Shown here in pieces: positions 1 through 37,134 of a stretch of 37,134 nucleotides of DNA (its first letter is position 1; each line of letters starts with the position of its first letter). This DNA comes from an uncultured Verrucomicrobiales bacterium (GTDB lineage Bacteria > Verrucomicrobiota > Verrucomicrobiia > Verrucomicrobiales > Akkermansiaceae), in the NCBI GenBank assembly GCA_949373085.1, contig CASICJ010000017.1:1-37134 (forward strand), read 5' to 3'. A program made the position numbers and the translations under genes. Below the pieces are notes generated by a model. The model made no database searches. It worked only from the letters and a program-made list of their open reading frames with translations, and was not told the DNA's origin.

Positions 1-510
1 CGTGGAAAATATTACCTGAAATCTTTAGGTAATCTAGTGAAGGTTGGGGGTTGTCTCGCGAGCTTGTCTTAATAATTTTTATTGGCTCCAGGGTTTCAAC
101 CTTTGATTTAAGAGCACGGAAATTTCGGTCATATCGTCTTTGGAATCCTAAAAATAACGCCTTTTCTTGCTTAGCTGAAAGTTCAAAGCAGGTTTGGATT
201 TCAGCAAGGGATTTCCCAAGAGGCTTTTCGGTGAAGACATGTTTGCCAGCTTTTAAGAATCGAGTCACACAATCAAAATGAAACTGGGTGGGCGGTGAGA
301 TAATCGCGGCATCAAGCTCGTCATCTGCTAGCGCCTCTTCAATGTCTTCTAGTAAAATGAAATCATTATTTTGAACGATGTCATCCTGTGTCGAGAGGCT
401 GGATCAACGACATACTTCAACTCAATAGAATCAAGTTTCTTAATCGAAGCTAAGTGGAAACGACCGGCTCTTCCGAGCCCCACAATACAAACCTTGGTGC
501 TGTTTTTCAT
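1..510 (-). pseudogene. Gfo/Idh/MocA family dehydrogenase (inositol 2-dehydrogenase-like), frameshifted, partial at left edge
   Basis: The minus-strand ATG at 510 opens with a Rossmann start (V-C-I-V-G-L-G-R-A-G). That frame stops at 349-351 after 53 codons. The adjacent frame then continues the same fold to the window edge: E-E-A-L-A-D-D-E-L-D-A-A-I-I-S-P-P, the diagnostic E-K-P at the family's catalytic-lysine position, and T-S-S-R-D-N-P-Q-P near the edge, which resembles IolG-type inositol dehydrogenases. The break lies at about 380-395, and one extra base (or two fewer) would restore one frame. It starts 40 bases after the myo-inositol oxygenase gene on the same strand, so it probably belongs to an inositol operon with the symporter. 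The NAD(P)-dependent oxidation of inositol or a related polyol is inferred. It could be a true pseudogene or a sequencing error. The C-terminal half lies outside the window. Confidence 0.75.
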
Positions 511-549
511 TCTATTTGCGCGTCATCTTATAGGTATCACTCTTTGCAT

Positions 550-1377
550 TTAAAATGCAATCGTATCGGGCAGATACTTGGCAGCAAGGTCCTCGTAAAA
601 GGGTCTTAATTCCGCAACATTGGGAGGGACTGGTGACTTGGAATAGAGATCATAAGGATTAAAACGCTTAACCCATTTAAAGAGTGAATGATCATGTTCA
701 TTCATTAAATGGTCATATGCTCCTTCTTTATGCTGTGCGTAAAACGAGTGATAGCGGATCATATACAAAGCAGGTTCAGGTAAATACTCCTTAAGAACGT
801 AGTATAAATATTCGTCATGACCCCATGAAAGCTGGACCTTATCGAGGCCACAATTTGGCTCATAAATCCCATATTTTGTGTTAAAACGTGGGTCGTGAAA
901 ATCGGAATTTTCCTTGAAGAATTCGGGGTAAACAATGGATCGTGAAAACTGACATCCCACTGGGAAAGTATCTCCCACGACTGCCCATTGCGGCTCGCCA
1001 AAGAGGCAGAGAATCTTGCCGAGGTCATGTAGAAAACCGGTTAGGATAAACCAATCGGGATGACCGTCAGCCCGGATCGCTTCGGAGGTCTGCAACAAGT
1101 GCTGAGTTTGATCCAAATCAGTATCAGGATCAGAATCATCGACGAGGGTGTTCAAGAATTCAACAGCCTCCCACAGGCTCATCTTCCGTTTCTTGAGTTT
1201 CGTATATTGCTCTTTTTTCTGAAGAACGAAGTCATAGTTCTGATAAAGATGATTTAGGCGGTAAAACTCCCGCACTGTATCTCTTGCCGGATCGCTATAA
1301 TCTCGAAAATCCTCGTTCCCTTTCTCTCCATTTTCAGGGTAGCGACTACGCAAGTTCATCCTCCCAGAGGTCTTCAA
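550..1377 (-). CDS. MIOX: myo-Inositol oxygenase (MIOX), HD-domain diiron enzyme
   Basis: This enzyme cleaves the ring of myo-inositol with O2 to give D-glucuronate, using a non-heme diiron centre in an HD-domain fold. Counting from the TTG at 1377 (275 residues), all ligands expected from animal MIOX are present: H93 (D-Q-T-Q-H), H117-D118 (L-H-D-L-G-K), H187 (W-G-H-D-E-Y), H210 (R-Y-H-S-F-Y) and D243 (F-N-P-Y-D-L-Y). The signature [16 protein letters not shown] is also intact. It lies between a YidK-like symporter and an IolG-like dehydrogenase on the same strand. The start is unclear. The ATG at 1359 has G-G-G-A-G-G touching it. A better-looking ATG at 1408 encodes 20 residues ending W-E-D-E-L-A before a TAG at 1346-1348 in the neighbouring frame, so the native N-terminus may be frameshifted. 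The catalytic core is unaffected. Confidence 0.93.
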
Positions 1378-1491
1378 TATCAGGGGTTTTATCTTTTAGG
1401 TTTTTCATGCTGGGGGCTACGGGTGTTAAAATTGGGACGATAACGCCTAGGAGGATTTTATAATTTGGAGATATTTCTCTGGGGACATTTA

Positions 1492-3072
1492 CTAGATGAG
1501 CCAGCCTAACCAAATATAAATCCCCACAATGAGTATGACCAAAAAGCCGCTAAAGACCTTGGTATGTTTCCATTCTTCAATTTCCACAAGTCCTTTATCC
1601 TTCGGTTGGAATGGGTTCTTGTTTGGATAAAAATGTGTCACCGCAAACATGACAGCCATATTCAAAACAAATTCAATACCCCAAATGTGAACATAGTGAA
1701 TATCGACCTTAAAAATGAATTCGGCGCTGATGTAAAACACAAGCCCCACACACATTGCGGCTTTCGCTCCCGGAGCTGAAATTTTGGGCAGGAACAATCC
1801 AGCGAGCATTACAGAAGCAATAGGAATAAAGAAGATCCCATTGAGTTGTTGAAGGAGGTCGTAGAGCCCGTCTGGAGCTCCCGCTACTAAGGGAGCTGTT
1901 AAAATCGCGATGACCGCAAGAATAATGGAAACGGTCTTCCCTGCGCGCACCATTTGGCGATCATTTGCCCCGGGATTCATGAGTCTCTTATAGATTCCCA
2001 TGCTAAAGATGGTCGCGGTGCTATTTAAAACACTGTTAAACGTGCTGAGGACCGCGCCCATCACAACCGCCGCAAAAAATCCTACGAAACTTAAAGGGAG
2101 GACCTTCTTGATCAGTTCTGGATAAATGAGATCTTGGTTACCAAAAAACCGTTCTCCAAAATAATAGAAACCAATCACCCCAGGTAGAACGATGATCACT
2201 GGGACAAATATTTTTAACAACCCCGTGATTAAGAGCCCTTTTTGAGCCTCTACCAAAGATTTTGCACCCAGGGCACGTTGAATGATGGTTTGGTTCATCC
2301 CCCAGAAATAGAGTTGGTTAATCACCAATCCAGTGAACAAAGTCCCGAAAGGTAATGCCGAATCTGAGGCCCCCACCACATTAAATTTTTCGGGGCAACG
2401 CTCATAGACTTTCACTAAGCCTCCCCAGACGTTACCATCCCCGATATTCCATAGCGCTAAGATTGGGACTAATAATCCTCCTAAAAATAATCCTATGGCA
2501 TTGATAGTGTCACTATAGGCGACCGCTTTGAGGCCCCCAAAAATAGCATAGCACGAACCTACGCAGCCAATCGCTAAAACGGTGTACCATAACGCTGCCG
2601 ACTGGCTGATCCCAAAAGTTCCAGAGATGTTAAAGATGCTCTCTAAATTGATAGCTCCCGTGTAAAGAACGATAGGTAATAGAGTGACCACGAAAGAAAC
2701 GAGCAAAAACAAGGCAACCATTGTCCGGGTAGTGGCATCAAATCGTTCTTCAAGATATTGTGGGATAGTGGTCAATCCCATTTTTAGATAGGTGGGTAAA
2801 AAGTAGGTGGCTGCCACGACTAAGGCTAATGCCGAAGTGACTTCCCACGCGATGATGATGAACCCATTTTTATAAGCGCTCCCATTCATCCCGATCAAAT
2901 GTTCGGTCGAAATATTGGTTAAGAGCATCGAGCCAGCGATCACGACACCGGTCAGGCTTCGACCACCTAAGAAGTATCCATCTTGGGTAGAGAGCTCCTC
3001 TTTCCGCAAGCGGAACCACGAGTAGAATGCTACGAAAGCGGTAAAACCTATGAAGGTGATAAAGACTTGCAT
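1492..3072 (-). CDS. YidK-like Na+/solute symporter (SSS/SLC5 family), probable inositol or sugar importer
   Basis: This is a polytopic inner-membrane transporter of the solute:sodium symporter family. Landmarks are G-Y-F-L-G-G-R-S-L near residue 35, T-N-I-S-T-E-H-L-I-G-M (the family's N-L-S-T-E-Q region), Q-Y-L-E-E-R-F-D, and F-A-A-V-V-M-G-A-V-L-S-T-F-N-S near the middle. About 14 hydrophobic helices can be traced, and the last one reaches the C-terminus. The whole length (526 residues from the ATG at 3072) aligns by eye with E. coli YidK, an SSS transporter. I chose the ATG at 3072 over a TTG at 3087 because M-Q-V-F-I-T-F-I-G-F matches the usual start of helix 1. The myo-inositol oxygenase gene follows about 115 bases downstream, so inositol is the most likely substrate. 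That assignment rests on context, since the sequence alone shows only the SSS family. Confidence 0.9.
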   Translation of the reverse strand: MQVFITFIGFTAFVAFYSWFRLRKEELSTQDGYFLGGRSLTGVVIAGSMLLTNISTEHLIGMNGSAYKNGFIIIAWEVTSALALVVAATYFLPTYLKMGLTTIPQYLEERFDATTRTMVALFLLVSFVVTLLPIVLYTGAINLESIFNISGTFGISQSAALWYTVLAIGCVGSCYAIFGGLKAVAYSDTINAIGLFLGGLLVPILALWNIGDGNVWGGLVKVYERCPEKFNVVGASDSALPFGTLFTGLVINQLYFWGMNQTIIQRALGAKSLVEAQKGLLITGLLKIFVPVIIVLPGVIGFYYFGERFFGNQDLIYPELIKKVLPLSFVGFFAAVVMGAVLSTFNSVLNSTATIFSMGIYKRLMNPGANDRQMVRAGKTVSIILAVIAILTAPLVAGAPDGLYDLLQQLNGIFFIPIASVMLAGLFLPKISAPGAKAAMCVGLVFYISAEFIFKVDIHYVHIWGIEFVLNMAVMFAVTHFYPNKNPFQPKDKGLVEIEEWKHTKVFSGFLVILIVGIYIWLGWLI

Positions 3073-3176
3073 CGCTAGATGATGCAATTTCAGGAACTTG
3101 CTAGGAAGTCAATTCCGGAGGGAAGCTTGCGCTGGGAAGGGGGGCTGCGATGCCAGAAGTCGATTGTCTTCTAAAT

Positions 3177-3212
3177 AAAAAAAGCCCTGCGGGACAAAGT
3201 CGCGTCAGGGCC
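3177..3212 (-). terminator. Rho-independent terminator of the DUF5684 gene
   Basis: Read on the minus strand, G-C-C-C-T-G pairs with C-A-G-G-G-C (arms at 3206-3211 and 3184-3189), with further inner pairing (CG/CG and GAC/GTC) around an internal loop. Seven T residues follow directly (3177-3183 is A-run on the plus strand). It lies about 30 bases past the stop codon of the DUF5684 gene and 105 bases before the symporter start, so it separates that gene from the inositol operon. Confidence 0.85.
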
Positions 3213-3242
3213 TGGTTAAGATAGAGGTCGGTAATGTCTGGA

Positions 3243-3647
3243 TCAGGCCTGTTGTGTGCCTTGATACTGGGCGGAGCCAAAGCCGAGGATAGGGCAGAAT
3301 ATAAAGGGCAGAAAAATCAGGCCAATGGTTGTTCCGGCGCCTCGACCAAAGCATTTAGAGAGTCCACTCAACATAATAATGGATATGATGATATTCACAA
3401 AAGGAATCAGGAAGAGAACAATCCACCATGCTGGTTTACCAATAATTTCAAAAAGCACAATGATGTTATAAATGGGAATGATGGCCGCCCAACCGGGTTT
3501 TCCGGCCTTGGCGAAAATTTTCCACATGGAGACAATCACCAGAATAATCAAGGCGAAATAAATGAAAAAGAAAAGGCCGACAAGGGGGGCTGCTGCGTCG
3601 AGATCAGGATTGTTTTGAGTGAGCGCGAAGATGGGAAATGAAGCCAT
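3243..3647 (-). CDS. DUF5684 family small membrane protein
   Basis: A 134-residue integral membrane protein. After a short exposed N-terminus it has helix 1 (G-L-F-F-F-I-Y-F-A-L-I-I), then the family-type stretch W-K-I-F-A-K-A-G-K-P-G-W-A-A-I-I-P-I-Y-N at about residues 43-62, then helix 2-3 with G-K-P-A-W-W and P-F-V-N-I-I, then S-K-C-F-G-R-G and a last hydrophobic segment. The K-A-G-x-P-G-W and P-x-x-N motifs are what identify DUF5684. Its role is unknown. It is a single-gene unit with its own candidate promoter (3675-3702) and a strong terminator (3177-3212), and it is flanked by unrelated genes on the same strand. Confidence 0.85.
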   Translation of the reverse strand: MASFPIFALTQNNPDLDAAAPLVGLFFFIYFALIILVIVSMWKIFAKAGKPGWAAIIPIYNIIVLFEIIGKPAWWIVLFLIPFVNIIISIIMLSGLSKCFGRGAGTTIGLIFLPFIFCPILGFGSAQYQGTQQA

Positions 3648-3674
3648 AATATTTTAGAGTGAAGTTTATTATTA

Positions 3675-3702
3675 ATTTTAGGATTTAATTGAAATAGATC
3701 AA
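3675..3702 (-). promoter_or_regulatory. Candidate sigma-70-type promoter for the DUF5684 gene
   Basis: On the minus strand T-T-G-A-T-C (3697-3702) is followed after 16 bases by T-A-A-A-A-T (3675-3680), close to the -35/-10 consensus. It lies 28 bases before the ATG in a very A+T-rich stretch. This is sequence resemblance only. Confidence 0.35.
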
Positions 3703-3914
3703 AAATTTTGAGCTATATCATCTGTCATGAATAACTTATTTTATTTTCGTGGCGAGCCTAAAATATAAATAAATAGATACAAGTTCACTTACTTCCTCAG
3801 GAAGTAGCATCTAATTTCTTCTAGAGAAAAGATCCGTAAATAACGACCTGTGCTAACCGGGAATCAATCTATCCCTACCTATCTCAATTGATAGTTCGTG
3901 AGCCCGTATCCAAG

Positions 3915-4904
3915 TTATTCCTCTTGTTTTTCGATCCGGAAGTAGAGGGCTTTCGGATTATCGAGGTCAGTAATCCTGAAAGTCCTTGAGGTGGTTTCAC
4001 CCTCATCGGCCAGAATTCCATCATCAAGATCGGCATCCCAGTTGATGAGATCTGTCGAATATTTGACGGCATAGAGTTCCCCTATGTTGGAGTTCCAAGT
4101 GAGGGTGAATTCGCCCGTGATTTCAGAGAGATCAAATGAGGTAACAGCGAGTTCCTTGGCAGGCCTTTCGACCGCAAGAGGACCACTGGTAAAAACTGTA
4201 GTGATTTCCTCAGGGCTCAGCGCCCTGTCCCACATCGCGACATCATCAAGAATACCCGTAAAGGTTTCCTTCCCACCCCGAAGATAGAGCGGAGCGGTGG
4301 TGTTGTTTACTCCTTCACAATATCCGCCCTCGCCAGCGATCCCGGTTTTTGGATTAAGGGTTCCGTTTTCGGGTAATTTGCCATTCACGTAGATGCTAGC
4401 GGTGTCAGTAGTGCTGTCATAAACACAGACGATATGAACCCATTCCCCATCCTCGTAAGCACCAGCAGGAAGCCGGCATTCAGTTCCCCATCCGCCATAG
4501 GCCTGCCAACCCCCGATCCGAAAGCGAAGCGGGCTGTCTTCAGTACCCGTTGGGCGAACCAAAATATCGAAACCTGAGGTGCTATCAGTGAAAGACTTAT
4601 CCATGATGGTTCCCCAACTGCTTTGGTTATCGATCATCCACCAAGCCAGGGTGAGGTCCTCGGTGGTTGAGATGGCCTCTGCGGGACACAAGATTTCATC
4701 GGCGCCTGCACCCTCTAAAGCGCCTGCGCCTACTTTGCCTGGCTCAAGCCAAATTCCCCCAATAAGCGTTCCGTTATATCCCCCGATGACATCTTCCGCA
4801 ATCTCTCCAGTTAGATCGTCAAAAGGCCAGTAAGCGATCAGATTGGCTTGAGCTAGGGATGCCAAGAGAAAGGTTAGAGGAACAAGCGAGTTTGTGAGTT
4901 TCAT
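3915..4904 (-). CDS. Secreted LamG-like jellyroll protein with C-terminal beta module
   Basis: 329 residues. A signal peptide (about residues 1-20, M-K-L-T-N-S-L then hydrophobic, cut near A-Q-A-N) leads into a LamG/concanavalin-like domain. Its typical elements are L-I-A-Y-W-P-F-D-D near the start, T-L-A-W-W-M, G-E-W-V-H-I-V-C-V-Y-D, S-I-Y-V-N-G-K-L, and I-L-D-D-V-A-M-W-D-R-A-L-S-P-E-E-I near residue 225. Residues about 246-329 form a separate beta module (L-T-W ... Y-A-V-K-Y-S-T-D-L-I-N-W ... Y-F-R-I-E) that recurs in four other proteins in this window. LamG domains usually bind carbohydrate or protein, and the ligand here is unknown. The protein is probably exported and could decorate the surface or a sheath. 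It has no catalytic residues I can identify. Confidence 0.85.
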   Translation of the reverse strand: MKLTNSLVPLTFLLASLAQANLIAYWPFDDLTGEIAEDVIGGYNGTLIGGIWLEPGKVGAGALEGAGADEILCPAEAISTTEDLTLAWWMIDNQSSWGTIMDKSFTDSTSGFDILVRPTGTEDSPLRFRIGGWQAYGGWGTECRLPAGAYEDGEWVHIVCVYDSTTDTASIYVNGKLPENGTLNPKTGIAGEGGYCEGVNNTTAPLYLRGGKETFTGILDDVAMWDRALSPEEITTVFTSGPLAVERPAKELAVTSFDLSEITGEFTLTWNSNIGELYAVKYSTDLINWDADLDDGILADEGETTSRTFRITDLDNPKALYFRIEKQEE

Positions 4905-4994
4905 AACTAGTAGGAATTTTCTTTTGAAGGAAAAGGGAGAGAGTTGGAATATATGCCTATTAAAGTGATCATTTCATTTAATGGTTTCCCAGTT

Positions 4995-5321
4995 TTAGCA
5001 GCGTTTCATTCTTTCAGCAATAATACCGATCAATATGAAGATTCCTAGAATGACTGGGTATCTCAGCGAAAGATTAATCTGCAGATAGAATTGTTTGAGG
5101 ACACTTCCTCCCGCGAGGGTTGCAAAGCCATAACCAAAAGCATTTAAAAGCACAAATCCAGTCACGCGGATGATAAAATGGTTCGGGCGTAGTAGCCTAC
5201 GAAAACAACGGTCGATCGTATCACTACAGAGGACCAAGACTGTCACGATTTGGGCCAGACAGATTTCGAAGAGGTAAGGTTGCAGGAGGGTCGCAAGTTT
5301 AAGAGAGAATTGAGCGATCAT
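4995..5321 (-). CDS. DUF3392 family membrane protein
   Basis: 108 residues with about four hydrophobic segments. The family pattern is clear: an N-terminal L-L-Q-P-Y-L-F-E-I helix, then a short polar stretch D-T-I-D-R-C-F-R-R-L-L-R-P-N-H-F, then R-V-T-G-F-V-L-L-N-A-F-G-Y-G (the conserved core helix), and a last helix ending I-G-I-I-A-E-R-M-K. The length matches DUF3392 proteins, which are about 105-110 residues. No function is known for the family and the neighbours do not suggest one. Confidence 0.8.
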   Translation of the reverse strand: MIAQFSLKLATLLQPYLFEICLAQIVTVLVLCSDTIDRCFRRLLRPNHFIIRVTGFVLLNAFGYGFATLAGGSVLKQFYLQINLSLRYPVILGIFILIGIIAERMKRC

Positions 5322-5409
5322 CTTCTTGAAGTTCTTTATCTAATAATATTATTCAGGCGAGGGTGAAACAGTTTCCCCGTTCGGAAAAGCTCAAAAAACG
5401 CCGTTAGAC

Positions 5410-5431
5410 TATTAAAAGTTTTCTTTTAATA
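5410..5431. repeat. A+T-rich perfect inverted repeat (9-bp stem, TTTT loop)
   Basis: T-A-T-T-A-A-A-A-G pairs with C-T-T-T-T-A-A-T-A around a four-base loop. It lies about 75 bases past the end of the sulfatase gene (minus strand) and about 90 bases before the DUF3392 start. It has no G+C-rich stem or following T-run, so it may be an operator, a weak transcript end or an mRNA-stabilising hairpin. Confidence 0.5.
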
Positions 5432-5503
5432 AGGGGAGCCTTGATAGTGTTTTAAGCAAATTAGATGCCTCGATGGTGGGATGAAATTTATACTTATGAT
5501 GAC

Positions 5504-7078
5504 CTAACGTGTTGATCCGCCGTCGCCCTTGGCCTTCCTTGCTTCCTTAAGAAGGAAGTCGAGAGCGGGTTTGGCTTTTGGGTCAGCGAGACGGTTTTTC
5601 TGTTCCTTTTGATCGATGGCGAGGTTGTAGAGTTCGAGTGGATGAAGCTCACCGTTGTAGGCGAAGCGATGATCGAGGAAGAGTTTCCATTGGCCAGGGA
5701 TGGGCGCAGCGTTTGAGCGTACCGCGACAATGGCGCGCTTGTTTGATTTCTTCTTGGAGGCCTCATTATGATCGTTTGGGAAAATCGGCGCGCGCGGATC
5801 GGTCTTTTCTCCTCGTAGAGCTGCGAGCTGCGAGTGACTATCTTCTGCGCCTTTCTCGCCCTTAGCTAGATCTGGAAGAGGCTCGCTGATAATTTCCCCA
5901 AAGGTGGCGAAGAGATCATTGAGCGCAAGGAGCCGGCGGCTTGTTTGGCCTGGTGTTTTTGCGTTTCCATCGCCGATTTTTCCGGCGGGCCAAGATGCGA
6001 AGAAGGGCGTGCGGTGACCGCCATCGTAGGTCGATCCCTTATTACTGCGCAGCGGGCCGGTATAGATCTTGGACTTGTTCTCTGATCCATTGTCGCTCGC
6101 GAAGATGACGAGAGTATTTTCGATGAGCTTGTATCCCGGATTACGTGGGTCTTCATGCTTCCCGAGATAGTCTAGGATCAGACCGAGTTGCACATCGTTT
6201 TCGTAAACGAAGTCAAGGCGTTTGAGCCCCGTCTTCTTTCCACTCACAAACTTGCTCGCACCGGTAACTTTTTGTCCGGCAATCGCAACGCAAGGTGTGT
6301 GTGGCGTGTGATTACTTGGGGAAGCGAAATACAGGAAGAAAGGATTGCCTTCTTTTTGTGTTCTGCGGAGGAACTCGAGACTAGCTTGGTGGAGCTTCGG
6401 GCCGATCTCGTTCAGGACATAAGAGCCGTCGAGTTGCTTGCCATTTTGGGTCGCACCGAGGATCTGGCGGTTTCGTATCCAGCCAGGACCGATGCTTTGG
6501 TCGGGTGTGTTTCGCTCCATTCCATCGGGCCCTGAAGTGGGATGGCTACGCGAAATCCCGTAGAAGAAGTCGAAACCGTGATCGTTCGGACCATCTGCGA
6601 TTTCTTTTGTGAGGTCTGCGTCGTCCCATCCGTCTGCCACCGTTCCGTCAGTTTTGCGATACCTAAGACCGAGGTGCCACTTTCCTACCATTCCGGTCCG
6701 ATAGCCTGATTGGCGGAGAAAGGTGGCTAGGGTTGGACGGTCTTTTTCGATAAGGGGATCACATTGCACTCCGAAGAGAACCCAGTGTTTGAGGGACGAG
6801 CGCCAGCAGTAACGGCCGGTCATAAGTGCGTAGCGTGAGGTTGAGCACCGGCTATGCGGTGAGTGAGCGTCAGTGAAGCGAATCCCCATTTTTGCGAGGC
6901 GTTGCATATTAGGCGTATGCAGTTGCACGTCGTCGCTATTACCGCACCAGTCCTGATAGACGGAGGTGTCACCTAGTCCCATATCATCAGCAAAATAGAC
7001 GATAATATTGGGTTGCGGGGCGCCGAGAACCAAGTGGCCGGAGCTGAGGAGGAGAAAGATGACAAGAACGTGTCTCAC
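5504..7078 (-). CDS. Secreted S1-family sulfatase with C-S-T-S-R active-site motif
   Basis: 524 residues with a signal peptide (about 1-20). It is predicted to hydrolyse sulfate esters in the periplasm or outside the cell. The alkaline-phosphatase-fold landmarks are all visible: metal-binding D31-D32 in F-A-D-D-M-G-L-G-D, the formylglycine motif at C78 (C-S-T-S-R, then A-L-M-T-G-R-Y), K133/H135 in G-K-W-H-L-G, N-H-T-P-H-T-P near residue 257, D329-N330 in A-S-D-N-G-S, and K347. The motif has T where the usual C-x-(P/A)-x-R has P or A, a variant also present in other PVC sulfatases as I recall. The C-terminus (E-L-Y-N-L-A-I-D) is the usual sulfatase tail. The substrate is unknown. Maturation needs a formylglycine-generating enzyme, and none is encoded here. 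It diverges from the membrane-protein/PQQ pair. Confidence 0.92.
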   Translation of the reverse strand: MRHVLVIFLLLSSGHLVLGAPQPNIIVYFADDMGLGDTSVYQDWCGNSDDVQLHTPNMQRLAKMGIRFTDAHSPHSRCSTSRYALMTGRYCWRSSLKHWVLFGVQCDPLIEKDRPTLATFLRQSGYRTGMVGKWHLGLRYRKTDGTVADGWDDADLTKEIADGPNDHGFDFFYGISRSHPTSGPDGMERNTPDQSIGPGWIRNRQILGATQNGKQLDGSYVLNEIGPKLHQASLEFLRRTQKEGNPFFLYFASPSNHTPHTPCVAIAGQKVTGASKFVSGKKTGLKRLDFVYENDVQLGLILDYLGKHEDPRNPGYKLIENTLVIFASDNGSENKSKIYTGPLRSNKGSTYDGGHRTPFFASWPAGKIGDGNAKTPGQTSRRLLALNDLFATFGEIISEPLPDLAKGEKGAEDSHSQLAALRGEKTDPRAPIFPNDHNEASKKKSNKRAIVAVRSNAAPIPGQWKLFLDHRFAYNGELHPLELYNLAIDQKEQKNRLADPKAKPALDFLLKEARKAKGDGGSTR

Positions 7079-7119
7079 ACTAATATTAAGATGTTTGTTT
7101 GGTTGGGACTTGCAAGAAA

Positions 7120-8373
7120 ATGCTGCAGAGTCTGATGTTTGAGAGGGATCTCGACCATCGCTGGTGCGGAGATATAGAGGAACTTAGAAGTGATAGAAAG
7201 TGGGCTTTGCAACTGGTTCTCCAAGTGACAGACTACGGTGTGACGCAGTTAATAAAGAAAGCCCGATTCCGTCGCAATGGATTGATTGGAATGATTTTTT
7301 TTGGGGTTGTGATTGCTGGGTTTGCTTGTCAGGTGCCGGTTTTCCGTTTTGCATTGGAGCGCTGGGAAACGGACTCTTACACGCTTGTCATTGTTCCTGG
7401 TGCGAGTGGCCAGTTGTCGCCCCCTGAAAACGAAATTCTTAAATTTCTGGACCTGGGAGGAGATTCTAAAGTTGGGAATATGAATTTGGAGGTTAGAATC
7501 GATGCTAAAAAGCTTGGGGAAAGTTCTGCCGCGACAATGCAGCTTTTCTATCCGCCAAGATCGACTGGACCGAGGCCCCTTCCAATCTGGTCAGGGGCTT
7601 TGACCATGGCAAATGCTAGGACTTTGGTTGATTCGTCTGCAAGGCGCGAAATCGTCAAGCGGCTTCTTAGCGGGGAATCTGCGGTCTGGGTCCTGATTGA
7701 GTCGGGTAACAAAGAAAAAGATGACCGCGCGGTGATAGAGATCGAAAAGGCCTTTGCGAAAGCTGAGGCTGAATTAAAGATCCCTGATGGGGTGCTGACC
7801 GTCGCAGAGGCGCGCAAGGTTTCGGCAGAGAACGAGCGCGATTCCGATTCCACGTTACGTTCCTCAATTCCATTGAAGATCAAATTTTCTCTTATGCGGA
7901 TTGCGAGGACCAGCCCAGAGGAGTCGATTTTCCGGGAGATGTTGTTGCACATGGAGGCAGATCTTGAAGCGTTCCGGAACGAACCGATGGTGTTCCCGGT
8001 ATTTGGGCGAGGCCGTGCTTTAGAGCCACTCATCTCCCGTGGAATTAATCTTGTGAACGTCTTCGAGCATTCCTCCTATTTTTGCGGAGCTTGTTCCTGC
8101 GAAATTAAGAATCAAAACCCTGGAGTCGATCTCTTGATTTCAGCGAACTGGGAAGAAGCCATCGCAGGGAATGAGGTGATTATTGGGAAATCTTTACCCC
8201 CTTTATTAGGAATTGGCGCTTTGAGCGATGAAAGCACGGACGGAGAAACGATGAGCCCCCCCCCTGGGTCTGAATCGGCAGATTTGATACGCCGGCCGTG
8301 GGTGATGGGCGGTGGAATCATTCTTTTAGTATTAGCCTTCGGGAGTGTCCTGATTTTGAAGAATAATCGATGA
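7120..8373 (+). CDS. Membrane-anchored protein with C-G-A-C-S-C cluster, partner of the PQQ-like protein; function unknown
   Basis: I do not recognise a named family. The reading frame is open from 7099, but the start is uncertain: ATG 7120, GTG 7240 (M-T-Q-L-I-K-K-A-R-F) and ATG 7291 are all possible, and 7240 or 7291 would leave more room for divergent promoters. A basic stretch is followed by an N-terminal helix (I-F-F-G-V-V-I-A-G-F-A-C), then about 320 exported residues. These include an F-P-V-F-G-R-G-R-A-L-E-P-L motif and, shortly after, Y-F-C-G-A-C-S-C-E-I-K-N-Q-N-P-G. A proline-rich linker leads to a C-terminal helix (G-G-G-I-I-L-L-V-L-A-F-G) and a short basic tail. The cysteine cluster suggests metal binding or thiol redox. 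It ends 32 bases before the PQQ-like gene, so the two are probably co-transcribed. Confidence 0.7.
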   Translation: MLQSLMFERDLDHRWCGDIEELRSDRKWALQLVLQVTDYGVTQLIKKARFRRNGLIGMIFFGVVIAGFACQVPVFRFALERWETDSYTLVIVPGASGQLSPPENEILKFLDLGGDSKVGNMNLEVRIDAKKLGESSAATMQLFYPPRSTGPRPLPIWSGALTMANARTLVDSSARREIVKRLLSGESAVWVLIESGNKEKDDRAVIEIEKAFAKAEAELKIPDGVLTVAEARKVSAENERDSDSTLRSSIPLKIKFSLMRIARTSPEESIFREMLLHMEADLEAFRNEPMVFPVFGRGRALEPLISRGINLVNVFEHSSYFCGACSCEIKNQNPGVDLLISANWEEAIAGNEVIIGKSLPPLLGIGALSDESTDGETMSPPPGSESADLIRRPWVMGGGIILLVLAFGSVLILKNNR

Positions 8374-8394
8374 CTGCAACGTAAAGTTAAAGAT

Positions 8395-8400
8395 GGAGAG
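8395..8400 (+). promoter_or_regulatory. Shine-Dalgarno site for the PQQ-like gene
   Basis: G-G-A-G-A-G lies five bases before the ATG at 8406. This supports that start, and it is one of the few clear ribosome-binding sites in the window. Confidence 0.7.
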
Positions 8401-8405
8401 TTTTT

Positions 8406-11219
8406 ATGATGATTAAGGCATTTTTAAAGAGAACCATTACGGTTTTAATTTTCTCTGGCTTGGCTCTTGGGGCCGACTGGCCGATGTGGAGAAATGATAC
8501 TGGGCGGACAGCTCAATCGGTCGAAGTCTTGGCCGAAAATTTGAGTCTTCAATGGTCACGTAGATTGCCTCCTTTGAAGCCGGCTTATCGTGATAATCGG
8601 TTGCAGTTCGACGCAGGTTATGAGCCGATCGTGCTTGGGAAAAGATTCGTCGTGGGATCCTCGCGAGATGACAGCGTAACAGCCTTTGACACCGAAACAG
8701 GGGACGAGGTCTGGAAGTTTTTCACCGATGGCCCGGTCAGGTTTGCTCCTGTGGGGGGCGAGGGAAGAATTATTTTTGGATCCGACGATGGCTGTCTCTA
8801 TTGCGTCAGTGCCTCAGACGGATCGCTGGTCTGGAAAAAACGGGCAGTGCCATCAAAGCGGAAAGTTATTGGGAACGAGCGTATGATTTCGGTGTGGCCG
8901 ATCCGGGGAGGACCGGTTCTGCACGAAGGTCGTGTTTATTTCGCTGCAGGGGTTTGGCCACTGGAAGGAACTTTTGTTTTCTGTGTCGATGCCTTGACGG
9001 GCGAAACGATTTGGCGAAACGATCGATCGTCTTACCGCTATGGAGTTCATCCTCACAATGCTAAGGCATTCGGAGGGTTAGCTCCCCAAGGATATCTTTT
9101 GATCGACGACGAAGCCAAGCAATTGATTGTCCCGAGTAGTCAGGCTTATCCGGCCAAGTTTGATTTGCAAACCGGAGAGCTGAAGTCCTTTGAACTCCCG
9201 GCTCCAGGCCGGCTTCCCGGCGGATGGTTCGCGTCAACTCCATCAGAGCTTGAACGACAGAAGTTGAAGCGGCGTGGCTTGTTGTTCGACAATGAAGTCA
9301 ATTACCGTGTCCACGAAGATAAGCCGCACTTCAAGGGAGAGAAAGGAGTCCGGAACAAAATTACGGTGGCGGGACGTGAGATGCATTTCGGCGATGGGTA
9401 TCTCGACATACAAGCAGGCTCGATTCACTCAATGTTGGTGGCGGACGAAAAACTTTTCGTCGTAACCAAGGTAGGAAAAATTAGCTGTTTTGGACCCGGT
9501 TTGAATCAGCCAACCAAGCACAAGGCTTCCAAAGTCAGACTTGCTAAGGGTCGGGAGCAGGGCCTTTTTTTGAACTTGGATCAGACCCATGGCTACGCGC
9601 TGCTGTTAGGCGCCGGGGATGATTTGGAGCTTATTGAATCTCTCCTGTCGGAGACTGACTTCCGAGTGATCGTAGTCGATCCGCGGCCTGAGAAAGTCAG
9701 AGAGCTGCGGGACGGCCGATGGACAAGTGCTGCAACGGGTGAGCAACTCTCAATTGTTGAGGATGATCCGACTACTGTCATTCTACCACCTTATTTTGCC
9801 GAGTTAATCGTAATTGGTAATTCGACTAGTTTTGAACCTACCCAATTGAAGCGAGTGTATGAATCCCTCCGTCCATTTGGAGGCAAGCTGATGGCACGAT
9901 TGAATCAAAAGCTGCCGGATGACCTTGATCTTGAGGGTGCTAAGAAATTCCAGACCGAATCTGGCTGGACTATAATTACGCGTGAAGGAGCGCTCTCTGG
10001 CTCAGCCAACTATGAAGGAAATTGGGAAGAAAGTTGGGATAAGAGAGTGCGTGGCCCTCTCGGAGTTTTGTGGTTCGACGACTCCCTGAGCCATTTCAAG
10101 CGTTCGCCGCAACCGAAATTTATCGACGGTGTGATGATCTCAACTCCAAAGGACTGGACCGATGAAACAACCCGCACTGGCAAGGTTGATTACCGTTTGC
10201 TAGCACCCGTTTTTTCTGATGTCTACACGGGGAGGATCCTCAGTGATAACGAAGCTCCTTCATTGCGAAAATCATTTTCAAATATTGACCTCGAAACAGT
10301 CCAGCCAAGCCAGTATCGCCCACCCAGACAAAAGGACGATTGGAAACCAAAAGCTCCGCAAGCTGGAACACGCACGAATCCAATGACTCTGGAATCTGAG
10401 CCCCGCGTTTTCCCAAAAAGCTATGGATGTGACGGAGGGGTGGATTACGGGCTGCTCTATACCATGCGATCAGGAACCCCGGCATTTTATGATAAGCAGA
10501 TTGAAAGTGGCACTATCAACATTAGCGGTCCCCGGTCTGGTTGTACGAACAGCATTATCCCAGCAAATGGATTGTTGAACCTTCCTTACTTTTACGAAGG
10601 GTGCACTTGCAGTTACCCCCTGCCGATGGCGGTAGCTTTGGTGAGTATGCCGCCCGAATTCGAGCAGTGGGCTTCGTGGGGAGAATTACCAATCGAGAAG
10701 ACTCGCGGGAAAATCCAAGTGATTGGGATCAACCTAGGAGCGCCGGGTGACCGCGTCACTGAAGATGGTACGATATGGCTGGATCAACCGGAAGTGGGTG
10801 GGCCTTCTCCGGAAATTGACTTTGTGACCGTCCCACCGTTAGCCGAATTGGAAACATTCTACCATCATTCGCTTTTTCATGAGGGTGGTAAAAGCTGGCC
10901 CTGGGTTGCCGGGTCTGGCGTAAAGGGACTTCACTCCGCGATTCTCGGAGGGATTAAGCCAGGAAACTATAATGTGCGCCTTGTTTTTTGTGAACCCGAT
11001 GACTTAGAGAAGTTGCCTGTATTTTCTGTCGCAGTTAATGGAGAACAAATCATCGGCGAGCTGAATGTCGTAGAAAAAGCTAGAGGTGTCAGAAGAGGAT
11101 ACGTCCTTGAGACCACTTCTGTCAGTATCGGGGATGAAGGAAATCTCCGGATTGATCTCGGTCCGAAAACTGGGAAGACCGTTCTTTCTGGGATCAACTT
11201 ACGGCGGGCCAATCAGTAG
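8406..11219 (+). CDS. PQQ-like beta-propeller protein with embedded methyltransferase-like domain and C-terminal malectin-like domain
   Basis: 937 residues. A signal peptide (1-22) is followed by W-P-M-W-R-N-D-x-x-R-T, the usual start of PQQ-like/BamB-type propellers. Blade motifs include V-T-A-F-D-T-E-T-G-D-E-V-W-K, C-V-S-A-S-D-G-S-L-V-W-K and C-V-D-A-L-T-G-E-T-I-W-R. Residues about 396-500 are different: a Rossmann-like block with Y-A-L-L-L-G-A-G-D-D, R-V-I-V-V-D-P-R-P-E-K-V and P-F-G-G-K-L-M-A, resembling a SAM-dependent methyltransferase core. Later come a cysteine pair (G-C-T-N-S near residue 715 and G-C-T-C-S near 734) and, from about 770, a malectin-like domain (G-I-N-L-G, Y-N-V-R-L-V-F-C-E-P-D, F-S-V-A-V-N-G, S-G-I-N-L). 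Whether PQQ or SAM is bound is unknown. It is probably coupled to the upstream C-G-A-C-S-C membrane protein. Confidence 0.85.
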   Translation: MMIKAFLKRTITVLIFSGLALGADWPMWRNDTGRTAQSVEVLAENLSLQWSRRLPPLKPAYRDNRLQFDAGYEPIVLGKRFVVGSSRDDSVTAFDTETGDEVWKFFTDGPVRFAPVGGEGRIIFGSDDGCLYCVSASDGSLVWKKRAVPSKRKVIGNERMISVWPIRGGPVLHEGRVYFAAGVWPLEGTFVFCVDALTGETIWRNDRSSYRYGVHPHNAKAFGGLAPQGYLLIDDEAKQLIVPSSQAYPAKFDLQTGELKSFELPAPGRLPGGWFASTPSELERQKLKRRGLLFDNEVNYRVHEDKPHFKGEKGVRNKITVAGREMHFGDGYLDIQAGSIHSMLVADEKLFVVTKVGKISCFGPGLNQPTKHKASKVRLAKGREQGLFLNLDQTHGYALLLGAGDDLELIESLLSETDFRVIVVDPRPEKVRELRDGRWTSAATGEQLSIVEDDPTTVILPPYFAELIVIGNSTSFEPTQLKRVYESLRPFGGKLMARLNQKLPDDLDLEGAKKFQTESGWTIITREGALSGSANYEGNWEESWDKRVRGPLGVLWFDDSLSHFKRSPQPKFIDGVMISTPKDWTDETTRTGKVDYRLLAPVFSDVYTGRILSDNEAPSLRKSFSNIDLETVQPSQYRPPRQKDDWKPKAPQAGTRTNPMTLESEPRVFPKSYGCDGGVDYGLLYTMRSGTPAFYDKQIESGTINISGPRSGCTNSIIPANGLLNLPYFYEGCTCSYPLPMAVALVSMPPEFEQWASWGELPIEKTRGKIQVIGINLGAPGDRVTEDGTIWLDQPEVGGPSPEIDFVTVPPLAELETFYHHSLFHEGGKSWPWVAGSGVKGLHSAILGGIKPGNYNVRLVFCEPDDLEKLPVFSVAVNGEQIIGELNVVEKARGVRRGYVLETTSVSIGDEGNLRIDLGPKTGKTVLSGINLRRANQ

Positions 11220-11271
11220 ATTAGCTGAATGTATTTTCTGTTGGGCTAGGGCTGGGGTCTCAAGAGTCACT

Positions 11272-13047
11272 TTATTGGATTATCACGCCATCGAGGAAAA
11301 AGGTTTGTGGCTTACCATCCGAGCTCGTAGTAAAGTAGAGGGCAGACTTAATACGGGTAAGATTTTTACCAGTGAGATCGATTTCGAATTGTTGCCATTC
11401 GCCGGTGAGGGTGAGATCTTTCTTGCCGCTGAAAGTATCGTGGTAACGCTTATCGTTTCCGATGTTTCCGATGCCGATGCTAACTTTCTCGCCTCCTTCT
11501 GCGCCGCGTGCCCAGAAGCTAAGTTTGGTTGCGCCGGTGAGATCAAACCCACCTGGGGTATCACCCCAATCACCAGCCGGGTGCTGCCAAACCACACCAG
11601 CCCAGCCGGATTCGCTTTGAAAGCTAATCTTTGTGCACTCTTTCCCAACTTTCGGATTCTCGGTTGAGACTTCGTCCATTTTTAGTTTAGCCGTGTTGCC
11701 CATCCAGCCACTCGCAGCCCAGGGTCCATTTTGTGCGGCACCGGTAATCTCCACTGGGGTGTCGAGTAATTCAGCCGGAATGGGCTTCCGCTCACCCTCG
11801 ATTTTGATGGAAATATTACCGGTCGCAGCAGAGCCCTTACCATCGCGGATAAAGGCGTAGATACGGTAAATGCCACCGCCTTTGGGAAGTTTAATCTTAG
11901 CTTGTTCGCCCGTTGTTCCGGGAAGAATTGCTTTAGGGAATTTCGGGGGAGCCGCGCGCAAGTCTCCGCCTTCGGCCACTTCCTTCCAGTCTTCAGTGAG
12001 GATCCATTGCACATCGAGCGGGTCGTTTTCGGGATCGGTGGCTTTGAGGTTTACCGTGATAGTCGATCCGGGATCGAGCTCTTCATTTGGCTGCCCGAGC
12101 TCAAGTGACTCGATGACAGGGCAGAGATTTTCGGCGACTTTGCCAGTCCAAAGCTGGGTGAGTTCATCGACCGAAGCTGTTTTTTCACCGGTCGAGAGGA
12201 GCATACCAAACCAAGTCGCAGAGGCCTCTTGTTTTGTCCCCCACATGAAGGCGAAGCTGCCGAGACAGAGAGGATCGGCGGCGAAGGCTTCGTATGATTT
12301 TCGATAAGCAGCAGCTTTCTGGGTGCTCGTGATTTCGTCTGGCATATCCCATTTATTTTTCGGTCGCTCCCAAGTTCCTGCAGGGCCGAACTCAGTGATG
12401 AGGTAAGGTTTCACACCGCCGCCGTCGCGATAGCGTTTGGGAAGCGAAGGCCCGCCACCGTAGGAGTTGATCCCGTGAATATCGATGCTTGGGCAGAAGC
12501 GATTGAGCCCCTCGATCTGCTTTTTTCCGATCTCTGCAGTGACTGTCATGATGGGATGATCTGGGTCGATCTGCTTCACCTTACGAGCCAGATATTGGAT
12601 CTGAGTATAAATGGCCGGGTTGGAGGATTTTTCGAATCCTTCCATTTCGTTTCCGAGCCCCCAAAGAAGGAGAGCCGGGTGATCTTTGTATTTTTTGACA
12701 GCTGCGAAGAGACTCTCGGCCTGATTCACATTAGAAGCCCAGTCAGTGTAGCTGAACCCGTGGCGTTCGTGCCCAAGCCAGAAGCCGAGGGCCACCTTGA
12801 TTCCTTTGCTATGGGCATCGTCGAGAATGGCTTGGGTGTTTTTATCGATAGCCCAAGTCCTTACGGCATTTCCACCGCTCGCCTTAAGTTTTCCTAAATC
12901 TCCATCTCCGCCCACGCCATGAACCTCAAAGGGCTGACCTCCGACGAGCAAGGTGGCTTGTCCACCCACCTTCTGGATGGTTACTTTTTCGCCCAGAAGC
13001 GGAAAAGAAAGGAGAAAAAAGCAGGAGAGGGTGGAGAAGGCTTTCAT
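11272..13047 (-). CDS. Secreted clan-A glycoside hydrolase (GH2/GH5-like TIM barrel) with Ig-like and carbohydrate-binding-like C-terminus
   Basis: 591 residues with a signal peptide (about 1-19). A short beta element (L-L-V-G-G-Q-P-F-E-V-H-G-V-G) leads into a TIM barrel. G-G-N-A-V-R-T-W-A (about 58-66) is the N-x-x-R strand of clan GH-A. N133-E134 in W-G-L-G-N-E-M-E is the expected acid/base, and E219 in L-I-T-E-F-G-P is the expected nucleophile. Residues about 320-425 look like an Ig/PKD-type domain (D-P-E-N-D-P-L-D-V-Q-W). Residues about 435-591 look like a CBM11- or galactose-binding-type module (L-S-F-W-A-R-G, W-Q-Q-F-E-I-D-L-T, F-F-L-D-G-V). It probably retains both catalytic glutamates and cleaves a beta-linked polysaccharide. 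The exact GH family and substrate cannot be set from here. It converges with the PQQ-like gene with 52 bases between them. Confidence 0.82.
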   Translation of the reverse strand: MKAFSTLSCFFLLSFPLLGEKVTIQKVGGQATLLVGGQPFEVHGVGGDGDLGKLKASGGNAVRTWAIDKNTQAILDDAHSKGIKVALGFWLGHERHGFSYTDWASNVNQAESLFAAVKKYKDHPALLLWGLGNEMEGFEKSSNPAIYTQIQYLARKVKQIDPDHPIMTVTAEIGKKQIEGLNRFCPSIDIHGINSYGGGPSLPKRYRDGGGVKPYLITEFGPAGTWERPKNKWDMPDEITSTQKAAAYRKSYEAFAADPLCLGSFAFMWGTKQEASATWFGMLLSTGEKTASVDELTQLWTGKVAENLCPVIESLELGQPNEELDPGSTITVNLKATDPENDPLDVQWILTEDWKEVAEGGDLRAAPPKFPKAILPGTTGEQAKIKLPKGGGIYRIYAFIRDGKGSAATGNISIKIEGERKPIPAELLDTPVEITGAAQNGPWAASGWMGNTAKLKMDEVSTENPKVGKECTKISFQSESGWAGVVWQHPAGDWGDTPGGFDLTGATKLSFWARGAEGGEKVSIGIGNIGNDKRYHDTFSGKKDLTLTGEWQQFEIDLTGKNLTRIKSALYFTTSSDGKPQTFFLDGVIIQ

Positions 13048-13285
13048 ACGAGGGTGCGCAAATTTGCATGGCCGGATCAGACGGTCAAATGATTATCGTT
13101 GGCACCCCCTAATAGCAGAGTTTTCATGATGGCGACAGGGAGTTAAAAAATAGCAATCGTTGCCATAACGGCTGTCCCAGAAGATTAAAATCGTCACTGG
13201 GGCCAGTAGGCAATGGATCTGTGGATCCCGACAGGACCAAAAGAGGGCTGTTAGCTTTGTGTGAATTTCTAAAGTTGGAGGGAGA

Positions 13286-14212
13286 CTACCCTTCCACTCT
13301 AAAGAACAAATATTTTTGGTTCTTAATTCCCTCGAAAAGAGGGAAGGTGATGGTAATTTGCGATGGATCTTCGGGGTTTTCATCACTGTCGCTAAGGACC
13401 TCGTCATCCAATTCACTACTCCAGTCCACGAGGTCAGTGGAGTATTTAACTCTATAAAAAGAGGAGTTAGTTTTAGGCCATGTTAAAGTTACTTCTGATG
13501 TCTCAGGGGTATATTGAATATCTGTAATGTTAAGGGAAACGGCCGAAGAAGGGTTTACTTCCACGACAAGATTATCGAACCGAGCAAATCCGTTTGTGTC
13601 CCCCCCTTCACCGGCTTGTCCTGCAAAAACTAGAAAAAGTTTTTTCCCAGTATCATCAGCTGTGGCGATGTAGACTCCGTCATGATTGACAGTTTCATAG
13701 GTGTTATTGGTCGTGCTTAGCCCAGAAAGGTCGACCGCCAGAGGGGTAGCATTGCCATCGATAGTATTATCGTCTGTCGTGAACAGGGTGACGGCAACAT
13801 TGTCTAAACTGTCGTTCCAATTGTAGGCATCGCGCCATTCATATTGGATATCAAACACATCCCCCGCTGAAATCGTGTAGCCGTTAGGACCGAATTCGGA
13901 TCCGAAATTACGGTCGCCACTTAGAGATAAGACGGCATTGCGAGTGCTATCTGGAGAAGCTAAATTCGTGCGGGTGCATTGCATAGTTTGAGCTCCACCT
14001 ACATTTACCCAGTCTGGAGTTGATTGAAAATTATCGTCAGTTGTATCTCCGTCTGCGTTACCAGCATTTAGATTCCCGTTCAGGATATCGCCACCAATGA
14101 GGACGGTTGCCTGTGCGGGATTTAAAGACCCCATAATCATCCCTATTTTTACAAAGCTAAGGAGAGCCTTGAATTCATAACGCTCATTCTTGGGCCTAAA
14201 TAGTTTTTTCAT
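13286..14212 (-). CDS. Secreted hypothetical beta-sandwich protein with shared C-terminal beta module
   Basis: About 308 residues from the ATG at 14212 (a TTG lies two codons earlier). The N-terminus is basic (K-K-L-F-R-P-K) followed by a weak signal segment ending near A-Q-A. The central region is Asn/Asp/Gly-rich with G-D-I-L-N-G-N-L-N, D-V-F-D-I-Q-Y-E-W-R-D and F-A-R-F-D-N-L-V-V-E-V, a pattern seen in carbohydrate-binding-like or PEP-CTERM-type passenger domains. The last ~85 residues are the recurrent module (L-T-W ... Y-R-V-K-Y-S-T-D-L-V-D-W ... F-F-R-V-E-G), which ends exactly at the C-terminus. No catalytic motif is visible. It diverges from the TIM barrel gene at 14426 and is followed by the glycoside hydrolase after 238 bases. 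Confidence 0.7.
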   Translation of the reverse strand: MKKLFRPKNERYEFKALLSFVKIGMIMGSLNPAQATVLIGGDILNGNLNAGNADGDTTDDNFQSTPDWVNVGGAQTMQCTRTNLASPDSTRNAVLSLSGDRNFGSEFGPNGYTISAGDVFDIQYEWRDAYNWNDSLDNVAVTLFTTDDNTIDGNATPLAVDLSGLSTTNNTYETVNHDGVYIATADDTGKKLFLVFAGQAGEGGDTNGFARFDNLVVEVNPSSAVSLNITDIQYTPETSEVTLTWPKTNSSFYRVKYSTDLVDWSSELDDEVLSDSDENPEDPSQITITFPLFEGIKNQKYLFFRVEG

Positions 14213-14425
14213 GATCAATCGGGGAGGTGTTGTATATTTTCAGATTCGTGAGCCTCTAGAGGATAGTAAAAAGTTTCTTGCTGTGAGAAGAAAAAATACC
14301 CAACAAGGCACTCTTCTCATTTCTACGGATAAGGATTTAGAGATTTATATCTGTATGCCTAAATTAAGAATTTCTGATTAATAACAGGTTGGACCCGCAC
14401 TTGAAATCCTTCTATCTTCTCAGGC

Positions 14426-15439
14426 ATGAAGCTGGGAAAAGTTGAAAATATTTCTGGAATCAAACTGGGAATTCTTGGAACCCACCTTGGGGTTCTTGAG
14501 GCTCTAGTTCCAAGCGACGAAGGTCTACTCCCACGAGATAAAGATGGGGAATTTGTCGTGGTTTCCGGAACAAAGAAGCTTCTAGAGCTTTCCCCTGTTA
14601 AAGTTGATCTCATCCAACTCCTTTCATTTGGCAATACCTTACCTTCGGAGAAAGATGCGCTCATTACGAAGCTCCGTGCATTGGGTGTTGAGCCCCAACT
14701 AGTGATGATGGTTAGTGGAGTTAATCCTATGAAACCAGAGGATGAAGATGAGGCCGTGGCGCAGCTTCTTCATAACATCAATGCTGCCAAACGTAATCAC
14801 ACAACTGAGATCAATTCAACTTCAATGGAGCCATGGATGGAGGGCACATCTCCTTCTGACGAAAAGGATTTTCAAGATAGAGTGACTCAAAATATCAAAC
14901 TTCACTTTCGAGCCTTTCAAGAGGCAGACCTTACAAATTCATGCGTCAAGAATTGGAATCTCGAATTTTTACGTCCCGGAGAATTTGCGACGTTCACGTC
15001 ACTCGAAAAAATCCGACCAGTTCTTGACGGTCTGAATGAAAAAGTCGGGCGTCCATTTTTTAGAGCGCTCATCGACGCTGCGCACTGCGGAGACTCTGGA
15101 CTCTCAATAGCTCAAAACGCACAAATTATTTCTGAAATGGGAGCGAATGATCAGATCGGACCATTTCATTGTTCTGCGCCTACAACTCGTGGGTGTCTCT
15201 CTTCTGACGACGGGTGGGTGAGTGCGCTCCTTACAGCCAACGCGCAAACTGGAAAACTCCCTAGTGCGTTTGTTGAGCTATTTCGCCATGACGATCAAGC
15301 TTTTGCTGAGCTGCGTCAGTTGGTGCCTGGGCATGGGGTCGATACCACGATGGGACGAACCTACATTGAAGTGGTGGTCGATGGGCTTGTTGATACGGTC
15401 CGGCGTCTTAATAATCTAAAGAATCGTGGTATGATTTAA
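14426..15439 (+). CDS. Xylose-isomerase-like TIM barrel protein (sugar phosphate isomerase/epimerase-like)
   Basis: 337 residues, cytoplasmic, no signal peptide. The pattern fits the AP-endonuclease-2/xylose-isomerase-like TIM barrel: an early K-L-G-I-L-G-T strand, V-D-L-I-Q-L-L-S-F-G, then N-H-T-T-E-I-N-S-T near residue 130, A-L-I-D-A-A-H-C-G-D-S-G near 212, G-P-F-H-C-S-A-P-T-T-R-G near 245 and F-V-E-L-F-R-H-D-D near 285. The alternating H, D and E residues at strand ends match a divalent metal site that usually supports isomerisation or epimerisation of sugars. The substrate is not predictable. It is a single plus-strand gene between two minus-strand units, divergent from the upstream secreted protein with about 213 bases of shared promoter space. 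Confidence 0.7.
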   Translation: MKLGKVENISGIKLGILGTHLGVLEALVPSDEGLLPRDKDGEFVVVSGTKKLLELSPVKVDLIQLLSFGNTLPSEKDALITKLRALGVEPQLVMMVSGVNPMKPEDEDEAVAQLLHNINAAKRNHTTEINSTSMEPWMEGTSPSDEKDFQDRVTQNIKLHFRAFQEADLTNSCVKNWNLEFLRPGEFATFTSLEKIRPVLDGLNEKVGRPFFRALIDAAHCGDSGLSIAQNAQIISEMGANDQIGPFHCSAPTTRGCLSSDDGWVSALLTANAQTGKLPSAFVELFRHDDQAFAELRQLVPGHGVDTTMGRTYIEVVVDGLVDTVRRLNNLKNRGMI

Positions 15440-15673
15440 ACGAGACATCTTTTAAGTTGGTTCCTTCGTCGGGGATTATACGAAGTAATCCTGGAGTTTG
15501 TGGTGAAGGTTTTGCCGCTAAATTAAAGGGCTTAGGGTGTCCTAGCGACTGGGAGTTCTCTCTTGTCAAAAGGGGAAATCGATACTGGTCCGATCCCATA
15601 GCGGTGGAAAGGGAAGTTGCTGTTGGGCGGGATCTAAATGAAAAAGAGAGAAGGTTCCCATGAGCCTAAAGCC

Positions 15674-16645
15674 CTATGCTAGGCGCTGCAATTTTTGGTC
15701 TAGAAAATCAACGACGCGTTCGAAGGGATCAAAACCAAATACTTCTCCGATAGGCCGACGGAGATTGGAGTTGGCGTTGATGTCATAGAAGACACGGCGA
15801 CCATCTGGGGTTTCGAGATACTCGATTCCTGCGACATCCATCTTGGCGCTTTTGACAATTCGTTTCCCTGCTTCGAGAGCTTCAGCTGGAAGATCGGGGT
15901 AGGGATAGAATTCGACTGGTTGAGCGTCAGCTTCCTGAATTTCGGGAATAGCGCAGGCTCCTTCTTCTCCGGTCTCGGCTGGATTACATGCTTCGGAAGG
16001 GCAAAGATTGTAGCGGCCATGGGTGACGACTCGCATGGCATAGAGAAGTTCTTCTCCGAGAAATTCCATACGGACGATGCCAACGTCTGGATCATGAGGT
16101 AGATATTCCTGTAAGAGCAAGAGTTGGTCGGGATCCCAAAGGCTGGGATTCTTGGTGAGTAATTCGCGAAGTTCATCGAGGGAGTCGAGTTGATTCATGC
16201 GAGCACCGCTACCACCTTGTTCTGGTTTTAGCATTGCCGGGAAAGATAAGTCATTCCGCCTTGCCAAGGCCTCGGCGTCATTAAAAATGATAGAGCGGGG
16301 GTGATCGATCCCGAGTTCGTTGAGCTTAGCAATTTGCGCACTCTTTGAGAGTTCGAAGGAAAAGACATCGATGCCATTGAGAACTTCAGCTCCCTGTATT
16401 TGAAGGTTTTTGAGTAAGGCTAGCGTGAAAGGAACGACCCTCAGGCGGCCTCGGACGTAAGCACTCGGGCTTGCTTGGTTAAAATAGAGTCGAGCTTTTG
16501 GGAGATCGTGTCCGCCAAATGCCGCAGATTTAAGATCATATTTTTCATAAGAAATCTCGCGTCGGTCGAGGACATCAAAGAGTGGTTTTTGCCAGGCCTC
16601 ATTTTCAAAGAGGACGACGAGATCTAGAGCGGGAGAGGCTACCAT
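15674..16645 (-). CDS. ATP-grasp family ligase (RimK-like)
   Basis: 323 residues from the ATG at 16645; the frame continues upstream to a TTG at 16720, which I judge less likely. Three-part ATP-grasp layout: an N-terminal Rossmann-like part (V-V-L-F-E-N-E-A-W, A-R-L-Y-F-N-Q-A-S-P-S), the ATP-binding part with F-P-A-M-L-K-P-E-Q-G-G-S-G-A (lysine plus glycine loop) and L-L-L-L-Q-E-Y-L-P, and the metal-binding C-terminal part with G-I-E-Y-L-E-T and V-F-Y-D-I-N-A-N-S-N, the usual acidic/Asn ligands. Such enzymes form an amide or thioester bond through an acyl-phosphate. A cysteine-bearing insert (N-L-C-P-S-E-A-C-N-P, later G-A-C-A-I-P) lies before the last strands. Substrates are unknown. It converges with the TIM barrel gene, and the 234 bases between them show no clear terminator. 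Confidence 0.82.
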   Translation of the reverse strand: MVASPALDLVVLFENEAWQKPLFDVLDRREISYEKYDLKSAAFGGHDLPKARLYFNQASPSAYVRGRLRVVPFTLALLKNLQIQGAEVLNGIDVFSFELSKSAQIAKLNELGIDHPRSIIFNDAEALARRNDLSFPAMLKPEQGGSGARMNQLDSLDELRELLTKNPSLWDPDQLLLLQEYLPHDPDVGIVRMEFLGEELLYAMRVVTHGRYNLCPSEACNPAETGEEGACAIPEIQEADAQPVEFYPYPDLPAEALEAGKRIVKSAKMDVAGIEYLETPDGRRVFYDINANSNLRRPIGEVFGFDPFERVVDFLDQKLQRLA

Positions 16646-16796
16646 AAGTGCCGGACAATTGGCAATTTGAGGTGAAAGTCGATCTCGATTTCCTTGTTTT
16701 TGAAAGTCCCGGAACAGCAAGTGTTTCGCGAGACGAGAGACGGATAGGGATTTACTTTTGGCGGAGAGGGAAGCCGGGGCTGTGTTTGAGAGTAGA

Positions 16797-18176
16797 TTAG
16801 TCCAATGCTAGCTCGACTTGATTTTGGAAAAGCTCCAAATCGGGGTCATCGACGTCTTTCATCCAATGCCACAGGGCCTTGGTCATGGCGCTGACTCGGC
16901 TCGATTGATTGTCACCCGATTTATCAAGTAGGTTCTTTAGGCAATCGGGGTCTTTTTTTAGGTCATAGAGTTCCTCGCGAGTGCGATGGAGATAGAAATC
17001 AGCGCGAGCACGGACTTTCGGACTTTTAGCATTCTTCATCGCCTTAAAGGTGAGGCCGCTCATTGATTCGTTGCGAAACTGCGTCTTACCATCCGACCAT
17101 CCGTTCCAGATATAGAGGAAGTCACCATTATTGATGGCGCGCATTGGCAGATGTTTCCGAGAGTAGGGGCGCTCATGGAAGGTGAATACCTGATTGCGAT
17201 TTGCTTGTTTGACACCCTTCATAAGAGGGAGCAAGGAAAGCCCGTTGGCACCTTGTAGATTCTCGACACCGGCGGCAGCGAGAAAGGTCGGGGCGACATC
17301 GATAGTGCTGACGAAATTCTTCTTATCGGTCGCACCGGATTTGATGTGGCCAGGCCAGCGGAGAATGAAGGGGGTGATGTTCGAAGCGAGGTAGCAATTG
17401 GTCTTCGCATAGGGTAGAGGCATGCCGTGATCGCTCAAGAAGAGGACCAAGGTGTTGTCGGCTTGGCCGCTTTTTTTTAACTCATCGAGGATCGCTCCCA
17501 CCACCTGATCGGCACGAGCGACGGATTGAAAATAGGTTGCTAATTCGGTTCGAATTTCAGGAAGATCTGGAAGGAAGCCGGGCACCGGAACTTGTTTTGG
17601 ATCGATTTGTCGAGGGAACGGGATCTTTTTGAAGGTATCGCCCTTCGCCCCGGCAAAGGGACGGTGCGGGTCGGCGGCGTTGGCCATGATGAAGAATGGT
17701 TTGTCGGCGTCATTGGCTTCTTCGATGGCAGCGCGGACGGCCTTGGCATAGGCGCCGGCACTGCGGCCTCCGCCGAGATCTTTTTGTTTATCAATTCGGT
17801 GGAAGGCTTTGTGACGAGAGGGCACCACGTGGATTTCTTTACCGATCAGACTATTGTAGTAGCCGGCTTTCTCAAGCGCTTCGGGCAGGCTGGGCACTTC
17901 GGGGTTAATTTTGTCGAACCCGAGTGCGCCGTTGCTTTGTGGATAGCGGCCGGTCATCAGGACGGCGCGACAAGGCATGCAGATGGCGACGTTCACGAAG
18001 CCACGGTCGAAGCGAATGCCTTCAGCGGAAAGTCGGTCGATGTTTGGAGTGATATTCTTGATTGAGCAGCCGTAGGAGCCGATCGAGTCACGATTCATAT
18101 CATCGACGGTGATCAGGAGAAGGTTCGGTTTTGCGGCGAGAGAGGTGAAGTAAGCAAAGAAGAGTAGAAGACGCAT
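16797..18176 (-). CDS. Secreted S1-family sulfatase (heparan N-sulfatase-like type) with C-M-P-C-R motif
   Basis: 459 residues with a short signal peptide (about 1-15). D25-D26 in T-V-D-D-M-N-R-D provide metal ligands. C66 in C-M-P-C-R, followed by A-V-L-M-T-G-R-Y-P-Q, is a canonical C-x-P-x-R formylglycine motif. K113/H116 in I-G-K-E-I-H, A-D-P-H-R-P-F, and F-L-S-D-H-G-M-P complete the site. The S-D-H-G in place of S-D-N-G and the short length suggest a sulfatase of the N-sulfoglucosamine sulfohydrolase group rather than the large arylsulfatase group. The substrate remains a guess. It follows the ATP-grasp gene's 5' end on the same strand, with 151 bases between them and no sign of co-regulation. 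The upstream 240 bases are shared with the divergent LamG-like gene. Confidence 0.9.
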   Translation of the reverse strand: MRLLLFFAYFTSLAAKPNLLLITVDDMNRDSIGSYGCSIKNITPNIDRLSAEGIRFDRGFVNVAICMPCRAVLMTGRYPQSNGALGFDKINPEVPSLPEALEKAGYYNSLIGKEIHVVPSRHKAFHRIDKQKDLGGGRSAGAYAKAVRAAIEEANDADKPFFIMANAADPHRPFAGAKGDTFKKIPFPRQIDPKQVPVPGFLPDLPEIRTELATYFQSVARADQVVGAILDELKKSGQADNTLVLFLSDHGMPLPYAKTNCYLASNITPFILRWPGHIKSGATDKKNFVSTIDVAPTFLAAAGVENLQGANGLSLLPLMKGVKQANRNQVFTFHERPYSRKHLPMRAINNGDFLYIWNGWSDGKTQFRNESMSGLTFKAMKNAKSPKVRARADFYLHRTREELYDLKKDPDCLKNLLDKSGDNQSSRVSAMTKALWHWMKDVDDPDLELFQNQVELALD

Positions 18177-18416
18177 GAGGCATGAAATTTAGATAGAAAA
18201 CCGTTTGCCTTCGTTATCAGGTCTGGCCGAGGCATTGGGAGGCTAAGGACGGAATTAAAAACTGTGTATGCCCACCCTGCAATAGCCGAATCCTAATGCA
18301 GACACGATCAAGGATTATCTTTGTGGAAAGAACTCTTCCGTCCTGAGTATCCGTCGCTTAATGATTATCTAAAGGACAGGTTGCTCTGGGCTCTGTGATT
18401 TTGTTACACCCACAAG

Positions 18417-19352
18417 ATGAAAACTCTCTCTTCCTCTGTTCTTTCCGGAATTCGTCTGGGAACCGCTACTCTAAGTGCTATTCTCACTGGCGCTGCTTCA
18501 TCGGAAACCGTGAGTGTGAGTTCTCTAGCTGATTTGGGGGCTCCTTCCGAGACTGTGAATACGACCGGGCAATACGCGACTTACTCGAATCGGAATGTTG
18601 GTGATGTCACTCAGGTTAATACAAAGGACGCTACCTTTGCCGTCTTGATTGATTTCATCGCAGGTGATAGTGCCGTTAATGGTGTCATCTGGGAGACCGG
18701 AGGGGCCACAATTGGAGTAAGCGTTTCTTACAATCAAGCTGCAGCTACTGTGAGCGTGTATCATTCATCGAATGGTGGAAATGCCTTGGGGGTAGTTACT
18801 CATAATTTGACTGAAGCGCAGATTTCAGGGGGAGACGTCGAAGTTGTGTGGGCATACGATGCTAGCGAAATCGAATGGGAGCTCTTTGTTGATGGAGTCA
18901 GTTGTGGAACGACTTCCGATACGACTGCAGTGAACAGTCAGAACAACTGGAGCGGAGGAAACGCGGCTGGGCTTAGTATCTACGGAGGAAACTTTGCTGC
19001 TGGAAATGGTGATAATACGAACCTTGCAGCGATTGCTAATCTTGGAGACACTGCAACGATTAATTTAGCCAGTGGACTTCGTTTTTGGGCAGGAACGGAC
19101 ACAGCCCTTTCCAAGCCAACCGAGAAGCCCGAACTCCAGATTGAGACGGTGGCGGTTGCTGAAGACGGAATGACGATCACTTGGAATGGGCAGGATGGAG
19201 AGGTTTACCAAGTTTGGCGGTCTTCTGATTTGGAGAGTTGGGTCGAACTAGATGATAGTATATTAGCGGGCCCCGAGGGGGGCAGTTATCTTGTCGAGGG
19301 AGAGGGATTGATCCCAGGACGAATGTTTTTGCAAGTTCGCCAATTTGAGTAG
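18417..19352 (+). CDS. Secreted LamG-like protein with shared C-terminal beta module
   Basis: 311 residues. The signal peptide (about 1-29) has a long n-region and ends near G-A-A-S-S. Residues about 60-235 have a concanavalin/LamG-like layout: A-T-F-A-V-L-I-D-F-I-A-G-D, G-V-I-W-E-T-G-G, G-V-S-V-S-Y, V-E-V-V-W-A-Y-D and W-E-L-F-V-D-G-V. The C-terminal ~75 residues are the recurrent module (I-T-W ... Y-Q-V-W-R-S-S-D-L-E-S-W ... F-L-Q-V-R). No enzyme motif is visible. It probably binds carbohydrate or protein outside the cell. It stands 162 bases before the CotH gene on the same strand, and no terminator is obvious between them. Confidence 0.75.
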   Translation: MKTLSSSVLSGIRLGTATLSAILTGAASSETVSVSSLADLGAPSETVNTTGQYATYSNRNVGDVTQVNTKDATFAVLIDFIAGDSAVNGVIWETGGATIGVSVSYNQAAATVSVYHSSNGGNALGVVTHNLTEAQISGGDVEVVWAYDASEIEWELFVDGVSCGTTSDTTAVNSQNNWSGGNAAGLSIYGGNFAAGNGDNTNLAAIANLGDTATINLASGLRFWAGTDTALSKPTEKPELQIETVAVAEDGMTITWNGQDGEVYQVWRSSDLESWVELDDSILAGPEGGSYLVEGEGLIPGRMFLQVRQFE

Positions 19353-19514
19353 GGCGGTATTGACTTTTATTGATTTATCCAAGCGAGCGCTTCCAAATTC
19401 ACTCGTCAGGGAAGGGGCCTGAAGGCGCTTTTAGATTATAGCGGATGGTGGAGGAGGGAGGTTCTCGTTCATGGGGCATTCATTTTCAATCGGTATCCTT
19501 CTTCATCTAGCTCA

Positions 19515-21056
19515 ATGAAACCTCTCTATTTTCCTTCAAACTGGTCAATGACTCTAACGATCCTTGCTGCCATTTCTCTTTCTCTTCCCCTCGTATTTGG
19601 AGAGGAGAAAAAGGCCTCTCCTGATCAGGATAAATCCAACGACTTCTGGAGTTCCGTTTACGAAGATAATCACGTCGTGGAAATTGATATTTCCCTCACC
19701 AAGGAAGCCTGGGAGTCCATGCAACCTGCTCAAAACGAACGCGGAAGAGGTGGCCCCCCGCGAGGAGGAGTTCTTCCCGACGGCCCGTCACGTGGTCGGT
19801 CCCGGCGCCCTGATGGCCCACCTCCCGGCGGTGGTGGGGGAAGAGGCGGAGCCGGAACAAGCTTCGAATATGTCAAAGCCGACATCACGATTGATGGCGA
19901 AAAATTCGGAGACGCTGGTCTTCGGTTTAAAGGAAACTCTTCTTACCGCTTCTCTTCTGATGGGCTCAAAAGACCTCTGAAAATCGACACCAACCGCTTT
20001 GTCACCGGACAAAAACTTCACGGCCGGACCAAATTCAATTTGTCGAACTCCTATCTCGATCCCGCCTTCATGAAGGAGAAACTTGCTTACGAGGTCTACC
20101 ATGCGGCTGGAATCCCGACACCGGGCACGGGTTGGGCCAAAGTGAGCCTTTCCATCGAGGGTGAACTAGAGAAAAAGAATCTGGGTATCTATGTCCTCAT
20201 CGAGCAAGTGGATGAAAACTACTTGGAGCGCAAGTTCGGTGAAAAATCGAAGGATAGCCTCCTCATGAAACCTGAGAGCTCTCCTAATTGGCAACACCCC
20301 GGTGATGAGACCGAACAATATAAGGAGGTTTTCAACATCAAGGAAGGGGAAGATAATAAAGAGCAGATCACCCAATTCGGTGACTTTCTTAGCCTCATTG
20401 GGGAGGTGTCCGATACTGAGTTTTGCAAACAGGTTGGCGAAAAAATGGACCTCGATTTTTATGCGGGCTACCTCGCCGCCACTAGCCTCCTCGCCAGTTT
20501 AGACAGCTACATTGGAGCGCCTCACAATTACTATTTGATGGTTGATCAGGCCGATAATAAGGTCCGTCTTTTTCCATGGGATGTTAACGAGGCCTTTGGA
20601 ACCTTCACCATGGGGACGACTCCCGAGAAGCTCGCCGAGTGGGATATCACGCGGCCCTGGACCTCTAATATTCCTCTCTTGGAGCGCCTCTTTACTAATA
20701 AGGATTTTTCCAAGCTCTACCAAGAAAAGTTGAACGAGCTCATGAAGGGTCCCTTCACCGAGAAAAATCTTTATGAGCGAGTAGATATTTTCACGAAGGC
20801 CCTCAAACCGTATCTTAGCAAAAAAGAGCAAATCGCATTTCGTATGGGGATTGAAGGCGATAGCTCCGGAAAAAACTCCGCTGTTGAACGTGATATATTT
20901 GCCATTAAGCCCTTTATTAAATGGCGTATTAGGTCAGTCAAAGCTCAGCTCGCAGGGAAGAGCAAAGGAGTGAAAATCGAGGGTCGTGGTGGTCGTGGTG
21001 GTCGTCCCCCCCGTCGTCAGGCGCCACGGGAAGAGTCAAGACCACCCAAAGATTAA
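19515..21056 (+). CDS. CotH family kinase-like protein with Gly/Arg/Pro-rich inserts
   Basis: 513 residues with a signal peptide (about 1-29), so it acts outside the cytoplasm. CotH proteins are atypical protein kinases, and in Bacillus CotH phosphorylates spore-coat proteins. The family marks are all here: V-V-E-I-D-I-S-L near residue 55, G-L-R-F-K-G-N-S-S-Y-R near 137, K-F-N-L-S-N-S-Y-L-D-P-A-F-M-K-E-K near 173, N-L-G-I-Y-V-L-I-E-Q-V-D near 223 and R-L-F-P-W-D-V-N-E-A-F-G near 352, which contains the likely metal-binding Asp/Asn. A low-complexity insert rich in G, R and P spans about 74-117, and the C-terminus is a basic R-G-G repeat tail. It is the first gene of a same-strand set with two YHYH proteins and the MbnP-MbnH fusion. 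Its kinase substrate is unknown; the YHYH proteins are reasonable candidates. Confidence 0.88.
   Translation: MKPLYFPSNWSMTLTILAAISLSLPLVFGEEKKASPDQDKSNDFWSSVYEDNHVVEIDISLTKEAWESMQPAQNERGRGGPPRGGVLPDGPSRGRSRRPDGPPPGGGGGRGGAGTSFEYVKADITIDGEKFGDAGLRFKGNSSYRFSSDGLKRPLKIDTNRFVTGQKLHGRTKFNLSNSYLDPAFMKEKLAYEVYHAAGIPTPGTGWAKVSLSIEGELEKKNLGIYVLIEQVDENYLERKFGEKSKDSLLMKPESSPNWQHPGDETEQYKEVFNIKEGEDNKEQITQFGDFLSLIGEVSDTEFCKQVGEKMDLDFYAGYLAATSLLASLDSYIGAPHNYYLMVDQADNKVRLFPWDVNEAFGTFTMGTTPEKLAEWDITRPWTSNIPLLERLFTNKDFSKLYQEKLNELMKGPFTEKNLYERVDIFTKALKPYLSKKEQIAFRMGIEGDSSGKNSAVERDIFAIKPFIKWRIRSVKAQLAGKSKGVKIEGRGGRGGRPPRRQAPREESRPPKD
20982..21008 (+). repeat. 9-bp tandem repeat encoding the R-G-G tail of the CotH protein
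   Basis: G-G-T-C-G-T-G-G-T occurs twice in a row (20982-20990, 20991-20999), followed by a partial third copy (21000-21008). In frame it encodes G-R-G repeated, giving a basic low-complexity C-terminus. Confidence 0.8.
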
Positions 21057-21238
21057 TATTACGCTCTAGCAGGATGGGCTTTGCGCGCGCTTCATGATGA
21101 ATTTAGAAGAAGGATTTTTTTGGTGGAATCGTTTGGACTTCATCTTTGATGCTCGTCCCGCTCTGGCGCAATTCATCGGCCACCAAAAATTAAAGCGGCG
21201 CCCTTAAGCCCTCAACCACCAGGCCAAAACTAAGACCT

Positions 21239-24200
21239 ATGAAAAATCTTAATCTAAATAATGCTGTTATCAGTCTAGCTTCTGGTGGAACACCACAAGG
21301 TCTGAAGAAGTATTGCCTAGGCATACTATGCCTCTTCCTTCCTGCCGCGCTCTCCGCTGATCCACGCCTCTCATCTTGGGCCACTGTTAATTCTGGCCAA
21401 TACGCTCGACTCTACGAGACCAAAGAAGCCGAAGCGTCAAACCAATCTGTTGTCACTTGGTTTCGGGGACGAGGAAATCAAAGCTTACCGACCTATGCTG
21501 ATATTCATGAGATTTCTTATTCAAATGATTGGGTCTATATCCGAACGACCGGGCTATCTTCCCATTTGATGGGCCCATGGTATCTCAATGCCGCCAAAAC
21601 CAATCTTTTTCCAAACTACCCAAGCAACCGTTCCATTCTTTACCGTATCCCTCGGACCCCGACTATCCCCACCAACAAAATCGGCACGAGTCTCGGAACG
21701 ATCGGGCGCTACGTTAATGGGGTCTCCATGTTTGATTCTCGGGATGCTTTTTCTTACTCGAACAGCAATTCTACAGACTCAAGGCCAAACAATGGCATCA
21801 CCGGAGATGGCATCTGGAATCGCGATGCCTATGTCAATGAATCGGTCACTTTCGATGCGGGGAATGCTCACCAAGCCGGCCCTACCTACCACTACCACGC
21901 GAACCCTCCTGGCCTTCGCCACCAACTTGGCGATAGCGTGGATCATGATTTCGAGACCAATACTTACACCGAAAATTTCAACTCCTACCACTCGCCCATT
22001 CTTGGTTGGGCTGCTGATGGCCTTCCGATCTACGGCCCCTATGCCTATTCGGATGCCAATAATCCTTCATCTATGGTCCGCCGTATGGTTTCAGGCTATC
22101 AAAAACGCGATGGGACAAATGGAACGACGAATCTTGCCACCACGGGGCGCACCACCCTTCCCGCTTGGGCTGCAACTTTCCAAAACCGAAATGCCAATCT
22201 TTCTACCAATCAACAGGGTCCACCTGTCAACAACGCCTACGTTCTTGGACGTTATATTGAAGACTACGATTTTCTAAATTCCGGCGACTTGGATCAGCAC
22301 AATGGTCGCCGATGTGTGACCCCTGAATTCCCCGGTGGCACCTATGCTTACTTCGTAACCATCGCAGCCGATGGCACTCCGGTGTTTCCCTACGCCATGG
22401 GGCGAGAATACTATGGCACTCCCGCCGGAGGAAACGTCAACTCTATCACTGAGCCTGTCACGCTCCTCTTTCAAGGTGGTGCAGAAAAGGGTTCTAGCAT
22501 TGACGCTATCCAGACTGGAAATGACGAGATCACCCTCACATGGAAGGCAGTGGAAGGTGGCTCCTACCAATTAGAAACATCACCTTCGCTCAGAGGTGGC
22601 AGCTGGAAGACCACCCTCTCCAGTGTCAATCCTGAGCAAGATAAACTCGTCGTTGACGATAAGACAGTAGCCCTTTCGAGGAATTTTTACCGGGTCAAAA
22701 AGGCCGCTGTTGCGCCCTATGATGATAGCGGATTCGTTGATAATAATACCTTCACGACCACTTATACGTTTCGCTTCTCAGCTAATCTGCCTCTTCCAGA
22801 AAATATTAACTCTCTCAGTGTTGGATCGCAAGAGGTCAGCCTCGCTAACATTTCATCGTACGATCGCTCCACCGGCATTGTTACCCTCTGTTTTAATAGT
22901 AGCACCTTACCCGATGGCGACCATCAAGCTGTCATTAATAGCACTCATATTTCAGAGAATTTCTTCTCTATTGGAGGGCAAAAAAATATCCTTCTTCTGA
23001 TCATTGATGATTGGGGGATTGACGCTTCTCCTTTCGATAATCCTACTGGGATAGCCCTTCCCAAACTTCCTAACATGGACGCTCTTGTGAGGCGAGGACT
23101 CCGCTTTACCCGATGCCACTCTCAGCCCCTTTGCTCGCCAACTCGCGCCACCATCCTCACTGGTCGCCACCCCTTTGAGCACACCGTTGGGAATCCCTCT
23201 GCTTCCTCGATTTTACCCACATCAGAGTTGACGCTGCCCGAAATTTTCACTGCCCAGAATTCTCGCTTTGGAATGGCTTCCTACGGGAAATGGCACTTAG
23301 GAGGAACAGTCAATGCGCCCTCAGTCCGTGGTGGATGGCCAGAATTTGCTGGGATCCGCCGAGGTGGTGTCACGAACTATACTCTCTGGGATAAACTAGA
23401 AAATGGAACCACCACTGAGGATGTGACTAGCTACACAACCACCGACCAAGTGAATGAAGGTACCGATTTTATTGTCTTTCAAGGAACCAATCCGTGGTTT
23501 CTCTGGATGGCCTTTAATGCTCCCCACACCCCCTTCCATAGCCCTCCTTCTAATCTTGCGCCAGTGGGCGGGTATTCCACCAGTGGCTCCTCGAATAGCG
23601 ATCAATACATTCGAGCTCTTGAAGCACTTGATACCGAGATTGGACGCCTTCTCACCGTCGTAGATCTTAATCGGACAAACGTTATCGTCATTGGAGACAA
23701 TGGGACTCCCGGCCAAGTCGTCCAGGCTCCTTTCGGGAATGGACATGCCAAGGGCGATCTCTACCAAGGCGGAATTCATGTTCCACTTTTTGCGGTTGGC
23801 CCTGATATCCGCATCACTGGAACGACTGACAAACTTGTCCACTGCGTAGATCTCTTCTCCACTATCCTCGACCTTGGAGGGATTGATGAAAGTGCCGCCA
23901 CGGTTGGAGTTTCGACCCACTCTCAAAGCCTTCTCCCCATCTTTCATGGGATTGATACAGCGAGCAGGTGCGTTATCGCAGAGAAATTCGGCGACAATAA
24001 TGGCAATGGACGAGCCCTCATCTCCGATGTCCACCCAGACTACAAGCTCATCATCTTTGGAGATAAAGATGACATCAGCGACACGCCCATCTTTGAACTT
24101 TATAACCTTCCGAGTGATGCAAACGAGCAAACCAACCTTCTTCTCTCTCCTCTCAGTAATGAAGCTCAATCTGCTTACGATCACCTTCTTGCCAAAGACC

Positions 24201-24520
24201 TTGCTCTTGGTGGTGGTTACTCTGACTCACCCGCAGGATCATTCGATACGATCTACATCGAGCTCCCCAACCGAACAGGCCCCACTAGCCCTCCCAATAA
24301 CCTTTCCGTTAACCCGACCGCGATCATAATCGATGGGCAATCAGCCTCCTTTGTCGCTCGGGAAGACAGCTCTGGGACAGCTCAAAGATACTGGGTGAAA
24401 TGTAGTCTGACACCTGGCACAGGCGGTCCCTTTACCTCTGCCACCGTCACATTTCCAAACAATCCAAATACCGGTGGTGCTCGCTCCTTCAACTCGACTC
24501 AAATTATTGCCAATCCCTAA
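21239..24520 (+). CDS. YHYH domain-S1 sulfatase fusion protein, secreted
   Basis: 1093 residues. A long n-region is followed by a signal helix (about 23-41). A YHYH domain (about 45-420) has the name-giving Y-H-Y-H at 217-220, preceded by F-D-A-G-N-A-H-Q, and later S-P-I-L-G-W-A-A-D-G-L-P-I-Y-G-P, G-Y-Q-K-R-D-G-T-N and C-V-T-P-E-F-P-G-G-T-Y-A-Y. Then come the shared beta module (about 425-495), an Ig-like segment (about 500-580) and a complete sulfatase (about 583-1000): I-I-D-D-W-G, C632 in C-S-P-T-R, G-K-W-H-L-G-G, N-A-P-H-T-P-F-H, I-G-D-N-G-T and G-H-A-K-G-D. The last ~80 residues are another beta domain. The sulfatase should be active if C632 is converted to formylglycine. What YHYH domains do is not established; the His-rich site suggests metal binding. 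It is the second gene of the CotH/YHYH/MbnPH set. Confidence 0.9.
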   Translation: MKNLNLNNAVISLASGGTPQGLKKYCLGILCLFLPAALSADPRLSSWATVNSGQYARLYETKEAEASNQSVVTWFRGRGNQSLPTYADIHEISYSNDWVYIRTTGLSSHLMGPWYLNAAKTNLFPNYPSNRSILYRIPRTPTIPTNKIGTSLGTIGRYVNGVSMFDSRDAFSYSNSNSTDSRPNNGITGDGIWNRDAYVNESVTFDAGNAHQAGPTYHYHANPPGLRHQLGDSVDHDFETNTYTENFNSYHSPILGWAADGLPIYGPYAYSDANNPSSMVRRMVSGYQKRDGTNGTTNLATTGRTTLPAWAATFQNRNANLSTNQQGPPVNNAYVLGRYIEDYDFLNSGDLDQHNGRRCVTPEFPGGTYAYFVTIAADGTPVFPYAMGREYYGTPAGGNVNSITEPVTLLFQGGAEKGSSIDAIQTGNDEITLTWKAVEGGSYQLETSPSLRGGSWKTTLSSVNPEQDKLVVDDKTVALSRNFYRVKKAAVAPYDDSGFVDNNTFTTTYTFRFSANLPLPENINSLSVGSQEVSLANISSYDRSTGIVTLCFNSSTLPDGDHQAVINSTHISENFFSIGGQKNILLLIIDDWGIDASPFDNPTGIALPKLPNMDALVRRGLRFTRCHSQPLCSPTRATILTGRHPFEHTVGNPSASSILPTSELTLPEIFTAQNSRFGMASYGKWHLGGTVNAPSVRGGWPEFAGIRRGGVTNYTLWDKLENGTTTEDVTSYTTTDQVNEGTDFIVFQGTNPWFLWMAFNAPHTPFHSPPSNLAPVGGYSTSGSSNSDQYIRALEALDTEIGRLLTVVDLNRTNVIVIGDNGTPGQVVQAPFGNGHAKGDLYQGGIHVPLFAVGPDIRITGTTDKLVHCVDLFSTILDLGGIDESAATVGVSTHSQSLLPIFHGIDTASRCVIAEKFGDNNGNGRALISDVHPDYKLIIFGDKDDISDTPIFELYNLPSDANEQTNLLLSPLSNEAQSAYDHLLAKDLALGGGYSDSPAGSFDTIYIELPNRTGPTSPPNNLSVNPTAIIIDGQSASFVAREDSSGTAQRYWVKCSLTPGTGGPFTSATVTFPNNPNTGGARSFNSTQIIANP

Positions 24521-24564
24521 TTCATCCGTGCTCCATATCGTCTGGGTAAAGTGAAACTATAAAA

Positions 24565-26496
24565 ATGAAAAAGCATCCTATTATACACACGGCAGTCGTG
24601 ATGCTTCTGTCTTCGTCTGTCTTTGCCGAGCCACTCATCGATTCATGGCATACCGCTGACTCAGGTCGTTATGCCCGTATCTGGGCTTCTCAGGATCAGG
24701 AAACCGATGAGCGCCAAAAAGGTGCCCGCTCTTCTCTTAAGACCTGGGATTCCGCTGATTACCCCGGGGTGAGGGTCGGAGATCAACCCATGCCCGTCTA
24801 TGCCGGAGTTCAGGGAATCTCGTACTCGGAGGACTATGTGTATATCAAGTCCACCGGCCTTGCCACTAATACCATGGGCCCGTGGTTCCTCAACGAAGCC
24901 CAAACCACGGATTTTCCTTCCTTCCCTGGAAATGCTGCCATTCTTTATCGTTTTCCCCGCTCATCCGGCTACCCAAAAAACTACGCTCCGGCCACCCGCA
25001 CTCCGTCTAACGTCGGGACCTGCGGATTGTTCGTCGATGGCGTACCGCTTTTCAACACAAGCGATACCTTTTCTTACGACACCTCAGCTGGGGGAGATCA
25101 AGAACCCACCAATCAAAACCGTGGTGACGGATATTGGAATCGCGATGCGTTCACCAATGAAGGAGTGACATTTGACGCCGGCAACGCTCATCAGGCGATG
25201 GAGCAATTCCACTACCATGCCAGCCCCAATGCTCTCCGCTCAACCCTCGGTGACTCGATCGATTATAATCCCGCGGTAGTCTATAAGGGAATCGGAAAAG
25301 CGAGTCCCTACACCGAGAATTTTAATGGGAAACACAGCCCCATCCTCGCTTGGGCTAATGACGGCCTCCCCATGTATGGTCCCTACGGTTATAGCGATCC
25401 AAGCGACGCCACCAGTGAAGTGCGCCGGATGGTTTCCGGATATCAAAAACGGGATGGCACGAATGGTTCCACTAACCTTGTCGCAACCGGCCGCACTACC
25501 ATGCCTCAATGGGTCGTCGCCCAAGGAGTTCGCACCACCAGAACTCTCTCCTCAGCATTCTATGGCCCCAATGTCTCCTCTGCCTTCACGATTGGGCACT
25601 ACATGGAGGACTACGAATACAAAGGTCACCTCACTTCGGATGTCACCAATGCTCGGTTTGCTCAATATTCCAGCGCTTCTCTTGGCGTCTTTCAGTCCCG
25701 CTGGTTTTTTGATCTCAACGAATACAATGTGCGCTTCTGCGTCACTCCTGAATTCCCCGAAGGGACTTGGGCCTACTTCACCGCCGTCGATGACAACGGC
25801 ACCCCCGTCTATCCTTACAACCTCGCCTGGCACTACTTCGGCGACCCCACGGTCGCTTCCGGTGTCACCGAGATCGATGAAACTGTGATCGAGGTCTTCA
25901 CTGGCGCTGCCGAAAAAGGAACCCAATTTGAAACCGCTACTCTTGCCGATGATACTGTCACCGTCATTTGGAATGGCATTGAAGGGGGAGCCTACCAAAT
26001 TACCGAATCCTTTGATCTCAAAACATGGACGACTGGTCCTTCTTTTGCCGCTGACGATCAAATGATCACCCTTACCGAAACCGGGAATCTCCGCAAATTC
26101 TACAAGATCGAACAAACTGGACTGGCAGATTATGACACCACCGAATTCGGGACTGCTGCTGGAGGCGGAGGCCCAGGAGGTGGAGGCCCAGGAGGCGGAG
26201 GCCCAGGAGGAGGCGCTGGCGGCACGCCCGGCACTGGCAATCCAACTGATGGATTTGTGTTCAGCTTTGGAGACGGCCCTCCACAAGCTAATCTTATCAG
26301 TAATTTGAAGGTTGGAGGCGTCACCGGAACAGTGGTTAGTTATAACCTCAACGGTCCCGCCGGGGGGACAATCACGATTTCTTTTAATGACGATAGTTTC
26401 TCCTCAGGGACAGCTTACCGGGCCACCTACCTGCACTCCCCGCCCGGAGCAGGCACCATTACCGCGACCTCAACCAACGGCTTTACTAAGCCGTAA
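24565..26496 (+). CDS. YHYH domain protein with Gly-rich linker, secreted
   Basis: 643 residues with a signal peptide (1-21, cut at V-F-A-E). It is a paralogue of the YHYH half of the preceding protein. Both share S-W-x-T-x-x-S-G-x-Y-A-R, T-x-G-L-x-x-x-x-M-G-P-W, G-D-G-x-W-N-R-D-A, F-D-A-G-N-A-H-Q, S-P-I-L-x-W-A-x-D-G-L-P-x-Y-G-P and C-V-T-P-E-F-P. The name motif is F-H-Y-H here (215-218). Residues about 440-525 are the shared beta module. A (G-G-G-G-P)3 linker (about 533-547) then leads to a short terminal beta domain (F-S-F-G-D-G-P-P-Q-A-N ... I-T-I-S-F-N-D-D) in place of the sulfatase. It begins 44 bases after the fusion gene and ends 15 bases before the MbnP-MbnH gene, in the same frame, so co-transcription is likely. 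A metal-binding role is inferred only. Confidence 0.9.
   Translation: MKKHPIIHTAVVMLLSSSVFAEPLIDSWHTADSGRYARIWASQDQETDERQKGARSSLKTWDSADYPGVRVGDQPMPVYAGVQGISYSEDYVYIKSTGLATNTMGPWFLNEAQTTDFPSFPGNAAILYRFPRSSGYPKNYAPATRTPSNVGTCGLFVDGVPLFNTSDTFSYDTSAGGDQEPTNQNRGDGYWNRDAFTNEGVTFDAGNAHQAMEQFHYHASPNALRSTLGDSIDYNPAVVYKGIGKASPYTENFNGKHSPILAWANDGLPMYGPYGYSDPSDATSEVRRMVSGYQKRDGTNGSTNLVATGRTTMPQWVVAQGVRTTRTLSSAFYGPNVSSAFTIGHYMEDYEYKGHLTSDVTNARFAQYSSASLGVFQSRWFFDLNEYNVRFCVTPEFPEGTWAYFTAVDDNGTPVYPYNLAWHYFGDPTVASGVTEIDETVIEVFTGAAEKGTQFETATLADDTVTVIWNGIEGGAYQITESFDLKTWTTGPSFAADDQMITLTETGNLRKFYKIEQTGLADYDTTEFGTAAGGGGPGGGGPGGGGPGGGAGGTPGTGNPTDGFVFSFGDGPPQANLISNLKVGGVTGTVVSYNLNGPAGGTITISFNDDSFSSGTAYRATYLHSPPGAGTITATSTNGFTKP
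26161..26205 (+). repeat. 15-bp tandem repeat (three copies) encoding a G-G-G-G-P linker
   Basis: The unit G-G-A-G-G-C-G-G-A-G-G-C-C-C-A occurs at 26161-26175, 26176-26190 (one base changed) and 26191-26205. In frame it gives three G-G-G-G-P units, probably a flexible linker prone to copy-number change. Confidence 0.9.
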
Positions 26497-26511
26497 TCCT
26501 CCCCAACTCGA

Positions 26512-28347
26512 TTGAAAAACCTCCACGTAATCCTGTCAGCCTTTGGGGGCGGCTTTAGGCCTCTTTCGAAGACTGGCGATTGTGTTATCAAGACCACCGT
26601 TTTTCTAGTTATCCTTCTCATGCCTCTTCTTGCAGGCACTCTCCGCATTGACTTCTCTCATCAATTTGGGGAGCAACCTCTTACTCTTAATTCTCTAAAG
26701 TACGAGAGCGCTGAAACCCTATCTGTCTCGCGCTTCTCCTATCTGATTAGCCAACCCGCCTTACAAAAGGAAGACGGCAGCTGGCAAGAGCTCCCTGGAC
26801 AATACGCCTTCATCAACGCCTCGACTCGTCGCACCTCATTTACTTTGACGAAGGTTCCTCCCGGCACCTACAAGTCATTCCGTTTCAGCCTCGGAGTTCC
26901 CAAAAAAGAAAACCATGGAGATCCGGCCCAATACTCCGCCGATCATCCGCTCAATCCCAATTTCAACAATCTTCACTGGGACTGGACTGGAGGCTATATC
27001 TTCCTCGCTCTCGAAGGACAATTTCGCACCTCCCAAAAAAGACTGAACGGCTTTGTATACCACCTCGCCAATGATCAAAACCTCTCCCGCGTTCAGCTTG
27101 CTGCTAACTTCCGTATCAAAAATAAGACCGCTCTCGCCCTCTCCTTCGATCTTAAAAAACTCCTGACCCAACCTCGTGCACTTTCTTTCGAAAAGGATGG
27201 GAATTCCACTCACTCCCATCCTGGCGATGCCATCTCGAGTGCCCTCGTCGCGAACCTAAAAAGCGCATTTTCTGTCCGGGGAGTTTCCTACCCTCCCGAC
27301 GAAGTTCCCCTCGCCGCGGTGACCCCGCTTTTTCTCCCAAAAAATTACACTCCCTTTCCCTTGAAGATGAGTCGCCGTTTCCCCATGCCTCTCCTTCCTC
27401 GCGACAATCCTCTCCTCACTCAACGAGTCGCTCTTGGTAAAAAACTCTTCCATGATAAATCCCTTTCCAAAGATGGCACTATTTCTTGCGCGACCTGCCA
27501 TCATGAGGACAAAGCTTTTACTGATGGACTCAAATTTTCCAAAGGCATTAACGATCAAGAGGGTGACAAAAACTCTATGCCCCTCTTCAACCTTGCCTGG
27601 AAATCCTCCTTTTTTTGGGATGGGCGGGCGAAATCTCTCCGTGATCAGGTCCTCCAACCGATCCAAGATCATCGTGAAATGGCCTCCGATCTCAAAATCG
27701 TTGTGGCGCAGCTTCAAAAAGACGAATTGCGCGCTTTCGAAAATGCCTTCGGGCCAGGTCCGGTAACCGAAGAGAAAATCGCCCTTGCTCTCGAAAATTT
27801 CCTCCTCACTCTTACGAGTTACGATTCCAAATTCGACCGGGCGATGTCTGGGAAAGCGAAACTCAGCGAAGCTGAGCAACGCGGGATGGAACTCTTTTTC
27901 ACTGAGTATGAACCGCGCAGCCAGCAATATGGAGCGGACTGCTTCCACTGCCACGGAGGTTCCTTCTTCAGCGATCATCAATTTCACAACAACGGCCTCA
28001 AGCCCTCTCTTTTCGATACCGGACTCATGAAAGTCACTGGGAAAGAAACCGATCGAGGGAAATTCTCTACGCCAAGCCTCCGAAATATCGCTCTCACCGC
28101 GCCCTATATGCACGATGGCCGCTTTCAGACACTCGAAGAGGTCATTAGGCATTATAACGAAGGCATCCATCGCACTTCTACCCTCGACCCTAATCTCGCC
28201 AAACATCCCAAAGGGGGCATCGCCCTCTCGGGCAAAGATCAGGCGGCCCTCATCAGCTTTCTGAAGTCACTCACCGACGAAAAATACGGAGCTAAAGCCA
28301 GCAACCCCCAAAAAAACACAAGCTCCCCTGAGAAGATAGCCCAGTAG
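26512..28347 (+). CDS. MbnP-MbnH fusion: copper-binding MbnP-like domain joined to di-heme cytochrome c peroxidase-like MbnH
   Basis: 611 residues. An export signal lies at about 25-41 (T-T-V-F-L-V-I-L-L-M-P-L-L-A-G). Residues about 43-275 match the MbnP family: F-S-H-Q-F-G-E-Q-P-L-T-L-N-S-L-K-Y at the start, S-R-F-S-Y-L-I-S, then H-W-D-W-T-G-G-Y-I-F at 155-164 followed by L-E-G. Residues about 285-595 match MbnH/di-heme peroxidases: heme motifs C-A-T-C-H (326-330) and C-F-H-C-H (477-481), D-K-A-F-T-D-G, F-W-D-G-R-A-K-S-L and A-P-Y-M-H-D-G-R-F. In methanobactin operons MbnH oxidises a tryptophan of MbnP to kynurenine, and the modified MbnP binds copper. Here enzyme and substrate would be one chain. 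No ATG precedes the signal helix. TTG 26512 is the best start and lies 15 bases after the previous stop, so coupling is likely. Confidence 0.88.
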   Translation: MKNLHVILSAFGGGFRPLSKTGDCVIKTTVFLVILLMPLLAGTLRIDFSHQFGEQPLTLNSLKYESAETLSVSRFSYLISQPALQKEDGSWQELPGQYAFINASTRRTSFTLTKVPPGTYKSFRFSLGVPKKENHGDPAQYSADHPLNPNFNNLHWDWTGGYIFLALEGQFRTSQKRLNGFVYHLANDQNLSRVQLAANFRIKNKTALALSFDLKKLLTQPRALSFEKDGNSTHSHPGDAISSALVANLKSAFSVRGVSYPPDEVPLAAVTPLFLPKNYTPFPLKMSRRFPMPLLPRDNPLLTQRVALGKKLFHDKSLSKDGTISCATCHHEDKAFTDGLKFSKGINDQEGDKNSMPLFNLAWKSSFFWDGRAKSLRDQVLQPIQDHREMASDLKIVVAQLQKDELRAFENAFGPGPVTEEKIALALENFLLTLTSYDSKFDRAMSGKAKLSEAEQRGMELFFTEYEPRSQQYGADCFHCHGGSFFSDHQFHNNGLKPSLFDTGLMKVTGKETDRGKFSTPSLRNIALTAPYMHDGRFQTLEEVIRHYNEGIHRTSTLDPNLAKHPKGGIALSGKDQAALISFLKSLTDEKYGAKASNPQKNTSSPEKIAQ

Positions 28348-28512
28348 GGACGAGAAAAAGTTGAGCGGCATCGCAGCGCGATAACTAGGAATATGTTTTT
28401 GAGGGGGATGGGAAGATAAGACTGTCACGGGGGTTTGGGTCCACATCGATGCGAATTATCTTTAAAGATTTGGATTTTTCTTATCCATGAGATCTATAAT
28501 CTTCAAACTGTG

Positions 28513-31500
28513 ATGAGACCTCTTTATTCCATCTTTTTTTTCATAATGGCTCTAGGTTCTTTGTTCTTTGCAGGACAGGTCAGGGCCGAGGTTCCGGCGA
28601 ACCTGAAGGTTGATAGGCTAGCTGCTTGGTGCATCGTTCCATTTGATGCGAAGAAAAGAGGCCCGGAGGACCGGGCCAAGATGCTGGCTCGTCTTGGTAT
28701 CAAGAGATGTGCTTATGACTGGCGCGGCGAGCACGTGAAGGATTTCGAGGAGGAGATCCTCCAATACAAAAAGCACGGTATTGAATTCTTCGCTTTTTGG
28801 GCTGGTCATGATGAGGCTTACAAGCTGTTCGAAAAACATGACATTCATCCACAGATCTGGCGAACTCTTGGGTCACCGACTGAGGGGGCCCTTGAAGAGA
28901 TGGTCTCGGCAGCAGCAGACTCGGTATTGGACCTTGCTAAGCGTCTTGACCAAATGGGCTGTGAATTAGGGCTCTATAATCATGGAGGGTGGGGAGGTGA
29001 ACCGAAGAACTTGGTCGCGGTCTGTAAGGAGCTCCATGAGAGGGGACACAAGAATGTCGGGATTGTTTACAACTGGCACCATGGTCACGGGCATATCGGA
29101 GACTGGAAAAAATCGCTCAAGCTTATGAAGCCTTATCTCCTTTGCCTAAACTTGAATGGTATGAATGCGGAAGCGAAGCCCAAGATCCTAGACCTGTCGC
29201 ACGGTCAGCATGATCAGGCGATGCTTAAGGTTGTTATCGAGAGCGGTTATGATGGACCGATCGGGATTCTTGATCACCGAACCGATCTCGATACAGAAGT
29301 CGTTTTGAGGTCTAACCTTGAAGGGCTAGATTGGCTCATTCGCGATTATAACGAGCCGGGATCCGCGGGCCTGAGACCCATAAAAGCTCCAGACAAGCCG
29401 AAGGTGGGGGCGATTGCCCCGCGGGATATGAATGCCAAGCCACTGGACCCGGAGTCGAACCCCTTTTGGGAGGCGTATGTAAACCGGGATCGAATCTATG
29501 ATTTTTATGCGAGGCAGGCCATTACCCGGAACCGAGAGCCTGCTGCTTTCCCCGGGATTGACGGAGCGCACACGGGTCACTGGGGGAACCAGAACGACCA
29601 AGAGACTTGGAAAGACGGAAGAGTCAAGGAGATGGATACTGGCTCCATGGTCAGTGGGGTCTTCCGTGGTCAGGGGCTCACGATTCCACGGGCTGTGAGC
29701 GTGCGCCTTCCATCCGTGCCTGGTCAGGAAGAAGCTCTCAACGTGGTCTTTGATACAGATAAGATGCGGTTCGCTGCGGCCTGGTCAGGTGATCTGGTGG
29801 CTTGGACCGATGTGCGGCGTGGTTTAATGCATGGGATTCCGATGGGAGGAGAGCCAGTGGAACTGCTTAATATGAAAGCTCAGTTCGAAGGCGCAAAGTT
29901 CCTCGGTCTATATCGTGACGCTGACCGGGTCATTTTCTCATGGTCCATCCTTGGGAAGATCAATCACAGAACCGCCGTTGTGATTGACGGTAAGGTACAT
30001 GAGGTTGAGGCGGAGATTCCTGAGGATCCGGAGCCTCAGTGGACACAGAGGATCACAACTCGGGGAAAACTCGGGGACCAAACTCCTTATGCCATTGATA
30101 CCCTCACTCTCCCATATGATAACCCATGGGACGCTCTTTTATTTCCGGGAGGACATGACTTTGTCTCGGAACGGAGAATTGCTCTTTGCACGATTCACGG
30201 TGATGTCTGGGTCTGTGACGTTTCCGGTCCCGGCCTTGAAGATCTGACTTGGAAAAGGTTCGCAGCCGGATTGCATCAACCTCTGGGTCTCAAAGTAGTA
30301 GATGGTCTCATTCATGTGATGTGCCGTGACCAGATCGTCGCACTACATGACTGTAATAATGATGATGAGGCTGACTACTACAAGCCAGTGTCACGGGTTC
30401 ATCAGACCTCGGCTGGGGGACATGATTTCATTACCGGCCTTGAGCGAGATCTTGCGGGACGCTGGTTTTTTGCCTCAGGCAATCAGGGCCTTTGCCGAGT
30501 TGATAATGACAGGATCGATATTCTTGCAACGGGTCTTCGCAACCCAAATGGCCTAGGGATCTCGCCAGACGGGAGCACGGTTCTAACAAGTGTTCAGGAA
30601 GGGACCTGGACCCCTGCTAGCGCGATCTGTGATGTGAGCTTTGGTGGGCACTTTGGTGCAGGCGGTCCACGCGAAGGGGAACGGGGCTATGTGCCTCCGA
30701 TGCTCTATCTCCCGAGGGGCGTTGATAATTCCTCTGGAGGGCAGGTCTTTATCAATAGTGACAAGTGGGGCCCTTTGAGCGGGCAATGGGTGCATTTCTC
30801 TTCAGGATTTTCCAAGCATTTCATTCTTCTCAGAGAATCTTTGGATAAATCTTCACAGGGAGCTGCAGTGGTCCTTCCAGGATCGTTCCTTGCTGGTTCG
30901 CACCGTGGTAGATTTTCTCCCTACGATGGCCAGCTTTACGTTACCGGTTCTCAGGGGTGGGGGAATTATGGCATTGCTGATGGAGCACTGCAGAGGGTCA
31001 GATATAATAATCAAACGGAAGACTTTCCCTATCCTGTTGATTTTGAGGTGCGAGAAAATGGGGTCTTGCTGACTTTTGCCAATGAGGAATCAGTCCCCAA
31101 GGCTGATCATGAAAAGTGGTACGCGCAGCACTGGAATTACAGATATGGCCCGAGTTACGGATCCAGAGAATACGCGGTTTCGGATCCGAACAAAATTGGC
31201 CATGACTGGCTCGAAATTTTTTCCGTCCAGAGGGTCGAAGATGGCCCAAAACTTTTTATCGAGATTCCCCAGATCGAGCCGGTCCATCAGCTTCACCTTC
31301 ATCTTGATGATGGGAAAAGAATCGAGCTCTTTGCAACGATCCATCAACTTGGAGAACCGTTCACTCATTATAAGGGCTATCGGAAAATTGAAAAAACCTT
31401 TGGGATTGATCCCGCCCTTGTCAGTTCAGACCTGCATGATCCTGAAGTTCTGATGGAGGCATGCGCTGCTTGCCATCATCCAAAGGATCAGACTGTCGGA

Positions 31501-31665
31501 CCTTCACTCGAATTTATACGTGGTCGATATGCCGGGAATCCAAATGGAATTGTTGACTGGGCCATGAATCCGAAAAAGAACAATCCTCAGTTAGCGCCGA
31601 TGCCGTCCTTTAAGTTCCTTGGCAAAAAGAGACTTCGTGCCATTGCAGAGAAAATTTTAGAATGA
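28513..31665 (+). CDS. Secreted four-part protein: xylose-isomerase-like TIM barrel, DUF6797-like region, beta-propeller, cytochrome c
   Basis: 1050 residues from ATG 28513, chosen because it starts a clean signal peptide (about 1-26, A-G-Q-V-R-A). An in-frame TTG at 28435 would add 26 residues. Part 1 (about 30-275) is a xylose-isomerase-like TIM barrel: L-A-A-W-C-I-V-P-F-D, E-L-G-L-Y-N-H-G-G-W, N-W-H-H-G-H-G-H and I-G-I-L-D-H-R-T-D. Part 2 (about 340-460) resembles DUF6797 (G-H-W-G-N-Q-N-D-Q-E-T-W-K, F-R-G-Q-G). Part 3 is an NHL/sorbosone-dehydrogenase-like propeller (D-C-N-N-D-D-E-A-D-Y, G-L-R-N-P-N-G-L-G-I-S-P-D-G). Part 4 is a cytochrome c with C-A-A-C-H at 984-988 and a probable axial Met in A-P-M-P-S-F. 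It likely passes electrons from an extracytoplasmic sugar or polyol reaction, but the substrate is unknown. It follows the MbnP-MbnH gene by 165 bases. Confidence 0.85.
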   Translation: MRPLYSIFFFIMALGSLFFAGQVRAEVPANLKVDRLAAWCIVPFDAKKRGPEDRAKMLARLGIKRCAYDWRGEHVKDFEEEILQYKKHGIEFFAFWAGHDEAYKLFEKHDIHPQIWRTLGSPTEGALEEMVSAAADSVLDLAKRLDQMGCELGLYNHGGWGGEPKNLVAVCKELHERGHKNVGIVYNWHHGHGHIGDWKKSLKLMKPYLLCLNLNGMNAEAKPKILDLSHGQHDQAMLKVVIESGYDGPIGILDHRTDLDTEVVLRSNLEGLDWLIRDYNEPGSAGLRPIKAPDKPKVGAIAPRDMNAKPLDPESNPFWEAYVNRDRIYDFYARQAITRNREPAAFPGIDGAHTGHWGNQNDQETWKDGRVKEMDTGSMVSGVFRGQGLTIPRAVSVRLPSVPGQEEALNVVFDTDKMRFAAAWSGDLVAWTDVRRGLMHGIPMGGEPVELLNMKAQFEGAKFLGLYRDADRVIFSWSILGKINHRTAVVIDGKVHEVEAEIPEDPEPQWTQRITTRGKLGDQTPYAIDTLTLPYDNPWDALLFPGGHDFVSERRIALCTIHGDVWVCDVSGPGLEDLTWKRFAAGLHQPLGLKVVDGLIHVMCRDQIVALHDCNNDDEADYYKPVSRVHQTSAGGHDFITGLERDLAGRWFFASGNQGLCRVDNDRIDILATGLRNPNGLGISPDGSTVLTSVQEGTWTPASAICDVSFGGHFGAGGPREGERGYVPPMLYLPRGVDNSSGGQVFINSDKWGPLSGQWVHFSSGFSKHFILLRESLDKSSQGAAVVLPGSFLAGSHRGRFSPYDGQLYVTGSQGWGNYGIADGALQRVRYNNQTEDFPYPVDFEVRENGVLLTFANEESVPKADHEKWYAQHWNYRYGPSYGSREYAVSDPNKIGHDWLEIFSVQRVEDGPKLFIEIPQIEPVHQLHLHLDDGKRIELFATIHQLGEPFTHYKGYRKIEKTFGIDPALVSSDLHDPEVLMEACAACHHPKDQTVGPSLEFIRGRYAGNPNGIVDWAMNPKKNNPQLAPMPSFKFLGKKRLRAIAEKILE

Positions 31666-31704
31666 GGTGGCTCCTGCTGTGAATTCAATGGTGGCGAAAG
31701 GATT

Positions 31705-33501
31705 CTATTGTCCCCCGTTTATGAGTCCTTGGATGATCGTGAGGTTCCGTTGTGCATCGGGATCACCGGGTCGAAGCTTAAGAGCCTTTTCAAAATAGGT
31801 CGCGGCCTGAGGGAGTTGCCCCTGCTTGGCTAGCACAAATCCTAGGTTTTTGTGGATGTCTGGGGAATTGGGATTGGCGAGAAGAGCCTTTTCGAAGGTA
31901 GCTTGCGCTTCAGTCCAGCGTTCCTGTTTGAGCAAAAGTTTGCTCAACTTAGATAGGCTTTTTTTGTCCTGTGGATTGCTACTGATGGCTTGTTGGAAGT
32001 GGCTAATTGCTTCCGTGATTTTCCCCTTCTGGGCGAGCAGAGTTCCCAGATTGGCGTTGGCTCTACCATGGTCAGGCTTGATTCGGAGGGCTTCGCGAAA
32101 ACTGGTTTCGGCTAGATCGAATCTCTTACTCTTGATGTAAGAAAATCCGAGATTATTATGGGGGCCGGCATTTTTGGGGAATGCTTCTACAAGCGAAAGA
32201 TTTTCGGATCTCGCAAGAGCGGTGTATCCTTCTTGCTGGAGGAAAGTAGCAAAGCGGTATTGAGCCTCGTATTGGTTTCTCTCGCGCGAAACGGTTGGGA
32301 TGGGCAGCGTTCGACCGGGCAGGGGAGCGGAGCGGGCAAATCGCTCGAGTCGGGTTCCTTTCGAATGGTTGACATCCGCTTTCACCTCGTCGGGATTCAA
32401 TCTTCCCTTGTAGATCACTGATACTTTTCTATCGCTATCGATGAGGAAACTGACTGGGACGGGAAGAGTTTCGGCACCGGTGATTTGGTAGTCGTGCATC
32501 GATTGGAGATAGCTGACTAATTGGATCGTTGCTCTACCATTCGCGAAGGGGAGTTTCAGTCGTTTAGCCATTTTTTCAGCGTCTGGCGCACTCGAGCTAC
32601 TTTCCTCGAGACCATCAACCGCGAGAGCGATGACTTCGATCCCAGCCTCACGGAGCTCCGAATTTTTTGCGGTAAGGTCTTTCAATTCTTCCTCGCAGGC
32701 CGGGCACCAACTGCCCCAGAGACTTAAGAGGTAGGATTTGCCTTCACTCGTCGGGATCGGTTGAGTGTCGCCATCGAAGGTTTGGTAATTCATTGGCGCC
32801 ATGGGAAGAAGAGTGGCGAGGGGAATGCGGGAGGTGCTTTCCGGAGACGGGAGATTGACCGGTGCTGGGGAGATAGCGACCTCACGTTTCTTTGTTTCGA
32901 TGGGCCTGGCTTCGCCGCTGCCTTGGACAAGGTGATAGCGTTGATCGATCGTGATCCCGGTGAATGTTTCGGTCCCTCCCCCTGGCCATTGGACTATTAC
33001 TGAATCGATTGCCTCGGCGCTGCCTAGGCCAAAGTGCAGGGCTTTGCTCGATTGGGAGAGGAATGATTCACCCGCGCGGAGGGTCTTGATGAGGGGTTGT
33101 GAACCAGCGATGATCACCTTCACCCGTGCCCCGATTGCGTCGCGGTTTGTTGTAGGAGCGGTCCCCTGAAGGCGAATGGTGAGGTGGTGGTTATCAATAG
33201 GAACATCGTTCCTAAAGAAGCGAAGCCGTGGAGCATTACGATTGGAGATCCATACGTCGAGATCGCCATCGTGGTCCCAGTCGGTGGTTACCAAAGCTCG
33301 GCCATCGTCAGGAAAGTCTATTCCTGAAGCGGCAGAGATGTTGGCAAAACTTCCGTCCGGTTTCGCGGTGTTTAGAAAGACGCAGTTACGTTCTCTACCG
33401 CTATAAGAACGGCCGCGGCGCATCATGCTACCGAAGGTTGCGTTGGCGCTTTCTAATTCGCTTGTTTTGGCTTCGCCAACCTCATTCAGGGATTGCGACA
33501 A
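31705..33501 (-). CDS. Downstream part of interrupted gene: last FG-GAP blade, ASPIC/UnbV, TlpA-like thioredoxin and TPR domains
   Basis: 598 residues if started at the TTG at 33501, but it reads in the same frame as the gene above with only a TGA (33523-33525) between them. Order: F-G-S-M-M-R-R-G-R-S-Y-S-G, then a Ca-binding FG-GAP loop (D-W-D-H-D-G-D-L-D-V-W, about residues 74-84), ASPIC/UnbV (I-G-A-R-V-K-V, L-R-A-G-E-S-F-L-S-Q-S, H-F-G-L-G, V-I-V-Q-W-P-G-G), a TlpA/redoxin-type domain with W-C-P-A-C near residue 268, and several TPR repeats to the end (A-E-T-S-F-R-E-A-L-R-I-K-P-D-H). It has no signal peptide of its own, and its first blade would be orphaned. This strongly suggests it is the second half of one long exported protein. 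The C-P-A-C site would do thiol-disulfide exchange. Confidence 0.85.
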   Translation of the reverse strand: MSQSLNEVGEAKTSELESANATFGSMMRRGRSYSGRERNCVFLNTAKPDGSFANISAASGIDFPDDGRALVTTDWDHDGDLDVWISNRNAPRLRFFRNDVPIDNHHLTIRLQGTAPTTNRDAIGARVKVIIAGSQPLIKTLRAGESFLSQSSKALHFGLGSAEAIDSVIVQWPGGGTETFTGITIDQRYHLVQGSGEARPIETKKREVAISPAPVNLPSPESTSRIPLATLLPMAPMNYQTFDGDTQPIPTSEGKSYLLSLWGSWCPACEEELKDLTAKNSELREAGIEVIALAVDGLEESSSSAPDAEKMAKRLKLPFANGRATIQLVSYLQSMHDYQITGAETLPVPVSFLIDSDRKVSVIYKGRLNPDEVKADVNHSKGTRLERFARSAPLPGRTLPIPTVSRERNQYEAQYRFATFLQQEGYTALARSENLSLVEAFPKNAGPHNNLGFSYIKSKRFDLAETSFREALRIKPDHGRANANLGTLLAQKGKITEAISHFQQAISSNPQDKKSLSKLSKLLLKQERWTEAQATFEKALLANPNSPDIHKNLGFVLAKQGQLPQAATYFEKALKLRPGDPDAQRNLTIIQGLINGGQ

Positions 33502-33525
33502 AACTTGTCGCCAGTAGAAACTTCA
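33495..33525 (-). promoter_or_regulatory. In-frame TGA plus perfect hairpin: possible SECIS-like recoding element
   Basis: On the minus strand the TGA at 33525-33523 is followed by 11 bases, then G-C-G-A-C-A-A, loop G-T-T, T-T-G-T-C-G-C (33511-33495). The stem is a perfect 7 bp. The distance from TGA to loop (18 bases) and a G as the first loop base fit the published general rules for bacterial SECIS elements (small apical loop, G in its first two positions, loop about 16-37 bases after UGA). The reading frame is open on both sides. A nonsense mutation with a chance hairpin is the alternative. Confidence 0.4.
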
Positions 33526-35400
33526 CAAATCCCCTGGATCTTCGCCCGTGATATTTCCATTGGCGACGAGGATATCCTGCCATCCGTCATTATTTAGGTC
33601 GGCAAAGCTGGTGCCCCAAGCCCAGCGGGCTATCGCGACTCCGGCCGCCTCGCTGACATCGTCAAAGGATCCTTTTCCAGAAGCCTTCATCAACGTGCTA
33701 CCACGGGCGAATCGTTGAAGTCTTTCCCGAACTTCGGTTGGGGCATCCGGTTTGAATTGATCTTGATAAGTGATTCGGTTTCCAGCGGCTGAGAACATGT
33801 TGCTTACGTAAACGTCCATGTTGCCGTCCCGATTGTAGTCTCCCCAGGTGACGGCCATTCCAGAGGCGCTGTCTTCGACCCCGGATTGGGCGGCGACATC
33901 CACGAATTTCCCACCATCGTTTCGGAAAAGGTTGTTCCGTCCGAAGTCATTGGCGACGTATAGGTCCTGGTCACCATCGCCATCGTAGTCTTCCCAAGAG
34001 GCAGCGAGGCTCCAGCGCAGATTATTTTGGTCAAGCCCGGTCTCGGTCGTGACGTTTCGAAAGTTGAAAGCATTTTCGTTTTTGAAAAGGCTGTTGGGGC
34101 CCCCGGAATTGGAGTCATGATAGACGAAATCACCCCCGACAACGCCGCTTGATCGCGATTGGGGACCGTCCGAGCTATTTTGATAGTAGGTGCAGACGTA
34201 GAGGTCGAGGAGACCGTCGCCGTCGTAATCCGCCGCGCTCATCGACATAAGATCATCGGCAGTGGGTAGCAGAGTTTGGTATTCGAATCGGCCATCACCT
34301 TGATTGGCGGCCAGCACAATTCCGCCCATCATGGCCACGGCAAGATCTTGGTCACCATCATTGTCTAGGTCGACTAGAAGGGCGCTACGCGAACCCTCCA
34401 GCCAATTGACCTCCGCCTGTTCGGATTTGTCGCTAAGGGTTCCATCGGGGTTCTGGACATAGAGACGGTTGGGAAGGCCGTCTTCCTGGCAAAGATAGAG
34501 ATCATCGAGCCCGTCGCCGTTGACATCTCCCAGAGCCAATCCGGGGGTGCCCAGCCAAAAGAAATATTGGGTGTCCTGTGTGCGTCGTAGCCAATGACCG
34601 TATCCGTGGCCAAGCTGCGTTTCAAATGAATCTGTGGATCCGATGACGGATTGAGTGCAATCGGAGAAGAGGGTCCGGCCGGGAGTGTGAGAGTTAATCT
34701 GCTCGATATCGCTAACTTCAATGGAGGTGAGGAGGGGTAGCGAGTCATCGTCTTTTTTAATCCAACGGGTTCGCCAGGTGGCGTGCTTTTCGATGACGCC
34801 CTTTTCGGTGATCCCAGAGAGTGCTATATATTGTAGGGTCGTGAAGGATTTGTCGTCCTGCTGCACACGGAAAACCTTGGGGGTGAACCTTAGATCCGTT
34901 CCCCCGGTCAAGGGGGCGCCCAGATTGCGGAGTGCGGTTTCGATTTTGGCGAGGCCTTGTTGTTTTGATTCAGCTGGTTGATCCGGCATGCGAACGATAT
35001 GGAGCACGGAATCTGAGAATACGGGTTTGGAATCCTCCGTTTCGAGAGAGTGAAAAGAAATGCCATCGCTCACAAACTGGCGAAGACTCTCGGAGTTAAT
35101 TTCCCCGGGGTTTAGGATCAACTTGCCAAGTCCTTTGAGTTGCTGTTTCGCTTCTTCCGCGAGCGCCTCGGTAGGCCAGCCATCGGCATTTGGGTCGTCG
35201 AGGCGATCCATCGGGATTTCGGGTTGGGCTGGGACTAGATAGGGTTTGTCGGACGATCCGAGGGCTGGATCGGAATTATCTTGGAAAATTAGAAAAATGG
35301 TTGCGATAGCAATCAGCACGGCCCCAAGCAAAATTAGAGGCTTCCGTTTCTTTGGCCGCGACCCGATTGGTTTTTTCTGATTCTTGTGTGTTGAAGTCAT
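33523..35400 (-). CDS. Upstream part of interrupted gene: membrane-anchored CRTAC1-like FG-GAP/VCBS repeat protein
   Basis: 625 residues ending at TGA. A basic cytoplasmic start (K-K-P-I-G-S-R-P-K-K-R-K) and one helix (about 22-40) anchor it, with the rest outside the membrane. After about 230 residues of unassigned sequence come six Ca-binding FG-GAP loops: D-V-N-G-D-G-L-D-D-L-Y, D-L-D-N-D-G-D-Q-D-L, D-Y-D-G-D-G-L-L-D-L-Y, D-Y-D-G-D-G-D-Q-D-L-Y, D-Y-N-R-D-G-N-M-D-V-Y and D-L-N-N-D-G-W-Q-D-I-L. These are blades of an integrin-type beta-propeller. The seventh loop lies past the TGA in the same frame, together with the UnbV domain that normally follows in CRTAC1 proteins. The ORF therefore looks like the first half of a ~1231-codon gene. 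Ligands and role are unknown; surface adhesion or redox-linked assembly is possible. Confidence 0.87.
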   Translation of the reverse strand: MTSTHKNQKKPIGSRPKKRKPLILLGAVLIAIATIFLIFQDNSDPALGSSDKPYLVPAQPEIPMDRLDDPNADGWPTEALAEEAKQQLKGLGKLILNPGEINSESLRQFVSDGISFHSLETEDSKPVFSDSVLHIVRMPDQPAESKQQGLAKIETALRNLGAPLTGGTDLRFTPKVFRVQQDDKSFTTLQYIALSGITEKGVIEKHATWRTRWIKKDDDSLPLLTSIEVSDIEQINSHTPGRTLFSDCTQSVIGSTDSFETQLGHGYGHWLRRTQDTQYFFWLGTPGLALGDVNGDGLDDLYLCQEDGLPNRLYVQNPDGTLSDKSEQAEVNWLEGSRSALLVDLDNDGDQDLAVAMMGGIVLAANQGDGRFEYQTLLPTADDLMSMSAADYDGDGLLDLYVCTYYQNSSDGPQSRSSGVVGGDFVYHDSNSGGPNSLFKNENAFNFRNVTTETGLDQNNLRWSLAASWEDYDGDGDQDLYVANDFGRNNLFRNDGGKFVDVAAQSGVEDSASGMAVTWGDYNRDGNMDVYVSNMFSAAGNRITYQDQFKPDAPTEVRERLQRFARGSTLMKASGKGSFDDVSEAAGVAIARWAWGTSFADLNNDGWQDILVANGNITGEDPGDL

Positions 35401-35483
35401 GGGGCGTTGGAAGGATCGATACTCAATTAACTACTTTGGCAGTAAGAAGTGCGAGCGAATTTTAGAGCAAAGCGAGAACGAAA

Positions 35484-35510
35484 ACGGGGCGTCCTATTAG
35501 GACGCCCCGT
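35484..35510 (-). terminator. Strong intrinsic terminator of the PEP-CTERM gene
   Basis: An 11-bp perfect stem (A-C-G-G-G-G-C-G-T-C-C and its complement) closes a five-base loop. On the minus strand it is followed by T-T-T-T. It lies about 40 bases past the PEP-CTERM stop codon. On the plus strand no T-run follows directly, so it acts mainly for the minus strand and also separates this gene from the FG-GAP gene. Confidence 0.85.
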
Positions 35511-35548
35511 TGAAATTTTATCAGACTTTAATTGAAGTCCGATTGTCG

Positions 35549-36298
35549 TTACTTGCGACGGCGGACGAAAGCAAGAAGGCCAACTAAGCCAAGGAGCATT
35601 GTGCTTGAAGGCTCTGGGACGCCAGTGATGGCAGCTTCGTCAATGCTGACTGCCTCCAACCGGGTCCAACCCCAACCTCCATCGTCGTTTTCGAAGAAAT
35701 CGAGAGCATAATCATCTGTCATCGACACTCCAGCTCCTTCAAGCTGGGCTAAGGTAAAGGCCACAACCTCAGTGCCATTTCCATTTTGAGCCTTATATGA
35801 ATAAGCATCGTAGTTACCAGTCGCGAGGTTGAGGAGAGCCATTCCCTTCATACCGTCTTCGAGACCGCTGGTTTGACCGGCAATAATGTCGCTTGGTTTT
35901 GTTGGATCCAAGATGCTTGATGGATCAGCGGCTGCGTTAGCACCGTCCTGTTTTCCTGCTCCACCAAACCAATTAATTTCGAGGACAGTTCCAGTTGCTG
36001 AAGCGTTCGAAAAGTTAATATTCGGCGAACGGAAAATCATAGTACTGTGAGCTCCATCATGAGAGTTCCGGGCTGCTCCAGTGTTAGCACCACCACGCCA
36101 GCCGGCGTCCCCTGCTCTTCCTCCTTCGCCATTAAGCTGTCCAGCTGTCACGCCTTCATCGGAAAGAAACGCTGAACCCTGAACTGATGCCCAGCCGTCG
36201 CTGCTACTAACGAAGTCCCATGTAGTCAGGGCCGCATTCGCAGATGTCGTCGCGAATACTATACCCGCAATGCTTGCTACTAATTGTTTAATTTTCAT
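35549..36298 (-). CDS. PEP-CTERM sorting-signal protein, secreted, function unknown
   Basis: 249 residues from the ATG at 36298, which begins a normal signal peptide (about 1-23, S-A-N-A). The frame is open for 29 more codons upstream, but these look non-coding. The body is Gly/Ala/Asn-rich with no known catalytic motif. It has S-P-N-I-N-F-S-N, V-L-E-I-N-W-F-G-G-A-G and G-W-G-W-T-R-L-E-A-V-S-I-D-E-A, a jellyroll-like pattern common in PEP-CTERM passengers. The C-terminus is a textbook sorting tag: V-P-E-P-S-S-T, one hydrophobic helix, then F-V-R-R-R-K. In PEP-CTERM systems an exosortase cuts at this tag during export, often with exopolysaccharide or biofilm production. No exosortase is in the window. 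It is a single-gene unit with a strong terminator (35484-35510). Confidence 0.88.
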   Translation of the reverse strand: MKIKQLVASIAGIVFATTSANAALTTWDFVSSSDGWASVQGSAFLSDEGVTAGQLNGEGGRAGDAGWRGGANTGAARNSHDGAHSTMIFRSPNINFSNASATGTVLEINWFGGAGKQDGANAAADPSSILDPTKPSDIIAGQTSGLEDGMKGMALLNLATGNYDAYSYKAQNGNGTEVVAFTLAQLEGAGVSMTDDYALDFFENDDGGWGWTRLEAVSIDEAAITGVPEPSSTMLLGLVGLLAFVRRRK

Positions 36299-36600
36299 AA
36301 TATCTATTCTTCGGTTCTGTGTGTGCAAATCATCGTAATAGCACCTAAGAGGCGTCGTTATTCCACAAAAGTTAGAACGGGCCAAGAGAAAAGTTCATTT
36401 TCTTCATTGATTTCGTTCATGAGAGCGTGGAACACCCGTAGTTCTCTTGTTCGTTCAAATGAGATCAATATAAAAAATGCCAAAGCTCACATAAAAATGA
36501 CAAAGGCATGGCCGCTCACTTTAGCCGTCGGTCTACTTTTCGGATTTGGCGTATCAAACGCCCGAGAATTTTGCCCATCTCCGCCTAGATTCTTTGCTTA
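36299..36600. other. Non-coding stretch upstream of the PEP-CTERM gene
   Basis: About 300 bases between two minus-strand genes. No credible ORF or RNA is visible. It presumably holds the PEP-CTERM promoter. A 13-base motif A-A-A-A-A-T-G-x-C-A-A-A-G occurs twice at 36474-36486 and 36493-36505 with one base changed, 19 bases apart. It could be a regulator-binding pair or chance. Confidence 0.4.
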
Positions 36601-37134
36601 TCACTCAACTCGACCCAGTTGGTAAACCTCGACAAGTTCATCAACACAGACTCTTTTAAGCCAATAGCGACCGAGCTCGCCACTTCTATCTGGGCTCCCC
36701 TTTTTTGCCTTCACTGCGATATGTTTGACTTTTCCGGTGTAACATTGGTGGAGAATGCTCTGAGTTGGGAATCCGGCGAGGATTTCACTACGCAAATACC
36801 GGTAGTGTTCCGGAAAATGGCTGGAGTATCCGTTAAAAATTGGGGTTTTATGGAAAGTTCCCAGATACATAAACTCAGCGGTGTGAAGGTAATCCCTGAC
36901 CTTCGGCCCCGGTGCAACTGGTAAACAGAGGATACCTTGGTCAGCCGGCGTGTTCTTCTCTATGTATTCGAGCCATTTCTGGTGCTTGTTCTTATCGAGC
37001 GGAGTAAGATCCGCTGATCCATTGAATTCCTTGCCAAACTGGTCGTAGGCGGGTCCGGATTTTGTCGGATAGCCGTTGGCTAGAGCGGTGAAGGCAATCG
37101 CAATAACTGCCAACCGGCTAGCGGTCTGAGATTC
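36601..37134 (-). CDS. C-terminal part of a probable integral membrane glycosyltransferase-like protein (partial at right edge)
   Basis: The frame is open through the window edge, so the real start lies beyond 37134. At least 177 residues are visible: the end of a hydrophobic helix (V-I-A-I-A-F-T-A-L-A-N), then a soluble C-terminal domain. That domain has W-L-E-Y-I-E-K-N-T, G-I-L-C-L-P-V-A-P-G-P, E-F-M-Y-L-G-T-F-H-K-T-P-I-F-N-G-Y-S-S-H-F-P-E-H-Y and I-A-V-K-A-K-K, ending V-Y-Q-L-G-R-V-E. A strand carrying L-P followed by the M-Y...H-K-x-P-I-x-N-G-Y-S-x-x-F-P pattern is what I know from the periplasmic ends of GT-C type (dolichol-phosphate-mannose-transferase-like) membrane proteins. The catalytic loop is outside the window, so this rests on the tail alone. 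Confidence 0.55.
   Translation of the reverse strand, partial: ESQTASRLAVIAIAFTALANGYPTKSGPAYDQFGKEFNGSADLTPLDKNKHQKWLEYIEKNTPADQGILCLPVAPGPKVRDYLHTAEFMYLGTFHKTPIFNGYSSHFPEHYRYLRSEILAGFPTQSILHQCYTGKVKHIAVKAKKGSPDRSGELGRYWLKRVCVDELVEVYQLGRVE

What the first reader, a model, noticed from the sequence alone, without database searches (positions are those of the whole stretch)
31705..35400. One ~1231-codon gene interrupted by a single in-frame TGA with a SECIS-like hairpin: possible new selenoprotein
The two ORFs 33523-35400 and 31705-33501 are in the same frame and separated only by TGA at 33523-33525 and seven sense codons (S-F-Y-W-R-Q-V). Six FG-GAP Ca loops lie before the TGA. The seventh, with the UnbV domain, lies after it, so a seven-bladed propeller is cut inside. 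A perfect 7-bp hairpin with loop G-T-T begins 11 bases after the TGA, placing the loop 18 bases from it, within the general bacterial SECIS rules (established knowledge). The downstream part also carries a C-P-A-C thioredoxin site. Alternatives are a nonsense mutation, a sequencing error, or true translation of two parts.
Basis: partly seen in the sequence, partly recalled or inferred. Interest (0 to 1): 0.82.

Follow-up and report, generated by a model that had tools for sequence, protein, structure and literature searches.

The report
New selenium protein family, many copies
A bacterial gene that looks cut in two by a stop signal is almost certainly one intact gene in which that signal is read as selenocysteine, and it belongs to a large, apparently uncatalogued family of selenium proteins found in Verrucomicrobia, Planctomycetes and a few Acidobacteria.

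Summary
One 1,231-residue frame (31705-35400, - strand) is interrupted only by TGA at 33523-33525. All 52 loci that are at least 41% identical and cover the site carry TGA at the same column, in three phyla. The hairpin behind it covaries (98.5% paired; 0 of 500 shuffles reach 4 of 5 measures). The genome holds SelA, SelB, SelD and tRNA-Sec. Of 23 more distant sequences read at this column, 13 have Cys. Both halves are under purifying selection. The fold is a CRTAC1-like beta-propeller plus UnbV domain, then a ResA-like thioredoxin domain and TPRs. The family is amplified: 11 matches with TGA in this genome, 24 in one planctomycete. Further TGA clades have a U-x-C motif and no CxxC domain. It is absent from two catalogues (87 and 119 families), and no NCBIfam match shown passes its cut-off. 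Sec decoding is about 95% likely; the proposed extracytoplasmic redox role is inference (about 60%).

The parts
31705..35400 (-). Single selenoprotein gene: 1,231 residues with Sec at 626, stop TAG at 31705-31707
   Evidence: the same frame with the same TGA in 52 related loci
33523..33525 (-). In-frame TGA, proposed selenocysteine codon (residue 626)
   Evidence: TGA in 52 of 52 loci of at least 41% identity that cover the site; Cys in 13 of 23 more distant sequences read
33495..33511 (-). bSECIS-type hairpin: stem 33505-33511 with 33495-33501, loop GTT 33502-33504
   Evidence: family stem with compensatory changes; loop G-T in 80 of 80 clade A members
35284..35337 (-). Hydrophobic N-terminal segment, residues 22-39 (possible membrane anchor or signal)
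   Evidence: read; Cys at aligned residue 37 in 24 of 46 relatives, lipoprotein-like, but Leu here; no signal-peptide predictor was run
33196..34623 (-). FG-GAP beta-propeller region (about residues 260-735), Sec between the sixth and seventh DxDxDG loops
   Evidence: Pfam PF13517/PF01839; AlphaFold2 pLDDT 89.6, pTM 0.91; Foldseek to murine CRTAC1 9etn
32935..33138 (-). UnbV_ASPIC domain (residues 755-822)
   Evidence: PF07593, 70.6 bits, cut-off 23.4
32419..32775 (-). ResA/TlpA-like thioredoxin domain (residues 876-994)
   Evidence: PF00578, 40.6 bits, cut-off 26; Foldseek to ResA structures; profile match to TlpA and ResA chains
32695..32706 (-). C-P-A-C motif of the thioredoxin domain (residues 899-902)
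   Evidence: both Cys present in 47 of 47 aligned sequences that reach the region
31762..32160 (-). C-terminal TPR repeats (residues 1081-1213)
   Evidence: several TPR models over their cut-offs

Best explanation
31705-35400 is one selenoprotein gene. UGA at residue 626 is decoded as selenocysteine by the cell's SelA/SelB/SelD/tRNA-Sec system, directed by the hairpin that begins 11 bases after it (comparative evidence, about 95%). The product is probably membrane-anchored and extracytoplasmic (inferred). It consists of a CRTAC1-like beta-propeller with an UnbV domain, a ResA-like thioredoxin domain and TPRs. In the model Sec is the first residue of a helix between the sixth and seventh calcium-type loops. 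Most likely Sec is the redox nucleophile and its oxidised form is reduced by the fused C-P-A-C domain. In sister clades without that domain, a Cys two residues after Sec (U-x-C) would do this in cis. The redox role and the electron path are inference (about 60%); the substrate is unknown.
For: TGA in 52 of 52 loci of at least 41% identity that cover the site, from Verrucomicrobiota, Planctomycetota and Acidobacteriota. Every row printed (list cut at E 3.5e-73) and 84 of 84 rows of at least 212 bits hold exactly one TGA. Stem covariation: 98.5% of 264 cells paired, 3 of 6 pairs with double changes, score 0.233 against a shuffled mean of 0.076, 0 of 500. Loop G-T in 80 of 80 clade A members. SelA, SelB, SelD, tRNA-Sec in this genome. 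Co-occurrence with SelA: 39 of 42 carriers against 26 of 103 others in its family, p 1.5e-14; 34 of 40 against 41 of 256 in a planctomycete order with SelA at E below 1e-100, p 7e-18, or 34 of 40 against 105 of 256 at the tool's 1e-20, p 1.3e-7. Cys at the column in 13 of 23 more distant sequences. dN/dS after the TGA 0.08-0.30 in five comparisons. TGA also ends 36 of 85 closed frames of the family, so it is not reassigned. Redox role: 25 members with U-x-C lack a CxxC 200-420 residues downstream, 79 without U-x-C have one, 1 has neither; CPAC invariant.
Against: No peptide, 75Se or expression data. Some carriers show no SelA: 3 of 42 (70-83% complete), 4 of 42 and 6 of 40, completeness not given for the last two and some assemblies are large (7.2 and 9.2 Mb). 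The tRNA-Sec model also passes its cut-off in 5 of 14 control genomes, though ARAGORN agrees here. The window hairpin alone is modest (z -1.92). The U-x-C/CxxC exclusion needs only two independent changes on the tree, so the sign test is not significant; 7 of the 25 U-x-C members come from one genome (G827) and L126 has neither feature. One Asp-bearing relative, L127, falls inside clade A on the tree, but on a very long branch flagged as unsure. No conserved neighbour gene hints at a substrate. The distance between Sec and C-P-A-C in the model could not be read.
Confidence: 0.94

Rival explanations
1. Two separate proteins: translation ends at TGA and restarts nearby (TTG 33501 here, GTG in many relatives), the hairpin being a reinitiation signal.
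For: The downstream frame has a possible start, and most rows of the alignment have GTG at that codon.
Against: That codon is GGG in L021 and L034, GCG in L042 and ACG in L020, so a start there is not kept in every member. The stretch S-F-x-W-R-x-V after the TGA is conserved as protein. A second protein would begin inside a propeller without an export signal (inference). The gene goes with SelA and has Cys relatives with an uninterrupted frame.
Confidence: 0.03
2. Nonsense mutation, pseudogene or sequencing error.
For: Single in-frame stop in a metagenome-type assembly; other genes of this assembly look frameshifted (EF-Tu; a 12th family copy).
Against: Same TGA in 52 of 52 loci of at least 41% identity that cover the site and in a 96.6%-identical copy on another contig; purifying selection in both halves.
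Confidence: 0.01
3. TGA is read as another amino acid by a changed code or by plain read-through.
For: The frame is open after TGA.
Against: TGA is the terminator in 36 of 85 closed frames of the same family; a covarying hairpin and the Sec genes accompany it; the nearest sense-codon clade has Cys.
Confidence: 0.02
4. Sec is present but structural or metal-binding rather than redox-active, for example a ligand in a propeller site.
For: FG-GAP loops bind cations (recalled); CRTAC1 is the closest solved fold and no enzyme activity is known for it (recalled).
Against: U-x-C motifs and fused CxxC domains are typical of thiol redox chemistry; CPAC is invariant.
Confidence: 0.35

Closest known systems
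CRTAC1 / ASPIC-UnbV family (murine CRTAC1, PDB 9etn; Pfam PF13517 + PF07593)
   Same: FG-GAP beta-propeller with an UnbV-type domain; best solved match by fold (E 1.6e-26, TM-score 0.73 on the target, 18% identity) and by profile (E 6.1e-28).
   Different: None of the five local profile matches to CRTAC1 covers the Sec stretch (a weak hint of an insert); the fused thioredoxin and TPR parts have no match in 9etn; no selenium is known there (recalled).
ResA/TlpA thiol-disulfide oxidoreductases
   Same: Thioredoxin fold with W-C-P-A-C.
   Different: Here one domain of a 1,231-residue protein, with the Sec outside it, in the propeller.
Catalogued prokaryotic selenoproteins (PMC13188914 Table 1, 119 families and subfamilies; PMC9312934 Table 1, 87)
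   Same: UGA with a hairpin directly downstream, Cys homologues, and U-x-C or CxxC-type motifs in some.
   Different: No listed family is named for, or given a domain of, FG-GAP, UnbV or CRTAC1; no NCBIfam match shown passes its cut-off.
E. coli fdhF SECIS hairpin
   Same: Hairpin shortly after UGA with G-U in the apical loop (fdhF details recalled, not fetched).
   Different: Different stem; clade C has yet another hairpin, mostly GGCUGU/ACAGCC.

Membership tests
Bacterial selenoprotein | In-frame UGA with coding sequence on both sides | tested here: met
   dN/dS 0.08-0.30 after the TGA in five comparisons, dS above 1 in two of them
Bacterial selenoprotein | UGA conserved at one column among relatives | tested here: met
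   52 of 52 loci of at least 41% identity that cover it; 84 of 84 strong planctomycete rows hold one TGA, column not checked in each
Bacterial selenoprotein | Conserved hairpin just downstream with G in the apical loop | tested here: met
Bacterial selenoprotein | SelA, SelB, SelD and tRNA-Sec in the genome | tested here: met
Bacterial selenoprotein | Cys in homologues at the Sec column | tested here: met
   13 of 23 more distant sequences have TGC or TGT; the other 10 have Gly, Ser, Asp, Ala or a gap
Bacterial selenoprotein | Selenium or Sec shown in the protein | not testable with these tools
   needs 75Se labelling or mass spectrometry
CRTAC1/ASPIC-UnbV proteins | FG-GAP propeller with UnbV_ASPIC | tested here: met
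CRTAC1/ASPIC-UnbV proteins | Shared function | not testable with these tools
   no enzyme function known for CRTAC1 (recalled)
ResA-like thioredoxin domain | Thioredoxin fold with CxxC | tested here: met
A selenoprotein family already catalogued | Match to a listed family or to its NCBIfam model over cut-off | tested here: not met
   Table 1 of both reviews read; NCBIfam: 25 of 43 matches shown, none over cut-off, and none over cut-off; the S9 table of PMC4807772 could not be read

The most novel reading that the evidence does not exclude
A previously unrecognised superfamily of extracytoplasmic selenoenzymes built on a CRTAC1-like beta-propeller, with at least three Sec clades and a Cys clade. 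The thiol that resolves Sec is either built in (U-x-C) or supplied by a fused thioredoxin domain. It is amplified to as many as 24 genes in one genome, so that one family would make up much of the selenoproteome of some Verrucomicrobia and Planctomycetes.
Probability: 0.6. Interest if true: 0.9.

Novelty: new variant of a known kind. Interest (0 to 1): 0.84.

Why it matters
Annotation that takes every TGA as a stop would split each of these genes in two, so a sizeable set of selenium proteins could be hidden in these phyla (inference; annotated records were not checked). Selenocysteine in a CRTAC1-type propeller is in neither catalogue I read and gives a testable key residue in a fold whose function is unknown. 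Copy numbers of 11 to 24 per genome would imply a strong selenium demand. In the loci read, close relatives contain no Cys form, which may be why methods that rely on Cys homologues missed it (that limitation is stated in PMC12013277, passages read).

Tried and rejected
Nonsense mutation or sequencing error, two-protein translation and a changed code were considered and rejected (see rivals). Gene neighbourhoods of the 52 loci plus the window (27 of 52 loci are 10 kb or longer) gave no neighbour shared by more than 9 loci; two clusters, not identified, occur in 9 loci each, 7 of them the same loci, so nothing points to a substrate. The weaker SelB hit with a TGA on contig C26 is a frameshifted EF-Tu, not a selenoprotein. 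My first impression that no Cys form exists was wrong: Cys forms turned up among weaker matches. The U-x-C versus CxxC exclusion is striking by count, but the tree needs only two independent changes, so it is a lead. Literature searches (listings seen unless said otherwise) with nothing on this family: searches (0 papers; 7; 16; 2; 2; 20 of 25 listed; 4; 15 of 200 listed; 4), 92 (12 of 55 listed).

On checking the draft I mended: the dS caveat, the codons in L042, the Cys motif, the neighbourhood wording, the SelA counts at a second threshold, and claims about habitat and annotation that no call had tested.
Full report
Observation. On the - strand, 33523-35400 and 31705-33501 lie in one frame, separated by TGA 33523-33525 and seven sense codons. 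Read through, the frame gives 1,231 residues with the TGA at 626. Six FG-GAP-type DxDxDG loops precede it and one follows (by eye). Pfam finds FG-GAP repeats, UnbV_ASPIC (755-822), AhpC-TSA (876-994, with C-P-A-C at 899-902) and TPRs. The hairpin starts 11 bases after the TGA.

The TGA is conserved. Of 80 related loci from named genomes (the best 80 of 450), 52 carry TGA at exactly this column, 27 more distant ones show none there, and one (L080) does not reach the site. The 52 are all the loci of at least 41% identity (best segment) that cover the site. By record title 31 are Verrucomicrobiota, 17 Planctomycetota, 2 Acidobacteriota and 2 unassigned (tally by hand). One, L019, lies on a 4.6-Mb chromosome record. 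In 145 genomes of the window's own family, 42 have family matches at E 1e-20 or better, and every printed row has exactly one TGA inside (the printed list stops at E 3.5e-73, so four weak carriers, G065, G095, G110 and G140, were not seen row by row). In 296 genomes of a planctomycete order, 84 of 84 rows of at least 212 bits have one TGA; of the 48 weaker rows 26 have one TGA and 22 none (counted by hand). In a sample of 387 genomes of the window's phylum only two genomes showed the TGA form (in which at most 8 candidates per genome were scored), so the family is patchy.

The downstream part is translated. Against a 96.6%-identical copy on another contig of the same genome (L147) and against L001-L004, dN/dS is 0.04-0.11 before and 0.08-0.30 after the TGA (Nei-Gojobori). 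dS is above 1 for L003 and L004, so those ratios are rough, and two further pairs (L006, L015) gave no dS. TGA also ends 36 of 85 closed frames of the same family, so the code is not changed.

The hairpin is an RNA structure. In 44 of the 54 copies (10 similar copies left out) the six-pair stem is 98.5% paired, 3 of 6 pairs show changes on both sides, and the covariation score is 0.233 against a shuffled mean of 0.076, reached by 0 of 500 shuffles; the number of further pair types is reached by 14 of 500. Sliding the stem by 1-3 columns lowers pairing to 14-69% and the score to 0.062 or less. The loop G-T is present in 80 of 80 clade A members. Amino-acid changes follow the pairing: in L040 W-R-Q becomes W-S-Q and V-V-S becomes V-V-A, and the second pair of the stem changes on both sides. 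In the window the stem gains a seventh pair; alone it is only modestly better than chance (z -1.92).

The machinery. The same genome (3.41 Mb, 81% complete) has SelA (413 bits), SelB (318 bits, cut-off 242), SelD (269 and 95 bits in two pieces, cut-off 125, with a TGA of its own) and tRNA-Sec (53.6 bits, cut-off 47; ARAGORN anticodon TCA). The tRNA-Sec model passes its cut-off in 5 of 14 control genomes, so ARAGORN's agreement matters. SelA accompanies the family: 39 of 42 carriers against 26 of 103 non-carriers in the own family (37 of 38 against 28 of 107 if the four weak carriers are counted as non-carriers). In the planctomycete order 34 of 40 genomes with a TGA row have SelA against 41 of 256 others when SelA is counted at E below 1e-100, a line I drew after seeing the table, or against 105 of 256 at the tool's 1e-20 (p 7e-18 and 1.3e-7; tallied by hand). 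Of 42 genomes of named TGA loci (42 of 52 loci given), 38 have SelA; of 8 genomes of non-TGA loci (8 of 27 given), 5 have it, one of which (G540) holds TGA members elsewhere. The exceptions are 70-83% complete; for completeness is not shown, and some of those assemblies are large (7.2 and 9.2 Mb).

Sec and Cys pair. I fetched weaker matches and read the site. Thirteen sequences have TGC or TGT at the TGA column, in the setting D-[YH]-C-[ST]-x-[FY]-W. Ten farther ones have Gly (5), Ser (2), Asp, Ala or a gap. Three further rows were second alignments to other blades of TGA genes and are not counted. Two more TGA groups appeared: clade B (typically G-F-Y-T-A-P...D-L-U-S-x-[LF]-W-R-T-V-V-R) and clade C (typically K-P-D-G-U-[TSR]-C-[LIVF]-W-x-A-V-V-[ST]-Q-P). 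Most clade C members share their own hairpin, GGCUGU/ACAGCC with loop mostly CGUGUC or CGUGAC; L182 changes two pairs on both sides. The folds of single clade B members are less uniform.

Size of the family. The own genome has 11 matches with one TGA and a twelfth that is broken shortly after the TGA; no Cys member was found in it at E 1e-10. Listing three whole genomes gave rows with one TGA: 24 in G807, 17 in G109 and 17 plus a fragment in G046 (counted by hand; 150 of 230-384 candidates scored, so these are lower bounds, and the column was not checked in each). For scale, the largest bacterial selenoproteome named in PMC12013277 (passages read) has at least 46 genes of many families.

Structure. 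The AlphaFold2 model of residues 55-1060 is good (pLDDT 89.6, pTM 0.91, 45 sequences, Cys in place of Sec). The best solved match is murine CRTAC1 (9etn, E 1.6e-26, target TM 0.73), and the C-terminal part matches ResA (E 9.6e-9 to 4e-8). Residue 626 (572 of the model) is the first residue of helix 572-582. None of five local profile matches to CRTAC1 covers this stretch, a weak hint that the Sec helix is an insert.

How it works. In all loci held, 131 sites fit TGA-x-x-x-W with enough sequence on both sides (at least 60 residues before, 100 after); 125 passed the family profile and 110 were distinct. Of these, 79 have no U-x-C but a CxxC 200-420 residues downstream, 25 have U-x-C and no such CxxC, 5 end with their contig, and 1 (L126) has neither. 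By Pfam the CxxC lies in a thioredoxin-type domain in the two such proteins scanned (window, L131) and no such domain is found in the one U-x-C protein scanned (L133). This suggests that Sec is redox-active and that its partner thiol comes either from two residues away or from the fused domain. On a tree of 83 rows (33 clade A rows chosen, short rows dropped) the exclusion needs only two independent changes and the sign test is not significant; 7 of the 25 come from one genome; and L127, with Asp at the site, falls inside clade A on a branch flagged as too long to trust. C-P-A-C is invariant in 47 of 47 sequences that reach it, and Cys 673 is kept in 44 of 51 (those 51 were chosen for having TGA). 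The hydrophobic N-terminus, with a lipoprotein-like Cys in 24 of 46 relatives, suggests an extracytoplasmic protein. No widely conserved neighbour was found. The redox role is a motivated inference, not a result.

Novelty. Table 1 of PMC9312934 (87 families) and Table 1 of PMC13188914 (119 families and subfamilies; section 7, parts 1 and 2 of 3 read) name no FG-GAP, UnbV or CRTAC1 selenoprotein. No NCBIfam match shown passes its cut-off for the window protein (25 of 43 shown; residues 55-850) or for one clade B, one clade C and one Cys member. Searches listed no paper on it. PMC4807772 (passages read) reports selenoproteins in planctomycetes with a supplementary list that I could not read; the family could be in it. 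The library holds open-licence PMC papers only.

Verdict. Almost certainly a real selenoprotein, of a family that appears not to be catalogued, with Sec in a fold not listed for it in the catalogues read and remarkable copy numbers. Biochemical proof is missing.

Noticed in passing
G000:C40 (L147) against window 31708-35220: A second copy of the gene, 96.6% identical over 3,513 bases, with the same TGA and hairpin: a recent duplicate or a strain variant in the assembly. Differences are concentrated after the TGA (16 against 93 changed codons).
   Followed up: partly
G000:C26 (L091): The EF-Tu gene of this genome looks frameshifted in the assembly.
   Followed up: partly
G000:C8:1589-2519 (L098, L099): SelD of this genome matches in two pieces with one in-frame TGA, so it is probably a selenoprotein itself.
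   Followed up: no
G000:C36 about 48.8-50.5 kb (L187): Two clade B family genes lie side by side on opposite strands; the frame of the + strand copy ends 30 codons after its TGA.
   Followed up: partly
L008; G512:C105; G827:C32; G807:C50: Neighbouring TGA members on one contig (two in L008, five on G512:C105, three in L136, four on G807:C50), pointing to local duplication.
   Followed up: no
L126 (G540:C28): The one TGA member with neither U-x-C nor a downstream CxxC; it has a Cys five residues before the TGA.
   Followed up: no
L179 (G827:C30): Two clade B members whose sequence after the TGA (GAAGC...GCUUC) differs from the hairpin of the other clade B members.
   Followed up: no
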